Below are positions 1-64,000 of a stretch of 64,000 bases of DNA, one piece after another; positions within the stretch are counted from its first letter, which is position 1, and every line of letters starts with the position of its first letter. A model generated the notes under the pieces. That model saw only the letters and a list, made by a program, of their open reading frames with translations. It was not told the DNA's origin and did no database searches. The position numbers and the translations under genes were made by a program. Source of the stretch: Microtetraspora sp. NBRC 13810. GTDB taxonomy: Bacteria > Actinomycetota > Actinomycetes > Streptosporangiales > Streptosporangiaceae. Location: positions 62,001-126,000 of the forward strand of contig NZ_BSRQ01000006.1 of the NCBI RefSeq assembly GCF_030268685.1. Direction: 5' to 3'.

Positions 1-171
1 GCGTTCATCCGGTGGTCATCCGTGCCCAACCGGAGTGGGCCGGGTGAAACCGCTTCCGAATGGGGTCGGCTTTCGCCGGGGAATACGGTGTAACGCATTC
101 CGGAGATCGGATGAGCGGCGACCTTGCGGGAAAGGACCTGTGGTCCCGGTCCGTGACGGCATGATTGCATC

Positions 172-918
172 GTGTTCGTCCACGACCCCGTGAGTGGCGC
201 GCTTCCCGGCGCGCTCCCGCTGACGAGACTGCGCACCCGGGCCAGGGCCGCCCGGCGCGCGGCCCTGATCGTGCTCATCGGCGCGGTCGCGCTCCTCGCG
301 ACCGCCCAGACGTTCGCCGAGCGGTCGCCCACCGGGCAGGAGGCCGGGTGCGTGGCCGCGCTGGCCGTCTTCTTCACCGCGCTGCCGGCCCTCGCGGCGA
401 CGCAGGTCCTGTGGTGGTCGCGGGCGCGGGCGGCGCGGGAGTGCGCGCGTGGCATGTTCGCCCCGGAGACGCCCGCCCCGGCCCCGCTGCGGCTCCTGGT
501 GCGCCTCGGCGTCGCGGCCGGCTGGGCGGTGACCGTGCTGCTCGGGCTGGCCCTGCCCCGGCTGTTCGCCGAGTCCGGGCTGTACGGCACGGCCGGCCTG
601 CTGGACCGGGCCGCCGGCCCGCTCGGCCTGGCCGGTTACGCGGCGGGGGTGTTCTTCGCCCTGTGGTGGGCACGGGACGTGGCGGGGATGCTGGCGTGTG
701 CCGTCCACCGGCGGGGATCACCTGGAGATCCCTGGGATCCGGAGCGCGGCCCGCGCCCCCGGCGAGGCACGGCGCTCTGGGCGGGCGCGGTGGCAGGGAC
801 CGCCGCGCTGCTCGGAGCCCGTGCCCACCTGTGGGAGCCGGGCCTGCCCGCCCTGTCCGCCGTCTTCTTCGGAGTGGCGCTGGCCCTGGTGGCGCGGATG
901 CTTGTTACCGATGAGTAG
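172..918 (+). CDS. Hypothetical multi-pass membrane protein
   Basis: A 248-residue protein that I do not recognise. After a short basic N-terminus it has hydrophobic stretches near residues 32-47, 60-75, 105-125, 145-165 and 205-245, so it is probably an integral membrane protein with about five segments. The GTG start is the longest choice; an in-frame GTG lies six codons downstream and no clear ribosome binding site favours either. The thiolase gene begins 39 bases after its stop on the same strand. The 171 bases before it hold no gene that I can support. Confidence 0.6.
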   Translation: MFVHDPVSGALPGALPLTRLRTRARAARRAALIVLIGAVALLATAQTFAERSPTGQEAGCVAALAVFFTALPALAATQVLWWSRARAARECARGMFAPETPAPAPLRLLVRLGVAAGWAVTVLLGLALPRLFAESGLYGTAGLLDRAAGPLGLAGYAAGVFFALWWARDVAGMLACAVHRRGSPGDPWDPERGPRPRRGTALWAGAVAGTAALLGARAHLWEPGLPALSAVFFGVALALVARMLVTDE

Positions 919-957
919 CATAGGCGGTGGGAACCATCCACCAACGAGGAGCGAACC

Positions 958-2154
958 GTGCCTTCCTCTCGTGACGTCGTATTCGTCGACGGTGTGCGCA
1001 CGCCCTTCGGCCGGTCCGGCCCCAAGGGGATGTACGCCGAGACACGCGCGGACGACCTGGTGGTCCGCGTCATCCGTGAACTGCTGCGACGCAACCCCGG
1101 CCTGCCGCCGGAGCGCGTGGACGAGGTCGCCGTCGCGGCCACGACGCAGATCGGCGACCAGGGCCTGACCATCGGCCGATCGGCCGCCGTCCTCGCCGGG
1201 CTGCCCAAGAGCGTCCCCGGCTACGCGATCGACCGCATGTGCGCGGGCGCGATGACCGCGGTCACCACCGTGGCCGGCGGCATCGCCTTCGGCGCCTACG
1301 ACGTGGCCATCGCGGGCGGCGTCGAGCACATGGGCCGCCACCCCATGGGCGAGGGCGTCGACCCCAATCCGAGATTCCTCGCCGAACGGCTCGTCGACGG
1401 CTCCGCGCTGGTGATGGGCATGACGGCCGAGAACCTGCACGACCGCTACCCCGGCGTCTCCAGGGAGCGCGCCGACGCCTACGCGGTCATCTCCCAGGAG
1501 CGGGCCGCCAAAGCCTACGCCGACGGGAAGATCCAGCCCGACCTGGTCGAGATGGCCACCCGCTCGGCCGACAGGGGCTGGGGCCTGGCCACCGCCGACG
1601 AGGCCCCGCGGCCGGGCACCACGCTCGCCGCGCTGGGCGCGCTGAAGACGCCGTTCCGGCCGCACGGCCGGGTCACGGCGGGCAACGCCTCCGGCATCAA
1701 CGACGGCGCCACCGGCTGCCTCGTGGCCGCCGCCGACGTGGCCGCCGAGCTGGGCCTGAGCGCCCGGATGCGGCTGGTCTCCTACGCCTTCGCCGGGGTG
1801 GACCCCGAGGTGATGGGCGTGGGCCCGATCCCCTCGACCGAGCGGGCCCTGCGGCTGGCCGGGCTGGGCATCGGCGACATCGGGCTGTTCGAGATAAACG
1901 AGGCGTTCGCCGTACAGGTCCTGGTGTTCCTCGACCACTTCGGGATCGCCGACGACGATCCCCGGGTCAACCCCTACGGCGGCGCGATCGCCTACGGGCA
2001 TCCGCTGGCCTCCTCGGGGGTGCGGCTGATGACCCAGCTCGCCCGCGAGTTCGGCGAGCATCCGGAGGTCCGGTACGGCCTGACCACCATGTGCGTCGGC
2101 ATGGGCATGGGCGGGACCGTCGTGTGGGAGAACCTCGGTTGGGAGGGCAAGTGA
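958..2154 (+). CDS. fadA: Acetyl-CoA acyltransferase (thiolase), fatty-acid beta-oxidation
   Basis: A 398-residue thiolase that cleaves 3-ketoacyl-CoA with CoA in the last step of beta-oxidation. The catalytic triad is visible: nucleophilic Cys95 in DRMCAGAM, His348 in YGHPLASSG, and Cys379 in TTMCVGMGMGG. The length is normal for the family. The GTG start is preceded by a GAGGA ribosome binding site. Its stop overlaps the start of the next gene in a GTGA arrangement, so the two subunits of the trifunctional complex are probably translationally coupled. The downstream hydratase/dehydrogenase supports a degradative rather than biosynthetic thiolase. Confidence 0.95.
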   Translation: MPSSRDVVFVDGVRTPFGRSGPKGMYAETRADDLVVRVIRELLRRNPGLPPERVDEVAVAATTQIGDQGLTIGRSAAVLAGLPKSVPGYAIDRMCAGAMTAVTTVAGGIAFGAYDVAIAGGVEHMGRHPMGEGVDPNPRFLAERLVDGSALVMGMTAENLHDRYPGVSRERADAYAVISQERAAKAYADGKIQPDLVEMATRSADRGWGLATADEAPRPGTTLAALGALKTPFRPHGRVTAGNASGINDGATGCLVAAADVAAELGLSARMRLVSYAFAGVDPEVMGVGPIPSTERALRLAGLGIGDIGLFEINEAFAVQVLVFLDHFGIADDDPRVNPYGGAIAYGHPLASSGVRLMTQLAREFGEHPEVRYGLTTMCVGMGMGGTVVWENLGWEGK

Positions 2155-4253
2155 GTCTGGACACCTGGCGTTCGGTGCTGCTGGGCCGGGCCGCGGACGA
2201 GGTCGTCACCAGGGCACTGGTGCGCGACGTGGAGCTGCCGGGCGGGGCGGGCACCCTGGCCCTGATCACCCTGGACAACGGCTTCGACCACACCCGGCCG
2301 AACACGTTCGGCCCGCACGGCCTGCTCGCGCTGAACGGCGCGCTGGACGGCATCGCCACCCGCACCGACGTGGCCGCCGTCGCGGTGACCGGCAAGCCGT
2401 TCATCTTCGGCGTCGGCGCCGACCTCGACGGCGCGGCGGCGCTGGCCACCCGCGAGGAGGCGGAGGCCGTCGCGGCGCTCGGCCACCACGTCCTGCGGCG
2501 TCTCGGCGAGCTGGGCGTCCCGTCGTTCGCGTTCGTGAACGGCGCGGCGATGGGCGGCGGCCTGGAGGTGGCGCTGCACTGCGACTACCGGACGATCTCC
2601 TCCGGGGTGACCGCGGTCGCGCTGCCCGAGTGCTTCCTCGGGCTGGTGCCCGGCTGGGGCGGCACGCAACTCCTCCCCCGGCTGATCGGCCCCGAGCGCG
2701 CGATCAAGCTGATCATCGAGAATCCGCTCTCCCAGAACCGCATGACCGACGGGGCGGGCGCCCACGCGCTGGGCGTCGCCGACGCGCTGTTCGAGCCGGC
2801 CGACTTCCTGGAGGAGTCGCTGCGCTGGGCGGCCCGGGTGCTGCGCGGCGAGGTCACCGTGACCCGCGAGGACCACACCGCCGCCGACTGGTCGCCGGTC
2901 CTGGAGCAGGCCCGCGCGCTGGTGGACCTCAAGCTGCGCGGCGCCTCGCCGGCGCCGTACCGGGCGCTCGACCTGATCGCCCTGGCCCGTACGGCGGGCC
3001 GCGACGAGGGCTTCGCCGCCGAGGACGCCGCGCTCGCCGACCTGCTCATGGGCGACGAGCTGCGCGCCGGGATCTACTCCTTCAACCTGGTGCAGCGCCG
3101 GGCCAAGCGGCCGGCCGGAGCGCCGGACGCCGCCCTGGCCAGGAAGGTCTCCAAGGTCGGCGTGGTGGGCGCGGGCCTGATGGCCTCGCAGCTCGCCCTG
3201 CTGTTCGCGCGGCGACTGGAGGTGCCCGTCGTGCTGACCGACCTGGACGAGGCGCGTCTCGCCAAGGGCGTCGGCTACGTGCATGACGAGGTGGACCGGC
3301 TGCTGGCCAAGGGCCGGATCTCCGGTGACCAGGCGAGCCGGCTCAAGGGCCTGGTGACGGGCTCGCTGAGCAAGGACGCCTTCGCCGACGCCGACTTCGT
3401 CATCGAGGCGGTGTTCGAGGACCTGGGCGTCAAGCAGAAGGTGTTCGCCGAGGTCGAGGCGGTCGTCTCGGCCGAGTGCGTGCTCGCCACGAACACGTCG
3501 TCGCTGCCGGTGACCGCGATGGCCGCCGGGCTGCGCCATCCGGGCCGGGTGGTGGGTTTCCACTTCTTCAACCCGGTCGCGGTGCTGCCGCTGCTGGAGA
3601 TCGTCAAGGGTGCGGCGACCGACGACGCGACGCTCGCCACGGCCTTCGCCGTGGGCAAGGCGCTGAAGAAGTCGAGCGTGCTGGTGAAGGACGCGCCGGC
3701 GTTCGTGGTCAACCGGCTGCTGACGAGGTTCATGGGCGAGGTGATCGCGGCGGTGGACGAGGGCACCCCGCTGGCGGTCGCCGACCACGCGCTGGACGGG
3801 CTCGGCCTGCCGATGACCCCGTTCACACTGCTCCAGCTCGTCGGGCCGGCGGTCTCGCTGCACGTGGCCGAGACCCTGCACACGGCCTTCCCCGACCGTT
3901 ACGGCGTCTCGGCCAACCTCGCCGCGCTGGTGGCGGCCGGTAAGCCGGGTGTCTACGGCGCCGACTTCGGCATCGACCCCGAGGCGGAGGCGATCTTCGG
4001 CGGCGGCGGGTCGCCGTCGAGCGCCGAGAAGGTCCGCGACCGCGCCCTGAGCGCCCTCGCCGCGGAGATCAAGATCATGCTGGACGAGGGCGTGGTCTCG
4101 GCGGCGCAGGACATCGACCTGTGCATGATCCTCGGCGCCGGCTGGCCGTTCCACCTGGGCGGCGTGACCCCCTACCTGGACCGCACCGGCGTCGCCGAGC
4201 GGGTCAACGGGGCGCGTTTCCTGCCCAGGGGGACGGCCTCCGTCCCCGCCTAG
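2151..4253 (+). CDS. fadB: 3-hydroxyacyl-CoA dehydrogenase / enoyl-CoA hydratase fusion (FadB/FadJ type)
   Basis: A 700-residue bifunctional protein. The N-terminal crotonase domain (about 1-300) has an oxyanion-hole stretch AAMGGGLEVAL and the LPE and GLVPGWGGTQ motifs. A 3-hydroxyacyl-CoA dehydrogenase NAD-binding domain starts at residue 337 with GVVGAGLM and includes FHFFNPV. The C-terminal dehydrogenase domains follow. It should hydrate enoyl-CoA and oxidise the 3-hydroxyacyl product. The reading frame stays open far upstream through the thiolase gene, but the GTG at 2151, overlapping the thiolase TGA, is the natural start. It ends in a 4-base convergent overlap with the permease on the other strand. 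Confidence 0.94.
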   Translation: MSLDTWRSVLLGRAADEVVTRALVRDVELPGGAGTLALITLDNGFDHTRPNTFGPHGLLALNGALDGIATRTDVAAVAVTGKPFIFGVGADLDGAAALATREEAEAVAALGHHVLRRLGELGVPSFAFVNGAAMGGGLEVALHCDYRTISSGVTAVALPECFLGLVPGWGGTQLLPRLIGPERAIKLIIENPLSQNRMTDGAGAHALGVADALFEPADFLEESLRWAARVLRGEVTVTREDHTAADWSPVLEQARALVDLKLRGASPAPYRALDLIALARTAGRDEGFAAEDAALADLLMGDELRAGIYSFNLVQRRAKRPAGAPDAALARKVSKVGVVGAGLMASQLALLFARRLEVPVVLTDLDEARLAKGVGYVHDEVDRLLAKGRISGDQASRLKGLVTGSLSKDAFADADFVIEAVFEDLGVKQKVFAEVEAVVSAECVLATNTSSLPVTAMAAGLRHPGRVVGFHFFNPVAVLPLLEIVKGAATDDATLATAFAVGKALKKSSVLVKDAPAFVVNRLLTRFMGEVIAAVDEGTPLAVADHALDGLGLPMTPFTLLQLVGPAVSLHVAETLHTAFPDRYGVSANLAALVAAGKPGVYGADFGIDPEAEAIFGGGGSPSSAEKVRDRALSALAAEIKIMLDEGVVSAAQDIDLCMILGAGWPFHLGGVTPYLDRTGVAERVNGARFLPRGTASVPA

Positions 4254-5743
4254 CCGACGGGCCGCCTGGCGTCCCCCTGAGCGGGCTCGGGGGGACGCGC
4301 CAGGTGGCTGTGCCTGCGGCCGTAGAGGAAGTAGACGACGACGCCGACGGCCATCCAGGCGAGGAACCGCAGCCAGGTCTCCACCGGCAGGTTGACCATG
4401 AGGTAGGCCGAGGCCAGCACGGACAGGATCGGCACCAGCGGCACCAGCGGGGTCCGGAAGGGGCGCGGCAGTTCCGGACGCGTCCTGCGCAGCAGCACCA
4501 CGGCGATCGAGACGATCACGAACGCGAAGAGCGTGCCGATGTTGACCAGCTCGGCCAGCGCCGACAGCGGGATGAACCCGGCGAGCACGGCGGTGACCAG
4601 GCCGATGATGACGGTGATCCTGGCGGGCGTGCCGTACTTGGGATGCACGGCGGCCAGGCTGCGCGGCAGCAGGCTGTCCCGGCTCATCGCGAAGAAGACC
4701 CGGCTCTGCCCGAGCATCATGATGAGCACGACCGTGGTGAGCCCCGCGATCGCGCCGATGCTGATCACGGTGGCCAGCCACGGCTGCCCCACCGCGCGGA
4801 ACGCGTCGGCGAGCGGCGCCGCGGAGCTGAGCCGCTGGTACGGCTGCATGCCGACCACGACCAGCGAGACCCCCACGTAGAGCGCGGTGCACACGGCCAG
4901 CGAGCCTAGGATGCCGATCGGCATGTCGCGCTGCGGGTTCTTGGTCTCCTCGGCGGCGGTGGCGACGATGTCGAACCCGATGAAGGCGAAGAACACCACG
5001 GCGGCGGCGGAGAAGACGCCCGCGATGCCGTACGCGGTGGGGGTGAGGCCGAAGAGCACCTGGATGAGCGGGGCGCCCAGGCCCTCGACGCTCTGGGTGG
5101 CCTCGGCCGGCGGGATGAACGGGGTGTAGTTCCGCGAGTCGATGAAGAACAGCCCTGCGAAGATCACCAGCAGCACCACGGCGACCTTGACCGTCACGAG
5201 CACGAGGTTGGTCCGCGAGGAGAGCTTGATGCCGGCGACCAGGACGACGGTCAGCAGCAGCACGATGAGCATCGCGGGCAGGTTGAACACCGCCCCCTCC
5301 CCCGCTAGCCCGGGTGGCAGGTGCACCCCCAGCGTGGCCATCAGCGAGGCGAAGTACCCCGACCAGCCGACGGACACCACCGCCGCGCCCAGGGCCAGCT
5401 CCAGGATGAGGTCCCAGCCGATGATCCAGGCGGGGAACTCGCCCAGCGTCGCGTAGGCGAAGGTGTAGGCGGAGCCGGCGACCGGCACGGTGGACGCGAA
5501 CTCCGCGTAGCAGAGGGCGGCGAGCCCGCACGCGACCGCCGCGACCACGAAGGACAGCGCCACGGCCGGGCCCGCGGTGTCCCGGGCGACCCGGCCGGTC
5601 AGCACGAAGATGCCGGTGCCCACGATGACACCGACGCCGAACACGGTGAGATCGAGGGCGCTCAGCCGGCGCCGCAGCCGATGTTCCGGCGCCTCCGTGT
5701 CCTTGATGGTCTGTTCGATGCTTTTGGTGCGGAACATTCCCAC
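4250..5743 (-). CDS. APC-superfamily cationic amino-acid permease
   Basis: A 497-residue inner-membrane transporter of the cationic amino-acid transporter branch of the APC superfamily. Twelve or more hydrophobic segments are evident. The family signature GVGVIVGTGIFVLTG lies in the first membrane helix, with FFAFIGFDIVATAAEE in the middle and RVFFAMSRDSLLP later. The GTG start is chosen because GGAGGG lies six bases upstream; an ATG two codons further in is the alternative. The substrate cannot be fixed from sequence. It lies downstream of dxs on the same strand but with an 80-base gap, so a shared transcript is uncertain. Confidence 0.9.
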   Translation of the reverse strand: MGMFRTKSIEQTIKDTEAPEHRLRRRLSALDLTVFGVGVIVGTGIFVLTGRVARDTAGPAVALSFVVAAVACGLAALCYAEFASTVPVAGSAYTFAYATLGEFPAWIIGWDLILELALGAAVVSVGWSGYFASLMATLGVHLPPGLAGEGAVFNLPAMLIVLLLTVVLVAGIKLSSRTNLVLVTVKVAVVLLVIFAGLFFIDSRNYTPFIPPAEATQSVEGLGAPLIQVLFGLTPTAYGIAGVFSAAAVVFFAFIGFDIVATAAEETKNPQRDMPIGILGSLAVCTALYVGVSLVVVGMQPYQRLSSAAPLADAFRAVGQPWLATVISIGAIAGLTTVVLIMMLGQSRVFFAMSRDSLLPRSLAAVHPKYGTPARITVIIGLVTAVLAGFIPLSALAELVNIGTLFAFVIVSIAVVLLRRTRPELPRPFRTPLVPLVPILSVLASAYLMVNLPVETWLRFLAWMAVGVVVYFLYGRRHSHLARPPEPAQGDARRPVG

Positions 5744-5823
5744 CGTGTGCCCTCCGATCCCCCTGCTACTCCTCCTCTGCTTTCCCCTTCACAAGGACTC
5801 TTACTGCTGGATCGGCCGAACTG

Positions 5824-7731
5824 TCAGTGCGCGGTGGGATGTTCCAGGACGGGGCTGCGCCTGGCGACCGCCTCGGTGATCTCCCGGGCGAGGTCCTGGC
5901 CGGTGAGACCCGCCTCGGAGAGGATCTTGGGCCGCTTGGCGTGGTCCAGGAAGCGCTGCGGGATGCCGTAGGTGCGCACCGGGACGTCCACGTCGGCGTC
6001 GCGGAGCATCCGGGCCACCGCGTCGCCCACGCCGCCGACCCTGCCGTTGTCCTCGACCACCACGACCAGCTTGTGCGCCTGCGCGGCGAGCACCAGGGCC
6101 TCGTCCAGCGGCTTGACCCAGCGGGGGTCCACCACGGTGGCGGAGATGCCCTGCGCGTCGAGCAGGTCGGCGGCCTCCAGGCAGGTCTCGGCCATCGGCC
6201 CCACGGCCACCACGAGCACGTCGGGGTCGCCGGCCCGCAGCACGTCGGCCTCGCCCAGCTTGCCGACGGCCTCCAGCTCGGTCGCGACCGCGCCCTTGGG
6301 GAAGCGGACGACGGTGGGCGCGTCGTCGACCTCGACCGCCTCGGCCAGCAGCTCGCCGAGCCGCGTGGCGTCGCGCGGGACGGCGATGCGCAGGCCCGGC
6401 ACGACCTGGAGGATCGACAGGTCCCACATGCCGTTGTGGCTGGCCCCGTCGTCGCCGGTGACGCCCGCGCGGTCGAGCACGACGGTGACGGGCAGGCGGT
6501 GCAGCGCGACGTCCATCAGGAGCTGGTCGAAGGCGCGGTTGAGGAAGGTGGCGTAGACCGCGACCACCGGGTGCAGGCCGCCGAGGGCCAGGCCGGCGGC
6601 GGAGGTCAGCGCGTGCTGCTCGGCGATGCCGACGTCGTAGATGCGGTCGGGGAAGGTCTCGGCGAAGGGCGCCAGGCCGGTCGGGTGCAGCATCGCGGCG
6701 GTGATCGCCACGATGTCCTGGCGGCGGTGGCCGAGCCGGACGAGCTCCTCGCCGAAGACGTTGGTCCAGCCGTGCGGCGTGGCCCGCTCCTCACCGGTCA
6801 GCGGGTCGAAGGCGCGCGGCGAGTGGAACCGGTCCTCGTCGTGGTTCTCGGCCGGGGAGTAGCCGTGCCCCTTGCGGGTGATCGCGTGCACGATGACCGG
6901 GCCGCGGTAGTCGCGCGCCTTGCGCAGCGCCGCCTCCAGGGCCGCCTCGTCGTGGCCGTCGATCGGGCCCACGTACTTCAGGCCGAGGTCCTCGAACATC
7001 ACCTGCGGGGCGACGATGTCCTTCAGCCCCTTCTTGATGCCGTGCAGCGCCTCGTAGAACGGCGGCCCGACGACGGGGACCTTCGGCACGTTGCCCTTGA
7101 CGAACTCCAGCGCCCCCTCGTACTTCTTGGTCACCCGCAGGGCCGACAGGTGGCTGGCCAGCCCGCCGATCGTCGGGGAGTAGGAGCGGCCGTTGTCGTT
7201 GACCACGATGACCAGCGGCAGGTCCTTGTTGGCGGCGATGTTGTTCAGCGCCTCCCAGGCCATGCCGCCGGTGAGCGCGCCGTCGCCGATCACCGCCACG
7301 ACCGTGCGGCCGGTCTCGCCGCGCAGCTTGTAAGCCTTGGCCATGCCGTCCGCGTAGGACAGCGCGGTGGAGGCGTGCGAGTTCTCGACGAAATCGTGCT
7401 CGGACTCGGCCTGGCTGGGGTAGCCGGACAGGCCGCCCTCCTGCTTCAGGGCCTTGAAGCCCTCGACGCGGCCGGTGAGCATCTTGTGCACGTAAGCCTG
7501 GTGGCCGGTGTCCCAGATGATCGGGTCGCCCGGCGAGTCGAAGACGCGGTGCACGGCGATCGTCAGCTCCACGACCCCCAGGTTGGGACCGAGGTGGCCG
7601 CCGTTCCTGGCGCAGGAGGCGACGAGCAGGTCCCGGATCTCGGCCGCGAGCCTGGGCAGGTCACCCGCCTCCAGCAGCTTGAGATCGTGAGGCCCCCTGA
7701 CCGACTCCAGAAGCCCAGGCCGTTCGCCCAC
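5824..7731 (-). CDS. dxs: 1-deoxy-D-xylulose-5-phosphate synthase
   Basis: Thiamine-diphosphate enzyme that condenses pyruvate with glyceraldehyde-3-phosphate, the first step of the MEP isoprenoid pathway. The N-terminal part has [15 protein letters not shown] and the cofactor-binding GDGALTGG near residue 147. The transketolase-like middle domain carries [17 protein letters not shown], followed by a typical C-terminal domain. The frame is open 27 codons further upstream, but GTG at 7731 has a GAGAGGG ribosome binding site about seven bases away and gives 635 residues, the normal length. No other MEP-pathway gene lies next to it. Confidence 0.96.
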
Positions 7732-7873
7732 GGGATCACCCTCTCTGTTCGACTTTGCACACCTCACCACCGCCCCGAGTGTAGTTGGCCGGAAGCCGCC
7801 CACCCTCGGCATCCCTGAAACGATGATGAAGCTGACCCGTTTTGTTGGCTCTTGTTCTACTCTTTACGCCACT

Positions 7874-8779
7874 ATGATCAGCCGCCTCGTGAGAAGACTG
7901 TGGTCACTGCTCGCCGTGGTGACCGTCTTCTCACTGCTCTGCACGGGCACCGCCGAGGCGCCGGCGTCCACCGCGCCGCCCGCCCCTCCCGCCGCCCAGC
8001 GGGAGGCCGGTCAGGACGCCGGAACCGAGACGGGAACCGGCGTGGACACCGCGCCCGAGCAGGGCCGGCGTCCGGCGCGGGGCAAAGCCTCCGCGACCGC
8101 CAACGCCCTCTACAGGACCGGGCGGCTGCCGCGGCTCCGCTGCGCCCCCGGAGAGATCCTTCCCGGAAGCGCGGCGTCCTACCGGGGGTTCATGAGCCGG
8201 GTCACCGCCTGCCTCAACAGGTCGTGGGGCCGGCAGTTCGCGAAGGCGCGGCTGCCGTTCACCAAACCGCGGCTGCGGTTCGTCACCGGGCAGGTGAGCA
8301 GCCCGTGCGGCAAGTGGCCGACCGGCGCGGGCGGCTACTACTGCTCCGCCAACCGCACCATCTACATCGGGATCACCAAGCGGGTCCTGCGCGAGGGGTT
8401 CGAGCTGGGATCGGCGCAGTTCATGGCGCACGAGTACGCCCACCACGTGCAGACGCTCAGCGGGATCGGGCCCGACTACTACTTCCCCCGGCACGCCTGG
8501 GCCGGCCGCGCCGAGGCGCTCGCCCTGTCCCGGCGCTTCGAGGTGCAGGCCGACTGCATGGGCTCGGCGTTCCTGGGCAGCGTGGCCGGGACCCTGCCGG
8601 TGCGGGACACCGACTGGCGGGGGATGATCGAGTGGACCACGCGGTACGGCGACGAGGCGTGGCCGGCCAACGACCACGGCAAGGGTTCCACCCAGGCATA
8701 TTGGATGGGACGCGGCTTCGAGGCGTGCGCCCCGGGCGCCTGCAACACCTGGACGGCCTCGAAGGCCCGGGTGGCCTGA
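7874..8779 (+). CDS. Secreted neutral zinc metallopeptidase (YpfJ-like)
   Basis: A 301-residue protein with an N-terminal signal or anchor segment (RRLWSLLAVVTVFSLLCTG), a low-complexity Ala/Pro/Gly linker to about residue 75, and a C-terminal zinc peptidase domain. The zinc motif HEYAH is at residues 186-190, and a downstream glutamate in FEVQADCMG fits the third ligand of the family. Four or more cysteines outside the signal suggest disulphides in an exported protein. The frame is open 17 codons further upstream, but the ATG at 7874 gives a conventional signal peptide. Substrate unknown. Confidence 0.82.
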   Translation: MISRLVRRLWSLLAVVTVFSLLCTGTAEAPASTAPPAPPAAQREAGQDAGTETGTGVDTAPEQGRRPARGKASATANALYRTGRLPRLRCAPGEILPGSAASYRGFMSRVTACLNRSWGRQFAKARLPFTKPRLRFVTGQVSSPCGKWPTGAGGYYCSANRTIYIGITKRVLREGFELGSAQFMAHEYAHHVQTLSGIGPDYYFPRHAWAGRAEALALSRRFEVQADCMGSAFLGSVAGTLPVRDTDWRGMIEWTTRYGDEAWPANDHGKGSTQAYWMGRGFEACAPGACNTWTASKARVA

Positions 8780-8792
8780 AAGGGCGGAAGGG

Positions 8793-9995
8793 TCAGATGC
8801 TGACCCGGGCGAGGGCCTCCAGGGGGTCGGCCAGGACGTGTGAGAAGGCCAGCTCGGCGGCGCCCATGAGGGTGGCGTCGTCGCCGAGCAGGGACGTGCG
8901 CAGCCGCAGGTGCTCGCGGGAGGCGGGCAGGGCGTCGGTGGCGAGGCGGCTGCGCACCTGGGCCGCGGAGCCGAGGTAGACCTCGCGCAGCATCCCGCCG
9001 AAGACGACGATCTCCGGGTTGAAGATGTTCACCAGGTTGGCGACGCCGACGCCGAGCCAGTCGCCCACCCTCATGAGCGCCTCCTGGGCGGTGATGTCGC
9101 CCATGTCGGCGGCCTCGACCACGGCGCGCACGGCCTCCTTGCCGACCCGCGTGCCGTACCTCCCGGTCGGCTCCAGCAGGGCCCGCTCCCCCACCTCGGC
9201 CTCCAGGCACCCCCGGGCGCCGCAGCCGCAGGGCCGCCCGCCGGGGTTGACCACCATGTGGCCGACCTCGCCGCCGTAGCCCTGGTGGCCGCCCAGGAGC
9301 CTGCCTTCCGCGATCACCCCGCCGCCGACGCCCACGTCGCCGTGCAGGAAGATCAGGTCGTGGCAGCCGACGCCCAGGCCGCGCGACTGCTCGGCGAGCG
9401 CGGCGAGGTTGGCGTCGTTGCCCACGGCCACCGGCAGGCCGAGGGCGAGCCGGCGGCTCAGCTCCTCCCCGAAGGGGACGACCTCGTGCCCCAGGTTGGG
9501 ATCGAGCCGGACCATGCCGTCGCCCTTGGACACCCTGCCCGAGATCGCCGCGCCGGCTCCGACGCACGTGGTGTCGGGGCGGGTCTTGCGGTGCATCTGC
9601 CGGGCGAAGCCGGCCAGCGCGCCGGTGATCTCGTCCAGCGAGAACTCGCCGCGCCGCCGTACGGCCTCGCGACGGTCGAGGATGACGCCGCCCAGGCCCA
9701 CCCGGGCGGCCACCAGCCGGTCGACCCCCACGTCGAAGGCGAACACGTAGACCTTCGCCGACTCGGGCCGGACGACCAGCGAGGGCCGTCCCGCCCTCCT
9801 GGTCTGCCTGGGCAGCTCCTCGCGGACCAGGCCGGCGGCGGTGAGGTCCGCGGTGAGCGCCATGATCGTGCTGCGGTTGAGCCCCATCCGGCTGGTCAGC
9901 TCGGCCCGCGAGGTCGGCCCGCTCAGGTGGACGTGGCGCAGCAGGGCGCCGAGGTTATGCCGCCGGATCTCCTCTTGGGAGGGGCCTGCGCGCAT
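8793..9995 (-). CDS. ROK-family transcriptional regulator of the adjacent sugar ABC operon
   Basis: A 400-residue ROK repressor. An N-terminal winged helix (about 15-75, TSRAELTSRMGLNRSTIMAL) binds DNA, and a ROK/ASKHA domain follows with the zinc-binding CGCGARGCLE motif and sugar-kinase-like nucleotide-site remnants. ATG 9995 is preceded by CAGGAAA. It is the last gene on the strand after the binding protein, ATPase and permease, 44 bases behind the permease stop. By analogy with XylR-type ROK proteins it probably represses this importer and responds to the imported sugar. That role is inference. Confidence 0.9.
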   Translation of the reverse strand: MRAGPSQEEIRRHNLGALLRHVHLSGPTSRAELTSRMGLNRSTIMALTADLTAAGLVREELPRQTRRAGRPSLVVRPESAKVYVFAFDVGVDRLVAARVGLGGVILDRREAVRRRGEFSLDEITGALAGFARQMHRKTRPDTTCVGAGAAISGRVSKGDGMVRLDPNLGHEVVPFGEELSRRLALGLPVAVGNDANLAALAEQSRGLGVGCHDLIFLHGDVGVGGGVIAEGRLLGGHQGYGGEVGHMVVNPGGRPCGCGARGCLEAEVGERALLEPTGRYGTRVGKEAVRAVVEAADMGDITAQEALMRVGDWLGVGVANLVNIFNPEIVVFGGMLREVYLGSAAQVRSRLATDALPASREHLRLRTSLLGDDATLMGAAELAFSHVLADPLEALARVSI

Positions 9996-10039
9996 GACCG
10001 AGATTTCCTGCCGTTCTGTCGGGGGGGACGAACCCTCGA

Positions 10040-11287
10040 TCACCTTAGACCAGAGGCCGCGGCCCGTTTGCGCAGGAGGGCGTCCACCCCCGCCGCCAGC
10101 AGCAGAACCGATCCGGTGACGATGTACTTCACGCCGGCGCTGTATCCGAGCAGGCCCATGCCGTTCTCGATCACGGCGACCACGGCGCCGCCCAGCACCG
10201 CGTCCAGCACCCGGCCCTTGCCGCCGAAGAGGCTGGTGCCGCCGATGACCGCGGCGCCGACGGCGTAGAGCAGGACGGTGCTGCCGCCGGTGTTGGGGTC
10301 CACGGACGCGGCCCGCGACGCGGCGATGATGCCGCCCACCGCCGCCATGCCGGAGCAGATGACGAACGCGCTGATCCGGATCCGGTCCACCGCGATGCCC
10401 GCGCGCCGCGCGGCCTCGGCGTTCCCGCCGACCGCGTACAGGTGCCGGCCGAAGGCGGTACGGCGGAGCACGAACGTCCACACGAGCAGCAGCACGATCA
10501 CGATCGGCACCACGACCGGCATGCCCTGGAGCGAGGTGAGCGCCGGGTTGCGGCTGCGCTCCAGGTTGAGCGCGTAGACGGCCAGCCCGCTGATGACGGC
10601 GAGGCCGCCGACGCGCAGGGCGATCAGTGAGAGCGGGTCGGCGAGCAGGCCGCGGGCGACGCGCTTGCGGGCCCGCAGCAGTTGCAGGATCGCGTAGCCG
10701 CCGACGCCGACGGCGAAGACCGCCCAGCCGATGACCGGCGGCAAATTGTTGTTGCTGATCGCGAGGATCACCTGGTCGCGCACCGGGACGTTGGTGCCCT
10801 GGTCGACCAGGAGCAGGAGGAGTCCCTGGAACCCGAGGAAGGCGGCCAGGGTGACCACGAAGGACGGTATGCCCACCTTGGCGACGAGCGTGCCGAGGGC
10901 GGTGCCGATCAGGACGCCGGTGACGATCGCGGCGACGACGGCGACGTACCAGGGCAGGCCGTGGTCGGCCAGGGTCACGGCCAGCACGGCCGCGCAGACG
11001 CCGCTGGCGAACCCGGCGGACAGGTCGATCTCGCCGATCAGCAGCACGAAGACCAGGCCCATCGCGATGACGATGATGCCGGCGCCCTGCGTGAACAGGT
11101 TGGCGAAGTTGATCGGGGTGAAGAAGGAGGGCCGCAGGGCGGTGAAGACCGTGCAGAGCACGACCAGCCCGATCACGGCGGGCAGCGCGCCCATGTCCCC
11201 GCCGCGTACCCGCTCGATGTAGCCGCGGGCGTTCTTGCCGATGGACGGCGCGGAGGTCGTCCGATCGGGGGTCATGGTTGCGCTCAT
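10040..11287 (-). CDS. Sugar ABC transporter permease (XylH/RbsC type)
   Basis: A 415-residue inner-membrane permease of the monosaccharide-importer class with about ten hydrophobic segments. Recognisable are LLIGEIDLSAGFASGVCAAV and, near the C-terminus, AVIGGTSLFGGKGRVLDAVLGG, the conserved coupling region of this family. The ATG at 11287 overlaps the ATPase stop by four bases (ATGA), so translation is coupled. It should form the membrane channel with the ATPase gene upstream and the lipoprotein beyond it. The size and the insertion around residues 200-240 resemble xylose-type XylH proteins more than ribose permeases. Confidence 0.93.
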   Translation of the reverse strand: MSATMTPDRTTSAPSIGKNARGYIERVRGGDMGALPAVIGLVVLCTVFTALRPSFFTPINFANLFTQGAGIIVIAMGLVFVLLIGEIDLSAGFASGVCAAVLAVTLADHGLPWYVAVVAAIVTGVLIGTALGTLVAKVGIPSFVVTLAAFLGFQGLLLLLVDQGTNVPVRDQVILAISNNNLPPVIGWAVFAVGVGGYAILQLLRARKRVARGLLADPLSLIALRVGGLAVISGLAVYALNLERSRNPALTSLQGMPVVVPIVIVLLLVWTFVLRRTAFGRHLYAVGGNAEAARRAGIAVDRIRISAFVICSGMAAVGGIIAASRAASVDPNTGGSTVLLYAVGAAVIGGTSLFGGKGRVLDAVLGGAVVAVIENGMGLLGYSAGVKYIVTGSVLLLAAGVDALLRKRAAASGLR

Positions 11288-12054
11288 GACGCGACTCCGC
11301 TGCCGTTGTGAAGGCCGAGTTCCCCGCTGCGGCCGCTGGTGATGAGTTCGACGACCTGGGCGTGCGTGACGTCGGCGGTCTTGACCTGTGCGGCCATCCT
11401 GCCCAGGTAGAGTGCCGCGATCCGGTCCGAGACCGCGAACACGTCGTTCATGTTGTGCGAGATCAGCACGACCGCCAGGCCGTTGTCGGCGAGCCGGCGG
11501 ACCAGTTCGAGCACCTGGCTGGTCTGCGCCACGCCGAGCGCGGCGGTCGGCTCGTCCAGGATCACGACCTTGCTGTTCCACAGCACGGCCTTGGCGATGG
11601 CGACGGTCTGCCGCTGCCCGCCGGACAGGCTGGAGACGAGCTGGCGGATCGACTTGACGGTCCGCACGGACAGGGAGGCGAGGGTCTCCTCGGCCAGCTT
11701 CTCCATCGAGTCCTCGTCCAGGACGAGACCGCGCTTGCGCTCCCTGCCGAGGAACATGTTCTGCACGATGTCCAGGTTGTCGCAGAGCGCGAGGTCCTGG
11801 TAAACGATCTCGATTCCGAGTTCGGCGGCGTCGCGGGGTCCGTTCACCTGGACGGGCTTGCCGTCGAAGTAGAACTGGCCGGCGTCGATCGGGTAGATCC
11901 CGCCGGCGCACTTGACGAGCGTCGACTTGCCCGCGCCGTTGTCGCCCACCAGGGCGGTCACCTCGCCCGCCTGCGCGGAGAAGTTGACGTCGTGGAGGAC
12001 CTGTACAGGGCCGAAACTCTTGTCGATCCCGCGTAGCTCAAGTACGGGGGCCAT
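11284..12054 (-). CDS. Sugar ABC transporter ATP-binding protein (single-domain XylG type)
   Basis: A 256-residue ABC ATPase. It has Walker A GDNGAGKST, Q-loop IVYQDLAL, signature SLSGGQRQ, Walker B VVILDEPTAAL and a switch histidine in LISHNM. It has one nucleotide-binding domain, unlike the duplicated RbsA/XylG proteins of enterobacteria, so it should act as a homodimer. The start is ATG 12054, with GGAAGAGGAG upstream; the frame is open 39 codons further but those run back through the intergenic hairpin. It lies between the binding-protein gene and the permease gene. Confidence 0.94.
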   Translation of the reverse strand: MAPVLELRGIDKSFGPVQVLHDVNFSAQAGEVTALVGDNGAGKSTLVKCAGGIYPIDAGQFYFDGKPVQVNGPRDAAELGIEIVYQDLALCDNLDIVQNMFLGRERKRGLVLDEDSMEKLAEETLASLSVRTVKSIRQLVSSLSGGQRQTVAIAKAVLWNSKVVILDEPTAALGVAQTSQVLELVRRLADNGLAVVLISHNMNDVFAVSDRIAALYLGRMAAQVKTADVTHAQVVELITSGRSGELGLHNGSGVAS

Positions 12055-12108
12055 TGTGGGTGCTGCTCCTCTTCCGGGGGGCGCTTGGAAGGCGGGGGAA
12101 CGGAAACG

Positions 12109-12137
12109 GGCCGGCATGCCGTGCAGGCATGCCGGCC
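12109..12137 (-). terminator. Strong stem-loop between binding-protein and ATPase genes
   Basis: A perfect 12-bp inverted repeat, GGCCGGCATGCC and its complement, separated by a 5-base loop. It begins ten bases after the binding-protein stop and ends 55 bases before the ATPase start. No T-run follows. In many binding-protein ABC operons such a hairpin stabilises the 5' message or partly terminates, giving more binding protein than membrane subunits. That role is inferred here. Confidence 0.75.
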
Positions 12138-12146
12138 GCGCGCGGG

Positions 12147-13262
12147 TCAGGAGATTCCGGCCTCGGTGCACTTGGCGGCGAAGTCACCGGTGCACAGCTC
12201 GTCCTTGGTGACGAAGCCGTCGGTGACGACGTCCTTGACGTTGTCGAAGTAGATCGCCTGGGGGTCGAGCAGGACGGCGGGGACGTCCCGGTTGCCCTCG
12301 GGGTCCTTCACCGTGGTGCTGGCGGTGGGCTTCTCACCCTTGGCGAGCGCGATCGCGAGCGCGGCGGCCGCGTCGGCCTCCTTCTTGATCGCCTTGTAGA
12401 CGGTCATGCACTGGTCGCCGGCGAGGATGTTCTGCAGGCCCTGCACGGTGGCGTCCTGGCCGGTGACCGGTACCTTGCCGTTGAGCTTCTGCTTCTTCAG
12501 CACGGTGATGGCGGCGTTGCCGAGGCCGTCGTTGGCGGCCAGGACGCCGGCGATCTTCGGCTGCTCGGTGAGCATCTGCTCGAAGATCGTGCCCGCCTGG
12601 GCGTTGTCCCAGTCCGGCACCGACTGGTCCGGGCCCTTCACGTACTCGCCGGAGTCGTACTTCGGCTGGAGCACGCCGTCGTAGCCGTTCTTGAACAGGG
12701 TGGCGTTGTTGTCGGTCGGCGAGCCGTTGAGCTCGGCGACGATGGGCTTGTCCGCCTTCATGTCGGTCAGGCACTTCGCCAGGCCCTCGCCCTGGAGCTG
12801 GCCGACCTTGGTGTTGTCGAAGCTGACGTAGTAGGAGGCGCTGCCGCCGAGCGTCAGGCGGTCGTAGTCGATGGTGGCCACACCCTGCGCCTGGGCCTTG
12901 TCCAGGACGGCCTTGCCGGTGCCGCTGTCCAGGTTGACGATCATCAGCACGTTGGCGCCGCTGGTGATCATCTGGTCGGCGATGGTCTGGAAAGCGTTCT
13001 TGTCGTTCTGGGCGTTCTGGATGTCGTACTGGACGCCGGCGGCCTTGAAGGCCTCCTCCAGGTACTTGCGGTCGGCCGTCTCCCAGCGGTCGGAGGACTT
13101 GCTGTCGGGCAGGATGACCCCGACCTTGCCGGGCGCGGCGGCCTGGGTGGAGGAGCCGTCCCCCGGCGCGGCCGTGGTGTCGCCGCTCTCACCCCCGCAG
13201 GCGGCGAGACCGAGGGTCATGGCCGCAGCCGCGGCCGTCAAGCTGAGGATCCCCTTGCGCAT
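12147..13262 (-). CDS. Sugar-binding lipoprotein of ABC importer (XylF-like)
   Basis: A 371-residue periplasmic-binding-protein-type receptor anchored as a lipoprotein. The signal ends in the lipobox LAAC with acylated Cys22, followed by a Gly/Ser/Thr-rich linker. The mature domain begins with KVGVILPDSKSSDRWETADR and contains GVATIDYDRLTLGGSASYYVSFDN and VLAANDGLGNAA, characteristic of the xylose/ribose receptor family. ATG 13262 is preceded by AGAAAGGA. It is the first gene of the importer operon and delivers the sugar to the permease. The ligand is probably a pentose or similar monosaccharide, but this cannot be proven from sequence. Confidence 0.92.
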   Translation of the reverse strand: MRKGILSLTAAAAAMTLGLAACGGESGDTTAAPGDGSSTQAAAPGKVGVILPDSKSSDRWETADRKYLEEAFKAAGVQYDIQNAQNDKNAFQTIADQMITSGANVLMIVNLDSGTGKAVLDKAQAQGVATIDYDRLTLGGSASYYVSFDNTKVGQLQGEGLAKCLTDMKADKPIVAELNGSPTDNNATLFKNGYDGVLQPKYDSGEYVKGPDQSVPDWDNAQAGTIFEQMLTEQPKIAGVLAANDGLGNAAITVLKKQKLNGKVPVTGQDATVQGLQNILAGDQCMTVYKAIKKEADAAAALAIALAKGEKPTASTTVKDPEGNRDVPAVLLDPQAIYFDNVKDVVTDGFVTKDELCTGDFAAKCTEAGIS

Positions 13263-13361
13263 CGCAGGGTCCTTTCTGGGCTGAGATGGGGTGATTTGAA
13301 TGTTGTTTGAGGCAACGTAAACCCGCACCGCCTGCTTGGGAAGACCCTTGTTGAGGTGAGT

Positions 13362-13380
13362 TTGTTGTACCGGGTAACAA
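13362..13380. promoter_or_regulatory. Candidate ROK operator upstream of the sugar importer
   Basis: A 19-base imperfect palindrome, TTGTT then nine bases then AACAA, about 100 bases upstream of the binding-protein start. ROK/XylR-type operators often contain such TTTGTT/AACAAA arms. Further TTG...CAA elements lie between it and the gene. It is the only plausible operator found in this 133-base gap; proposed by pattern only. Confidence 0.35.
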
Positions 13381-13395
13381 TCCAGAAACGCCGCC

Positions 13396-14121
13396 TTAAC
13401 GGACGAGGCTCTGCGCGATCAGCACGAATGCGGACCCCGCGGCCACCACGAGGATCGCCGTCCGGGTCAGCCCGGCGTCCAGCCGGCGCCGCAGCGGCCG
13501 GGACAGCGCGAACCCCGCGACCAGGAAGGGGATCATCAGCGCGCCGAAACGCAGTTGCCGGTCGGTCAGCTCGCCCACCCCGTGCAGGAGCAGCAGGGAC
13601 TGCACCGCGCTGAGGAAGAAGAACACCGCGAGCGTGGCCCGGACCCGCGGTCCCTCGACCCCCTGGAAGACGAGCGCGATGGGCGGCCCGCCTATACCTG
13701 TCGCGGTGCCCGTGATGCCGGAGACGAAGCCGGCCCCGCCGATCGTCGCGCCGTTACGCGGCACCCGTACCGCCCGCCCGGTCAGCGCGACCGCCACGAG
13801 CACCATGACGCCGACGAAGAGGGCGAGCGACCGTGCGGACAGCTGGAGCACGATGTACGCCCCCACGACGCTTCCCGGCAGCCTGCCCAGCACCGCCCAG
13901 CCGAGGTCCCGCCAGTCCACCCGCCGCCACTCGGCCGCCAGCGTGAAGAGCGGCAGGATCGCGTTGACCACCATGATCGAGGCCGGCATGAGCTCCGGGT
14001 CGAGCAGCGTGATGACCGGCGCGGCGGCGACGCCCACCCCGAACCCCACGGCCCCCTGGACCAGCGAGCCCACAAAAACCGACAAACCAGCTATAAATAG
14101 AATGAAAATCTCAGGCGTCAC
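13396..14121 (-). CDS. TauE/SafE-family sulfite-exporter-like membrane protein
   Basis: About 241 residues with eight hydrophobic segments. The TauE/SafE hallmarks are GSLVQGAVGFGVGVAAAP in the N-terminal half and the matching GAGFVSGITGTATGIGGPP in the C-terminal half, the two repeats that form the transport path. Family members export sulfite, sulfoacetate or related anions; the substrate here is unknown. A TTG start 13 codons further upstream (14160) is possible, but its only purine-rich stretch abuts the codon. GTG 14121 places the membrane domain right at the N-terminus and may be read from a leaderless message. Confidence 0.8.
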   Translation of the reverse strand: MTPEIFILFIAGLSVFVGSLVQGAVGFGVGVAAAPVITLLDPELMPASIMVVNAILPLFTLAAEWRRVDWRDLGWAVLGRLPGSVVGAYIVLQLSARSLALFVGVMVLVAVALTGRAVRVPRNGATIGGAGFVSGITGTATGIGGPPIALVFQGVEGPRVRATLAVFFFLSAVQSLLLLHGVGELTDRQLRFGALMIPFLVAGFALSRPLRRRLDAGLTRTAILVVAAGSAFVLIAQSLVR

Positions 14122-14182
14122 AATCGGCGACGCTAGCCCCGTGAGCCGGGACGCCCGCAACCCCTTTGTGTCGCGGACATGC

Positions 14183-14225
14183 CGAAGAGCCGCACGGCGA
14201 AGGTGGCTCGCCGGACGGCTCTTCG
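14183..14225 (-). terminator. Second, distal hairpin after acnA
   Basis: A long two-part stem: CGAAGAGCCG pairs with CGGCTCTTCG, with an inner CGGCGA/TCGCCG stem across a 2-base internal loop and a 7-base apex. A smaller CCCCC-GAAA-GGGGG hairpin lies at 14241-14254. Both lie between the acnA stop and the TauE gene on the same strand and may act as back-up terminators that insulate TauE. Confidence 0.6.
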
Positions 14226-14273
14226 TCGTCTCGGGTGGTTCCCCCGAAAGGGGGCGCGGACTCGTGGCGCCCC

Positions 14274-14301
14274 GCCGTGCCGCTCAGACGAGCGGCACGG
14301 C
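14274..14301 (-). terminator. Primary acnA terminator hairpin
   Basis: A perfect 11-bp stem, GCCGTGCCGCT with its complement, and a 6-base loop, beginning 17 bases after the acnA stop. It has no T-tract, as is common for terminators in high-GC actinomycetes. Confidence 0.75.
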
Positions 14302-14318
14302 TCCCGCGGATCCGCCGC

Positions 14319-17051
<2,733 letters not shown>

Positions 17052-17118
17052 GTGGGTCGCCTCCTCCATTGCTGTCTGTCTCCACACGAATCCTGCCGCA
17101 ACGGCGGAGCACTCTGAG

Positions 17119-17138
17119 CAGTTAGGTCCGCCTAACTG
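17119..17138. promoter_or_regulatory. Perfect palindrome in the acnA leader
   Basis: CAGTTAGG and CCTAACTG flank TCCG, 68 bases upstream of the acnA start. It could be an operator or a 5'-leader hairpin. It resembles an iron box (TTAGG...CCTAA), but the half-site spacing is four bases where DtxR-type boxes have nine, so I do not call it one. Confidence 0.5.
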
Positions 17139-17166
17139 GCTCTTCCGGCTGAGGCAACGGTGGATG

Positions 17167-17210
17167 TCTCGATATCAAGATATCTCTCAGGATATCTCGA
17201 CATCAAGTTA
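17167..17210. promoter_or_regulatory. Duplicated near-palindromic operator upstream of acnA
   Basis: Two copies of TCTCGAyATCAAGwTA (17167-17182 and 17195-17210) differ at two positions and are spaced 28 bp apart. Each contains the near-palindrome CTCGA(T/C)ATCAAG. A further GATATC lies between them. This AT-rich cluster stands out from its GC-rich surroundings and lies 116-159 bases before the acnA start. It has the form of a binding site for a dimeric regulator that occupies two boxes; the regulator is unknown. Confidence 0.6.
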
Positions 17211-17223
17211 CCCTCCGGTAGGG

Positions 17224-17952
17224 TCAGAGCGGCGCGAGCCTCAGATAGAGCAGGCCGACGATGGCGACGGACAGCACCGGCGCCAGGAACTTCTGCTCGA
17301 ACGCCCGCCCGGTCTTGATACCGATCTTGTACGGCAGGACCCACCGCTGCCGGAGCGGCCACAGCACCGGGCACCCCTTCTCGGTGCAGCAGTCGCCGAC
17401 CACGTGGATGAACGAGCCGATCCCGATCGCGAGCCCCAGCCACGCGTACCCCACCTCGTAGGATCGGAACACCGCGAACAGGCCCACCGTGAGCGCGATG
17501 TTCACCATCGCCGAGGCGAACTTCTTCCCCGGGATGCCGATGCCTATGGCCCGCAACGCCAGCCCGACCATCAGCACGACCAGGATGTCCCGGCCCAGCG
17601 GATAGCGGTTGGCGAGCAGATGGGCTCCGATGCCGACGGCCACGGCGAAGACCAGCGAATGGGTCGCCCCGCGGTGGCCGCCGGTGATCCAGGCCACCAC
17701 CTTGCTGAGCGCCCAGGTGAGCGGCCCGAAGGTCTGCGCGATGGTGGCGCTCGGATGGTCCAGGTCGGGCAGCATCGCGGCGCCCGCGCAGATCAGCGCC
17801 CCGGCGATCAGCTCGGCCGGGGTGAGCGCGTCGGCCATGACGCCCATCTCGATCAGCCGCGTGGACTCGCTCAGGTAGGGCAGGGATGCCAGTGCGGGGG
17901 CCAGCGCCAGCCAGGCCACCGCGCCCGTGAGGGCATGCGTGTGCCCCATCAT
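17224..17952 (-). CDS. Membrane-bound metal-dependent hydrolase (YdjM-like)
   Basis: About 242 residues. It has an N-terminal MGHTHALTGA, MLPDLDHPSA and GGHRGATHSL, the histidine/aspartate motifs of the YdjM/LexA-regulated membrane hydrolase family, and a further HVVGDCCTEKG near residue 190. Several hydrophobic segments place it in the inner membrane. The two adjacent ATG codons (17952, 17949) are equivalent starts; the upstream frame is Arg-rich and not credible. No strong ribosome binding site is present, so a leaderless message is possible. Biochemical activity is unknown in the family. Confidence 0.82.
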   Translation of the reverse strand: MMGHTHALTGAVAWLALAPALASLPYLSESTRLIEMGVMADALTPAELIAGALICAGAAMLPDLDHPSATIAQTFGPLTWALSKVVAWITGGHRGATHSLVFAVAVGIGAHLLANRYPLGRDILVVLMVGLALRAIGIGIPGKKFASAMVNIALTVGLFAVFRSYEVGYAWLGLAIGIGSFIHVVGDCCTEKGCPVLWPLRQRWVLPYKIGIKTGRAFEQKFLAPVLSVAIVGLLYLRLAPL

Positions 17953-18421
17953 GTCAAGATCACGGTAAGTAAGCCTACGGTAATGGGCGGGCAATACCCA
18001 GCGTCCACGGCGGTGTCGCGTTCGTGTCGCGTTCGTATCGCGGATGCCGCGTCCGCGTCGCCGTCCGCGTCTGCGTCGCCGCCCGGCCCCCGAAAGCCGC
18101 GGGGCCGCCACCCGGAAGCCGCCACCCGGGGCCGCTCCGCCGCACGGGCACGCCGTACAGGGGCGGGACGGACCGTGGGACAGGGTCGTGGGACGGGGCC
18201 GCAGGACGGGGCCGTCACCTGGGCGGACTCACAGGGGGCGAATGTCAGACGGGACCGTTCCCGGCTTCGAGAGCACCCCCCAGCCCTCCCGAATCGAGAA
18301 CGATCCCGTCTATGTCTCGGATAACGCCCGGGTCTCGGAGCTTGTTCCCGCCCCTTCTCCAGAAATCCAGTGATGTGGCTCACTCAACCCAGCAGACCCG
18401 AAATGCACCGAAAAATCGGGA
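17953..18421. other. Gene-free interval
   Basis: No convincing gene on either strand. The first 100 bases contain a short GC-rich run of imperfect GCGTCC/GCGTCG repeats (about 18020-18080); the rest is ordinary intergenic sequence that becomes AT-richer towards the padR promoter. Open frames here are Arg/Pro/Ser-rich antisense-type translations. Confidence 0.6.
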
Positions 18422-18481
18422 TTGCAGGCGGTATGTTCTCGATATATCGTAGAAGCATCGAGAGCGATCGTCGGACGATCG
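18422..18481 (+). promoter_or_regulatory. padR promoter with overlapping operator palindromes
   Basis: A -35-like TTGCAG (18422-18427) and -10-like TATCGT (18445-18450) are spaced 17 bases apart. Overlapping the -10 is the palindrome CGATATATCG (18440-18449), nested in the longer inverted repeat TCTCGAT...ATCGAGA (18437-18463). A third inverted repeat, CGATCG-TCGGA-CGATCG, follows at 18465-18481. The arrangement fits autorepression by the PadR protein encoded downstream; this is inference. Confidence 0.55.
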
Positions 18482-18499
18482 TGGAAGAGGAGAAGATCG

Positions 18500-19312
18500 A
18501 TGACCTCCGCACAAGCCATGCCGGGCCCGTGGTCCGGTCGGGAGTGGTCCGGCCGGGAGTGGTCCCGGCGAGAAGGGGCCGGCCGCGAGTGGGCCGGCCG
18601 GGAGGCGGCCGAGCTGCGCAGGGAGATGCGCCGCGCCGCCAAGGGAGCCGCGAAGGGGGCCTTCCGGATGATGCACGCCGCCTGGCAGGGGATGCCGCCG
18701 CAGGGCGAGCACCCCGGGCACCGCGAGGGCGGGCCGCACGAGCACCGGCACCGGGGCCACCACGGCCAGCGTCCCTTCCCCTGGGACCTCGCCCGCGGCT
18801 TCTTCGGCCCGGGCTTCCCGCACGGCGGCCGGGGCGGCCCCGGCCGGGCGCGCAAGGCCAAGCGCGGCGACGTCCGCGCGGCGATCCTCGCCCTCGTGGC
18901 GGAGGAGCCGCGCAACGGCTACCAGGTCATCCAGGAGATCGCCGAGCGCAGCCAGGGCGGCTGGAAGCCGAGCCCCGGGGCGGTCTACCCCGCGCTCCAG
19001 CAGCTCACCGACGAGGGCCTGGTGCACGCCGACGAGAGCGAGGGGCGCAAGACCTTCCGGCTCACCGACGCGGGACGGGCCTACGTGGCCGCGCACCCGG
19101 AGGAGGTGCGCGCGCCCTGGGAGGACATGACCCCCGACGTGGACGACAGCACGTGGGAGTTGATGGACCTCGCCAGACAGACAGGGTTCGCTATGATCCA
19201 GATTCTGCAGACGGGCAACGATGCGCAAATCCGTCAGGCGAGGCAGACTCTAGTGGAGACGCGGCGCAAGCTGTACCAGATCCTTGCCGATGGCGATCCC
19301 GCCGAGGAGTGA
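18500..19312 (+). CDS. PadR-family transcriptional regulator
   Basis: A 270-residue protein. Residues 1-115 are low-complexity: WSGREW-type Arg/Glu/Trp repeats, then His/Gly/Pro-rich sequence. The PadR winged helix (about 120-195) reads RGDVRAAILALVAEEPRNGYQVI and PGAVYPALQQLTDEGLV, followed by a C-terminal helical dimerisation arm. The ATG is preceded by GAGGAG. The long His-rich N-terminal extension is unusual for PadR proteins. The GAGGAG at its own end serves as ribosome binding site for the DUF1707 gene, so the two form an operon. The effector is unknown. Confidence 0.9.
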   Translation: MTSAQAMPGPWSGREWSGREWSRREGAGREWAGREAAELRREMRRAAKGAAKGAFRMMHAAWQGMPPQGEHPGHREGGPHEHRHRGHHGQRPFPWDLARGFFGPGFPHGGRGGPGRARKAKRGDVRAAILALVAEEPRNGYQVIQEIAERSQGGWKPSPGAVYPALQQLTDEGLVHADESEGRKTFRLTDAGRAYVAAHPEEVRAPWEDMTPDVDDSTWELMDLARQTGFAMIQILQTGNDAQIRQARQTLVETRRKLYQILADGDPAEE

Positions 19313-19316
19313 CCGC

Positions 19317-19838
19317 ATGACCGCCCATGACGACCTCCGTGTTGGTGACGCGGAACGAGACGCGATGATGGAGGCGCTGCGCGAGCACTACGCGCAGGGC
19401 CGCCTCGACCGCCAAGAGCTCGACGAGCGGCTGGACCAGACGCTCGCCTCCCGCACGTTCCGCGATCTCGCGAAGGTCGCCGAGGACCTCCCCGCACTGC
19501 GCGACCCCGCCCTCCCGGACGACCCGCCGCGCTCCGAGCGGGGCTGGGGGCCTCCGGGCTGGGGACCGCCTCCGGGCTGGGGGCCGCACCACCGGGGCTG
19601 GGCCGGTCCGCGGCGCGGACCCGGCCGCGACCGGCGGCACGGGCTTCCCATGCGGGCCGACCACCGGATGCCGGCCGGGCGGCATCCGGTGGTGCCGGGG
19701 GTGCTCGTGATGATCGCCGTGGTCGCCCTGGTGGCCGGGGCCGGCGGCATCCATCTGCTGTTCCTCGTCTGGCTGGCGCTGGCGTTCATGGGCATGGCCC
19801 ACCGCCACCACCACCATCGCCACCGCGGCCACGGCTGA
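19317..19838 (+). CDS. DUF1707 small membrane protein with WGPP repeats
   Basis: A 173-residue protein. The N-terminal DUF1707 domain (DLRVGDAERDAMMEALREHYAQGRL) is a short helical domain common in actinobacterial SHOCT-like membrane proteins. A GWGPPGWGPPPGWGP repeat linker, a hydrophobic segment near residues 132-160 and a His-rich tail (HRHHHHRHRGHG) follow. The ATG lies four bases after the padR stop, with the ribosome binding site inside padR. PadR-DUF1707 pairs probably serve envelope-stress or efflux control, but the role is unproven. The His-rich tail might bind metal. Confidence 0.85.
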   Translation: MTAHDDLRVGDAERDAMMEALREHYAQGRLDRQELDERLDQTLASRTFRDLAKVAEDLPALRDPALPDDPPRSERGWGPPGWGPPPGWGPHHRGWAGPRRGPGRDRRHGLPMRADHRMPAGRHPVVPGVLVMIAVVALVAGAGGIHLLFLVWLALAFMGMAHRHHHHRHRGHG

Positions 19839-19846
19839 GTCCCCGC

Positions 19847-21253
19847 TCAGCCCATCTCCTCCAGCCTGCGCCCCTTGGTCTCCGGCACCAGGCGCAGCAC
19901 CAGCACGAACGACAGGGCCGCGAAGCACGCGTAGCCGACGTAGGCGCCGGCCAGGTTCCACTCCGCCAGCCCGGGGAACGTCACGGTGATCAGCCAGTTG
20001 GCGATCCACTGGGCCGCGGCGGCCACCGACAGCGCCACGGCACGGATGCGGTTGGGGAACATCTCCCCCAGCAGCACCCAGACCACCACCCCCCACGACA
20101 GGGCGAAGAACAGCACGAAGACGTGCGCGGCCAGCAGCGCCATCGTGGCCTGCGCCTGCGGGATGCTGACCGCGTCCCCCCGCGCCGCCCCCGCCCCGAA
20201 CGCCCAGGCCGCCGTGGCGAGGGCCACGGTCATGCCCGCCGACCCGATCAGCAGCAGCGGCCTGCGGCCCACCCGGTCCACCAGGGCGATCGCGACGAAC
20301 GTGCCGACGATGTTGACGATCGACGTGGAGAGGCTGATCAGCAGGGAGTCGCTCTGGGCGATCCCGACGGACTGCCACAGCGACGCCGAGTAGTAGAAGA
20401 TCACGTTGATGCCGACGAACTGCTGGAAGACCGACAGCGCGATCCCCAGCCAGACGACGCCGAGCAGCCCGGCCACCGGGCCGCGCAGGTCGCGCAGCGA
20501 GGCGCGGCCCTCGGTCCGCAGCACCGCCCTGATCTCCGCGACCCGCTCGTCCGGGTCCGCCCCCTCGCCCTCGACCTCGCGCAGCACCTCGCGCGCCTCG
20601 CCGACTCTGCCCGCCGAGACGAGATGCCTCGGCGACTCGGGGATCTTCGCGGCGAGCACGAGGTAGAGGACGGCGGGCACCAGGCAGGCGCCGAGCATCC
20701 ACTGCCACGCCTGGAGGCCGAGCAGCGTGTTGTTGACGTCCCCGCCCGCGATCCGCACGATCACGTAGTTGGCCAGCTGCGACACCGCGATGCCGAGCAC
20801 GATCGCGAGCTGCTGGAAGGAGGCGAGCCGTCCCCGGTAGGCGGGCGGCGCGACCTCGGCGATGTACGCGGGGACGATCACCGACGCCATCCCGATGGCC
20901 ACGCCCGCCAGCACCCGCCACATGGCGAGGTCCCAGATGGCGAACGGCAGCGCCTGGCCGATCGAGCTGACCGCGAACAGCGCGGCGGCCAGCCGCATGG
21001 CTCTGGGACGCCCGAGGCGGTCGGCGATCCCGCCGGCGATCCAGGCGCCCGCCGCCGACCCGAGCAGCGCCGCCGCGACCGTCGCCCCGGTCGCGACCGC
21101 GCCCACCTGGAAATGCTTCTGGATCCCGGTGACCGCACCGTTGATCACCGCGCTGTCATACCCGAACAGGAATCCTCCGACGGCCGCCGCTGCGGCGACG
21201 AAGACGACCCTGCCGAGGCGTACCCGACCTGGTTCCGTCACTGTGGCGCTCAT
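19847..21253 (-). CDS. Sugar-porter MFS transporter
   Basis: A 468-residue, 12-segment transporter of the major facilitator superfamily, sugar-porter branch. Signatures include FGYDSAVINGAVTG in helix 1, DRLGRPRAMRL in loop 2-3, PESPRHLVSAGR after helix 6, DRVGRRPLLL in loop 8-9 and PETKGRRLEEM at the C-terminus. It is likely a proton-coupled hexose or pentose importer. The ATG start has only a weak AAAGAA upstream. It is convergent with the PadR/DUF1707 pair and lies downstream of pnkp on the same strand, with a 77-base gap that holds a small hairpin. Confidence 0.92.
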   Translation of the reverse strand: MSATVTEPGRVRLGRVVFVAAAAAVGGFLFGYDSAVINGAVTGIQKHFQVGAVATGATVAAALLGSAAGAWIAGGIADRLGRPRAMRLAAALFAVSSIGQALPFAIWDLAMWRVLAGVAIGMASVIVPAYIAEVAPPAYRGRLASFQQLAIVLGIAVSQLANYVIVRIAGGDVNNTLLGLQAWQWMLGACLVPAVLYLVLAAKIPESPRHLVSAGRVGEAREVLREVEGEGADPDERVAEIRAVLRTEGRASLRDLRGPVAGLLGVVWLGIALSVFQQFVGINVIFYYSASLWQSVGIAQSDSLLISLSTSIVNIVGTFVAIALVDRVGRRPLLLIGSAGMTVALATAAWAFGAGAARGDAVSIPQAQATMALLAAHVFVLFFALSWGVVVWVLLGEMFPNRIRAVALSVAAAAQWIANWLITVTFPGLAEWNLAGAYVGYACFAALSFVLVLRLVPETKGRRLEEMG

Positions 21254-21330
21254 GCGGTTCTTTACCCGGAAAGCCGCGGGCGCAACGGCCCACCGGGTTC
21301 AGGATCTACCTGACCGGGGAGACGGCCGGG

Positions 21331-23883
21331 TCACAGCCTCGGGTCGACCGGCTCGGACTCCAGCGCGAGCACCGCGAAGACCGCCTCGTGGACCCGCCAC
21401 AGCGGCTCCGCCGCGGCCAGCCGGGTCAGCGCCTCCACGCCGAGGGCGTGCTCGCGCAGCGCCAGCGAGCGCTTCTTGCCGAGGAAGCGCCGCCGCAGCT
21501 CGCCGAGGCTCTCGGTGTAGTCCGGGCCGTAGACGATGCGCAGGTACTCCCGCCCGCGCACCTTGATCCCCGGCTGCACCCGTCCCGTCCCGTACGCGGC
21601 CGGCTTGACCACCATGCCCTCGCCGCCCGCCTCGGTCAGCGCGGTCCACCACTCCACGGCGGCGGCGCGCGAGGCGCCGGACTCCAGGTCCACGAGCACG
21701 CTCCGGGTCGGCGCGATGATCTCGTGGTCCAGCCGGGACAGCAGGGACAGGTGCCAGGGGTGCGGCTCGTCGGTGATCAGCGCCCGGCCCTCGCAGGCGA
21801 GGATCTGGAACGGCGCGAGCCGTACGCCGTCGAGGCCGGAGACCGGGGCGACGTAGCGGGCGTAGGCGTCGCGGAACAGCGCGGCGTTCTCCGCGCGGCG
21901 CCGGGTGCGGCCGAGCAGCCCGGCCACGTCCAGCCCGCGCCCGGCCGCCGCCTCCAGCGCCGCGACCGCCTCGGGCAGCGCGCCCCTCGCCGCGGCGCCC
22001 ACCGACGCGTACTGCTCGCGGATCAGCCCGCCCGCCTTGGCCGACCAGGGCAGCAGCTCGCAGTCGAGCACCACCCAGTCCGAGCGCAGCTCCGGCCACA
22101 GCGGCTCCATCGCCTCCGTCAGCAGGGCGACCAGCCCGGCGGTCCGCGCCGGGTCGGCGAAGAACGGCCGCCCGGTCCGCGTGTAGACCGTCCCCGACGT
22201 GCCGTCCTGCACGCCGAAGCGGGCCGCCGCCGCCTCGGGGGTGCGCGCCAGCACGGCCACCGCCCGCGAGCCCATGTGCTTCTCCTCGCACACCACCTCC
22301 GGCACGCCCGCCGCGCGGAACTCGGCGAACGCCTCCAGCGGGTGCTCCAGGTGGCCGTCGAGGCCGGAGGTCTCCGCGGGGGCCATCGTGGGCGGCAGGT
22401 AGACGAGCCAGCGCGGGTCCACCGCGAACCTGCTCATGATCTCCAGCGCGGCGGCCGACTGCTCCTCCAGGATCTTGACCCGTCCGGCGAGCCGGGTCTC
22501 CACGTACCGGGTGCCCGCCACGTCGCCGTGCGCGAGCGCCGACGGGTCGCTGCGGCCGGGCGCGGCCAGCGGCTTGACCGGCTCGTACCAGACCCGCTCG
22601 GCCGGCACCGAGACGACCTCCTTGGCCGGGTAGCGCAGGGCGGTGAGACTGCCGCCGAAGACGCATCCGGTGTCCAGGCAGATCGTGTTGTTGATCCACT
22701 CGGCCCTGGGCACCGGCGTGTGACCGTAGACGACGGCCGCCCTGCCGCGGTAGTCGGTCGCCCACGGGTGGCGGACCGGCAGGCCGTACTCGTCGGTCTC
22801 GCCGGTGGTGTCGCCGTACAGCGCGAAGGCGCGGACCCGGCCGGAGGCGCGGCCGTGGTAGGACTCCTTGAGCCCGGCGTGCGCGACCACCAGCTTGCCG
22901 CCGTCGAGCCGGTAGTGGCTGATCAGGCCGTCCATGAACCGCCTGGCCTCCTCGACGAAGCCGGGCGGCTCCTGGGCGAGCTGTGCCAGCGAGGTCTCCA
23001 GGCCGTGCGCCACCTTGACCTTGCGGCCGTCCAGCGCGCGGACCAGCTTCTGCTCGTGGTTGCCCGCGACGCACAGCGCGGTGCCCGCGGCGACCATGCC
23101 CATCACGAGGCGCAGCACGCCCGGCGAGTCGGGGCCGCGGTCCACGAGGTCGCCGACGAAGACGGCGGTCCTGCCCTCGGGGTGGGCGGCGCCGACCGCC
23201 CTGCCGTCCACCCGCTCGATCCGCCAGCCGAGCGTCTCCAGCAGGGTCTCCAGCTCGGAGCGGCAGCCGTGCACGTCGCCGATCAGGTCGAACGGGCCGG
23301 TCAGGTGCCGCAGGTCGCTCCACGCCTTCTCGTAGGAGATCGCCGCCGCGTCGATCTCCCCGACGCCGCGCAGCACGTGCACCCGCCGGAAGCCCTCCTT
23401 GGCCATCCTGGGCAGCGACCTGCGCAGTTCCCTGCGCTGGCGGGCGACGACGTGCGACCCGAAGTCGCGGTCCGGGCGGGTCGCGTTGCGCTCGACCGCG
23501 AGCTGTTCGGGCACGTCGAGCACGATCGCGTCCACCAGCACGTCGTGCGCCCTGGCGACGTCCACGAGCGCCCGGCGGGCCGCCTGCTGGACGTTGGTGG
23601 CGTCGACGACGGTGAGCAGGCCGCGGCGCAGCCGGGTGCCGACGATGTAGTGCAGCACGTCGAAGGCGTCGGCGCTGGCGCTCTGGTCGTTCTCGTCGTC
23701 GGCCACCAGGCCGCGGCAGAAGTCGGAGGACACGACCTGGGTCGGCGCGAAGTGCCGCGCGGCGAACGACGACTTGCCGCTCCCCGACACCCCGACCAGC
23801 ACCACCAGGCCGAGTTCCGGCACGCTCAGCCGGGTCTCCCGCCCGTCCGCGGGCCCCTCCTCGGACACGGTCGTCTCAGACAC
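21331..23883 (-). CDS. pnkp: Polynucleotide kinase-phosphatase-ligase of bacterial RNA repair
   Basis: An 850-residue end-healing and sealing enzyme. The kinase domain has P-loop GVSGSGKS (31-38). The metallophosphatase domain has DVHGC (Asp203, His205), GDLVDRGPDS (Asp245, Arg249) and GNHE (Asn275, His276). The ligase/adenylyltransferase domain has EEKHMGSR with the predicted AMP-accepting Lys535. This is the three-domain order of Clostridium thermocellum Pnkp, of similar length. GTG 23883 has GGGAG upstream and overlaps the hen1 end by eight bases, so the two are coupled. With Hen1 it should repair tRNAs cut by ribotoxins. Confidence 0.95.
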   Translation of the reverse strand: MSETTVSEEGPADGRETRLSVPELGLVVLVGVSGSGKSSFAARHFAPTQVVSSDFCRGLVADDENDQSASADAFDVLHYIVGTRLRRGLLTVVDATNVQQAARRALVDVARAHDVLVDAIVLDVPEQLAVERNATRPDRDFGSHVVARQRRELRRSLPRMAKEGFRRVHVLRGVGEIDAAAISYEKAWSDLRHLTGPFDLIGDVHGCRSELETLLETLGWRIERVDGRAVGAAHPEGRTAVFVGDLVDRGPDSPGVLRLVMGMVAAGTALCVAGNHEQKLVRALDGRKVKVAHGLETSLAQLAQEPPGFVEEARRFMDGLISHYRLDGGKLVVAHAGLKESYHGRASGRVRAFALYGDTTGETDEYGLPVRHPWATDYRGRAAVVYGHTPVPRAEWINNTICLDTGCVFGGSLTALRYPAKEVVSVPAERVWYEPVKPLAAPGRSDPSALAHGDVAGTRYVETRLAGRVKILEEQSAAALEIMSRFAVDPRWLVYLPPTMAPAETSGLDGHLEHPLEAFAEFRAAGVPEVVCEEKHMGSRAVAVLARTPEAAAARFGVQDGTSGTVYTRTGRPFFADPARTAGLVALLTEAMEPLWPELRSDWVVLDCELLPWSAKAGGLIREQYASVGAAARGALPEAVAALEAAAGRGLDVAGLLGRTRRRAENAALFRDAYARYVAPVSGLDGVRLAPFQILACEGRALITDEPHPWHLSLLSRLDHEIIAPTRSVLVDLESGASRAAAVEWWTALTEAGGEGMVVKPAAYGTGRVQPGIKVRGREYLRIVYGPDYTESLGELRRRFLGKKRSLALREHALGVEALTRLAAAEPLWRVHEAVFAVLALESEPVDPRL

Positions 23884-25273
23884 GGGTGAACACTCCCATC
23901 TGGGTCGGCGGTCCAAGCTCGGGGTCGTCGTCGCCGACCGGGCGGTGGCCGACGGTGTAGCCGTACCGGTCGCAGACCGCGTCCGCCCAGGCGGCGAACT
24001 CGGCGCGGGTCCACTCGAAGCGGTGGTCGGGGTGACGGAGGCCGGTGAGCGTCTCGTAGCGGACGTTGTACTCGACGTTCGGCGTGGTCACGATGACGTG
24101 CCCGGGGCGGGCGGCGCCGAAGACGACGCGTTCCAGCGCGGCCAGCCGGGACGCATCCACGTGCTCGATCACCTCCATGAGCACGGCGGCGTCGAATCCG
24201 GCGTACCGGTCGTCGGTGTAGGTGAGCGCGCCCTGGAAGAGCTCCAGCCTGGACCGCCGGGACTCCGCCATCCGGTCCAGGCCGAGCCGCCCGGCGGCCA
24301 TCGTGAGCGCCCGGGTGGAGACGTCCGTCCCGGCGATCCTGGTGAGGGCCGGGCGCTTGAGGAGGTCGGCGAGCAGCCGCCCGGAGCCGCAGCCGAGGTC
24401 GATCACGCTGTGCGCGCCGATCTCGTCGAGCACGCCGAGCACCGCCTCCCTGCGCAGGGTGTTCAGCGGCACCCTGCTCTCCGCGGCGCCCTCCGGCTCC
24501 TCCTCCACCGGCGGTTCGAGTGCCTCTTCGACGTCGTCGCCCACCTCCGCCAGCCGGGCGAGGGCGGCGCGGGCCAGGGACCAGCGGCGGCCGAGGTACC
24601 GGCGGGTGATCAGGTCGCGTTCCGGGTGCTCGGCCAGCCAGCCCTCGCCGGCCCGGATCAGCTTGTCCACCTCGTCGTGCGCGATCCAGTAGTGCTTGGC
24701 GTCGTCGAGGACGGGGAGCAGGACGTAGAGGTGGTTGAGCGCGTCGGCCAGCCGTACCTCGCCGTGCAGCGTGAGCCGTACATATCGCGACTCGCCCCAT
24801 TCCGGGAACGCCGGGTCCAGCGGCAGCGCCTCGGCCCGCGCCCGCCAGCCGAGCGGCTCGAACAGCGCCCGCGCCAGGCCGGGCCCGCCGCGGCAGGGCA
24901 GCGCGGGCAGGGTGATCGACAGCGGCAGCGGCACGGCGGGCAGGCCGGGACGGGCGGCGCAGCGGCCCGCCCGCGCGGTGCGGAAGACGTCGGCCAGCGC
25001 CACGGCGAGCAGCGACGACGCGGCGTAGGGCCGGTCGTTGACATATTGCCCGAGCGAGAAGTCCGGGGAGGACTTGCCCCGCGTGCGGACCAGCCGGATC
25101 GGGTCGATCTCCAGCATCAGCGCGGCCGTGCACCGATCCTCGCCCGCCTCCGGGTAGAAGACGTGCGCCGTGCCGAACGACTGGCCGAACTCCTGCACTC
25201 TGCCTGGATGCTTGTGCAGCAGATAGCCGAGGTCGGTGGCGGGGCGGGCGGTCGTGGAGATCGTCAGCAGCAC
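23876..25273 (-). CDS. hen1: 3'-terminal RNA ribose 2'-O-methyltransferase Hen1
   Basis: A 465-residue partner of Pnkp. The N-terminal half (1-240, with TTARPATDLGYLLHKHPGRV) is the domain that binds and activates the Pnkp ligase. The C-terminal methyltransferase has the SAM motif VIDLGCGSGRL (290-300) and the metal site Glu367, Glu370, His371 (EVIEH) and His417 (HRFEW), almost the same numbering as C. thermocellum Hen1. It marks the 3' end of a broken RNA by 2'-O-methylation before sealing, which makes the repaired site resistant to re-cleavage. GTG 25273 gives the conserved N-terminus; the frame opens nine codons upstream. Confidence 0.95.
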   Translation of the reverse strand: MLLTISTTARPATDLGYLLHKHPGRVQEFGQSFGTAHVFYPEAGEDRCTAALMLEIDPIRLVRTRGKSSPDFSLGQYVNDRPYAASSLLAVALADVFRTARAGRCAARPGLPAVPLPLSITLPALPCRGGPGLARALFEPLGWRARAEALPLDPAFPEWGESRYVRLTLHGEVRLADALNHLYVLLPVLDDAKHYWIAHDEVDKLIRAGEGWLAEHPERDLITRRYLGRRWSLARAALARLAEVGDDVEEALEPPVEEEPEGAAESRVPLNTLRREAVLGVLDEIGAHSVIDLGCGSGRLLADLLKRPALTRIAGTDVSTRALTMAAGRLGLDRMAESRRSRLELFQGALTYTDDRYAGFDAAVLMEVIEHVDASRLAALERVVFGAARPGHVIVTTPNVEYNVRYETLTGLRHPDHRFEWTRAEFAAWADAVCDRYGYTVGHRPVGDDDPELGPPTQMGVFTRV

Positions 25274-25327
25274 GCACGCCAGTCTTCCCCACCTGTTCAC
25301 CCGTGCGCGACCCCATAAGTCCCCTAT

Positions 25328-25353
25328 GGCCGGTACGGCGGCCCGTACCGGCC
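25328..25353 (-). terminator. Terminator hairpin after the LLM oxidoreductase gene
   Basis: A perfect 10-bp stem (GGCCGGTACG and complement) with a 6-base loop, seven bases beyond the oxidoreductase stop and upstream of hen1. It should separate the two same-strand transcription units. Confidence 0.7.
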
Positions 25354-25360
25354 ACGGAGA

Positions 25361-26284
25361 TCACACGTGCGGCAGCACCTCGGCGGCGAGCAGCTCCAGG
25401 TGGTCCAGGTCGGACAGGTCGAGCACCTGGAGGTAGAGACGCTCGGCACCGGCCTCGGCGTAGGCGCCGATCTTCTCCAGCACCTCGGCGGGCGTGCCGG
25501 TCAGGCCGTTGACACGCAGTTCGGCCTCCTCTCGGCCGATCGCGGCGGCCCGCCTGGCGATCTCCTTCTCGTCGGAGCCGCAGACGACCACGTGCGCGGC
25601 GGAGTAGGTCATGGACTCGCGTCCCACCGCCTCGCACGCCACGCGGACCCGCTCGTAGGCGGCCCTGGTGTCCTCCACGTGGTGGAAGGGCACGTTGAAC
25701 TCGTCCGCGAAGGCGGCGGCCAGCCGCGGAGTGCGCTTGGCGCCGCCGCCGCCGATGATGATCGGCGGATGCGGGCGCTGCTCCGGCTTGGGCAGCGCGG
25801 GCGAGTCGGAGAGCCGGTAGTGCGCCCCCTCGAAGTGGAACTTCTCGCCGACGGGCGTCTTCCAGAGGCCGGTGATGATCTCCAGTTGCTCCTCGAACCG
25901 GGCGAACCGCTCGCCCAGCGGCGGGAACGGGATGCCGTAGGCGGTGTGCTCGGCGTCGAACCAGCCGGTGCCGAGGCCCAGCTCCACCCGGCCGCCGCTC
26001 ATCTGGTCCACCTGGGCGGCGCTGATGGCGAGCACTCCGGGGAGCCGGAAGGTGGCGGCGCTGACCAGGGTGCCCAGCCGGATCGTGGACGTGTCCCTGG
26101 CGAGCCCGGCCAGCGTGACCCAGGCGTCGGTGGGACCGGGTGCCGGGTCGACGTCACCCATGTGCAAATAGTGGTCAGAACGGAAGAACGCGTCGAATCC
26201 AAGACGCTCGGCCGCCCGCGCTACGGTGAGCAGCTCCTCGTAGGTGGCGCCCTGCTGCGGCTCGGTGAAGATCCTCAACTTCAT
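25361..26284 (-). CDS. LLM-class F420-dependent oxidoreductase
   Basis: A 307-residue luciferase-like monooxygenase-fold protein. The N-terminus MKLRIFTEPQQGATYEEL, the FRSDHYLH strand, the RLGTLVSAATFRLPGVLA segment and GRVELGLGTGWFDAEH are typical of the actinobacterial F420-dependent branch. Substrate unknown. The frame is open 134 codons further upstream, but the ATG at 26284 is the conserved start; the upstream part is antisense to the GH18-like gene. A hairpin terminator follows directly. Confidence 0.9.
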   Translation of the reverse strand: MKLRIFTEPQQGATYEELLTVARAAERLGFDAFFRSDHYLHMGDVDPAPGPTDAWVTLAGLARDTSTIRLGTLVSAATFRLPGVLAISAAQVDQMSGGRVELGLGTGWFDAEHTAYGIPFPPLGERFARFEEQLEIITGLWKTPVGEKFHFEGAHYRLSDSPALPKPEQRPHPPIIIGGGGAKRTPRLAAAFADEFNVPFHHVEDTRAAYERVRVACEAVGRESMTYSAAHVVVCGSDEKEIARRAAAIGREEAELRVNGLTGTPAEVLEKIGAYAEAGAERLYLQVLDLSDLDHLELLAAEVLPHV

Positions 26285-26476
26285 GCCACCAATTATCCGG
26301 GCACTTGGGACACCCTTCAGGTTTGCCCCCCGCCCGGCCCGGATTCCTTGGTACCGTTCTTGCTCTACGTATCCGTTCGACCACGTGCCGCGATCGACTC
26401 CCGTCCCGGTTCGCGGCGGGCCGCCGAGGGGTGCCACCTCCCGCGGCGCGGGGAAAGGGACACGAAGGGAGACCAG

Positions 26477-27529
26477 ATGCCGGTGCCGCCCGAGTCGTCC
26501 GCAGCCCGCCCCGAGCGGCTTCCCGGCACACCTCCCGCTCCGGTCACCGCCCTGGCCGCGGTGACGCTCGCCGCCGTCACCGGCACCGCCGTGTGGGCGC
26601 TGCCCGCCGCCGCGCCGGAGGACGCCGCGCCGCGGGCGCGGGCGGCGCCGCACTCGGCCGCGGCCGAGCGGACCGGCCTGGACCACCGGCTCGTCATGAT
26701 GTCACCGGGCCGGCGGCCCAGCGGCTACGTCACCTTCGTCGACACCGCCCGCCGCCCGATGACCGACCTCGGCGAGTCGGTGCGCCGCACCGGCGTCTGG
26801 TGGTACGCGCTGGGCCACATCGTCCCCGCCGCCGACGGCTGCTCGCCCGCCTGGAACGGGCCGCCGCTCACCCCGTCGATGGCGGGCCGCATCGCCCGGC
26901 TGCGGGCCGCGGGCGGCGACGCGTCGCTGACCCTGGGCGGCGCCGCCGGCGACCTCGCCGCCAGTTGCCTCTCCCGGGAGCGGCTGACCGCCGCCTACCG
27001 GCGGGCGGCCGCCGCCTACGACGTCTCCCACCTCGACTTCGAGGTCCCCCGCGACGAGACCACCGGCCCCGCGCAACGCAGGGCCGCCGCCATCACCGCA
27101 CTCCAGCGCCACCCCGTACGGCACGGCGTCCCGCTCGACATCGGCTTCACCCTGCCCGCCGGCCCGTCCGGCCTGACCGCGGGTCACCGGCGGATGCTGC
27201 ACGCCACCCGCGAGGCCGGCGCCACCATCGGCACCGTCAACCTGCTCGTGCCGCTGCGCCGCACCGCCGGCTCCTCACAGCTACGCCGGCTGGCCGCGTC
27301 CTTCCACGCGGCCCGCGCACAGGTCGCCTCGGCGCTGGAGCTGCCCCCGGCCGAGGCCGCCCGGCGGATCGGGCTCACCCCGGTGCTGGGCGCCGCCACC
27401 GACCTCAGCCCGATGGAGGCGCGCAAGCTCGCCGACTTCGCCGAGCGCAACCGGCTCGCCTGGCTCTCGCTGCGCGGCACGCCGCCCGGCGAGAGCGTGA
27501 CCGAGATCCTCAGCGGCTCGGGCGTGTGA
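26477..27529 (+). CDS. Secreted GH18-like (chitinase-fold) protein
   Basis: A 350-residue protein with a hydrophobic export segment (about 20-46) and a TIM-barrel chitinase-like domain. The active-site strand reads YDVSHLDFE (181-189). Compared with the GH18 signature DGxDxDxE it keeps Asp182, Asp187 and the acid/base Glu189 but has His185 for the middle Asp. Glycan hydrolysis is possible but this substitution leaves it uncertain; a binding role is an alternative. ATG 26477 has AAGGGAG upstream. Its last 20 bases overlap the convergent RNA methyltransferase gene. Confidence 0.72.
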   Translation: MPVPPESSAARPERLPGTPPAPVTALAAVTLAAVTGTAVWALPAAAPEDAAPRARAAPHSAAAERTGLDHRLVMMSPGRRPSGYVTFVDTARRPMTDLGESVRRTGVWWYALGHIVPAADGCSPAWNGPPLTPSMAGRIARLRAAGGDASLTLGGAAGDLAASCLSRERLTAAYRRAAAAYDVSHLDFEVPRDETTGPAQRRAAAITALQRHPVRHGVPLDIGFTLPAGPSGLTAGHRRMLHATREAGATIGTVNLLVPLRRTAGSSQLRRLAASFHAARAQVASALELPPAEAARRIGLTPVLGAATDLSPMEARKLADFAERNRLAWLSLRGTPPGESVTEILSGSGV

Positions 27530-28751
27530 GCAGCGCGACGCACTCCACGTGCGCCGTCATCGGGAAGGCATCGAAGGCGCGCAGCTCCGACAGCTCGTAC
27601 CCGTGCCCGGCGAACCAGGCGATGTCCCTGGCCAGGGTGGCGGGGTCGCAGGACACGTAGACGATCCGGGTGGCTTCGAGCCTGGCGACCCGGTCCACCA
27701 CCTCGCGGCCCAGACCGCTGCGCGGCGGGTCCACCACCACCAGGTCGGCCCGCTCGATGCCGTGCCGGTCCAGCGCGTTCTCCACCCGGCCGCGCTCCAC
27801 CTCGGCCCACGGCAGGTCGCGCAGGTTACGCCGGGCGTCCTCCACCGTGGCGGCCTCGGACTCCACGCCGAGGACCCCGCCCTCGGGGCCGACCGCCTGG
27901 GCCAGCTCCGCGGCGAACAGCCCGACGCCGCAGTAGAGGTCGAGCGCCCACTCCCCCGGCCTCGGCCGGGCGAAGTCCATGACGGCCTCGACCAGCGTCG
28001 CCGGGGCCCCGGGATGCACCTGCCAGAACCCGCTCCCGGTCACCTCGAAGGTGCGCTCGCCGACGCGCTCGCGCAGCACCTCCGAGCCGCGCACCGCCTC
28101 GGTGCGGCCCCGCCCGTGCGCCACCAGCACGGCGGCCGGCGCGTCCAGGGCGGGCATGACGACCTCCCTGCGGCCCTCCGGCGCGACCACCACGGCCCGG
28201 TCGCCGCCGGAGGAGGCGATCACCTCGACGCTCGCGGCCCCCCGCCAGTTCTGGCTCTCCGCGCCCACGGCCTCGACCTCGGGGTGGGCGATCAGGCACG
28301 CGTCGATCGGCTCGACCTCGTGCGAGCGGTGCCTGCGCAGCCCGATCACGCCGTTGCGCCGCGCCGCGAACTGCACCCGGGTGCGCCAGCCGAGCCCGTC
28401 GGGCGCGCCCGGCACCTCCTCGACCGTGACCTCCCTGTCGATTCCGGCGAGCCTGCTGAGCTGCTCGGCCACCACCTGGGCCTTGAGCCGCCGCTGCGCC
28501 TCCAGCGAGGCGTGCTGCCAGTCGCAGCCGCCGCACGCGCCCGGCCCCGCGTAGGGGCAGGGAGGGGCGACCCGGTCCGGGGACGGCTGGAGGATCTCGA
28601 CCGCGTCGGCGCGCAGGAACTTCGCGGTCTCCTCGGTCACCTTGACCCGGACGCGCTCGCCGGGCAGCGCGTGCCGGACGAAGACCACCCGGCCCTCGTG
28701 CCGGCCGACGCACCAGCCGCCGTTGGCGACCCGCTCAACCGTGATCTCCAC
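27510..28751 (-). CDS. TrmA/RumA-family RNA (uracil-5-)-methyltransferase
   Basis: A 413-residue class I SAM-dependent RNA methyltransferase. An N-terminal TRAM domain (1-60) is followed by cysteines in CPYAGPGACGGCDWQH that match the 4Fe-4S site of RumA/RlmD. The catalytic core has the SAM motif LDLYCGVGLFA, VVVDPPRSGL and the nucleophile cysteine in YVSCDPATLARD. It probably makes 5-methyluridine in 23S rRNA or tRNA; the target position cannot be assigned. A GTG start with GGGGGAG just upstream. The 51-base gap from the permease gene suggests they are co-transcribed. Confidence 0.92.
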   Translation of the reverse strand: MEITVERVANGGWCVGRHEGRVVFVRHALPGERVRVKVTEETAKFLRADAVEILQPSPDRVAPPCPYAGPGACGGCDWQHASLEAQRRLKAQVVAEQLSRLAGIDREVTVEEVPGAPDGLGWRTRVQFAARRNGVIGLRRHRSHEVEPIDACLIAHPEVEAVGAESQNWRGAASVEVIASSGGDRAVVVAPEGRREVVMPALDAPAAVLVAHGRGRTEAVRGSEVLRERVGERTFEVTGSGFWQVHPGAPATLVEAVMDFARPRPGEWALDLYCGVGLFAAELAQAVGPEGGVLGVESEAATVEDARRNLRDLPWAEVERGRVENALDRHGIERADLVVVDPPRSGLGREVVDRVARLEATRIVYVSCDPATLARDIAWFAGHGYELSELRAFDAFPMTAHVECVALLTRPSR

Positions 28752-28802
28752 TTCTCCCCCATGCCGTCGACGTTGTGGGCGACGTGTCAGGGTACCGTCA
28801 CC

Positions 28803-30848
28803 TCACGCCTTGGCGTGGTCGTCCTTGCGCGGAGCCGCGTCCCAGGGCCGGCGCACGGCCCCCGGCGCCCAGGGCTCGGGACGCCCTCTGAGCCGGTCGG
28901 AGGAGTGCAACTGCCAGGGCACACTGGTCACCATGACCCCCGGCACGAAGAGCAGCCTGCCCTTGAGACGCAGCGCGCTCTGGTTGTGCAGGATGTGCTC
29001 CCACCAGTGGCCGACGACGTATTCGGGGATGTAGACGGTCACCACGTCCCTGGGGGATCGGCGGCGCAGCGTCTTGACATACTCCAGGATCGGCCGGGTG
29101 ATCTCCCGGTAGGGCGAGTCGAGGATCTTCAGCGGCACCGGGATGCCGTACTTCTCCCAGTCGTCCTGCAACGCCCGCGACTCGGGGCCCTCCACGCCCA
29201 CGGTGACCGCCTCCAGCGTGGAGGGACGGGTGGCCCTGGCGTAGGCGAGCGCGCGCAGGGTGGGCTTGTGGATCTTCGAGACGAGCACGATCGCGTGGTT
29301 GCGCGCGGGCAGCATCGACTCGTCGTGCTCGGCCTCCTCCGGCACGGCCAGCTCGGCGGCGACGTTGTCGTAGTGGCGCCTGATGGCCTTCATCATGAGG
29401 AAGAGCACCGGCATCGCGATGCACACGATCCACGCGCCCGCCGCGAACTTCGTGAACAGCACCACGACGAGCACGACGGCGGTCATCAGGCCGCCGAAGC
29501 CGTTGATCACCCGCGACCGGATCATCTGCATGCGGACCCTGCGGTCCCGCTCCGTCCTCAGCAGCCGGGTCCAGTGCCGGACCATGCCCGTCTGGCTGAG
29601 CGTGAAGGACACGAACACGCCGACGATGTAGAGGTTGAGCAGCCGGCTCACGTCGGCGTTGAACCCCCACAGCAGCAGGCAGGCGCCCCCGGCCAGCAGG
29701 ATGATGCCGTTGGAGAACGCCAGCCGGTCGCCGCGGGTGTGCAACTGCCTGGGCAGGTAGCGGTCCTGGGCGAGGATGGAGCCGAGCACCGGGAAGCCGT
29801 TGAACGCGGTGTTGGCGGCCAGGAAGAGGATGAGCGCCGTCACCGCCGAGATGGCGAAGAACAGGATCGAGCCGTTGCCGAAGACCGCGTCGGCGAGCTG
29901 GGCGATGATCGGCTGCTGGTAGTAGCCGGGGCCGGCGGGCTGCCCGTTGATCAGCACGTCGTGCGCGGCCACCGAAGGCTCGGCCACCTTGACCCCCGAG
30001 GCGAGGCCCAGGGCGATGATGCCGCCGAACATGCTCACCGCGACCAGGCCCATCATCAGCAGCGTGGTGGCCGCGTTGGTGCTCTTGGGCTTGCGGAACG
30101 CGGGCACGCCGTTGCTGATCGCCTCGACACCGGTCAGGGCGGCGCAGCCGGAGGAGAACGCGCGCAGCACCAGGAAGGCCAGCGCGTAGGAGGCGAGGTT
30201 CGTCTGCTCGGCCACGATCTGGTAGTCCGCCGTGGGGGCGCGCAGCTCGTCGCCGAGCACGAGCAGCCGGAATCCGCCCCACAGGATCATCCCGAGAACG
30301 GCGATCATGAACGCGTACGTCGGGATGGCGAAGGCCGCGCCGGACTCGCGGATGCCGCGCAGGTTGATCAGCGTGAGGAAGGCGACGATGACGATGGCGA
30401 CCAGCGGCTTGTGCTGGGCCACGAAGGGGATCGTCGCGCCCACGTAGTCGACGCCGTTGGCCACCGAGACCGCGACGGTCAGCACGTAGTCGACCATCAG
30501 GGCGCTGGCCACCGTGAGGCCCGCGTTGCCGCCGAGGTTGACCGTGGCCACCTCGTAGTCGCCGCCGCCGCTCGGGTAGGCGTGCACGTTCTGCCGGTAG
30601 GAGGCGACCACGACGAGCATGACCACCACGACCGCGATCGCGATCCAGGGGCTGAAGTGGTAGAAGGAAACGCCTGCGAGTGAAAGGATGACGAGGATCT
30701 CCTGCGGCGCGTAGGCCACCGAGGAGAGCGCGTCACTCGCGAACACCGGTAGCGCGATCCGCTTGGGCAGCAACTGCTCGTGCAGTTGCGTGCTTCGCAG
30801 CGCCCGCCCTACCAGCAGGCGCTTGGTTAGATCCGTCACTTTCGACAC
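28803..30848 (-). CDS. KUP/KimA-like APC-fold potassium permease
   Basis: A protein of about 681 residues with some twelve membrane segments in the first 470 residues and a soluble C-terminal domain. The N-terminal LPVFASDALSSVAYAPQEIL and PSGGGDYEVATVNLGGNAGL are characteristic of the KimA/YdaO-type branch of the APC superfamily. The C-terminal part looks USP-like (HAIVLVSKIHKPTLRALAYA). It faces two TrkA-type genes across a 112-base gap, which supports potassium uptake. The start is uncertain: GTG 30848 just before the conserved region is chosen, and the ATG at 30929 would add 27 poorly conserved residues. No room exists for a c-di-AMP riboswitch. Confidence 0.85.
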   Translation of the reverse strand: MSKVTDLTKRLLVGRALRSTQLHEQLLPKRIALPVFASDALSSVAYAPQEILVILSLAGVSFYHFSPWIAIAVVVVMLVVVASYRQNVHAYPSGGGDYEVATVNLGGNAGLTVASALMVDYVLTVAVSVANGVDYVGATIPFVAQHKPLVAIVIVAFLTLINLRGIRESGAAFAIPTYAFMIAVLGMILWGGFRLLVLGDELRAPTADYQIVAEQTNLASYALAFLVLRAFSSGCAALTGVEAISNGVPAFRKPKSTNAATTLLMMGLVAVSMFGGIIALGLASGVKVAEPSVAAHDVLINGQPAGPGYYQQPIIAQLADAVFGNGSILFFAISAVTALILFLAANTAFNGFPVLGSILAQDRYLPRQLHTRGDRLAFSNGIILLAGGACLLLWGFNADVSRLLNLYIVGVFVSFTLSQTGMVRHWTRLLRTERDRRVRMQMIRSRVINGFGGLMTAVVLVVVLFTKFAAGAWIVCIAMPVLFLMMKAIRRHYDNVAAELAVPEEAEHDESMLPARNHAIVLVSKIHKPTLRALAYARATRPSTLEAVTVGVEGPESRALQDDWEKYGIPVPLKILDSPYREITRPILEYVKTLRRRSPRDVVTVYIPEYVVGHWWEHILHNQSALRLKGRLLFVPGVMVTSVPWQLHSSDRLRGRPEPWAPGAVRRPWDAAPRKDDHAKA

Positions 30849-30960
30849 GACTGCCGATGGTAGTCGGCGACTTCCGGGTCCGCTTCTTCGGCACTCCCCG
30901 ATCGGGCCATACTGACTAGGTACAGACATCGGACCGCCTCAGGGCGAGCGGCGGGGGAGA

Positions 30961-31626
30961 ATGCACATCGTGATCATGGGATGTGGCCGGGTCGGTTCGA
31001 CCCTGGCGCACATCCTCGAGGACAACGGCCATTCCGTCGCGATCATCGATCGCGACCCGCAGGCCTTCCGCCGGCTGCGGGCGGGGTTCCGGGGGCGGCG
31101 GGTCACCGGGATGGGGTTCGACCGGGACGTCCTGGAGGAGGCGGGCATCGGGACCGCCGGAGCCTACGTCGCGGTGAGCAGCGGCGACAACTCCAACATC
31201 ATCTCCGCCCGGGTGGCCCGCGAGACCTTCGGCGTCGACAACGTGGTGGCCCGCATCTACGACTCGCGCAGGGCCGAGGTCTACCAGCGGCTCGGCATCC
31301 CCACCGTGGCCACCGTGCGGTGGACGGCCGACCAGATCCTGCGGCGCATCCTCCCCGAGGGCGCGGAGCCGCTGTGGCGCGACCCCACCGGCACCATCGT
31401 GCTGGCCGAGGTCACCTGCAACCCCGGCTGGGTCGGCACCCGCACCGCCGACCTGGAAGCCGCGATCGGCGCCCGCCTGGCCTTCATCAACCGGATGGGC
31501 GAGGCGGTGCTGCCCAAGGAGGACACCATGGTGCAGGAGGCGGACATCCTGCACGTCCTCGCGGCCGAGAACGACATGGACCGGATCAACAAGGCGCTGT
31601 CCGGCGCTCCGGAGGGAGACGACTGA
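30961..31626 (+). CDS. trkA: TrkA-family potassium-uptake regulatory protein 1 (CeoB-like)
   Basis: A 221-residue cytoplasmic regulator. The N-terminal RCK/TrkA-N Rossmann domain starts MHIVIMGCGRVGSTLAHIL with the NAD-binding GxGxxG, and a TrkA-C domain lies at about 140-220. It has GGGGGAGA directly before the ATG. It overlaps the next gene by one base (TGATG). The pair is divergent from the KimA-like permease, which it probably gates. In actinobacteria such CeoB/CeoC pairs are separate genes where enterobacterial TrkA is a single duplicated protein. Confidence 0.93.
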   Translation: MHIVIMGCGRVGSTLAHILEDNGHSVAIIDRDPQAFRRLRAGFRGRRVTGMGFDRDVLEEAGIGTAGAYVAVSSGDNSNIISARVARETFGVDNVVARIYDSRRAEVYQRLGIPTVATVRWTADQILRRILPEGAEPLWRDPTGTIVLAEVTCNPGWVGTRTADLEAAIGARLAFINRMGEAVLPKEDTMVQEADILHVLAAENDMDRINKALSGAPEGDD

Positions 31627-32285
31627 TGCGGGTCGCAATCGCCGGAGCCGGGGCCGTCGGCCGTTCGATCGCCGCCGAGCTCCTGGAGAACGGGCACGAG
31701 GTCCTGCTGATCGACATCGATCCCAAGGCCATCAAGATCGACAGCGTCCCGCGCGCCGAGTGGCTGCTCGCCGACGCCTGCGAGATCTCCTCGCTGGACG
31801 AGGCGGGGCTGAACAACTGCCACGTCGTGGTCGCGGCGAGCGGCGACGACAAGGTGAACCTCGTCGTCTCCCTGCTGGCCAAGACCGAGTACGGCGTGCC
31901 GCGCGTGGTCGCCCGGACCAACCACCCGAAGAACGAGTGGCTGTTCAACGAGTCCTGGGGCGTCGACGTCGCGGTGTCCACGCCGCGCCTGCTGTCGGCG
32001 CTCGTCGAGGAGGCGGTCAGCGTCGGCGACCTGGTCCGGCTCATGACCTTCCGGCAGGGCCAGGCCAACCTGGTCGAGCTCACCCTGCCCGAGGACGCCC
32101 CGGTGGTCGGGCAGCGGTCCGGCTCGGTGGCGTGGCCGGTCGACTCGGCCCTGGTCGCGATCCTGCGCGAGGGGCGGGTCCTGGTGCCCAGCGCCGACGA
32201 CCCGCTGGAGGCCGGCGACGAGCTCCTCTTCGTGGCCTCCCAGGAGGTCGAGGAAGAGCTCGCCCAGTTGCTCGCCCCCCACTAG
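31626..32285 (+). CDS. trkA: TrkA-family potassium-uptake regulatory protein 2 (CeoC-like)
   Basis: A 219-residue paralogue of the preceding gene: Rossmann domain MRVAIAGAGAVGRSIAAELLENGHEV and a C-terminal TrkA-C domain. Translation is coupled through the shared A of TGATG. It likely forms a heteromeric gating ring with the first subunit. It ends 13 bases before the convergent DUF3159 gene. Confidence 0.93.
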   Translation: MRVAIAGAGAVGRSIAAELLENGHEVLLIDIDPKAIKIDSVPRAEWLLADACEISSLDEAGLNNCHVVVAASGDDKVNLVVSLLAKTEYGVPRVVARTNHPKNEWLFNESWGVDVAVSTPRLLSALVEEAVSVGDLVRLMTFRQGQANLVELTLPEDAPVVGQRSGSVAWPVDSALVAILREGRVLVPSADDPLEAGDELLFVASQEVEEELAQLLAPH

Positions 32286-32298
32286 GAGGGGCGGCGGG

Positions 32299-33060
32299 TC
32301 AGGCCGGTGAGGTGGGCTGGATCGGGGTTCGCCCGCGAGCCAGGATCCAGGCCATCGCACCGAGCGCGGCGACCTGGAGCGGCCAGCCCAGCACCACCTT
32401 GGAGATGCCCAGCGCCGCCACCTGGTCGGCCCAGTAGAGCGGCAGCTGCACCACGACCCGGAGCAGGCAGGGCAGCATGAGCAGCCAGGTGAGGCGGGAG
32501 CACAGCCGAACGATGCCCCGGTCCGCCCGCCAGCCCGTCGGGTCACCGGTGATCGAGCCGATGAGGAAGCCGACCAGCGGCCACCGGGTGACGATGGACA
32601 GCAGCATGGCCACCGCGTAGGCGCCGTTGTAGAGGATGCCGGGCAGGAACACGTCCTTGGCCTCGCCGGTGCGGGAGGCGAAGAACGCGCCGACGGCGAT
32701 GCCCACCAGGCTGTTGATCACGAACTGCGGGCTGGACCGCTGCACCAGCCTGACCACCAGCAGGACGACCGCGGTCGCGATGCTGGTGATGAGCGAGAAC
32801 CGCAGGTCCTGCGAGCTGATCCAGGAGAGCGTGAAGACGATCGTCGGCACCGCCGCCTCGACGATGCCGCGCTTGCCGCCGAGTGCCTTGGAGAGCTGGG
32901 CCCGGACGGCGGCCTCCACCGTGTCGTGCGCGGTCACGGCCGATCCCTTCGCCGGCTTCGAGTCCGGCTCCTGGACGCGGTCCGCGCCCGCGGGGTCCTG
33001 CCCGGTCGTGCCGGAGTCGCGCGACGCGCTTCCCCCTGAGGCCACATCGGCCGTGCTCAT
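32299..33060 (-). CDS. DUF3159 membrane protein
   Basis: A 253-residue actinobacterial membrane protein of unknown function. It has a polar N-terminal 60 residues, then about five to six hydrophobic segments with LGGKRGIVEAAVPTIVFTLSW and FVINSLVGIAVGAFFASRTGEAKDVFL-like family stretches. ATG 33060 is taken; a GTG four codons upstream (33072) is an alternative, and the shared GAGAAGG is badly spaced for both. It follows the OB-fold gene by 10-22 bases on the same strand, an arrangement common in actinobacteria. Confidence 0.85.
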   Translation of the reverse strand: MSTADVASGGSASRDSGTTGQDPAGADRVQEPDSKPAKGSAVTAHDTVEAAVRAQLSKALGGKRGIVEAAVPTIVFTLSWISSQDLRFSLITSIATAVVLLVVRLVQRSSPQFVINSLVGIAVGAFFASRTGEAKDVFLPGILYNGAYAVAMLLSIVTRWPLVGFLIGSITGDPTGWRADRGIVRLCSRLTWLLMLPCLLRVVVQLPLYWADQVAALGISKVVLGWPLQVAALGAMAWILARGRTPIQPTSPA

Positions 33061-33082
33061 CGCGTCGCCCACACCTTCTCGA

Positions 33083-33475
33083 TCACGCTCCGCCCGCCGG
33101 GCGCAGCTCGTATCTCGGGTTGAACATCACCTTGCGGCCGTCCTGCAGGCTGACCAGGCCCTCGGCCCGGACCACCCGGCCGGGCTCGATCCCGGCGATC
33201 TTCCTACGGCCCAGCCAGACCAGGTCGATCACGTCGGAACCGTCGTAGAGCTCGGCTTCGAGGGCGGGAGCACCGCCACGAGGCCGCAGAGTCACGGTAC
33301 GTAGCGTACCGGCTACGCAGAATTTGCGCCGCGAGGCGCACGAGGCGATAGGGGTGGCCCCATGCCGGTCGAGGTCTTCCTGAAGCTCTTCGGCCTCCAA
33401 CTCGGCCTGACTTGTGGTCAGCTTCCTGAAGAACCCGCGAAATCCCGCCCGTTTGTGGGGGTCTGACGCACTCAC
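33083..33475 (-). CDS. OB-fold nucleic-acid-binding domain protein
   Basis: A 130-residue protein. A helical, acidic N-terminus (KLTTSQAELEAEELQEDLDRHG) precedes an OB-fold of about 75 residues (CVAGTLRTVTLRP, AELYDGSDVIDLVWLGRRKIAGIEPG). It resembles the tRNA/ssDNA-binding OB domain of RecG or DnaE-like proteins; function unknown. GTG 33475 has GGAAGG nine bases upstream, while the ATG at 33496 has only a weak signal. It is the first gene of a two-gene unit with DUF3159. Confidence 0.82.
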   Translation of the reverse strand: MSASDPHKRAGFRGFFRKLTTSQAELEAEELQEDLDRHGATPIASCASRRKFCVAGTLRTVTLRPRGGAPALEAELYDGSDVIDLVWLGRRKIAGIEPGRVVRAEGLVSLQDGRKVMFNPRYELRPAGGA

Positions 33476-33709
33476 GACCCTCTGCCTTCCCACCATGTAG
33501 ACGTGCCTGCCCGCGGCCGGAACCGGCGAACCCCACCGGCCCCGTCCCCGTCGAAAGAGTCAACGAAGGAAGGGGAAGAGAGGTTTCACAGCCCTCGCCC
33601 GGGTCGGAGGGCTGCCCGCGTCACCGCTCCCACGCGGAGCGGCCGGCGCGGCGTGGTCCGGTTCCACCGCCACCGACGCGACTCTACCCGCCCTCCGCCG
33701 CAATACAAG

Positions 33710-33733
33710 CAGGGGAGGACTCCGCCTCCCCTG
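33710..33733 (-). terminator. Terminator hairpin after DUF3710
   Basis: A perfect 9-bp stem (CAGGGGAGG and complement) with a 6-base loop, 31 bases beyond the DUF3710 stop and followed on the minus strand by a short T-rich stretch (CTTGTATT). It isolates the dut-DUF3710 unit from the OB-fold gene. Confidence 0.7.
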
Positions 33734-33763
33734 TCCGCCCTTTTCTGCCGGTATCCGGCCAGG

Positions 33764-34450
33764 TCAGCGGGTCTCGGTGATCTCCGGGCCGCGCTTGAAC
33801 GGGTTGAGGTCGGGCGTCTGGTCCTCGGCGTGCTGGTCCACCGCCTGTTTGGCCTCGCTGGGCAGTTGCAGCGCGATGGGCTCCTTGGGCGGCATCGGGG
33901 TGTCGCCGCGGACGACGACGATGTCGCGGATCACGGCCTCCAGCGGCTCGGCGGCCACGGCGTCCGCGGCGGCCTTGCCGCTCAGCACGCCGCGCAGGAA
34001 CCAGCGCGGGCCGTCGACGCCGATGTAGCGCACCGGCTGGACGCCCTGGTCCTCCACGGGCACCTGGCCGATGAGCTCGACGCCGAGCGCTCCCTCGCGC
34101 TCCTCGACGGTGCCGCCCGCGCTCTCGACGCCGGCGGCCAGCTCGGCCCGCACCTCGTCCCAGATGCCCGAGCGCTTCGGCGCGGCGAACGCGTGCACCT
34201 GCAACGCGCTGTCGTCCACCAGGATGAGCGCGCCGACGATCTGGTCGCCCGCGACGTTGAGCTGCACCTCGAATCCCTCGCCGACCGGCAGCAGGAGCCC
34301 GCCGAGATCGACCCTCTCCCGCTCCGGATACGGCTCGTCGGAGTCCCAGGGGCCCTGTTCCCTCGCGGGCTGCTGCGGCGTCCGCTCAGATACGGCTTCC
34401 GCCGCGGCTTCCGGCTCCGCACGGCGGCGGCGTCCGAACACTTTCCTCAC
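33764..34450 (-). CDS. DUF3710 protein
   Basis: A 228-residue soluble actinobacterial protein of unknown function. A charged N-terminal 40 residues precede a globular domain with VDLGGLLLPVGEGFEVQLNV, GPRWFLRGVLSG and IVVVRGDTPMPPKEPIALQLP, characteristic of DUF3710. The GTG at 34450 follows AAGGAG very closely; an in-frame GTG three codons further in (34441) is the alternative. The gene lies 18 bases behind dut and is surely in the same operon, a conserved pairing in this phylum. Confidence 0.9.
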   Translation of the reverse strand: MRKVFGRRRRAEPEAAAEAVSERTPQQPAREQGPWDSDEPYPERERVDLGGLLLPVGEGFEVQLNVAGDQIVGALILVDDSALQVHAFAAPKRSGIWDEVRAELAAGVESAGGTVEEREGALGVELIGQVPVEDQGVQPVRYIGVDGPRWFLRGVLSGKAAADAVAAEPLEAVIRDIVVVRGDTPMPPKEPIALQLPSEAKQAVDQHAEDQTPDLNPFKRGPEITETR

Positions 34451-34468
34451 GCTCCTTGAAAAAACAGA

Positions 34469-34909
34469 TCAGCGACCGGTTGACCCGAACCCACCGGCGC
34501 CGCGCGCCGATCCCGGCAACCGCTCGACTTCATAGAAGGCCGCCCGCTCGACACGCTGGATCACCAGCTGGGCTACCCGGTCGCCGCGCCTGAAACGGAC
34601 GGCGCTTTTGCTGTCGGTGTTGAGCAACGTCACCCTGATCTCGCCGCGGTAGCCCGCGTCGACGGTGCCGGGCGCGTTGACCAGGGTGACGCCGTGCTCC
34701 GCGGCGAGCCCCGAACGGGGGTGCACGAAGGCGGCGAACCCGTCGGGCAGCGCGATCGCCACCCCGGTGCCCACCACGGCCCGCTCTCCCGGCAGCAGCT
34801 CGACGTCCTCCGCGCAGTACAGGTCCGCTCCCGCGTCGCCCGGGTGGGCGTACGACGGCAGGGGCAGGCCGGAGTCCAGCCGCCGGATCAGTACCTCGAC
34901 AGCGCTCAC
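34469..34909 (-). CDS. dut: Deoxyuridine 5'-triphosphate nucleotidohydrolase
   Basis: A 146-residue trimeric dUTPase that hydrolyses dUTP to dUMP and pyrophosphate, which keeps uracil out of DNA and supplies thymidylate synthesis. The motifs appear in order: [46 protein letters not shown] and the C-terminal [11 protein letters not shown] lid. The GTG at 34909 gives the usual N-terminus; the frame runs 18 codons further upstream without support. It leads an operon with DUF3710. Confidence 0.95.
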
Positions 34910-35103
34910 CAGTGGCTCACCGCTCCTCGTCCGATGTCCCGTCGGGACCGCCGCGCGCGCCACGCGACGCCCTCTCCCTCAAAGTACGCCCTCACGGGCC
35001 CGCTCCTCACCGGTCGCCGGCACGGACCGGGCGCCCGTGAACGGGGAGGCCGGTGTGGCCGGGATCGTCGGTGTGGAACGGGTCACGGACCGGAACACTA
35101 TCG

Positions 35104-36489
35104 CTACCGGGGCGCGGGTCCGCCCGTGTCCCCGCGCATGTCTCCAACCTCGCCGCCCGAGTCGTCCCGATCGCCCGGCTCATCCCTGCGTGCGTCCGGG
35201 GTGGGCGGCTCGCCCTTGGGCGCGTCCCGACTGGGCGGCTCGGCCTTGGGCGCGTCCGGGGTGGGCGGCTCGGCCGCCGCTCGTCCCTCGGGCGTCTCCC
35301 GCGCGGTGGTCCGGTCCTTGGCCGGAGCGGGCGCGGCGTCCCACGGGACCGCGCCGCCGGCGGCGGACCCGGGGGGTGGCGGGGGATGCGCGCCGGGGGC
35401 GGGGGGCGCCGGGCCCGGTGGGCCGGTGGCCGGTGAGTCCCGGCGCAGCTCGGGCAGCGCCCGGTAGAACACCGCGGCGACCGGCACGGCCACCACCGCC
35501 CCGGTGATCCCGGCGAGGACGCCGCCGACGGCGAGCACGAGGATCACGGCGAGCGGGTGGAAGTTGAGCGCCCTGCCCACGATCAGCGGCTGGAGCACGT
35601 GGTTCTCCAGTTGCTGCTCGACGAGCAGGATGCCGAGGAAGATCAGCGCGTAGATCGGACCGCGGGCGCCCAGGGTCACCAGGGTGGCCAGGCCGCCGGC
35701 GAAGAAGATCCCGATGATCGGGACGAAGCTGGCGAAGAAGATGAGCACCGCCAGCGGCGCCCAGAGCGGGACGCCCATCCCGGCCAGGACGATGCCCATG
35801 ACCAGGCCGTGCACCCCGGCGACCGCCACGGTGCCCTGCACATAATGCGAAAGGGTCCGCCAGGCCACCCGCCCGGCCCGGTCCACCCTGGGCGTGACCC
35901 GGCCGAACGCGCGCAGGAACCACGACCAGATCCGGTCGCCGTCCTTGAGCATGAAGAACGTGACGAACAGCAGCAGCACGATCGAGGCGAGCACCTCGAC
36001 GGCCACGGTGGCGCCGGTGAGCACCGTGTCGGTGATCGCGCTGCGCTGCTGGTTGAGCTGCCTGGTGAGCTCCTCCACCCAGGAGGCGAGCTGGGACTCC
36101 TGGAGGTGCAGCGGACCGGTGATCAGCCAGTTCTGCAGGTCGCGGGCGGTCTGCTGGATCTGCTCGACCAGCCGGGGGAACTCCTCGTTGGCACGGACCC
36201 CGATGATCCACCCGGTGCCGACCAGCACCGCGAGGCCGAAGAGCATGGTGAGCCAGGTGGCCCAGATGGGCCGCAGCCCGGCCTTCCGCAGCCGGCTGGT
36301 GATCGGATAGAGCAGCGCGGTCAGCAGCAGCGCCAGCGCGACGGGCAGCGCGACGAAGCGCAGGGTCGCCAGAACCTGGGCGAAGTAGTACACCACGATG
36401 CCGAGCACGATGAGGCATCCGCTCCACGCGGCCATCGTGGCCAGCGCGGGCGGGACCAGCCTCCTGCGTTCTTCCCGATCCGAGATCAC
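35104..36489 (-). CDS. AI-2E/PerM-family membrane transporter with repetitive tail
   Basis: A 461-residue protein. Residues 15-335 form the AI-2E-family membrane domain with about eight segments, including FVPIIGIFFAGGLATL and LVEQQLENHVLQPLIVGRALNFHPL. The last 110 residues are a soluble Pro/Ala/Asp-rich tail with decapeptide repeats such as PPTPDAPKAE. Members export various small molecules or sodium/protons; the substrate is unknown. GTG 36489 is preferred because the more upstream ATG (36528) lies in the loop of the valS terminator. Confidence 0.85.
   Translation of the reverse strand: MISDREERRRLVPPALATMAAWSGCLIVLGIVVYYFAQVLATLRFVALPVALALLLTALLYPITSRLRKAGLRPIWATWLTMLFGLAVLVGTGWIIGVRANEEFPRLVEQIQQTARDLQNWLITGPLHLQESQLASWVEELTRQLNQQRSAITDTVLTGATVAVEVLASIVLLLFVTFFMLKDGDRIWSWFLRAFGRVTPRVDRAGRVAWRTLSHYVQGTVAVAGVHGLVMGIVLAGMGVPLWAPLAVLIFFASFVPIIGIFFAGGLATLVTLGARGPIYALIFLGILLVEQQLENHVLQPLIVGRALNFHPLAVILVLAVGGVLAGITGAVVAVPVAAVFYRALPELRRDSPATGPPGPAPPAPGAHPPPPPGSAAGGAVPWDAAPAPAKDRTTARETPEGRAAAEPPTPDAPKAEPPSRDAPKGEPPTPDARRDEPGDRDDSGGEVGDMRGDTGGPAPR
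35191..35280 (-). repeat. Three tandem 30-bp repeats in the AI-2E protein tail
   Basis: Three 30-base units in perfect register (35191-35220, 35221-35250, 35251-35280) share GCGTCC and GGGCGGCTCG blocks. They encode ten-residue units of the form (P)(T/S)(P/R)DA(P/R)(K/R)xEP. Because the unit is a multiple of three, copy-number change would lengthen the tail without a frameshift. Confidence 0.85.
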
Positions 36490-36508
36490 CCATCCAGACT
36501 GGCACGCC

Positions 36509-36540
36509 CGCCCCGGAAACGCGCGCATGTTTCCGGGGCG
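36509..36540 (-). terminator. valS terminator hairpin
   Basis: A perfect 12-bp stem (CGCCCCGGAAAC and complement) with an 8-base loop, 17 bases beyond the valS stop and just upstream of the AI-2E gene start. Confidence 0.8.
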
Positions 36541-36557
36541 GCCGTGACCGTCTTTCC

Positions 36558-39098
36558 TCAGGTGAGCGTCACATCCACGCTGAGCGGGCCGTCCTCGCGG
36601 CCGAGCACGAACTCCTCGACGTGGCCCGCGGCGCACAGGTCGTCCTGCGCGGCGCGGACTGCGGGGACCTGGGAGCCGGTGACGGTGAGGCGGGAGACCT
36701 CGGCCCGCATGGACGCCTTGGCCTCGGACTTCGCCCGGCGCACCCGGCCCAGCGCCTCGGCGACGGCGGCGAGCACCGCCGGGTCGCCGGCGGCGCCGAG
36801 CCCGGCGGCCTCGGGCCACGGGGCGCGGTGCACCGACCCCGCACGCCACCAGGACCACACCTCTTCGGTGACGAACGGCAGGAACGGCGCGAAGAGCCGC
36901 AGCTGCACGTCCAGGGCCTGCCGCAGCGCGGCGTGCGCGGAGCGGGCCTGCCGGTCCGAGCCGTACGCGCGCGCCTTGACGAGCTCCAGGTAGTCGTCGC
37001 AGAAGTGCCAGAAGAACCGCTCGACGGCCTCCAGGGCCCGGGTGTGCTCGTAGGAGGCGAGTGCCTCCGTGGCCTCCGCCACGACCTCGCGCAGCCGGGC
37101 CAGCATCGACAGGTCGAGCGGCTCGGTGACCTCGCCCTCCTCGCCGCCGAAGCCGAGCACGAACTTCGACGCGTTGAGGATCTTGATGGCGAGCCGCCGG
37201 CCGATCTTGAGCTGGCCCTGGTCGAAGGCGGTGTCCACGCCGAGCCGCCCGCCGGCGGCCCAGTAGCGGACCGCGTCGGAGCCGTGCTGCTCCAGCAGCC
37301 CCATCGGCGTCGTGACGTTGCCCTTGGACTTGGACATCTTCTTACGGTCGGGATCGAGCACCCAGCCCGAGATGGCCGCGTCGGACCACGGCAGGACGCC
37401 GTGCTCCAGGTGCGAGCGCACGACGGCGGCGAACAGCCAGGTACGGATGATCTCGTGCGACTGGGAGCGCAGGGTCATCGGGAAGACCCGCCGGAACAGG
37501 TCGTCGTCGGTGCCCCACCGGGCGGCGATGTGCGGGCTGAGCGAGGAGGTGGCCCAGGTGTCCATCACGTCCGGGTCGCCGGTGAAGCCGCCCGCCTTGC
37601 CGCGCTGGTCCTCGGTGTAGCCGGGGGGCACGTCGCTGGACGGGTCCACCGGGAGGGCGTCCTCGGCGGGCACGATGGGGCGGTCGTGGACCGGCTGCGC
37701 GTCGCCGTCCAGCGGGTACCACACCGGGATGGGCACGCCGAAGAACCGCTGCCGGGAGATCAGCCAGTCGCCGGCGAGTCCCTCGACCCAGTTCTCGTAG
37801 CGCACCCGCATGTGCGGCGGGTGCCAGGCGAGCTCCCCGCCCCGGCCCAGCAGCCGGTCCCGGAGCGCCCGGTCGCGCCCGCCGTTGCGGATGTACCACT
37901 GCCGGGTGGTGACGATCTCCAGCGGCTTCTCGCCGCGCTCGTAGAACTTCACCGGCCGGCGGACCGGCCGGGGCTCCCCTTCGAGGTCGCCCGCGTCGCG
38001 GAGCAGCTCCACGACGCGCTCCCTGGCCCCCTGCGTCGTACGGCCGGCCAGCTCGGCGTAGGCGGCGGCCGGGACGCCGTCGGGCGGCTCCGGCAGCAGC
38101 CGCCCGTCCCAGCCGATCACCGGGCGGGTGGGCAGGCCCAGCTCCCGCCACCAGGTCACGTCGGTGACGTCGCCGAAGGTGCAGATCATCGCGATGCCCG
38201 AGCCCTTGTCCGGCTCGGCGAGCCGGTGGGCGAGCACCGGGACCTCGACGCCGAAGACCGGCGTGCGCACGGTGGCGCCGAACAACGACCGGTAACGCTC
38301 GTCGTCGGGGTGGGCGACGAGGGCGACGCAGGCCGGGATCAGCTCCGGCCGGGTCGTCTCGATCCACACCCTGCCGTCGCCGGTCGCGGCCGGGTGCCCC
38401 TGCGGCAGGTGGAAGGCGATCCGGTGGAAGGAGCCGGGCCACTCCCGGTCCTCCAGCTCTGCCTGGGCGACCGCCGTGCGGTAGGTGACGTCCCACAGCG
38501 TCGGCGCCTCCGCGACGTACGCCTCGCCGCGCGCGAGGTTGCGCAGGAAGCCGCGCTGGGACACCGCGCGGGCGCGGTCGCTGATGGTCGTGTAGAGGAG
38601 CGACCAGTCCACCGACAGCCCGACCCGCCGCCACACGTCCTCGAAGGCCCGCTCGTCGATCGCGGTGAGCCGGTGGCACAGCTCCACGAAGTTGCGCCGC
38701 GAGACCGGCACCTGCGTCTTGCCGGGTTTGGCCGGCGGTTCGAAGTCCGGGTCGTAGGGCATGGCGGGGTCGCACCGGACGCCGAAGTGGTTCTGCACGC
38801 GGCGCTCGGTGGGCAGGCCGTTGTCATCCCATCCCATGGGGTAGAAGACGGATTTGCCGCGCATGCGCTGGAAACGGGCGACGATATCGGTGTGGGTGTA
38901 GGAGAAGACATGGCCGATGTGCAGGGAACCGGAGACGGTGGGCGGCGGCGTGTCGATCGAGAAGATCTGCTCGCGGCTCGCGGACCGGTCGAAGCGATAG
39001 GTCCCCTCGGCCTCCCAGCGGGCTACGCATACCGCTTCGAGCCCGTCGAGAGAAGGTTTCTCGGGCAAGGCGGCATGGCGCAATCGCTGTTCGGTCAT
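36558..39098 (-). CDS. valS: Valyl-tRNA synthetase
   Basis: An 846-residue class I aminoacyl-tRNA synthetase that charges tRNA-Val. It has [14 protein letters not shown] with the HIGH motif, the editing domain (about 195-370, with [11 protein letters not shown]), [13 protein letters not shown] and the [15 protein letters not shown] loop, and an anticodon-binding domain near the end. It lacks the long C-terminal coiled coil of bacterial-type ValS, so it belongs to the shorter archaeal-like class found in many actinobacteria. ATG 39098 follows AAGGAGG. It is divergent from the DUF4235 gene. No T-box leader fits in the 82-base gap. Confidence 0.95.
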
Positions 39099-39180
39099 GC
39101 CTCCTTATCTTAAGGGGGTCGCGATCGGCGGCGCTGTACGATTTAGGGTTCGCTCCGTGACAGGAAACAGGGAGACAAAC

Positions 39181-39492
39181 ATGGGCGATAAGGCGGAAAA
39201 GCCGGATATGACGTGGCGGGTGATCGGCGGGCTGATCGCGCTCGGCGTCGGTTTCGCCACCCGCAAGGCGGTCGCCTACGGCTGGCAGAAGACCACCGGG
39301 AAGAAGCCCCCGGCCGATCCCGACTCGCTGGAGGTCGGCATGGCCGAGGCGATCGGCTACGCCGTGGTGACGGCGGTGGGCATGGAAGTGGCCCGGATCG
39401 TCGCGACCCGGGCCGCCGCCAAGCGCTACAAGGCGTGGTCGGCCAGGACGGTGGCCAAAGCCGTGGCGGAGGCGGCGACCCCCAAGGCCTGA
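39181..39492 (+). CDS. DUF4235 small membrane protein
   Basis: A 103-residue protein of unknown function, typical of actinobacteria. It has two hydrophobic segments (about 13-26 and 57-78) and family stretches such as WRVIGGLIALGVGFATRKAV and KRYKAWSARTVAKAV. An AGGGAG ribosome binding site lies six bases before the ATG. Divergent from valS. Confidence 0.88.
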   Translation: MGDKAEKPDMTWRVIGGLIALGVGFATRKAVAYGWQKTTGKKPPADPDSLEVGMAEAIGYAVVTAVGMEVARIVATRAAAKRYKAWSARTVAKAVAEAATPKA

Positions 39493-39510
39493 CCGGCTCC
39501 CCCCTTGCCT

Positions 39511-39532
39511 GACCGACCCCCCGGGGCCGGTC
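39511..39532 (+). terminator. Hairpin between DUF4235 and otsA
   Basis: GACCG-A-CCC and GGG-C-CGGTC pair across a short C-rich apex, 18 bases after the DUF4235 stop. It could terminate both convergent genes. Confidence 0.5.
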
Positions 39533-39563
39533 CGGCTGCCGGGCCTGACCGCCGCCCCGCCGC

Positions 39564-40964
<1,401 letters not shown>

Positions 40965-41067
40965 GCGTCCCTCCCATAGGTCGGCTTCAAGACCACCTTA
41001 CGGAAGGGACACAGATCGCTTTCGCCCGGCTACCGCTCGAAGGCGCGGCGGCGCAGGGGTTCGCGGG

Positions 41068-41155
41068 CTCATCCCGGGTTCCGCGGCCCGGGCAGCTCTC
41101 TCCGCTTGCGCCTCATCCCGGGTTCCGCGGCCCGGGCAGTTCTCTCCGCTTGCGC
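41068..41155. repeat. 44-bp tandem duplication at the 3' end of a gene
   Basis: Two direct copies of 44 bases (41068-41111 and 41112-41155) differ by one base. The second copy holds the last 13 codons and stop of the hypothetical gene. The first lies just beyond the stop and repeats that coding end in another frame. Confidence 0.95.
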
Positions 41156-41997
41156 AGGTCGGCGCGGACGGCCGCGCCGAGTCTTCTGGTGGCCGCGCGG
41201 TTCAGGGCTCCGCCCGCGACGGCGCCGGTGAGGAAGGGGCCGAGGGTGGTGAGATGCCGGCCGAGCGTGCGCATCAGCCGGTTGCGCAGGGCGGTCTTGG
41301 CCGCCGCGCCGATGGCGAGGGAGACTGTGCCGGGCGCGAGGGGGTCGACGCCGCGCTGTTTGGACCAGGCGACGCTGAACGCGATCGCGCGCTGGGTGCC
41401 CGAACCGGGCACCACGTCGCCGTAGACCTCGTGCAGCTCGGCGATGAGCTTGACCTCGATGGCGGCCACGACGAGGGTCTCGGCGACGAGCTGCGCGGGA
41501 GCCGACAGCAGGAGGGGCGGCGCCGCGAACTCCGCCGCCGCGACCGCTCCGCCGATGGCGCCGACGGCCATCGTCGCCTTCGCCGCGGTGCGCACGAGGT
41601 CGTCGGCGAGAAGCTCGCCGGTGAGACCGTGGTGATGCTCGGAGAGGGTGGCGGCGTCCCTGATCGGGATGCGCGGCGCCACCGCCATGAACACGTCGGC
41701 GAGCCACCGGCCGCGGCCGGCCCCCGATTCGCCCGCCTTCTTGCCGCCCCGGACCAGGGCCTGGGTGAGGCGGCCGAGCAGCCTCCGCCGCTCGGCGCCG
41801 TCGATGTCACCGGGCTGGGCGAGCTTGCCGACCAGCTCGGCGACCTCTTCGTCCGCCGTGCGCGGCGCCTCCACGACCGCGCCCGGCCCGTCGGCGCCGG
41901 GACTCCCGGCCGTCACCGGCTCCTCCGGCGTCACACCTGTGTCTTCGCCCGGCGGCACACCGGGATCCTGCGATGATCGATCCGCTCGTTCGGTCAC
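41113..41997 (-). CDS. Hypothetical actinobacterial protein
   Basis: A 294-residue protein that I cannot assign. The N-terminal 70 residues are polar and disordered-looking. The rest is Ala/Gly/Leu-rich with weakly hydrophobic helices (KATMAVGAIGGAVAAAEFAAPP, TTLGPFLTGAVAGGALNRAATRR), which suggests membrane association. GTG 41997 is chosen for the strong GAGGAGG nine bases upstream; the frame is open 38 codons further. It sits between DUF4193 and otsA on the same strand. Its C-terminal codons are duplicated in a 44-bp tandem repeat. Confidence 0.7.
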   Translation of the reverse strand: MTERADRSSQDPGVPPGEDTGVTPEEPVTAGSPGADGPGAVVEAPRTADEEVAELVGKLAQPGDIDGAERRRLLGRLTQALVRGGKKAGESGAGRGRWLADVFMAVAPRIPIRDAATLSEHHHGLTGELLADDLVRTAAKATMAVGAIGGAVAAAEFAAPPLLLSAPAQLVAETLVVAAIEVKLIAELHEVYGDVVPGSGTQRAIAFSVAWSKQRGVDPLAPGTVSLAIGAAAKTALRNRLMRTLGRHLTTLGPFLTGAVAGGALNRAATRRLGAAVRADLRKRRELPGPRNPG

Positions 41998-42032
41998 TCT
42001 GCGGAACCTCCTCAGGTCCGTGGGAGGGACGA

Positions 42033-42332
42033 TCAGGCGGCGCACTCCCGGCAGATCTGCTGCCCGGCCTTCTCCGAGGCGAGCTGGCTGCGGTGATGCA
42101 CCAGGAAGCACCGTGAACAGGTGAACTCGTCGGCCTGGCGCGGAATCACCCTCAGAGAGAGCTCCTCGTTGGACAGGTCCGCGCCGGGCAGTTCGAGCGA
42201 CTCGGCGAGATCGGTCTCGTCGATGTCGATGCTGCCCGAGGACTTGTCGGTACGCCGAGCCTGGAGCTCCTGGAGGCTGTCCTCGCTCAGGTCGTCGTCG
42301 GTCTTACGTGGGCTGTCGTAGTCGGTTGCCAT
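42033..42332 (-). CDS. DUF4193 zinc-ribbon-like protein
   Basis: A 99-residue soluble protein conserved in actinobacteria. The N-terminus is acidic (DDDLSEDSLQELQARR) and the C-terminus has two CxxC pairs, CSRCF and CREC, spaced as a small zinc ribbon. Function unknown; a role in transcription or translation is plausible from the fold. The 271 bases upstream of its ATG hold no gene and should contain its promoter. Confidence 0.92.
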   Translation of the reverse strand: MATDYDSPRKTDDDLSEDSLQELQARRTDKSSGSIDIDETDLAESLELPGADLSNEELSLRVIPRQADEFTCSRCFLVHHRSQLASEKAGQQICRECAA

Positions 42333-42603
42333 TGTCCTGCTCCATCCCCCTCATCTATGTGTCTGCTCCGTCGCGCGCGTATAACGTCTGGGGAGCCCAT
42401 CTTGTGCCCGGACAGGTCCGTGAGATTTGTGCTTCGGTACCCCGCCGGAACGGCCGCTGAACCTCCCCACACGTGAGTGAGCCGCCGTCAATGGGAGTAG
42501 TTAGCCAAATATGGCGAAACCCACAGCATTGACGCCATGCAGCACCGCGTTCGACGGCACATCCAACCACATGTACGGCGCTGACGAGACGCCCCCCGCC
42601 GGA

Positions 42604-44061
42604 TCAACGTCCCGACGGCGTTTTTCCGGGGATCGCGCCCGACCTCGGGAGCCTCACGGTGACCACCAGACCTCCGCCCTCCCTCGGCACGGCCGACACG
42701 TTGCCACCGTGCGCCTGCACCACCGCGCGCACGATCGACAGCCCCAGACCCGACCCCTTCGCCGAGTCCACCCGGTCGGCGTTGAGCCGCCTGAACGGCT
42801 CGAAAAGGCTGCCCACCTCGTACGCGGGCACGTGTGGCCCGGTGTTGGCGACCTGAACAACCAACGCCCCGTCCAACATTCCCGTACGAACCCAGACTTT
42901 TCCTGATTCGGGAACGTTGTACTTGAGCGCGTTCTCCACCAGGTTGGCCACGCAGCGCTCCAGCAGGACCGGGTCGCCGGTCGCCGGCGTGGACGTCATG
43001 TCCCGCTCGATCGTCACGCCCGCCTCGGCGGCCACCGGGGCGAGCTGTTCCAGCGCGGCCTCCGCGACGTCCTTCACGTCCACCGGCTGGCGCACGTTCA
43101 GCTCGCGCTCGCTGCGGGCGAGCAGCAGCAGGCCCTCGATGAGCCGCTCGTTGCGCGCGTTGACCTCCAGCAGCGTGCGGCCGAGCGCCTTGAGGTCCTC
43201 CGACGCCACCGGGTCCGACAGCGCGATCTCCAGCACGGTCCTGTTGATGGTCAGCGGGGTGCGCAGCTCGTGCGAGGCGTTCGCCACGAACCTGCGCTGG
43301 GTGTGGAAGGCGACGTTGAGCCGGGTGAGCATCGCGTCGAAGGTGTCGGCCAGCTCCTTCAGCTCGTCGTCCGGGCCCTGGAGGTCGATCCGCTGGTGGG
43401 CGAGGGTGCTCTCGGAGAGCTTGCGGGCGGTCGCGGTCATCTGCGTCACCGGCCGCAGCGCCCGGTCGGCGACGACATAGCCCAGCATCAGCGCGATCAG
43501 GCCCATGCCGAGCAGGGCGAGCAGCGAGTTTCTCAGCACGAGGCCGAGGATCGTGTCGTTGGCCACCTGGAGCCTGGCCCGCGCCGTCTCCTCCAGGATC
43601 GCGCGCAGGTCCGGGTCGAGGTTGAAGGGCACCTGGAGGGTGAGGGTGCGCAGGTTGACGTCCAGCGCCGACTGGATGATGACGTACATCACGGCTTCGA
43701 GCAGGGCGCCGGCCATGAAGAACAGCGCGCCGTAGGTGAGGGTGAGCCGCCACCGGATGCTCAGCCGGCCGGGGATCGCCTTCACCTGCGCCCACAGGTC
43801 GCCCTCCGCGACCGGCTTCGCCGTCGGCGGGGGCGGCCCGTCCCAGGCCGGCGGGCCCGAAGGCGGGGGGGCCGAGCCGTGGTAGGGCCGGGCCCCGGTC
43901 TGGGCGACCGGCCCCCTCCCCCGGTTCTCCGGCTGGGGGCTGATCATCGGATGGGTGGGACCTGTCGTCTTCTGCGCCGACACGGGAGCCACGAAGGAGG
44001 GGCCGGCGGCCTTCCCTCCGGATGGACGTCCCTGCGTCGTCGGCTCCCGTGCGTCACTCAC
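42604..44061 (-). CDS. HAMP-domain sensor histidine kinase
   Basis: A 485-residue membrane kinase. It has a Pro-rich cytoplasmic N-terminus (1-90), membrane segments near 105-130 and 178-200 flanking a short external loop, a HAMP domain, a HisKA domain with phosphoacceptor His264 in NASHELRTPL, and a HATPase domain with the N box (CVANLVENALKY) and GSGLGLSIV. The GTG start overlaps the regulator stop in a GTGA arrangement. The small sensor loop of about 50 residues suggests it senses a membrane or nearby envelope signal; the stimulus is unknown. Confidence 0.93.
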   Translation of the reverse strand: MSDAREPTTQGRPSGGKAAGPSFVAPVSAQKTTGPTHPMISPQPENRGRGPVAQTGARPYHGSAPPPSGPPAWDGPPPPTAKPVAEGDLWAQVKAIPGRLSIRWRLTLTYGALFFMAGALLEAVMYVIIQSALDVNLRTLTLQVPFNLDPDLRAILEETARARLQVANDTILGLVLRNSLLALLGMGLIALMLGYVVADRALRPVTQMTATARKLSESTLAHQRIDLQGPDDELKELADTFDAMLTRLNVAFHTQRRFVANASHELRTPLTINRTVLEIALSDPVASEDLKALGRTLLEVNARNERLIEGLLLLARSERELNVRQPVDVKDVAEAALEQLAPVAAEAGVTIERDMTSTPATGDPVLLERCVANLVENALKYNVPESGKVWVRTGMLDGALVVQVANTGPHVPAYEVGSLFEPFRRLNADRVDSAKGSGLGLSIVRAVVQAHGGNVSAVPREGGGLVVTVRLPRSGAIPGKTPSGR

Positions 44062-44711
44062 AGCTTGTAACCCACTCCCGGCACCGTCTCGATCACCTGC
44101 GGGTCACCGAGCTTCTTCCGCAGGGTCATCATCGTGACCCGCACCACGTTGGTGAACGGGTCGATGTTCTCGTCCCACGCCTTGTCCAGCAGGTCCTCCT
44201 GGCTGACCACGGCGCCCTCGGCGCGCATCAGCTCCTCCAGGACGGCGAACTCCTTCTTGGTCAGGGCGACCTCCCGGCCGTCGCGGGTGACCAGGCGCTT
44301 GCCCGGGTCGAGCCGCACGCCCGCGCGCTCCAGGATGGGCGGCAGGGCGGGCGCCGAACGACGGCCCAGCGCCCGCACCCTGGCCACCAGCTCGACGAAC
44401 ACGAACGGCTTGGCGAGATAGTCGTCGGCCCCGAGGCCGAGCCCCTCCACCTTGTCGTCCACGTCGCCCGAGGCGGTGAGCATGAGGATGCGCGAGGCGC
44501 TCCGCTGGGCCACCAGCCTGCGGCACACCTCGTCGCCGTGCACCACCGGCAGATCCCGGTCCAGCACGATCACGTCGTAGTCGACGTAGGCGGTCCGCTC
44601 CAGCGCGCCGCCGCCGTCGTAGGCGACATCGACGGCCATCGCCTCGCGCCGCAGACCGGTCGCGATCGCGTCGGCCAGCACCCGCTCGTCCTCGACCACA
44701 AGTACCCGCAT
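44058..44711 (-). CDS. OmpR-family response regulator
   Basis: A 217-residue regulator with a receiver domain (phosphoacceptor Asp51 in VIVLDRDLP, acidic pocket ED at 7-8, Lys in YLAKPF) and a C-terminal winged helix (LTKKEFAVLEELM, VVRVTMMTLRKKLG, VPGVGYKL). ATG 44711 is preferred; an ATG eight codons upstream is possible but itself overlaps the AGGAGG ribosome binding site. First gene of the operon, coupled to the kinase. A direct-repeat element in its promoter region may be its own binding site. Confidence 0.94.
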   Translation of the reverse strand: MRVLVVEDERVLADAIATGLRREAMAVDVAYDGGGALERTAYVDYDVIVLDRDLPVVHGDEVCRRLVAQRSASRILMLTASGDVDDKVEGLGLGADDYLAKPFVFVELVARVRALGRRSAPALPPILERAGVRLDPGKRLVTRDGREVALTKKEFAVLEELMRAEGAVVSQEDLLDKAWDENIDPFTNVVRVTMMTLRKKLGDPQVIETVPGVGYKL

Positions 44712-44773
44712 CCGCCTCTGGCACCTCCTGGACATGTCCCGTGTGGGACGGCTTCATTTTGACCACAGCGTGC

Positions 44774-44792
44774 GTAAGCGCACGGTAAGCGC
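44774..44792. promoter_or_regulatory. Candidate response-regulator box: direct repeat GTAAGCGC with 11-bp period
   Basis: Two identical GTAAGCGC octamers (44774-44781, 44785-44792) start 11 bp apart, one helical turn, 63 bases upstream of the regulator start. OmpR-type dimers bind tandem half-sites with this spacing, so autoregulation is likely. Confidence 0.5.
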
Positions 44793-44942
44793 CCTCCCCA
44801 CGATAGGGAGGCGAGGTCGGTGAACCCTACGGAAAGTTTCCATGATTCATGGTTTGAGGCGGGATTCCGGGTGGGTACAGGGTGTGCCATACCCCCGTGG
44901 CGCGTTCGGCGTCACCGCCTCCACCCCTAGAAAGTAGGTGAG

Positions 44943-45107
44943 ATGGGCGAGTTCACGACCACGATCGAAACCAGGCTCGACCAGGCCTATAGAGGCCTCC
45001 AGGAAGCCCGGTCCGCCGGCGACGACTTTCTCGCCGACACTCTCGCCGCCGAGATAGAGGACCTGCGCCGCATCGCGGTGGACAACGGGGTCTCTCTCCA
45101 GCGCTGA
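44943..45107 (+). CDS. Small conserved actinobacterial protein, 54 residues
   Basis: An open frame beginning MGEFTTTIETRLDQAYRGL and ending DNGVSLQR, predicted to be almost wholly helical and acidic (EIEDLRRIA). It is preceded by GTAGGTGAG and followed after 17 bases by a strong terminator, so it looks like a genuine stand-alone gene. I recall similar short proteins next to two-component genes in other actinomycetes; function unknown. Confidence 0.75.
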   Translation: MGEFTTTIETRLDQAYRGLQEARSAGDDFLADTLAAEIEDLRRIAVDNGVSLQR

Positions 45108-45124
45108 ACCCCACGAAGACCGCG

Positions 45125-45154
45125 GGGCCCGCCCCCGAGGCAGGGGGCGGGCCC
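45125..45154. terminator. Strong bidirectional terminator
   Basis: A perfect 12-bp stem (GGGCCCGCCCCC and complement) with a 6-base loop, followed by TCTTCTT on the plus strand and preceded by GAAGAC, which extends the pairing. It lies between the 54-residue gene and the convergent phosphatase gene, and can serve both. Confidence 0.88.
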
Positions 45155-45179
45155 TCTTCTTCGCGTGCCTTCCGGCCGG

Positions 45180-45989
45180 TCAGGCGTCGCGCTCGGGATC
45201 CAGCGTGACCAGCAGATCGTGCAGCTCCTCGAACAGTCCGGGAGCCGCGGCCAGGGTCATGTCCGGGTTGTGCGGCCTGCCGTTCAGGCCACCGACCCGC
45301 GCGCCGGCCTCGGCCGCCACCAGGCCGCCGGCCGCGTGGTCCCAGTACTCCGTGCCGCGCTCGTAGTAGCCGTCCACCCGGCCCGCCGCGACCGAGCACA
45401 GGTCGGCCGCCGCCGAGCCGCTCCGCCGGATGTCGCGGACCACGGGCAGCACCCCGGCGAGCACCTCGGCCTGGACGACGCGCCGCGCGGCTGAGTAGCC
45501 GAACCCGGTGGCGATCAGCGCCCGGGACAGCGGCACTCCCGTGTTGCAGCGCAGCCGCTCGCCGCCCAGCCAGGCGCCGCCGCCGAGCCAGGCGGTGAAG
45601 AGCTCGCCGCGCGGCACGACGTTGACCGCGCCGGCGACGACGGTCCCCGCCACCTCGACGGCGACGCTGACCGCCCACTCCGGCAGGCCGTACAGGAAGT
45701 TGACCGTGCCGTCGATGGGGTCGACGATCCAGCGGACGTCGCCGCCGCCGGTCGCGCCGCCCTCCTCGCCGAGGACGGCGTCGCCGGGCCTGGCGGTCCT
45801 GATCCGGTCCCGGACCAGCTCCTCCGCCGCCCGGTCGAGCGCGGTGACCACGTCGGTGGGGCTGGACTTCGTCTGCACCACCTCCGGGCGCGCGGACCGC
45901 TTCTGGCGGAGCATGTCGCCCGCCTCGCGGGCGATGTCCGCGGCGAGGACGGCGAACTCCCGCGGCTCCGGCGTCGCGCCGCCGGTCAC
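45180..45989 (-). CDS. Inositol monophosphatase family protein
   Basis: A 269-residue lithium-sensitive-type phosphatase. It has the metal-binding GEEGG, the signature VDPIDGTVNFLYGLPEW and the C-terminal YWDHAAGGLVAAEAGA. It may dephosphorylate inositol-1-phosphate or related sugar phosphates. GTG 45989 overlaps by four bases (GTGA) the stop of the native S9-peptidase reading frame, whose last codons remain just upstream. This shows that the phosphatase was translationally coupled to the peptidase before the mobile element separated them. A GTG eight codons upstream (46013) is the less likely start. Confidence 0.9.
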   Translation of the reverse strand: MTGGATPEPREFAVLAADIAREAGDMLRQKRSARPEVVQTKSSPTDVVTALDRAAEELVRDRIRTARPGDAVLGEEGGATGGGDVRWIVDPIDGTVNFLYGLPEWAVSVAVEVAGTVVAGAVNVVPRGELFTAWLGGGAWLGGERLRCNTGVPLSRALIATGFGYSAARRVVQAEVLAGVLPVVRDIRRSGSAAADLCSVAAGRVDGYYERGTEYWDHAAGGLVAAEAGARVGGLNGRPHNPDMTLAAAPGLFEELHDLLVTLDPERDA

Positions 45990-46054
45990 GCCAGGGACTC
46001 CGGCCGCTGCCACTCCCGCCCGAGCACATGCTGGGCGAGGAAGGCGAGGATGGT
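45986..46054 (-). pseudogene. Severed native 3' end of the S9 peptidase gene
   Basis: About 22 codons ending LAFLAQHVLGREWQRP then ESLA and stop. In my recollection this matches the usual C-terminus of actinobacterial S9 peptidases, and it continues in frame from the VVAWYETV stretch now 3.6 kb away. It is cut off from its gene by the serine-recombinase element and has no start codon of its own. Confidence 0.85.
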
Positions 46055-46056
46055 CC
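46040..46056. other. Left attachment-site core (attL)
   Basis: GAAGGCgAGGAtGGTC, matching the right core at all but two positions, placed where the host peptidase codons for F-A-L break off. The recombinase ATG begins 27 bases further, and a -10-like TACACT (46071-46076) lies six bases before it, so the recombinase message is probably leaderless. Confidence 0.75.
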
Positions 46057-46082
46057 CCTTTCGGTAGTGGTACACTTGATTC

Positions 46083-47570
46083 ATGATCAAAGCTGCCTCA
46101 TATTCACGTCGGTCCGATGCACGGGGTAAGCGATTCGATGAACGTTCCGTAGAAGAACAAGACGAGCTTAACTCAAGAGCCGCAAGCACTAATGGTTGGG
46201 ACCTAAGCCCTGACCGCATGTTCCGTGACAACAACATCAGCGCATCTCGGTACTCAACAAAAGAACGCCCCGACTGGAGACGGTTAGAGCAAACACTAGA
46301 GTCGCAGGTCATAGACGTACTCATCGTTTATGAGACGTCTCGTGCATGGCGAAAGATGCACGAGTGGACGGCACTAGTCGAACTCTGCGCCTTCAATAAA
46401 GCTCGCATCCACGTAACCGCAGACAATCGCACATACGATCCCAACGATGACCGCGCTTGGACCACGCTTATAGAGGATGGCCTAGACAGCGAGAAGGAAA
46501 GCCGGAAGATATCCAAGCGGGTAAGAAGGGCGATGGACGCTAACAAGCAGAATGGCAAGCCACACTCAAGCCCTGCATACGGCTACCGGATCGAACTCGA
46601 CCCGAACGACCACACTAAAAAGATCCGCGTACCTGTACCCGAGCAAGTTCCCATAGTTGGGGAGGTGATTGAGCGTGTTGCATCCTCGGATCCGCTCATC
46701 GCCATAGCCAAAGACCTTAACTCACGAGGTATCCCTAGCCCCTCAGTAGCTCAAGGACTTAAGCCACACCCCAGATCCAAGGGACCGGCACTATGGTCGC
46801 CTGCCATGCTAAGGCGCATCTGCAAGAACCCTGTCTATATCGGCAAGCGAGAGGCAGACGGCATCCTAGTAAATGGCACGTGGCCAGCGATCGTGGATGA
46901 GGAGCTGTTTTGGAAGGCAAACAACGTCCTCGCAGACCCCAGCCGCAAAACCACTAAGCCTGGTCGCGTTAAGTACCTACTAGCGTTCCACGGAACGTGC
47001 GACGTATGCGGTTCCTACCTCGCTCGCATGGGGGGAAGGGAAGTCAACCGCTACCGGTGCAACGGGCCTAAGGGATGCGTCACTATCCGCATGGATTGGG
47101 TAGACCTCTTCATCGGTGAGCTAGCCTGCCACCGGCTCGCCAAGAAGGACATCTACGAAATTCTTGCAAAGAACGATGATAACCAGAAGAACCTAACGAC
47201 AGAACTGGAGTCGCTTAGGGCAGAACACAAGGAAGCCCTACACCTTAGAGCAAAGAAGAAGATATCACTGATCGCTCTGAGTCAGGAAGAGGAAAGGATT
47301 CTCCCCCGCGTAGCAGAGCTTGAGGCGGCTCTACGGCCCGTTACCCTTCCCAAAGTGCTCGAAGACCTCATGAGAGACGCCAAGGGCGATCTAGCCACGA
47401 TCAGAGCTAGATGGAAGGCACTAGCGATACCGGCGCAACGCGATGTCCTACGGAGTCTCTTTAAGAGCATCAGCATCAGACCTACAAAGACCATGGGCCA
47501 GCACAAGACAGAAGCTCAGATAGAGAGCATGCTCCGTGAACGTATCGCCCATGAGTGGCACAACGAATAG
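46083..47570 (+). CDS. Large serine recombinase (integrase)
   Basis: A 495-residue site-specific recombinase. The N-terminal resolvase domain has catalytic Ser11 in YSRRS, SVEEQ, and the VIDVLIVYETSRAWRK strand/arginine region. The recombinase domain (about 160-270, with AYGYRI, GIPSPS, WSPAMLRRICKNPVYIG) is followed by a zinc ribbon (CDVCG...RCNGPKGC) and a coiled coil of about 60 residues. These are the hallmarks of phage-type integrases that insert DNA unidirectionally at att sites. Lower GC and different codon use from its neighbours mark it as acquired. Its promoter lies against attL. Confidence 0.95.
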   Translation: MIKAASYSRRSDARGKRFDERSVEEQDELNSRAASTNGWDLSPDRMFRDNNISASRYSTKERPDWRRLEQTLESQVIDVLIVYETSRAWRKMHEWTALVELCAFNKARIHVTADNRTYDPNDDRAWTTLIEDGLDSEKESRKISKRVRRAMDANKQNGKPHSSPAYGYRIELDPNDHTKKIRVPVPEQVPIVGEVIERVASSDPLIAIAKDLNSRGIPSPSVAQGLKPHPRSKGPALWSPAMLRRICKNPVYIGKREADGILVNGTWPAIVDEELFWKANNVLADPSRKTTKPGRVKYLLAFHGTCDVCGSYLARMGGREVNRYRCNGPKGCVTIRMDWVDLFIGELACHRLAKKDIYEILAKNDDNQKNLTTELESLRAEHKEALHLRAKKKISLIALSQEEERILPRVAELEAALRPVTLPKVLEDLMRDAKGDLATIRARWKALAIPAQRDVLRSLFKSISIRPTKTMGQHKTEAQIESMLRERIAHEWHNE

Positions 47571-47636
47571 CCACTAGACACCATCCCATATACACAGGGA
47601 CGCTGAGGGCCGCGTGGACGGGCTACGCTGGCCGGT

Positions 47637-48848
47637 ATGGAGCACATAGGCGACCGTCTCGCCCGCTTGCGGCGGCTCGCTGACCTGACCCAGGAGGAGC
47701 TAGCGGAACGCTCCGGCGTATCGGTCGATGTGGCGCGGAAGCTGGAACAACGACGCAAACACAGCGCTAGATTGCCCACATTGCATGGGCTTGCGAAAGG
47801 GCTCGGGACAGAGGTCACCGCACTCATTGGCGATCCGCCCGCTGTCCCGTCGAACGGGGATGCGGAGTCGCCGCAACTGGTCGCCCTGAGACGCGCCATC
47901 ATGCCACCCTTGTTCGCCCCGCCTCCCGAACGCAACGCGGCAGAGTCGCTGTCGTTGCCGTTGCTTCGGGCTGAGATCTCCGATGGCTGGACGCTCTATC
48001 ACAACGCGGAGTTCGACCGGTTGGCCGATGTGCTTCCGGGGATGATCGCGGACGCTCGGCTTTTCGCTGCGATTGGTTCTGCGGAGCATCGCGCGCAGGG
48101 CGAAGGAAGTCTGAGCAAGGCGCTACAACTGGCCGGTCATCTCGCCATCCGGCTAGGGAAAACCGATCTCGCACTGTCGAGCCTTGAGCGCGCCGCGACG
48201 GCAGCTCAGAACTCGGGCGACCTCTTGCTTGCTCCGATGGTTTACGGGTCCGTGGCGTGGGCTTACCAACGTCAGAACCGACTCGGTGATGCTGAGCACC
48301 TTGCGGAGCGGGCGGCCGACACAGTGGAGCACGAGACCGGCATGAAGACCGCTGCCGGTCTGCGGGTATGGGGTGGCCTGGTTATGTCAGCGGCGACGAG
48401 CGCCGCGCGATCGGGAAGCTACGACCGAGCAACCGAGATGATGACCACGGCCGAACAGTGGGCTAAACGGTTGCCCAGCCTCCCGCCGGTCGAGGACAGC
48501 CGCGCGGTATCGGTGTTCAACCGTTCATCGGTTCGGATTGAGCGGGTCAGGCTCGCGGTACAGCACGAACGTCCTGATGAAGCTCTTGGCCTTGCCAAGG
48601 GCCTACGGCTAAGCGCCGACGTTCCGCCGTCATGGCGTACATGGTTCTTGCTGGACGTGGCGCGGGCGTATACCGATATCGGCGACGCTTTCGGTGCTGT
48701 CAGGACTTTAGAGGCTTTGAGGCGTGCCGCTCCGGGATGGATGCGGCATCACGTTCTTGCGGTCGCCATCATCCAAGACTTGTACTCGGGTCCGGTTCAG
48801 CCCCCAGGGCTGCGCAAGCTTGCTGAGTATGTGGGGGTACGTCCCTAG
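47637..48848 (+). CDS. XRE-family regulator with TPR-like C-terminal domain
   Basis: A 403-residue protein. The N-terminal helix-turn-helix (about 5-65) reads GDRLARLRRLADLTQEELAERSGVSVDVARKLEQ; residues 115-400 are helical repeats (e.g. ALSSLERAATAAQNSGDL, GDAEHLAERAADTVEHETG) like a TPR signalling domain. The ATG has a -10-like TACGCT seven bases upstream and no ribosome binding site, so it may be leaderless. It sits between the recombinase and two small genes, with GGGACG half-sites on both sides. It is probably the element's own regulator. Confidence 0.9.
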   Translation: MEHIGDRLARLRRLADLTQEELAERSGVSVDVARKLEQRRKHSARLPTLHGLAKGLGTEVTALIGDPPAVPSNGDAESPQLVALRRAIMPPLFAPPPERNAAESLSLPLLRAEISDGWTLYHNAEFDRLADVLPGMIADARLFAAIGSAEHRAQGEGSLSKALQLAGHLAIRLGKTDLALSSLERAATAAQNSGDLLLAPMVYGSVAWAYQRQNRLGDAEHLAERAADTVEHETGMKTAAGLRVWGGLVMSAATSAARSGSYDRATEMMTTAEQWAKRLPSLPPVEDSRAVSVFNRSSVRIERVRLAVQHERPDEALGLAKGLRLSADVPPSWRTWFLLDVARAYTDIGDAFGAVRTLEALRRAAPGWMRHHVLAVAIIQDLYSGPVQPPGLRKLAEYVGVRP

Positions 48849-48873
48849 TCTTGTTCGTAGCGTGCCAAAAGTG

Positions 48874-48888
48874 GGACGTTCCGTCCCT
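48874..48888. promoter_or_regulatory. Palindromic operator candidate GGGACG-TTC-CGTCCC
   Basis: A perfect 6+3+6 inverted repeat between the XRE gene and the small-gene pair. A single CGTCCC occurs at the end of the XRE gene (48841-48846) and a single GGGACG upstream of it (47597-47602). It is a likely target for the XRE protein, controlling the small genes. Confidence 0.6.
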
Positions 48889-48922
48889 GCTGCGAACGGC
48901 TCTCGCCCGCTTCGCTGGAACC

Positions 48923-49144
48923 ATGCAGCACTCCCACGGCAGCCGGACTATGACCGATGATCGAAATTGGAGTGTCCGGCGCGCGGTCAGCTATGGCGAA
49001 CTCCGGCTGGAGCTGATCACGGACGGCGAAAATTGGGCGATCCGCAAGAGCGGGAATCTGCTTTGCGAGGGTTATCACCAAGAGATCGCCTATGTCTGGG
49101 ATGTGCTTACGACGGCGATCTTTGGGCCGGAAAGCCCGTCATGA
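48923..49144 (+). CDS. Small element-encoded protein A
   Basis: 73 residues from ATG 48923, or 64 from ATG 48950; neither has a ribosome binding site. The core WSVRRAVSYGELRLELITDG followed by ENWAIRKSG looks like a small beta-rich domain. It overlaps the next gene by four bases (ATGA), so the two are coupled. It shares the pattern VS(Y/F)...EL...G.(N/Q)WA.R with protein B and is probably its paralogue. I know no family for it. Confidence 0.65.
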   Translation: MQHSHGSRTMTDDRNWSVRRAVSYGELRLELITDGENWAIRKSGNLLCEGYHQEIAYVWDVLTTAIFGPESPS

Positions 49145-49389
49145 ACCAAGACGTGACGCAGCTCGAATGGTCGGCGTACTACCAGCGCAGCCCACGATGT
49201 CGCGTGCTTGATCAGGTCTCGTTCTCCGAGGGCGTAGAGCTTGTGCTGATCGCCGAGGGCGGACAGTGGGCCGCTCGCCGCACAACGTCAGTTGGCTTCC
49301 GGGTGGTCCGGCGTGAGGAGACGGCACGGGGCATCCCACGTAGGAAGAGGGAAGCATGGGACTGGCTGACCGGCCGCAACGTGGAGTAG
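49141..49389 (+). CDS. Small element-encoded protein B
   Basis: 82 residues. A core VSFSEGVELVLIAEGGQWAA with RRTTSVGFRVVR parallels protein A, followed by a basic C-terminal part (RGIPRRKREAWDWLTGR) that could bind nucleic acid. Translation is coupled to protein A by an ATGA overlap. It is the last gene of the element. Function unknown; a recombination directionality factor, a toxin/antitoxin-like partner or an XRE effector are all possible. Confidence 0.65.
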   Translation: MNQDVTQLEWSAYYQRSPRCRVLDQVSFSEGVELVLIAEGGQWAARRTTSVGFRVVRREETARGIPRRKREAWDWLTGRNVE

Positions 49390-49440
49390 AGGCATCCGAC
49401 CAACGGTGTGAGGCGTGTCGTACGGGTCCGGCCGGATGAT

Positions 49441-49478
49441 GTGAGCCCCCGGGAGATGAACCTCCTCCCGGGGCTCAC
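49441..49478. terminator. Terminator hairpin near the right end of the element
   Basis: A 14-bp GTGAGCCCC/GGGAG stem with one bulged C and a 9-base loop. It lies 51 bases after protein B and 53 bases beyond the peptidase stop on the other strand, so it can end both transcripts. The element thus gives the interrupted peptidase gene a new terminator as well as a new C-terminus. Confidence 0.75.
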
Positions 49479-49531
49479 TCATGATCGAAAGCCCTCAGGA
49501 GACCCCTGGGGGTCGCTGGCGTGCCTCGTGT

Positions 49532-51568
49532 CTAGTCAGTGTTCGATCTCTCTGGGTCAAGACTTCCCAGGTCAACGAGGCCAGAGAACTTGGGCGGCTC
49601 AAAGTTGGGCTTGAGGTACTGATACAAGAAGGCAAGGACGGTCTCATACCAGGCCACGACGTTCCCCGGCTTGAGCACCCAGTGGTTCTCGTCGGGGAAG
49701 TAGAGGAACTTCGACTCCACCGAGGAGCGCCGGAGGTCCCACCACAGCCGCAGCGCCTCGCCGATCGGCACCCGGTAGTCGCGGTCGCCGTGGATCACCA
49801 GCATCGGCGTGGTGATCGCGTCCACCGACCGGTGCGGGGACAGCGTGTCGTACAGCGCCGAGCCGGGCTCGCCGAACTCCCGCTGCCAGTAGGACTGCAT
49901 GTCGGTGGTGCCCGCGAACTGGTCGAGGTGCCACAGCGAGGCGTGCGTGACGATCGCCTTGAACCTGTCGGTGTGCCCGGCGATCCAGTTGGCCATGTAG
50001 CCGCCGAAGGAGCCGCCCATCGCGCCGGTCCTGGTCTCGTCGATCTCCGGCCTGGCCACCGCCGCGTCGGTGATCGCCATCAGGTCGGCGTGCGTGCGCG
50101 GCCCCCAGTTCCGCCAGCCGCGCTCGATCATGGCGTTCCCGTACCCGGTGGACAGGCACGGATCGGGCAGCAGTACGGCGTAGCCGTGCTCGGCCATGAT
50201 CCACGGGTTCCACCGCCACGACCAGTCGTTCCAGCTCGCGACGGGGCCGCCGTGCACCCACAGCAGGAACGGCGCCGGGTTGTCGGCGGAGGCGCCCTCG
50301 GGCAGCACCAGCCAGCCCCTGATCTCGGCGCCGTCGTCGGCGGTGGCGGTGACCTCGGTGAGCGTGCCGGGAATGTCCAGCCGGGGCGCGGGAGAGGGCA
50401 GGTCCTCGATCCGCCCGTCCACCGCGGAGATCCGCACCGGGGTGTGGGCCAGCGCGATGCCGCTGCGCAGGGCGTAGAGCGACCGGCCGTCGGGCGCCGG
50501 GCAGACCTCCAGGTAGGAGGCGTCGTCGGCGGTGAGGCGCACCGGGTCGCCGCCGGCGGCGGGCACCCGGAAGACCGGGCGGCGGCCGAGGTGGTCGGCG
50601 GTCACGAAAAGGGTGCCCGAGTCGGGGGCCCAGGCGACGGAGGAGGGCCGGATCTCGGCGACTTCCCTGCCCTGCCCGGTCTCCAGGTCGACGAGCCACA
50701 GCCACGCGCGCGGGATCCGGTCGGCGCCGCCGTGCAGCTCGCGGGCGCAGGCGACGTGACGGCCGTCGGGTGAGACGGCGACCGGGCCGCCGTAGTCGTA
50801 GCCGTCCTCGGAGGCGAGGACCCGCCTGGTCCCGGCCTCGGCGCCGGCCCCCGCGTCGATCGCGACGAGGTCCACCCGCAGCTCGCCGCCGGGGAGCGGC
50901 ACCGCCCAGGTGGTGACGACGGTGGAGCCGTCGGGGGTGACGTCGAAGGACGCGTTGTCGAGCGCGCGGCCGGGCTCCGGCGTCAGGTCCCTGACGCCCT
51001 CCAGCCGCTCGCCGCCGATCGTCGCGGCGAACAGCCGGGTCTGCCCGGGGCCGAGGTCGTGGTCCCAGTACCGCACCGGGTGCGACTCGTGCAGGATCGC
51101 GCTGATCCCGGCGTCCTTGCGGGCCTTGCGGCGCTCCGCCTCGTCCGCCTCGTCGCCCGGCAGCACCTCGGCGGCGTAGACGGCGGTGCCGCCGCCGGTC
51201 CGCACGGCGGACACGCCGCCCGGCCTGTTCGCGACCTGCCGCGCCTCGCCGCCCCGCGCGGGCAGCAGCCACAGCGCGGGCACCTCGTCGTCGGCGTCCT
51301 TGGCCGAGGGGTCGGGCCTGCGCGAGACGAACAGCAGGTCGCCGCCCTCGGTGAACTCCGCCCCGCCCTCCCCCTTAGCCGAGCGGGTCAGGCGGGCGGC
51401 CTCGCGGCCCGCGTCGAGCGGCACGTCCCACACGGAGGTGCCGTAGCTCTTGCCGTCGGGATTCAGGGCCTGCACCACGCCGGCCAGGCGGGTCCCGTCC
51501 GCCGAGAGCCGCAGGGACATCAACCGGGGAACACCGACGAAATCACGAACGTCCTTGAACAGAGTCAC
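49532..51568 (-). CDS. S9-family prolyl-oligopeptidase/acylaminoacyl-peptidase, C-terminus replaced by mobile element
   Basis: A 678-residue serine peptidase with an N-terminal beta-propeller (about 1-400) and a C-terminal alpha/beta-hydrolase domain. The nucleophile is Ser520 in GGSFGGYMANW, the Asp is in HGDRDYRVP, and His629 is in DENHWVLKPGN. It hydrolyses short peptides in the cytoplasm. All catalytic residues are encoded upstream of the insertion. After TVLAF the native 17-residue tail is replaced by about 31 element-encoded residues (LYQYLKPNFEPPKFSG...). The helix pattern LAFLxQxL is kept, so the enzyme may well remain functional. Confidence 0.93.
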   Translation of the reverse strand: MTLFKDVRDFVGVPRLMSLRLSADGTRLAGVVQALNPDGKSYGTSVWDVPLDAGREAARLTRSAKGEGGAEFTEGGDLLFVSRRPDPSAKDADDEVPALWLLPARGGEARQVANRPGGVSAVRTGGGTAVYAAEVLPGDEADEAERRKARKDAGISAILHESHPVRYWDHDLGPGQTRLFAATIGGERLEGVRDLTPEPGRALDNASFDVTPDGSTVVTTWAVPLPGGELRVDLVAIDAGAGAEAGTRRVLASEDGYDYGGPVAVSPDGRHVACARELHGGADRIPRAWLWLVDLETGQGREVAEIRPSSVAWAPDSGTLFVTADHLGRRPVFRVPAAGGDPVRLTADDASYLEVCPAPDGRSLYALRSGIALAHTPVRISAVDGRIEDLPSPAPRLDIPGTLTEVTATADDGAEIRGWLVLPEGASADNPAPFLLWVHGGPVASWNDWSWRWNPWIMAEHGYAVLLPDPCLSTGYGNAMIERGWRNWGPRTHADLMAITDAAVARPEIDETRTGAMGGSFGGYMANWIAGHTDRFKAIVTHASLWHLDQFAGTTDMQSYWQREFGEPGSALYDTLSPHRSVDAITTPMLVIHGDRDYRVPIGEALRLWWDLRRSSVESKFLYFPDENHWVLKPGNVVAWYETVLAFLYQYLKPNFEPPKFSGLVDLGSLDPERSNTD
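49628..49644. other. Right attachment-site core (attR)
   Basis: GAAGGCaAGGAcGGTC, read in the plus direction, is the counterpart of attL. On the minus strand it encodes the T-V-L-A-F codons at which the host peptidase frame passes into element sequence. The exact crossover dinucleotide cannot be fixed without an empty site. Confidence 0.75.
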
Positions 51569-51645
51569 CCACCGAACCTACTCCTTGCGCCAGGAGAGGG
51601 GCCCGCGCTTACCTGCCCGGCCGCCGGATCGGGTTGGATGAGCAC

Positions 51646-52614
51646 ATGGGGAACTATGACGCGCTGGTCGTCGTGTCCTTCGGGGGACCCGAGCGGCCCG
51701 AGGACGTGATGCCCTTCCTGGAGAACGTCGTGCGCGGGCGCGGCGTGCCGAGGGAGCGGCTGCTGGAGGTGGAGGCCCACTACCAGCGGTTCGGCGGGGT
51801 GAGCCCGATCAACGGGCAGTGCCGGGACCTGATCGAGGCGCTGCGGCCGGAGCTCGACCTGCCGATCTACTGGGGCAACCGCAACTGGGACCCGTTCCTC
51901 GCGGACACCGTGCGGCGGATGGCCGCCGACGGCGTGCGCCGCGCCGCGGCGTTCGTGACCTCCGCCTACGCGGGCTACTCCAGTTGCCGGCAGTACCGCG
52001 ACGACATCGACCGGGCGCGCGACGCCGTCGAGGGCGCGCCGGAGATCGTCAAGCTCCGGCACTTCTTCGACCACCCGGGTTTCCTCGCCGCCAACGCCGA
52101 CCACGCGCGGGAGGCGCTGGACCGGCTGCCCGCGGAGGACCGGCGGGACGCGCGGCTGGTGTTCACCGCGCACAGCATCCCGCTGTCCATGGCGGCCACG
52201 GCCGGCCCGTCCGGCGGGGCCTACGAGGCGCAGCTCCGCCAGGCGTCCTCGCGGGTGGCGGCGGCGCTCGGGCGCGACTCCTTCGACCTGGTCTGGCAGA
52301 GCCGCAGCGGCCCGCCCCAGGTGCCCTGGCTGGCCCCCGACGTGTGCGACCACCTGGACCACCTGAACAAGGAGGGCGTCGAGGCCGCCGTCCTGGTGCC
52401 GATCGGGTTCGTCTCCGACCACATGGAAGTGGTCTACGACCTGGACGTGGAGGCCGCCGAGCGGGCCGCCGAGCTGGGCATGCGGGTGACCAGGGCGGCC
52501 ACGGCGGGCGTGCATCCCCGGTTCGTGTCGATGGTCCGCGAGCTCGTCGAGGAGCCCGAGCCGACGGCCTGCCCGGCGACGTGCTGCCCGGCCCCGGCCC
52601 GCCGTCCCGGCTGA
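51646..52614 (+). CDS. hemH: Ferrochelatase (actinobacterial coproporphyrin type)
   Basis: A 322-residue protein that inserts iron into a porphyrin; actinobacterial members use coproporphyrin III. It has YDALVVVSFGGPERPEDV, FTAHSIPLSM with the metal-site His, and GFVSDHMEVVYDLD. The C-terminus TACPATCCPAP together with Cys in YSSCRQY supplies four cysteines, matching the 2Fe-2S cluster of actinobacterial ferrochelatases. ATG 51646 is preferred over the in-frame TTG four codons upstream. It is divergent from the S9 peptidase and convergent with the transglycosylase. Confidence 0.94.
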   Translation: MGNYDALVVVSFGGPERPEDVMPFLENVVRGRGVPRERLLEVEAHYQRFGGVSPINGQCRDLIEALRPELDLPIYWGNRNWDPFLADTVRRMAADGVRRAAAFVTSAYAGYSSCRQYRDDIDRARDAVEGAPEIVKLRHFFDHPGFLAANADHAREALDRLPAEDRRDARLVFTAHSIPLSMAATAGPSGGAYEAQLRQASSRVAAALGRDSFDLVWQSRSGPPQVPWLAPDVCDHLDHLNKEGVEAAVLVPIGFVSDHMEVVYDLDVEAAERAAELGMRVTRAATAGVHPRFVSMVRELVEEPEPTACPATCCPAPARRPG

Positions 52615-52618
52615 GGTC

Positions 52619-53878
52619 TCACGAGTCGCCCGGGTACGCCGCCGCGAACGACCGGGCGACGCCGAGCACCTTGTTCACGTAGTCCCAGGAGTGGTTGTAG
52701 AACCAGATGGCCTTCTCCAGCTTCTTGCCGCCCTGGTTCGCGCCGTTGGCGCACAGGTAGTTCGCGGCCGAGGGGACGGCGTCGTACGGGCTCCAGATGT
52801 CGGCGGTGCCGTCCCCGTCGCCGTCCACGCCGTACGCCTTCCAGGTGGCGGGCATGAACTGCATGGGGCCCAGGGCGCCGGCGGAGGAGGGACCGTTGTT
52901 GCGGCCGTGTGAGCTCTCCACCTGGCCGATGGCGGCCAGCACCGTCCAGGACAGGCCGGGGCAGACGCCGGCGGAGAGCCGGTAGAGCTCCAGGTAGCTG
53001 CCGGGGCGGCCGACGAGCACCCGCTGCGGCGCCGCCGGGGGCCGCTTGCGGGTGACGTCGGAGGCGGCCTCGGTGGTGCCGGTGGATCCGGAGGCCGCCC
53101 GGTCCTTGGCCGCCTCCCCCACGGCCATCGCCTGGGCCCCCGCGCCCAGCGCCCTGCGCACGCCGCCGAGCGCGGTGGCCTTGCCGCCGGCGCCCTGCAC
53201 GAGGACGGCGACGCCGGGCAGCAGGCCCATGCCGCGGCCCACCTCGGCGGAGACGACGCCGTCCACGCCGGGCAGGCCGAGCCGGGCCGAACCGGCGACC
53301 CGCAGCCGCGGCCCGCCGTCCACCTGGTACGACGCGCCCAGCACCAGGCCGAGCCTGCGCGCCCCGCCGGCCTCGGCGATCAGCTCGCCCCGCTCCAGCG
53401 CCTCCCACACGGCGGGCTGGTCGGCGACCGGCTTCGGCGTCCAGGACCGGAACTCCGCCGGTTCCACCGCGAGCAGGTTGACCACCTGGCCCGACACCTT
53501 CACCGCGCCGGCGTCGAAGGCCGCGACCTTCTGCACGCCCTTCAGCTTGGAGATCGCGTCCATGGTCTGCGGCGGCACCGAGGAACGCGCGATCGCGAAG
53601 ACGCTCGGCGGGCTCGGGGTCACCCCCGGGCCGCCGGTCGGACGCGGCGCGGCCGGCGTGACGGGCGCGGGCGCGTGCGGCTCGGTGGTGGGAGTCAGGC
53701 GGTCCAGCGCCGTCACCGGGATCTGCTGGGCTACCGGTTTCTCCGCTTTCTCCGCCGCGGGCGGGGTCCGGTCGCGGCCGATCAGGTAGAGGCTTCCGAG
53801 GACGGCCGTGAGCGCGGTCGACAGGACCAGTCCGGCCACGAGGGCGCGCATGAGGGGGGACCTGGGAAGCGCGGACAT
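52619..53878 (-). CDS. Membrane-anchored lytic transglycosylase (SLT-type)
   Basis: A 419-residue protein. It has an N-terminal membrane segment (about 12-33), a Pro/Thr-rich linker, a central region of unknown fold (about 90-250) and a C-terminal lytic transglycosylase domain. The domain reads LSWTVLAAIGQVESSHGRN (catalytic Glu in QVESSH), SSAGALGPMQFMPATWKAYG, and DIWSPYDAVPSAANYLC. It should cleave peptidoglycan outside the membrane, in growth or sporulation. ATG 53878 is chosen; GTG 53887 is an alternative. The DGDGDGTAD stretch may bind calcium. Confidence 0.88.
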   Translation of the reverse strand: MSALPRSPLMRALVAGLVLSTALTAVLGSLYLIGRDRTPPAAEKAEKPVAQQIPVTALDRLTPTTEPHAPAPVTPAAPRPTGGPGVTPSPPSVFAIARSSVPPQTMDAISKLKGVQKVAAFDAGAVKVSGQVVNLLAVEPAEFRSWTPKPVADQPAVWEALERGELIAEAGGARRLGLVLGASYQVDGGPRLRVAGSARLGLPGVDGVVSAEVGRGMGLLPGVAVLVQGAGGKATALGGVRRALGAGAQAMAVGEAAKDRAASGSTGTTEAASDVTRKRPPAAPQRVLVGRPGSYLELYRLSAGVCPGLSWTVLAAIGQVESSHGRNNGPSSAGALGPMQFMPATWKAYGVDGDGDGTADIWSPYDAVPSAANYLCANGANQGGKKLEKAIWFYNHSWDYVNKVLGVARSFAAAYPGDS

Positions 53879-54048
53879 CGGACTCACGTTAGCGTTAACC
53901 GCCCACATCCGTACTCGATGTCACAAAGATTCACCCGATTTCGAGTGAACCGTGAGCCAGGGTCACCGTGCACGGCCGACCGCCCCCATGCCGCCGGCGC
54001 GCGGAAGGTCCACGCCGTGGGCGCCTGGAAGGGGAGCGCGGCGGCCGG

Positions 54049-54430
54049 GCCGCGCCGAAGGCTGCCCGGGGTCAGGGGTTTCGTGGTCGCCGGCTCCGCC
54101 GGGCGCACGCCGATGTCGCCACTCGGAATCGGCATCGGCATCATCCTCCTCGTCGGGTCGTCCGGCGCCACGGGGGCGTCCCGGGCACCGCGTCGATCGG
54201 CTTCTCCGCTCCGGTGACCGGGCGCCTGGTGGACAGGGTCAGGTTCTCATCCCGCCGCCCCTCCCGCACGGGGCCGCGCTGATCGCCCTCATGGCGTGCG
54301 CCGGATCCGGCGCGCCCATCCGGGCGCTCTCCGGGGGGGTCCAGCTCGCTCGGCGGTTCGGACGGGCCGCACGCCGCGTTCTCCTTCGAGCCGGGGGCCG
54401 GCGAGGTGCTGCCCACGCGGAGGCATCCGT
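54049..54430 (+). pseudogene. Decayed N-terminal part of an MFS transporter gene
   Basis: MFS-like protein sequence is spread over all three plus-strand frames. RRLPGVRGFVVAGSAGRTPM and SPLGIGIGIILLV (54049-54170) are in one frame, IGFSAPVTGRLVDR (54190-54236) in the next, then GQVLIPPPLPHGAALIALMA (54237-54300) and later GPHAAFSFEPGAGEVL. The order matches helices 1-5 of actinobacterial MFS proteins (GRLVDR is the loop 2-3 motif). At least three frameshifts and a missing C-terminal half show that it is dead. Confidence 0.7.
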
Positions 54431-54899
54431 GCGTCACGCGCTCGTAAAGACCTCGCACGGAATGGTCGCGCGGGCGTGTCCCGCCGGTGCGCCACGCCGT
54501 GTGACGGGCACATTCGGGACCGCTCTTCGCCGCCGGACCCCTAGGGAGTATGTTCGGAGATGACCGTCCCCCACCGTCCCAGTCGCTCAACGCCCAGACC
54601 GCCCATCCCTCCCTCACCGCGTGCGGCTCACAGCAGGGCCCTCGGCGACTATTCGCCGAAGTCCGAGGCGTCGCGGGGCCCGATCGGAAAGAATTCGTCG
54701 AGGGCCGTGTGCCTCCCGCCCCACAACAGCGGGATGTAGGCCGATGAATGCGGCGAATGTGACCGGCGTCACATCCTCGGGGGCACTGTCCAGGAAGGCG
54801 ATGTTCGGACATGCCGGGTACGGTGCTGGCAGGCAACCGGCACACGCGAGAGACTCATGGGTCCGGGGGAAGATTGAGCACGACGACGAAGGGACTCGC
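54431..54899. other. Gene-free interval upstream of sepH
   Basis: No credible gene is visible on either strand; open frames here are Arg/Pro/Ser-rich. The interval holds a CRP-like palindrome at 54758-54773 and must contain the sepH promoter. Confidence 0.6.
54758..54773. promoter_or_regulatory. CRP-like site TGTGA-N6-TCACA upstream of sepH
   Basis: TGTGACCGGCGTCACA is an exact TGTGA-N6-TCACA palindrome and also fits the Streptomyces Crp pattern GTG-N6-GNCAC. It lies about 130 bases before the sepH start, a plausible activator position. Binding is not shown. Confidence 0.6.
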
Positions 54900-57800
54900 A
54901 TGCAGGAGCTCCGTCTCGTCGCGGTGAGCGAAGACGGCACGTATCTCGTGCTGGCCACGGCCGGCCGGGGTACGCGGTTCACGCTCCCCGTCGACGACCG
55001 GCTCCGTGCTGCGGTTCGCGGCAACTTCTCCCGTCTCGGCCAGTACGAGATCGAAGTGGAGAGTCCGTTGCGTCCCAAGGAGATCCAGGCTCGGATCCGA
55101 GCCGGTGAGTCCGCCGAGGAGATCGCCGCGACCGCGGGCATCCCGGTGGAGCGGGTCCGCTGGTTCGAAGGGCCGGTGCTCCAGGAGCGGGAGTACGTCG
55201 CCCAGCAGGCGCAGCGGGTGGCCGTACGGCTCCCCGGCGAGTCCGTACCCGGCCCGACCCTGGGCGACCTGGTCGCCGAGCGGCTGACCCGGCGCGGCGT
55301 GCCCGCCGACGAGATCGACTGGGACTCGTGCAAGCGCGACGACGGCATGTGGCGGATCAAGCTGGGATTCGTTTGGAACGGTCACACGCGGCACGCCGAG
55401 TGGCTCTTCGACCCGCGCCGCCGGCACATCTCCCCGCATGACGACGAGGCCCTGCGCCTGTCCGCCTCCGACTACGTCGAGCCGGCCGCCGACACCACGG
55501 TGACGCCGTTCGTGCCGCGGGTGGCCAAGCTCCAGCCGGTCCCGCCGCTGGCGCCCGAGCCGCTGATGCAGCCCCCCGTCCACTTCCCCACGGTCGTACG
55601 GCACGAGCCGCCCGGCCCGCCCGAGCCCGCCCCGCGCCCGTACACCCCCGCCGCCCTGTCCCGCTCCGAGCCGCCCGCCCTGCCACGCGCCGAGCCCGGT
55701 TTCGGCACGCCACGCGACACCGGCCACGGAACCCCGCGCGACACCGGCCACGGGACACCGCGGGACGCCGGCCACGGCACGGCACGCGACACCGGTTACG
55801 GGACATCGCGCGACACCGGTTATGGGACATCGCGCGACACCGGTCACGGGAGCCCGCGCGACGCCGGTTACGACAGCCGCGAGCCCGCCTTCGGCTCCCA
55901 CCGCGACGCCGACCCGGCCGCGTCCCGCCGCCCAGCCCATCCTTCCCAGGGCGTCCCGCAGCTTCCCCAGGGCTCGTCGCACCCGTCCCAGGCATACGCC
56001 CAGGGCGCGGCGCACAGCTCCCACGGTCAGGGCCAGCCGCCGCGTCCGCAGGCCCCCGCCGCCCACACCACCGCCACCCAGCTCCCGCTCATGCAGCCGC
56101 ACGAGCCGTCCGCAGCGGACCCCGCCAACGGGCAGGCCCCGGCCGGACCGCCCCCGAACGGGCAGTTCCCGAACGGCCAGCCGCCGCTCGCCGAACTCCC
56201 GGTCGGCCGGCTCCCGCTCGCCCACCTCCCGATCGGCCACCCCCTCGCCGGGCAGCCCCAGCAGGGCCAGACCCCGAACGCCCCGACGGCGAACACACCG
56301 GCACCCGGCGTCCCGGCACCGGGCGTCCCCGCACCGGGCCAGGCGCCGAACGGACAGGCCGCCATCCAGCCCACGGCCGCACAGCCCACGACCGGGCAGT
56401 TCCCGGCCGGGCACGCTCCGGCCGAGCAGGCGGTGCAGCACGGCCATCCAGCCCAGCCTCAGGCAGGCTCGTCCCCTACGGCTTCCGCCCCGGCCCCGGC
56501 CCCGGCCGCACAGCCCGCGGCCCCGGCCACACCCACAGAGGCGACAGCCGCCACGGGCACACCCGTGACAAATACGACAGATGCGGGCACGTCCACTGCG
56601 GACGCGCCCGCCTCGGGCGTATCCGGCCCTGCGCCGGCCACCTCGGGGACAGCCGCCCCGGCCTCTCCTCCACCCGCCACGGCTCCGCACCCCACCGCAA
56701 CGCCTCCGGCTCCCGCCGTACAGACCACGCAGCCGCAGACCGCGGAGACCGCGCAGACGCAGCAGACCGCGGAGGCCGCACAGGCACGACCGGCGCACCA
56801 GCAGACCGCACAGCCGCCGGCCGCACAGGCACAGTCCGCCGCACCATCCGCCTCCGAGGCTTCGGCCGCCGGGAACGCCCCGGCCACCGCGACCGCTTCT
56901 GCTTCCGTGGACGCTCCCGTTGCCACGGGTGCTGCGGGCGCGTCCGCCGCTGGGGCTTCGGAAACGGCCCAAGCGAGCGTTCCCGAGGCGGCTCCCGCGG
57001 GTGCTTCCGCGGCTACGGATCCCGCCGCTCAGCAAGCCGTTTCGCAGCCCGCCACGTCGCCCTCCGAGGCCCCGGCCGCCACCCAGGCGTCCCAGTCTCC
57101 GTCGGCGACGGCGTCACAGCCCGCCGCCGCCCGAGCGGCTTCCAGCACGCAGACTCCCGCCGGGGCGGCCACCGGGGACACGGCGACCGCGTCCTCTGAG
57201 GCGGCCTCGCCGTCGTCCGGGAAGGCGGAGACGGCCACGCCGCTTTCCGAGGGCCAGGCGGAAGCCGTACCCGCGTCCCAGGCCGGTGGAGAGGTCGCGA
57301 CCGCGTCCACCACCCCGGCCGATGCCGCACAGGCCGAGGCTCCCGCGACGAGCCAGGAAGCCGCCGCACCGAAGGCACCGGCGCCCACTCCCGCGCCTCC
57401 GGCCACGCCCGGCGTCGTCCCCTCCGCCGCGCCTGCCACGCCTGCGGGTACGCCGGTCGCCACGCCTGCCACGACTCCGGGCGCGCCGGTCGCCACGCCT
57501 GCCGCAACGCCGGGTACGCCGGTCACCACGCCTGCCGTGGCTCCGGATGCGCCCGCCGTACCGGATGCACCGGCTCAGCCCGTGAACGTTCCGGCGCCCT
57601 CGGGGCCGGAGTCGCCGGTCGCCCCGGCGGCTCCCGCCGTACCGAAGACCGGCACGGCCGCACCGGCTCCCGCCGCTACCCCCGCGACCCCCGCCGCGCC
57701 CGCCGCGGCGACGGCTGAGGGAGCGGGTGGCGAGGGCGCGGAGAGCGAGGCCCCGGCTCCGGCCGCGCCTGCCGCCAAGCAGCGGGAGGCGGGCAAGCCC

Positions 57801-58052
57801 ACGCCCGCGGTACCGGCGGCGAGGGTCGGCGGAGACGGCAAGGGCAAGAAGGACGAGGCCAAGCGCCAGGAGGCCGAGGCGCCCGCCGAGCCGCCCGCGG
57901 AGGAGGCGGCCGAGGCTCCGCCGCAGCCCACTCCCCCGCCCGCACCCGCTCCCAAGCCTCCGCCCGCGAGGCCGGCGAAGAAGTCCCGCAGCCGCCGCGC
58001 CTCCGTGCCCACCTGGGACGAGATCATGTTCGGCGCCCGCCGCCAGGACTGA
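54900..58052 (+). CDS. sepH: SepH septation protein with greatly expanded linker
   Basis: A 1050-residue cell-division protein that in Streptomyces binds FtsZ and promotes its assembly. The N-terminal DUF3071 domain (1-200) contains MQELRLVAVSEDGTYLVL, the helix-turn-helix RAGESAEEIAATAGIPVERV, and WRIKLGFVWNGHTRHAEWLF. A linker of over 800 residues follows: octapeptide GTPRDTGH repeats (269-324), Gln/Pro/Gly-rich sequence, then Ala/Pro/Thr-rich sequence with an 11-residue repeat near 850-880. The conserved C-terminus SRRASVPTWDEIMFG is intact. Streptomyces SepH is about a third of this length. ATG 54900 has GAAGGGA upstream. Confidence 0.92.
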   Translation: MQELRLVAVSEDGTYLVLATAGRGTRFTLPVDDRLRAAVRGNFSRLGQYEIEVESPLRPKEIQARIRAGESAEEIAATAGIPVERVRWFEGPVLQEREYVAQQAQRVAVRLPGESVPGPTLGDLVAERLTRRGVPADEIDWDSCKRDDGMWRIKLGFVWNGHTRHAEWLFDPRRRHISPHDDEALRLSASDYVEPAADTTVTPFVPRVAKLQPVPPLAPEPLMQPPVHFPTVVRHEPPGPPEPAPRPYTPAALSRSEPPALPRAEPGFGTPRDTGHGTPRDTGHGTPRDAGHGTARDTGYGTSRDTGYGTSRDTGHGSPRDAGYDSREPAFGSHRDADPAASRRPAHPSQGVPQLPQGSSHPSQAYAQGAAHSSHGQGQPPRPQAPAAHTTATQLPLMQPHEPSAADPANGQAPAGPPPNGQFPNGQPPLAELPVGRLPLAHLPIGHPLAGQPQQGQTPNAPTANTPAPGVPAPGVPAPGQAPNGQAAIQPTAAQPTTGQFPAGHAPAEQAVQHGHPAQPQAGSSPTASAPAPAPAAQPAAPATPTEATAATGTPVTNTTDAGTSTADAPASGVSGPAPATSGTAAPASPPPATAPHPTATPPAPAVQTTQPQTAETAQTQQTAEAAQARPAHQQTAQPPAAQAQSAAPSASEASAAGNAPATATASASVDAPVATGAAGASAAGASETAQASVPEAAPAGASAATDPAAQQAVSQPATSPSEAPAATQASQSPSATASQPAAARAASSTQTPAGAATGDTATASSEAASPSSGKAETATPLSEGQAEAVPASQAGGEVATASTTPADAAQAEAPATSQEAAAPKAPAPTPAPPATPGVVPSAAPATPAGTPVATPATTPGAPVATPAATPGTPVTTPAVAPDAPAVPDAPAQPVNVPAPSGPESPVAPAAPAVPKTGTAAPAPAATPATPAAPAAATAEGAGGEGAESEAPAPAAPAAKQREAGKPTPAVPAARVGGDGKGKKDEAKRQEAEAPAEPPAEEAAEAPPQPTPPPAPAPKPPPARPAKKSRSRRASVPTWDEIMFGARRQD
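55704..55871 (+). repeat. Seven 24-bp tandem repeats inside sepH
   Basis: Seven consecutive 24-base units encode eight-residue variants of GTPRDTGH, GTSRDTGY and GSPRDAGY (residues 269-324). The units are all in frame, so gain or loss of copies only changes linker length. A second, 33-bp period (GTPVATPATTP type) lies near 57440-57545. Confidence 0.92.
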
Positions 58053-58067
58053 CCACGCCCGTGACCC

Positions 58068-58103
58068 GAAGAGGGCGCCGTCCACCAGGACGGCGCCCTC
58101 TTC
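58068..58103 (+). terminator. sepH terminator
   Basis: A perfect 15-bp stem (GAAGAGGGCGCCGTC and complement) with a 6-base loop, starting 15 bases after the sepH stop. The strongest hairpin in the window. Confidence 0.92.
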
Positions 58104-58248
58104 CGTTCCGGCGGAGAACCACCAGTACCCCCACATCCCACGCCGCACACGGAACGGGCCAGAGGACACCGATATCCCGCTCCAGATAGGAGGCGAACCC
58201 ACAACGCCCACTCCGGAAGCGGACGGCAGAAGATCCACATCCAAAGCG

Positions 58249-58353
58249 ACCCACTTCGGAGGCGAACCCTGAACCACCCACATCACACGCGGGCCCGGAC
58301 CACCCACATCAGAGGCGAGCCACGGACCACACACATCGGAGGCGAGTGCTGGA
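58249..58353. repeat. Four imperfect 25-27-bp intergenic tandem repeats
   Basis: Units at 58249-58273, 58274-58299, 58300-58326 and 58327-58353 share CCACCCACATC and GAGGCGA blocks. They lie in the 339-base gap between convergent sepH and the PH-domain gene. No gene, promoter or further hairpin is evident in the rest of this gap. Confidence 0.7.
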
Positions 58354-58391
58354 CCGCCCGCTTCCCCTTCCGGTCCGGAGGGGATGCGAGG

Positions 58392-60296
58392 TCAGGTGGT
58401 GGGGGGATCCGTGGGGGAATGGGCGGCGGGGTGGGGGATGGTGAAGGGGGAGAGCCAGTCGGGGGTCACCTCGGCGGCGAAGGCGGGGCCGTCGGCTTCT
58501 GAGACGTCGATGGCCTCGTAGCCGCCGACTCCGGCTCCGACGCCGGCGATCACGGTCATCAGCGCGACCCGCCGCTGGAACCACGTCTGGCGGAAGGTCC
58601 AGCCGACGACGGCGCGGCGTTCGACCACGGCCTGGGAGCGGCGCAGGGAGCCGGAGCGGACGGACAGCCGGGTGCCGTCGTAGGTGTGGCCGAGCGAGCG
58701 GTAGCGGTCGAGGCCGAGGGGGACGCCGGCCAGGGCGAGCAGCAGCGCGAGCACCGGCAGGACCCACCAGACGCCGACGCCGGTGGTCAGGGCGGGCACG
58801 GCGCCGAGCGCGGCCAGCGCCAGCCAGGGCGCGATGGCCCGGAACAGGCGCCGCTTCCTGGCGGAGGGTGGGTGCGTGCGCAGCGGCGCGGTCAGTTCGC
58901 CGACGGCTTCGCGGGTCACGTCCAGTGCCGCGGCGCGCGGTACCACCGGGAGCAGTTGCCCACGGTTCTGGGAGTCGCCGAGCCCGGACACGATCGCCCA
59001 CACCCGTGCCACCCCGGCCCAGCGTTCGGCCAGCGCCTCGACGATCTCGTAGCCCCTGACCCTGCGCCGCTCCAGCGACACGCTGCGCCGGTTGACCAGA
59101 CCGCGCTCGGCGACGAGGTAGCCGTCGCGGGCGCGGAGGGTGAAGTCCCAGTTCAGCACCGAGTACATCAGCACGCCGAGGAACGGCATCGCGGCGATGA
59201 GCAGCAGCGCGGCGGCCACCAGCAGGTAGGGCCGGTGCCACAGCCACTCCCCGATGCTGAGGGCGGTGCGCCCGCTGACCCCGAACTGCTCCGCCCACTG
59301 GAAGAGCACGCCCACGGCGCCCGCCACCAGCGCGAACGGCGTGAACAGGTAGGCGCCGGAGAGCGGGCCGAAGGTCAGCCACTTGCGCGGTACCCGGAGG
59401 TAGACGGTCTCCGGGGCGACCTGCCGTACCGCGGGCTCGCCTGCCCCGGTGAGGGCCGCTGCGTCGCCGGGCGGCAGGGTGGGCGGCGTGGTCCCGGCGG
59501 TCGCCGGCGTCGCGTCTGGGGCGTCCAAGGGCCCGTGCGGCGGCATCTGGCGGGCCGTACCGGGAGCGGCGTCCGGGGTCTGCGCCGCGCGTACCCGAGA
59601 CGGGCGCAGGAGGAGGGTCCTGAGCCGCTCGGCCTCGGCCAGGGTGACGCCGTCTAGCTCGCCTTCCTGCTTGTCGGCCGAGCCGTGCGCGGCCGTGTCG
59701 ATCCGCAGTACGGCGAGGCCGAGCAGGCGGTGCAGCGGCGGTGTGGTGACGTCGACGCCGCGGACACGTTCCAGCGGGATGGTCCGCACCGAACGGCTGA
59801 CCAGCGACCGGGTGAGCTCCAGGCGGTCGCCCACGATCTGGTACGTGAAGGTGGCCCAGCGCAGCACCGAGTAGGCCACCGAGCCGACGACCGCGACCGC
59901 GGCCCAGCCGAACGACGACGGCGAGAACCCGCCCACGAAGAGCACGCCCGCCAGCGGGAGCAGCAGCGAGGGCAGCATCCGCACCGGATCGATCAGCAGC
60001 ACCAGCGGGCTCAGCCGCGACGGCACGGCCTCCGCGGGCATGCCGTACGGCGGCGGACCGGGAGGCCCCTGCGGCGGGACCCCGTACGGCGGGCCGGCAT
60101 GCCCCTGCCCATGCCCCTGCCCATGGCCCTGCCCCGGGCTCTGCGCCGGGCTCTGCGGCGACGGCCACGGAGGCACGGGCCCCTGAGACGGCGGGCCCTG
60201 GGGGTGTTGCGGGGGCGCGGGGACGGGCGGGGTGGGACCGGGGGCCGGGCGGTCCGGTGGCCGGGAGGCGGGATCGGGGTCCGGAGGGTGGGTCAT
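58392..60296 (-). CDS. Large bacterial PH-domain (YdbT-like) membrane protein
   Basis: A 634-residue membrane protein. The cytoplasmic N-terminus (1-85) is Pro/Gln/Gly-rich with a GQGHGQGHGQGH repeat. Three copies of the pattern 'hydrophobic pair plus bPH domain' follow, each with its own strand set, e.g. YQIVGDRLELTRSLVSRSVRTIPLERV, FTLRARDGYLVAERGLVNRRSVSLERRRV, and TRLSVRSGSLRRSQAVVERRAV. This matches YdbS/YdbT-type proteins, which aid export or resistance to envelope stress in Bacillus. It starts within the stop of the smaller PH protein (ATGA), so the two act together. Confidence 0.88.
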   Translation of the reverse strand: MTHPPDPDPASRPPDRPAPGPTPPVPAPPQHPQGPPSQGPVPPWPSPQSPAQSPGQGHGQGHGQGHAGPPYGVPPQGPPGPPPYGMPAEAVPSRLSPLVLLIDPVRMLPSLLLPLAGVLFVGGFSPSSFGWAAVAVVGSVAYSVLRWATFTYQIVGDRLELTRSLVSRSVRTIPLERVRGVDVTTPPLHRLLGLAVLRIDTAAHGSADKQEGELDGVTLAEAERLRTLLLRPSRVRAAQTPDAAPGTARQMPPHGPLDAPDATPATAGTTPPTLPPGDAAALTGAGEPAVRQVAPETVYLRVPRKWLTFGPLSGAYLFTPFALVAGAVGVLFQWAEQFGVSGRTALSIGEWLWHRPYLLVAAALLLIAAMPFLGVLMYSVLNWDFTLRARDGYLVAERGLVNRRSVSLERRRVRGYEIVEALAERWAGVARVWAIVSGLGDSQNRGQLLPVVPRAAALDVTREAVGELTAPLRTHPPSARKRRLFRAIAPWLALAALGAVPALTTGVGVWWVLPVLALLLALAGVPLGLDRYRSLGHTYDGTRLSVRSGSLRRSQAVVERRAVVGWTFRQTWFQRRVALMTVIAGVGAGVGGYEAIDVSEADGPAFAAEVTPDWLSPFTIPHPAAHSPTDPPTT

Positions 60297-60808
60297 GTGG
60301 CGTCGTCCCTCAGCTCCTCGGCGCGATGGGCGAGGCTCTCGGACAGCCGGGCCGCGACCGTGTAGTCGAGACCCTTGATCGTCGAGGATCCGGCGTAGGA
60401 GGCGGTGCGGATCTCCACGGTGGCCAGGCCGAGCAGGCGCTCGAACCACCCCTGCGCCTTGTCCACCGTCTGGATCCGGCTGACCGGCACGAACACCCAC
60501 TCCCTGCTGATCCAGCCGGACCGGGCGTAGACCACGTCGCTCGACAGCTCCCAGCGGTGCACCGCGTACCGCCAGAAGGGCTCGATCACCACGAAGGGCG
60601 CCATCAGCACTCCGACGGCGACGGGCAGCCACCAGACGTTGTCCGACAGCCAGCCGGGCACCCACGACCAGCCGCTGCCGTCGATCCACACGGCGGCCAG
60701 CATCGAACCGCCGACCAGAAGCGCGAACCCGAACAGCGCTTCCAGCAGCCATAGCGTGATGGCCCGCCGGGAGACCCGGTTGACCGGATCGCGTAGTGGG
60801 ACGCTCAC
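60293..60808 (-). CDS. Small bacterial PH-domain (YdbS-like) membrane protein
   Basis: A 171-residue protein with two membrane segments (about 16-42 and 58-78) and one bPH domain (YAVHRWELSSDVVYARSGWISREWVFVPVSRIQTVD). It is the first gene of a two-gene operon with the large PH protein, four-base overlapped. GTG start; the 204 bases between it and the divergent ABC operon hold both promoters. Confidence 0.9.
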   Translation of the reverse strand: MSVPLRDPVNRVSRRAITLWLLEALFGFALLVGGSMLAAVWIDGSGWSWVPGWLSDNVWWLPVAVGVLMAPFVVIEPFWRYAVHRWELSSDVVYARSGWISREWVFVPVSRIQTVDKAQGWFERLLGLATVEIRTASYAGSSTIKGLDYTVAARLSESLAHRAEELRDDAT

Positions 60809-60966
60809 CGCACCCCCTCGCCCATGCCGCGGGCATCCGCCACCGCGCTGTCGTACGGCCTCGCTCGCTCGCTCACGTTGCCCAGCCTAGAAGGTCCGAT
60901 GCGTCGAGATCGAGAAGAAGGGTCAGCGGACTGTCAGCGGGCGGAGCGGCGTCTCAGGGAAATGTC

Positions 60967-60982
60967 AGTGGTCTGGTCCACT
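60967..60982. promoter_or_regulatory. Candidate operator upstream of the DrrAB-type ABC operon
   Basis: AGTGGTCTGGTCCACT, 5-bp arms around a near-symmetric centre, 30 bases before the ATPase start. Its position would suit a repressor of an efflux pump, but no regulator gene is adjacent in the window. Confidence 0.35.
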
Positions 60983-61012
60983 CTGGAGTCCTACGACCAG
61001 AAGGAGATGAAC

Positions 61013-61981
61013 ATGGGTTATGCCATCGAGGCAGAAGGGCTGGTGAAGCACTATGGCTCTACCAAGGCTCTCGACGGCGTCGACCTCGTCGTGCCTCAGG
61101 GGCGCCTGCTCGGGGTGCTCGGGCCCAACGGGGCGGGCAAGACCACCGCGGTGCGCGTCCTCGCGACCCTGCTCCGCCCCGACGCGGGCAGGGCCACGGT
61201 GGGCGGGTTCGACGTCGTCCGCGAGGCGCACCAGGTGCGCTCGCTGATCGGCCTCACCGGTCAGTACGCCGCGGTCGACGAGATGCTCACCGGGGTGGAG
61301 AACCTCGTGATGATCGGCCGCTTACTCGGACTCTCCCGCGCGGAGGCGAAGAGCCGGGCGGGCGAGCTGCTGGAGCGGTTCGCGCTGACCGAGGCGGGCG
61401 GGCGCGCCGCCAAGACGTTCTCCGGCGGCATGCGCCGGCGGCTCGACCTGGCGGCCAGCCTGGTGGGCAGGCCGCAGGTGCTCTTCCTCGACGAGCCCAC
61501 CACCGGCCTCGACCCGCGCAGCCGCACCGACCTGTGGGACGTCGTGCGCGGCCTGATGGCCGACGGCGTCACCGTGCTGCTCACCACGCAATACCTGGAG
61601 GAGGCCGACCAGCTCGCCGACGACATCGTGGTCTTCGACCACGGCAAGGTGATCGCCTCGGGCACCTCCGACCAGCTCAAGGCGACCACCGGCGCGCAGG
61701 TCCTGGAGGTCAGGCCGCTGGACGGGGACCGTCTCGACCTGGTCGCCCAGGTGGTCGGCGAGATCATCGGCGCCGCTCCGGAGACCGCGGGCGGCCGGGT
61801 GACGGCCGCCGTGCACGACCCGGCCGTGGTCCCCGTGATCGTGCGCCGGCTCGACGAGCTCGGCGTCATCGCGTCCGAGCTGTCGCTCCGCAAGTCCAGC
61901 CTCGACGAGGTGTTCCTGGCCCTGACCGGGCACCGCGCCGAGGACCAGCCCGCACAGGAGAAGGAAGAGGTCCCGGCGTGA
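61013..61981 (+). CDS. Daunorubicin-resistance-type ABC exporter ATPase (DrrA-like)
   Basis: A 322-residue ATPase with Walker A GPNGAGKTT, signature TFSGGMRRRLDLA, Walker B VLFLDEPTTGLDP, TTQYLEEADQLAD after the switch region, and the C-terminal domain typical of DrrA (RKSSLDEVFLALTG). AAGGAG stands six bases before ATG 61013; an ATG two codons earlier overlaps that site and is not used. With the next gene it forms a type 2 exporter for hydrophobic compounds or antibiotics. The substrate is unknown. Confidence 0.93.
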   Translation: MGYAIEAEGLVKHYGSTKALDGVDLVVPQGRLLGVLGPNGAGKTTAVRVLATLLRPDAGRATVGGFDVVREAHQVRSLIGLTGQYAAVDEMLTGVENLVMIGRLLGLSRAEAKSRAGELLERFALTEAGGRAAKTFSGGMRRRLDLAASLVGRPQVLFLDEPTTGLDPRSRTDLWDVVRGLMADGVTVLLTTQYLEEADQLADDIVVFDHGKVIASGTSDQLKATTGAQVLEVRPLDGDRLDLVAQVVGEIIGAAPETAGGRVTAAVHDPAVVPVIVRRLDELGVIASELSLRKSSLDEVFLALTGHRAEDQPAQEKEEVPA

Positions 61982-62805
61982 CCGCCCTGACGACCCAAGC
62001 GGCGCCCGAAGCGGCGCCCGGGAGGCCGACGTCCCGGCGCGTCGGCCCCGCCGCCACGCTGCAGCAGACCATGACGCTGGCCTGGCGGAGCCTGGTGCAG
62101 ATCAAGCACAACCCGTGGGAGCTGCTCGACCTGAGCATCCAGCCCATCATGTTCGTGCTGCTGTTCACCTACGTGTTCGGCGGCGCGATCTCCGGCTCGA
62201 CGGGCGACTACCTCCAGTTCGCCCTGCCCGGCCTGCTCGTGCAGAACGCGCTGTTCTACACGCTCACCACGGCGATCGGTCTCAACACCGACATCACCAA
62301 GGGCGTCTTCGACCGGCTGCGCAGCCTGCCCATCGCGCGCACCGCGCCGCTGTCCGGGCGGATCATCGCCGACACGTTCAAGCAGGTGTGGGCGTTCGCG
62401 CTGCTGATCGGGTTCGGCATGCTGCTGGGCTTCCGGATCACGACCGGGGTGGCCGGTCTGCTGGGCGCGCTGGCGCTGCTGGTGATCGTGGCGCTGGCGA
62501 TGTCGTGGATGTCGGTCCTGATCGGCCTCAAGGCGACCAGTCCCGAGAAGGTGCAGATGATCGCCTTCTCGGTGATGATGCCGCTGACCTTCACCAGCAG
62601 CGCGCTGGTCAGCCCGGACACCTTCCCGGGCTGGCTGGAGTTCTGGGCCGACCTCAACCCGGTCAGCCACCTGTCCGACGCCATCCGCGGCCTGCTGATC
62701 GGCGGCGAGGTGGGCGGCCCCGCGATGATCTCGCTGCTCTGGGCGGCCGGCTTCGTGGTGGTCTTCGCCCCGCTGGCCATCCGCGTCTTCCGCAACACCG
62801 CCTGA
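61978..62805 (+). CDS. ABC-2 type permease (DrrB-like)
   Basis: A 275-residue protein with six membrane segments. ABC-2 family stretches seen are QPIMFVLLFTYVFGGAI, GVFDRLRSLPIARTAPLSGR, MMPLTFTSSALVSPDTFPGWL and NPVSHLSDAIRGLLIGG. GTG start overlaps the ATPase stop (GTGA). It forms the transmembrane half of the exporter. The following 181 bases to the convergent TPR gene hold no gene. Confidence 0.93.
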   Translation: MTALTTQAAPEAAPGRPTSRRVGPAATLQQTMTLAWRSLVQIKHNPWELLDLSIQPIMFVLLFTYVFGGAISGSTGDYLQFALPGLLVQNALFYTLTTAIGLNTDITKGVFDRLRSLPIARTAPLSGRIIADTFKQVWAFALLIGFGMLLGFRITTGVAGLLGALALLVIVALAMSWMSVLIGLKATSPEKVQMIAFSVMMPLTFTSSALVSPDTFPGWLEFWADLNPVSHLSDAIRGLLIGGEVGGPAMISLLWAAGFVVVFAPLAIRVFRNTA

Positions 62806-62986
62806 CGGGCGCCCGTCGCACCGGCGCCGGACGACGTGCCCTCCGGGGGCGCCCTCCGGATGCCTTCCCGGTGACCGGGGGCGTCCGCGAGGGCGTCCCC
62901 GGGTGGTCCGGGGCCGGGAGCGGCGGCTGGGTCACTCCCCAGGGTGGTAGCGGGGGCGCTCCCTGGGAGGGTGGCCGGGTCCCAGG

Positions 62987-64000
62987 TCAGGGGTGGCGGT
63001 CGGGAGCGGGCGCCGGTTGGGAGTTCAGGTGGGTGCGGACGAGGGCGACGACGTCGTCGCGGGTCAACGCACGGCCGACGGCGAGGTGGACGGCGAAAGC
63101 GTCGTCGCCGAGCTCCGCCCGGACCGCCGTGTGCACCCGCACATGGTCGTACTCGACGACGGCCGAGACGCCCATGATCACTTCTACGCCGCCGAGCAGC
63201 CTGGCGGCCGCCCCGGGCTCACCTGTGGCCAGCGCGAACGACGCGGCGCCGACCACGACCAGCCCGATCAGCTGCGCGTCCCAGGTGTCCAGCACCTCTT
63301 CGAGGGCGAGGGAGTGCAGCCGCCGCGCCTCGGCGAGGTCCCCCTCCTGCTCGGCCAGCAGCCCGAGCGCGCACTTGAGCGACGAGACCAGGTGCGGCGG
63401 CGTCCCCACCACCGTCTGCGCCAGCCTCAGCGCCTCCATGTAGTTCGCCCTCGCCCTGCCGAGGTCGCCGGCCTGCCGGGCGAAGTCCCCCAGCACTCCC
63501 AGCACGCCGGCCTGGCCGACCCGGTCGCCCGCCTGGATCACCATCTCGGCCGCCTCGGTCAGCGTCGACTCCGCCGCCTCCCGCTCGCCGAGCGCCTGCA
63601 GCCCGAGGGCCAGCCGGGCGCACATGTAGGGCGTGTCCTCCACCGCCCCGAGCTCGTCCATCGCGGCCAGCGCCTCGCGCATCAGGGCGACGGACCGTCT
63701 GACCTCGCCGCGCAGATAGTGCAGGTCGGACAGCGAGCTGAGCGCCGTGCCGATCCCCCACCGGTCCCCCAGCTCCCGGTACCTGGCCACCGCCGACTCG
63801 AGATCGTCGCGGCCCTGCTCCACCCGGCCGTTGTTGAGATGCAGCAGACCACGGAACATCAGCCCCGAGGCGACCGCCCACGGATCGGGGTGCACCAGCA
63901 GGTCGGCAAGGAACCGCTCGTCCTGCGGCCGGTCGTCCCCGAAGAGCACCAGGGACGGCACCGCGAGCGCGGTCAGCGGGTGCGGCACCGTCTCGCGCAG
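62987..64000 (-). CDS. C-terminal TPR part of a large regulator (partial at window edge)
   Basis: The frame is open to the last base of the window, so the 5' part is missing. The visible 338 residues are helical TPR-type repeats (e.g. GRVEQGRDDLESAVARYRELG, LGRARANYMEALRLAQTVVG, LAEARRLHSLALEEVLD). Such C-termini belong to AfsR/SARP-type or LuxR/STAND ATPase regulators of actinomycetes, with a DNA-binding domain and an NB-ARC or AAA domain upstream. A GTG at 63988 is internal, not the start. It ends convergent with the ABC exporter. Confidence 0.8.
   Translation of the reverse strand: MRETVPHPLTALAVPSLVLFGDDRPQDERFLADLLVHPDPWAVASGLMFRGLLHLNNGRVEQGRDDLESAVARYRELGDRWGIGTALSSLSDLHYLRGEVRRSVALMREALAAMDELGAVEDTPYMCARLALGLQALGEREAAESTLTEAAEMVIQAGDRVGQAGVLGVLGDFARQAGDLGRARANYMEALRLAQTVVGTPPHLVSSLKCALGLLAEQEGDLAEARRLHSLALEEVLDTWDAQLIGLVVVGAASFALATGEPGAAARLLGGVEVIMGVSAVVEYDHVRVHTAVRAELGDDAFAVHLAVGRALTRDDVVALVRTHLNSQPAPAPDRHP

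Follow-up and report, generated by a model that had tools for sequence, protein, structure and literature searches.

The C-terminus of an S9 peptidase gene of Microtetraspora sp. NBRC 13810 appears to have been exchanged by a mobile element that brought a complete substitute gene end with it. The gene lies in a 64,000-nucleotide stretch of DNA (the window), and we give a probability of roughly 0.87 to the reading that a serine integrase, using about 16 bp of shared att sequence, performed here the type of gene-end replacement described for e14 in icd. According to this reading, the integrase would insert the element at a coding attB near the 3' end of the S9 gene, the host would then make a full-length S9 protein whose last helical turn and tail are encoded by the element, and excision assisted by a directionality factor would return the gene to its native form.

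The element and its attachment sites

The element in the window measures 3,588 bp from core to core and is flanked by two Phe codons close to the 3' end of the S9 gene. The GC content changes from 0.70-0.77 outside to 0.54-0.65 inside the element. The features of the region are as follows:

45180..45989, minus strand: inositol monophosphatase family gene (PF00459), the neighbour of S9 at empty sites
45986..46039, minus strand: displaced native S9 tail LAQHVLGREWQRPESLA and stop, of a type identical to that in empty-site relatives
46040..46055, minus strand: phosphatase-side att core (TTC Phe codon 46040-46042 and shared sequence)
46083..47570, plus strand: large serine recombinase (integrase), 495 aa (PF00239 and PF07508; phrog_95 integrase)
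47637..48848, plus strand: XRE-type HTH regulator with TPR, 403 aa (PF13560/PF01381; strong match to phage family phrog_5823)
48851..49144, plus strand: small ORF, start uncertain, no family match
49141..49389, plus strand: small ORF, 82 aa, no family match
49441..49478, minus strand: strong GC-rich hairpin after the replacement tail, a probable terminator without T run
49532..49627, minus strand: replacement C-terminal tail, 31 codons LYQYLKPNFEPPKFSGLVDLGSLDPERSNTD and stop, element-encoded, with homologous tails in two further carriers (G162, G249) and in genus g27
49628..49643, minus strand: S9-side att core (TTC Phe codon 49628-49630 and shared sequence)
49532..51568, minus strand: chimeric S9 peptidase gene (PF00326 and relatives), host body up to the Phe codon at 49628-49630, then the element-encoded tail

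The earlier note, made from the letters alone, had called this a serine-recombinase element, and the protein encoded between the two junctions indeed has the marks of a large serine integrase: a Resolvase domain followed by a Recombinase domain, a catalytic serine and a cysteine ribbon, with S11 and Cys 306, 309, 326 and 332 invariant across five relatives. Its gene starts 40 bp from the core, and the window genome holds no second close copy of it. Genes for replication, transfer or packaging hijack and a directionality factor were not recognised in the window element; the lack of a recognisable directionality factor and of replication and transfer genes suggests that the element is now possibly immobile. 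Neither of the other two S9-integrated elements (G162 and G249) was found to have the XRE-TPR regulator (47637-48848).

The two junctions (46040-46055 and 49628-49643) have 14 of 16 bases in common, GAAGGC[G/A]AGGA[T/C]GGTC, which agrees with the shared GAAGGC-AGGA-GGTC read previously. By comparing both junctions of three insertions (the window, G162 and G249), the core could be narrowed to the TTC Phe codon. The crossover is best placed on this codon, because no other placement keeps the conserved host VLAF in all three insertions; a crossover further upstream would, in G249, give a Pro in the reconstructed host gene. Both attB and attP were reconstructed for all three insertions, and attB lies, as had been proposed, within the coding end of the gene; its position there is the TTC codon. 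The reconstructed attP consists of a short gene-like core followed by a complete in-frame substitute end, a stop and a hairpin, and over the 15 bp preceding the core, attP agrees with the host codons at 11-12 of 15 positions, matches of a kind that are almost absent elsewhere in the elements.

The exchanged C-terminus of the S9 peptidase

In the window, the S9 frame reads ...WYETVLAF followed by LYQYLKPNFEPPKFSGLVDLGSLDPERSNTD and a stop; the host part ends at the Phe, and the frame thus leaves host sequence after TVLAF and closes 31 codons later, exactly as first described. Sequence and fold match S9 acyl-peptide hydrolases and carboxypeptidases, and the presumed catalytic residues, Ser520 (GGSFGG), Asp (GDRDYR) and His629 (ENHW), are invariant in 24 relatives and all lie upstream of the junction. 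AlphaFold predicts the same final helix for both versions, at residues 634-651 when the replacement tail is used and at 632-649 when the native one is; the last turn of this helix contains the junction. The suggestion of a substituted C-terminal helix therefore has to be narrowed: the exchanged part is the last turn of that helix together with an extension of about 27 residues, not the whole helix. The confidence of the tail model is moderate to low, with a pLDDT of about 60 at residues 661-670 and lower values at the end. A shuffle test detected no similarity between the element tail and the native tail that it replaces, and it is for this reason that we infer, rather than observe, a functional equivalence of the two. 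Judged from the sequence, the chimeric S9 probably stays full-length and presumably active, and the insertion would cost the enzyme little.

The hairpin at 49441-49478 is near-perfect and GC-rich, and similar hairpins of the CCCCTGAG type stand 3' of the tails in G162 and G249. The claim that the element carries its own replacement C-terminus is upheld by the homologous tails in three carriers; the terminator claimed along with it is a probable one, a strong hairpin alone, as no T-run terminator was called after the replacement tail.

Empty sites in relatives and the displaced native tail

We searched 251 genomes of the family, in which the genus of the window is represented by this genome alone, and many genera proved to have an S9 orthologue, at about 56-78% identity. 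In the 33 parsed native-tail genomes and in three more, S9 is one continuous gene with a tail of the type LAQHVLGxxWxRPxSL, and in the 33 parsed loci the phosphatase directly follows it. In the closest relative (G063, 77-78% identical), the S9 gene ends in LAQHVLGEDWRRPESLS and overlaps the phosphatase by ATGA. The empty site predicted earlier (a continuous S9 gene with native tail, then the phosphatase, with overlap of the stop) thus exists in relatives, the stop overlap being seen in G063. Apparent read-through extensions of the tail match in G101, G016 and G203 were rejected, being native tails followed by unrelated sequence.

The native end has not been lost from the window. A Phe codon followed by LAQHVLGREWQRPESLA and a stop is found at 45986-46042 on the minus strand, the same strand as S9 and 3.6 kb from the S9 junction, and this fragment, taken in the earlier note for the resumed S9 tail, is of the same type as the tails of the empty-site relatives. 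Its TGA still overlaps the GTG start of the phosphatase by 4 bp (GTGA).

Independent insertions and probable selection on the substitute tail

A family-wide search retrieved two close relatives of the recombinase, at 75% identity in G249 and at 73% in Sphaerisporangium perillae (G162). Both elements (3,377 bp core to core in G162, 8,903 bp in G249) occupy the same S9 codon in the same orientation, with the native tail displaced to the phosphatase side, and because two other genomes share this arrangement at the same codon, a chance arrangement is excluded. The in-frame tails after Leu, YQHLKPQFGPPQLSGLVDLGSLAPKAE in G162 and YRYLKPNFEPPTFSGLVDLGELDPNRH in G249, are homologous to the window tail. 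In a tree of the S9 body, from which the tail was left out, every carrier clusters with sequences from its own lineage that have the native tail, and this tail is also retained in the genus-mates of G162 and G249. By these sequence comparisons, it is the element, not the gene, that the tail accompanies, and the three insertions are independent.

The element tails are 28-31 residues long and in frame in all three carriers. Among them, the synonymous versus nonsynonymous differences per site are 0.49/0.09, 0.40/0.19 and 0.33/0.24, a comparison of 25 codons that is supportive but not conclusive alone, and of the six frames, that of S9 shows the highest conservation (22, 19 and 17 of 25 residues). 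The substitute tail has therefore probably been kept under selection at the protein level.

The G249 element (L065, 2056-10959) encodes a small GntR-like regulator, a capsid protein, and HNH and primase-type proteins. The capsid protein is 44-48% identical over 70% to capsids of Gordonia phages, and terminase or tail genes were not seen in this element.

A genus with a homologous tail but no element

When the last 55 residues were used as query, hits to the tail were confined to the three carriers and to genus g27, where all five genomes have it. The S9 loci of this genus (L106-L110) have Thr-Phe, not Ala-Phe, at the junction, the phosphatase follows after a short spacer instead of the 4-bp overlap, and no recombinase lies near S9. 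The alignment of the element tails with the natural g27 tails scored above every one of 5,000 shuffles, and the substitute tail was probably acquired from the S9 gene of a related actinobacterium. The earlier note had named such a finding, the tail in relatives without the recombinase, as evidence against its reading, and g27 is literally that case; the reading is not overturned by it, because the native tail is what the closest relatives and the genus-mates of all three carriers possess, so that in each carrier it was the insertion that brought about the swap. What g27 does show is that such a tail can be the ordinary end of the gene in a different genus.

In which direction the tail moved between g27 and the elements has to be judged from about 25 residues. 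The tail might have arisen in g27 as an ordinary gene end and been captured there by the element, a proposal to which we assign slightly less than an even chance: the g27 tails form one conserved clade with host-like GC-rich codons, and no trace of a recombinase is left near them, but g27 is, in the S9-body tree, a single clade nested among native-tail lineages, so that it must have undergone the same swap at the same codon, and the element is a known agent of that swap. It is also conceivable, at odds that we likewise put somewhat short of even, that the element was once present in an ancestor of g27 and that its tail alone has remained, the element-encoded C-terminus thereby becoming the normal ending throughout the genus. 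Such an insertion followed by loss needs no new type of event: g27 is surrounded by native tails, and precisely this swap is what the element carries out. If it took place, elements that replace gene ends would be a route for the permanent exchange of C-termini, and g27 in any case poses a testable question, i.e., whether exchanged C-termini left by mobile elements become permanent parts of enzymes.

Consequences for the phosphatase

The insertion places 3.6 kb, a strong hairpin and an oppositely reading recombinase gene between S9 and the phosphatase. The phosphatase thereby loses the translational coupling that the overlap provides. The peptidase itself is probably spared. After insertion, the phosphatase would have to be expressed from another promoter, and the native tail next to its gene would no longer be translated; a search for sigma-70-like promoters in 45900-49700 gave none, a result that says little in this bacterial group. 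The separation of the phosphatase from its operon could be taken to mean that S9 or the phosphatase is switched on and off through the coming and going of the element, as a form of host control. We regard this as very improbable, because S9 is completed rather than interrupted and because different species are occupied sporadically, which does not resemble a conserved developmental element.

More distant recombinases and the origin of the tail

The recombinase in G142 is 57% related to that of the window and belongs to an element of about 9 kb (L063, about 2790-11790) inside a TRAP permease gene. The permease frame stops there after no more than about a dozen unrelated codons, the rest of it is found beyond the element, and no homologous replacement tail is present at this site. 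In Nonomuraea sp. SYSU D8015, a recombinase that is 53% related lies in a prophage beside an ABC permease frame, which runs for only about 95 residues before the element (one element end was examined). Since these distant relatives interrupt permease frames, and since the TRAP site has no homologous tail, the replacement tail was most likely gained specifically in the S9-targeting clade. The G142 element also carries capsid-like, HNH and primase-type genes, and the likeness of its gene set to that of G249 suggests a family of capsid-carrying satellites or prophage remnants. Neither IMG/VR nor plasmids nor phage records contained a close relative of the recombinase (best phage 33%), so that this attP is not known from any free phage; a pattern search of IMG/VR for the tail gave no match.

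That the more distant G142 element leaves just a few unrelated codons at its target, and that the element tail is unlike the native one, could suggest that the tail in the window is likewise a chance read-out of element DNA, functionless at the end of a truncated S9. The homologous in-frame tails with synonymous bias in three carriers and the homology to natural S9 tails of g27 largely refute this idea and make it scarcely credible. Least tenable is the proposal that the YQYLKPNFEPPKF tail is the original one and that the LAQHVLG fragment came with the element or from another copy: a homologous tail does exist in g27 without any element, but in G063, as in the genus-mates of G162 and G249, the phosphatase comes directly after the native tail, and the stranded fragment retains its overlap with the phosphatase start.

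Comparison with known systems

The use of attP sequence to replace the end of a gene is an established strategy (PMC10111431). For coding genes it has been described for e14 in icd of Escherichia coli (PMC6379469, PMC11148124) and, with tyrosine integrases, for dnaJ2 in bifidobacteria (PMC6109161) and for MAB_2979 in M. abscessus, where C-terminal residues are replaced (PMC8092301). With these precedents, the remark in the earlier note that a coding-end equivalent is much less familiar than tRNA 3' ends was overstated; what stands is that a serine integrase doing so is unusual. A coding attB is common among serine integrases. Those described in M. abscessus disrupt the gene concerned (PMC8092301), a paper on Streptomyces tools notes that the target is restored by few of them (PMC12924846), in a large survey of serine recombinases the target genes count as disrupted (PMC10083194), and our searches of open-access text gave no serine-integrase case with a homologous replacement tail. 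What is new and unusual here is thus a serine integrase performing the replacement-end strategy, and doing so three times, together with a genus in which the exchanged tail persists in the absence of the element.

The strategy known from tyrosine integrases (tRNA genes, icd, dnaJ2) is hereby extended to a serine integrase, in a version with very little shared att sequence, the entire substitute tail being present in the element as coding sequence of its own. The three insertions, together with the related recombinases that interrupt their targets, offer a natural comparison of sparing and disrupting elements. A further candidate use of the recombinase and its att sites is as an integration system for Streptosporangiaceae, in which the target enzyme is expected to stay intact.

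The closest parallel in arrangement is that of e14 and lambdoid phages in icd, where insertion also occurs near a coding 3' end, the element supplies the new end and the original one, icdC, is displaced to the other side (PMC6379469, PMC11148124, PMC10111431). The icd replacement, however, comprises about 165 bp that are nearly identical to the original and depends on a tyrosine-type integrase, whereas in the window element the integrase is of the serine type, near-identity extends over about 16 bp and the tail has no detectable similarity to the displaced one. Extended nucleotide identity between the replacement and the displaced ends is absent here, stopping after about 16 bp; such identity is a feature of icd and is not demanded by the general description of the strategy (PMC10111431). 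The prophages at dnaJ2 in Bifidobacterium and at attB-8 (MAB_2979) in M. abscessus are likewise actinobacterial, sit at a coding 3' end and reconstruct the gene or replace its C-terminal residues (PMC6109161, PMC8092301), but they use tyrosine integrases, MAB_2979 swaps 7 for 8 residues, and the dnaJ2 core is 35 bp long. Bxb1 (groEL1), the M. abscessus sites attB-7, -9 and -17 and the Streptomyces tools share with the window element a large serine recombinase, a short core and a coding attB; in contrast to it, their targets are disrupted or mostly inactivated and no homologous tail is described (PMC8092301, PMC12924846). The PICI-like phage satellites of actinobacteria, finally, are also small integrated elements, some of them with serine integrases (PMC10654092), but some possess capsid or replication genes, as does the relative in G249, whereas the window element has none.
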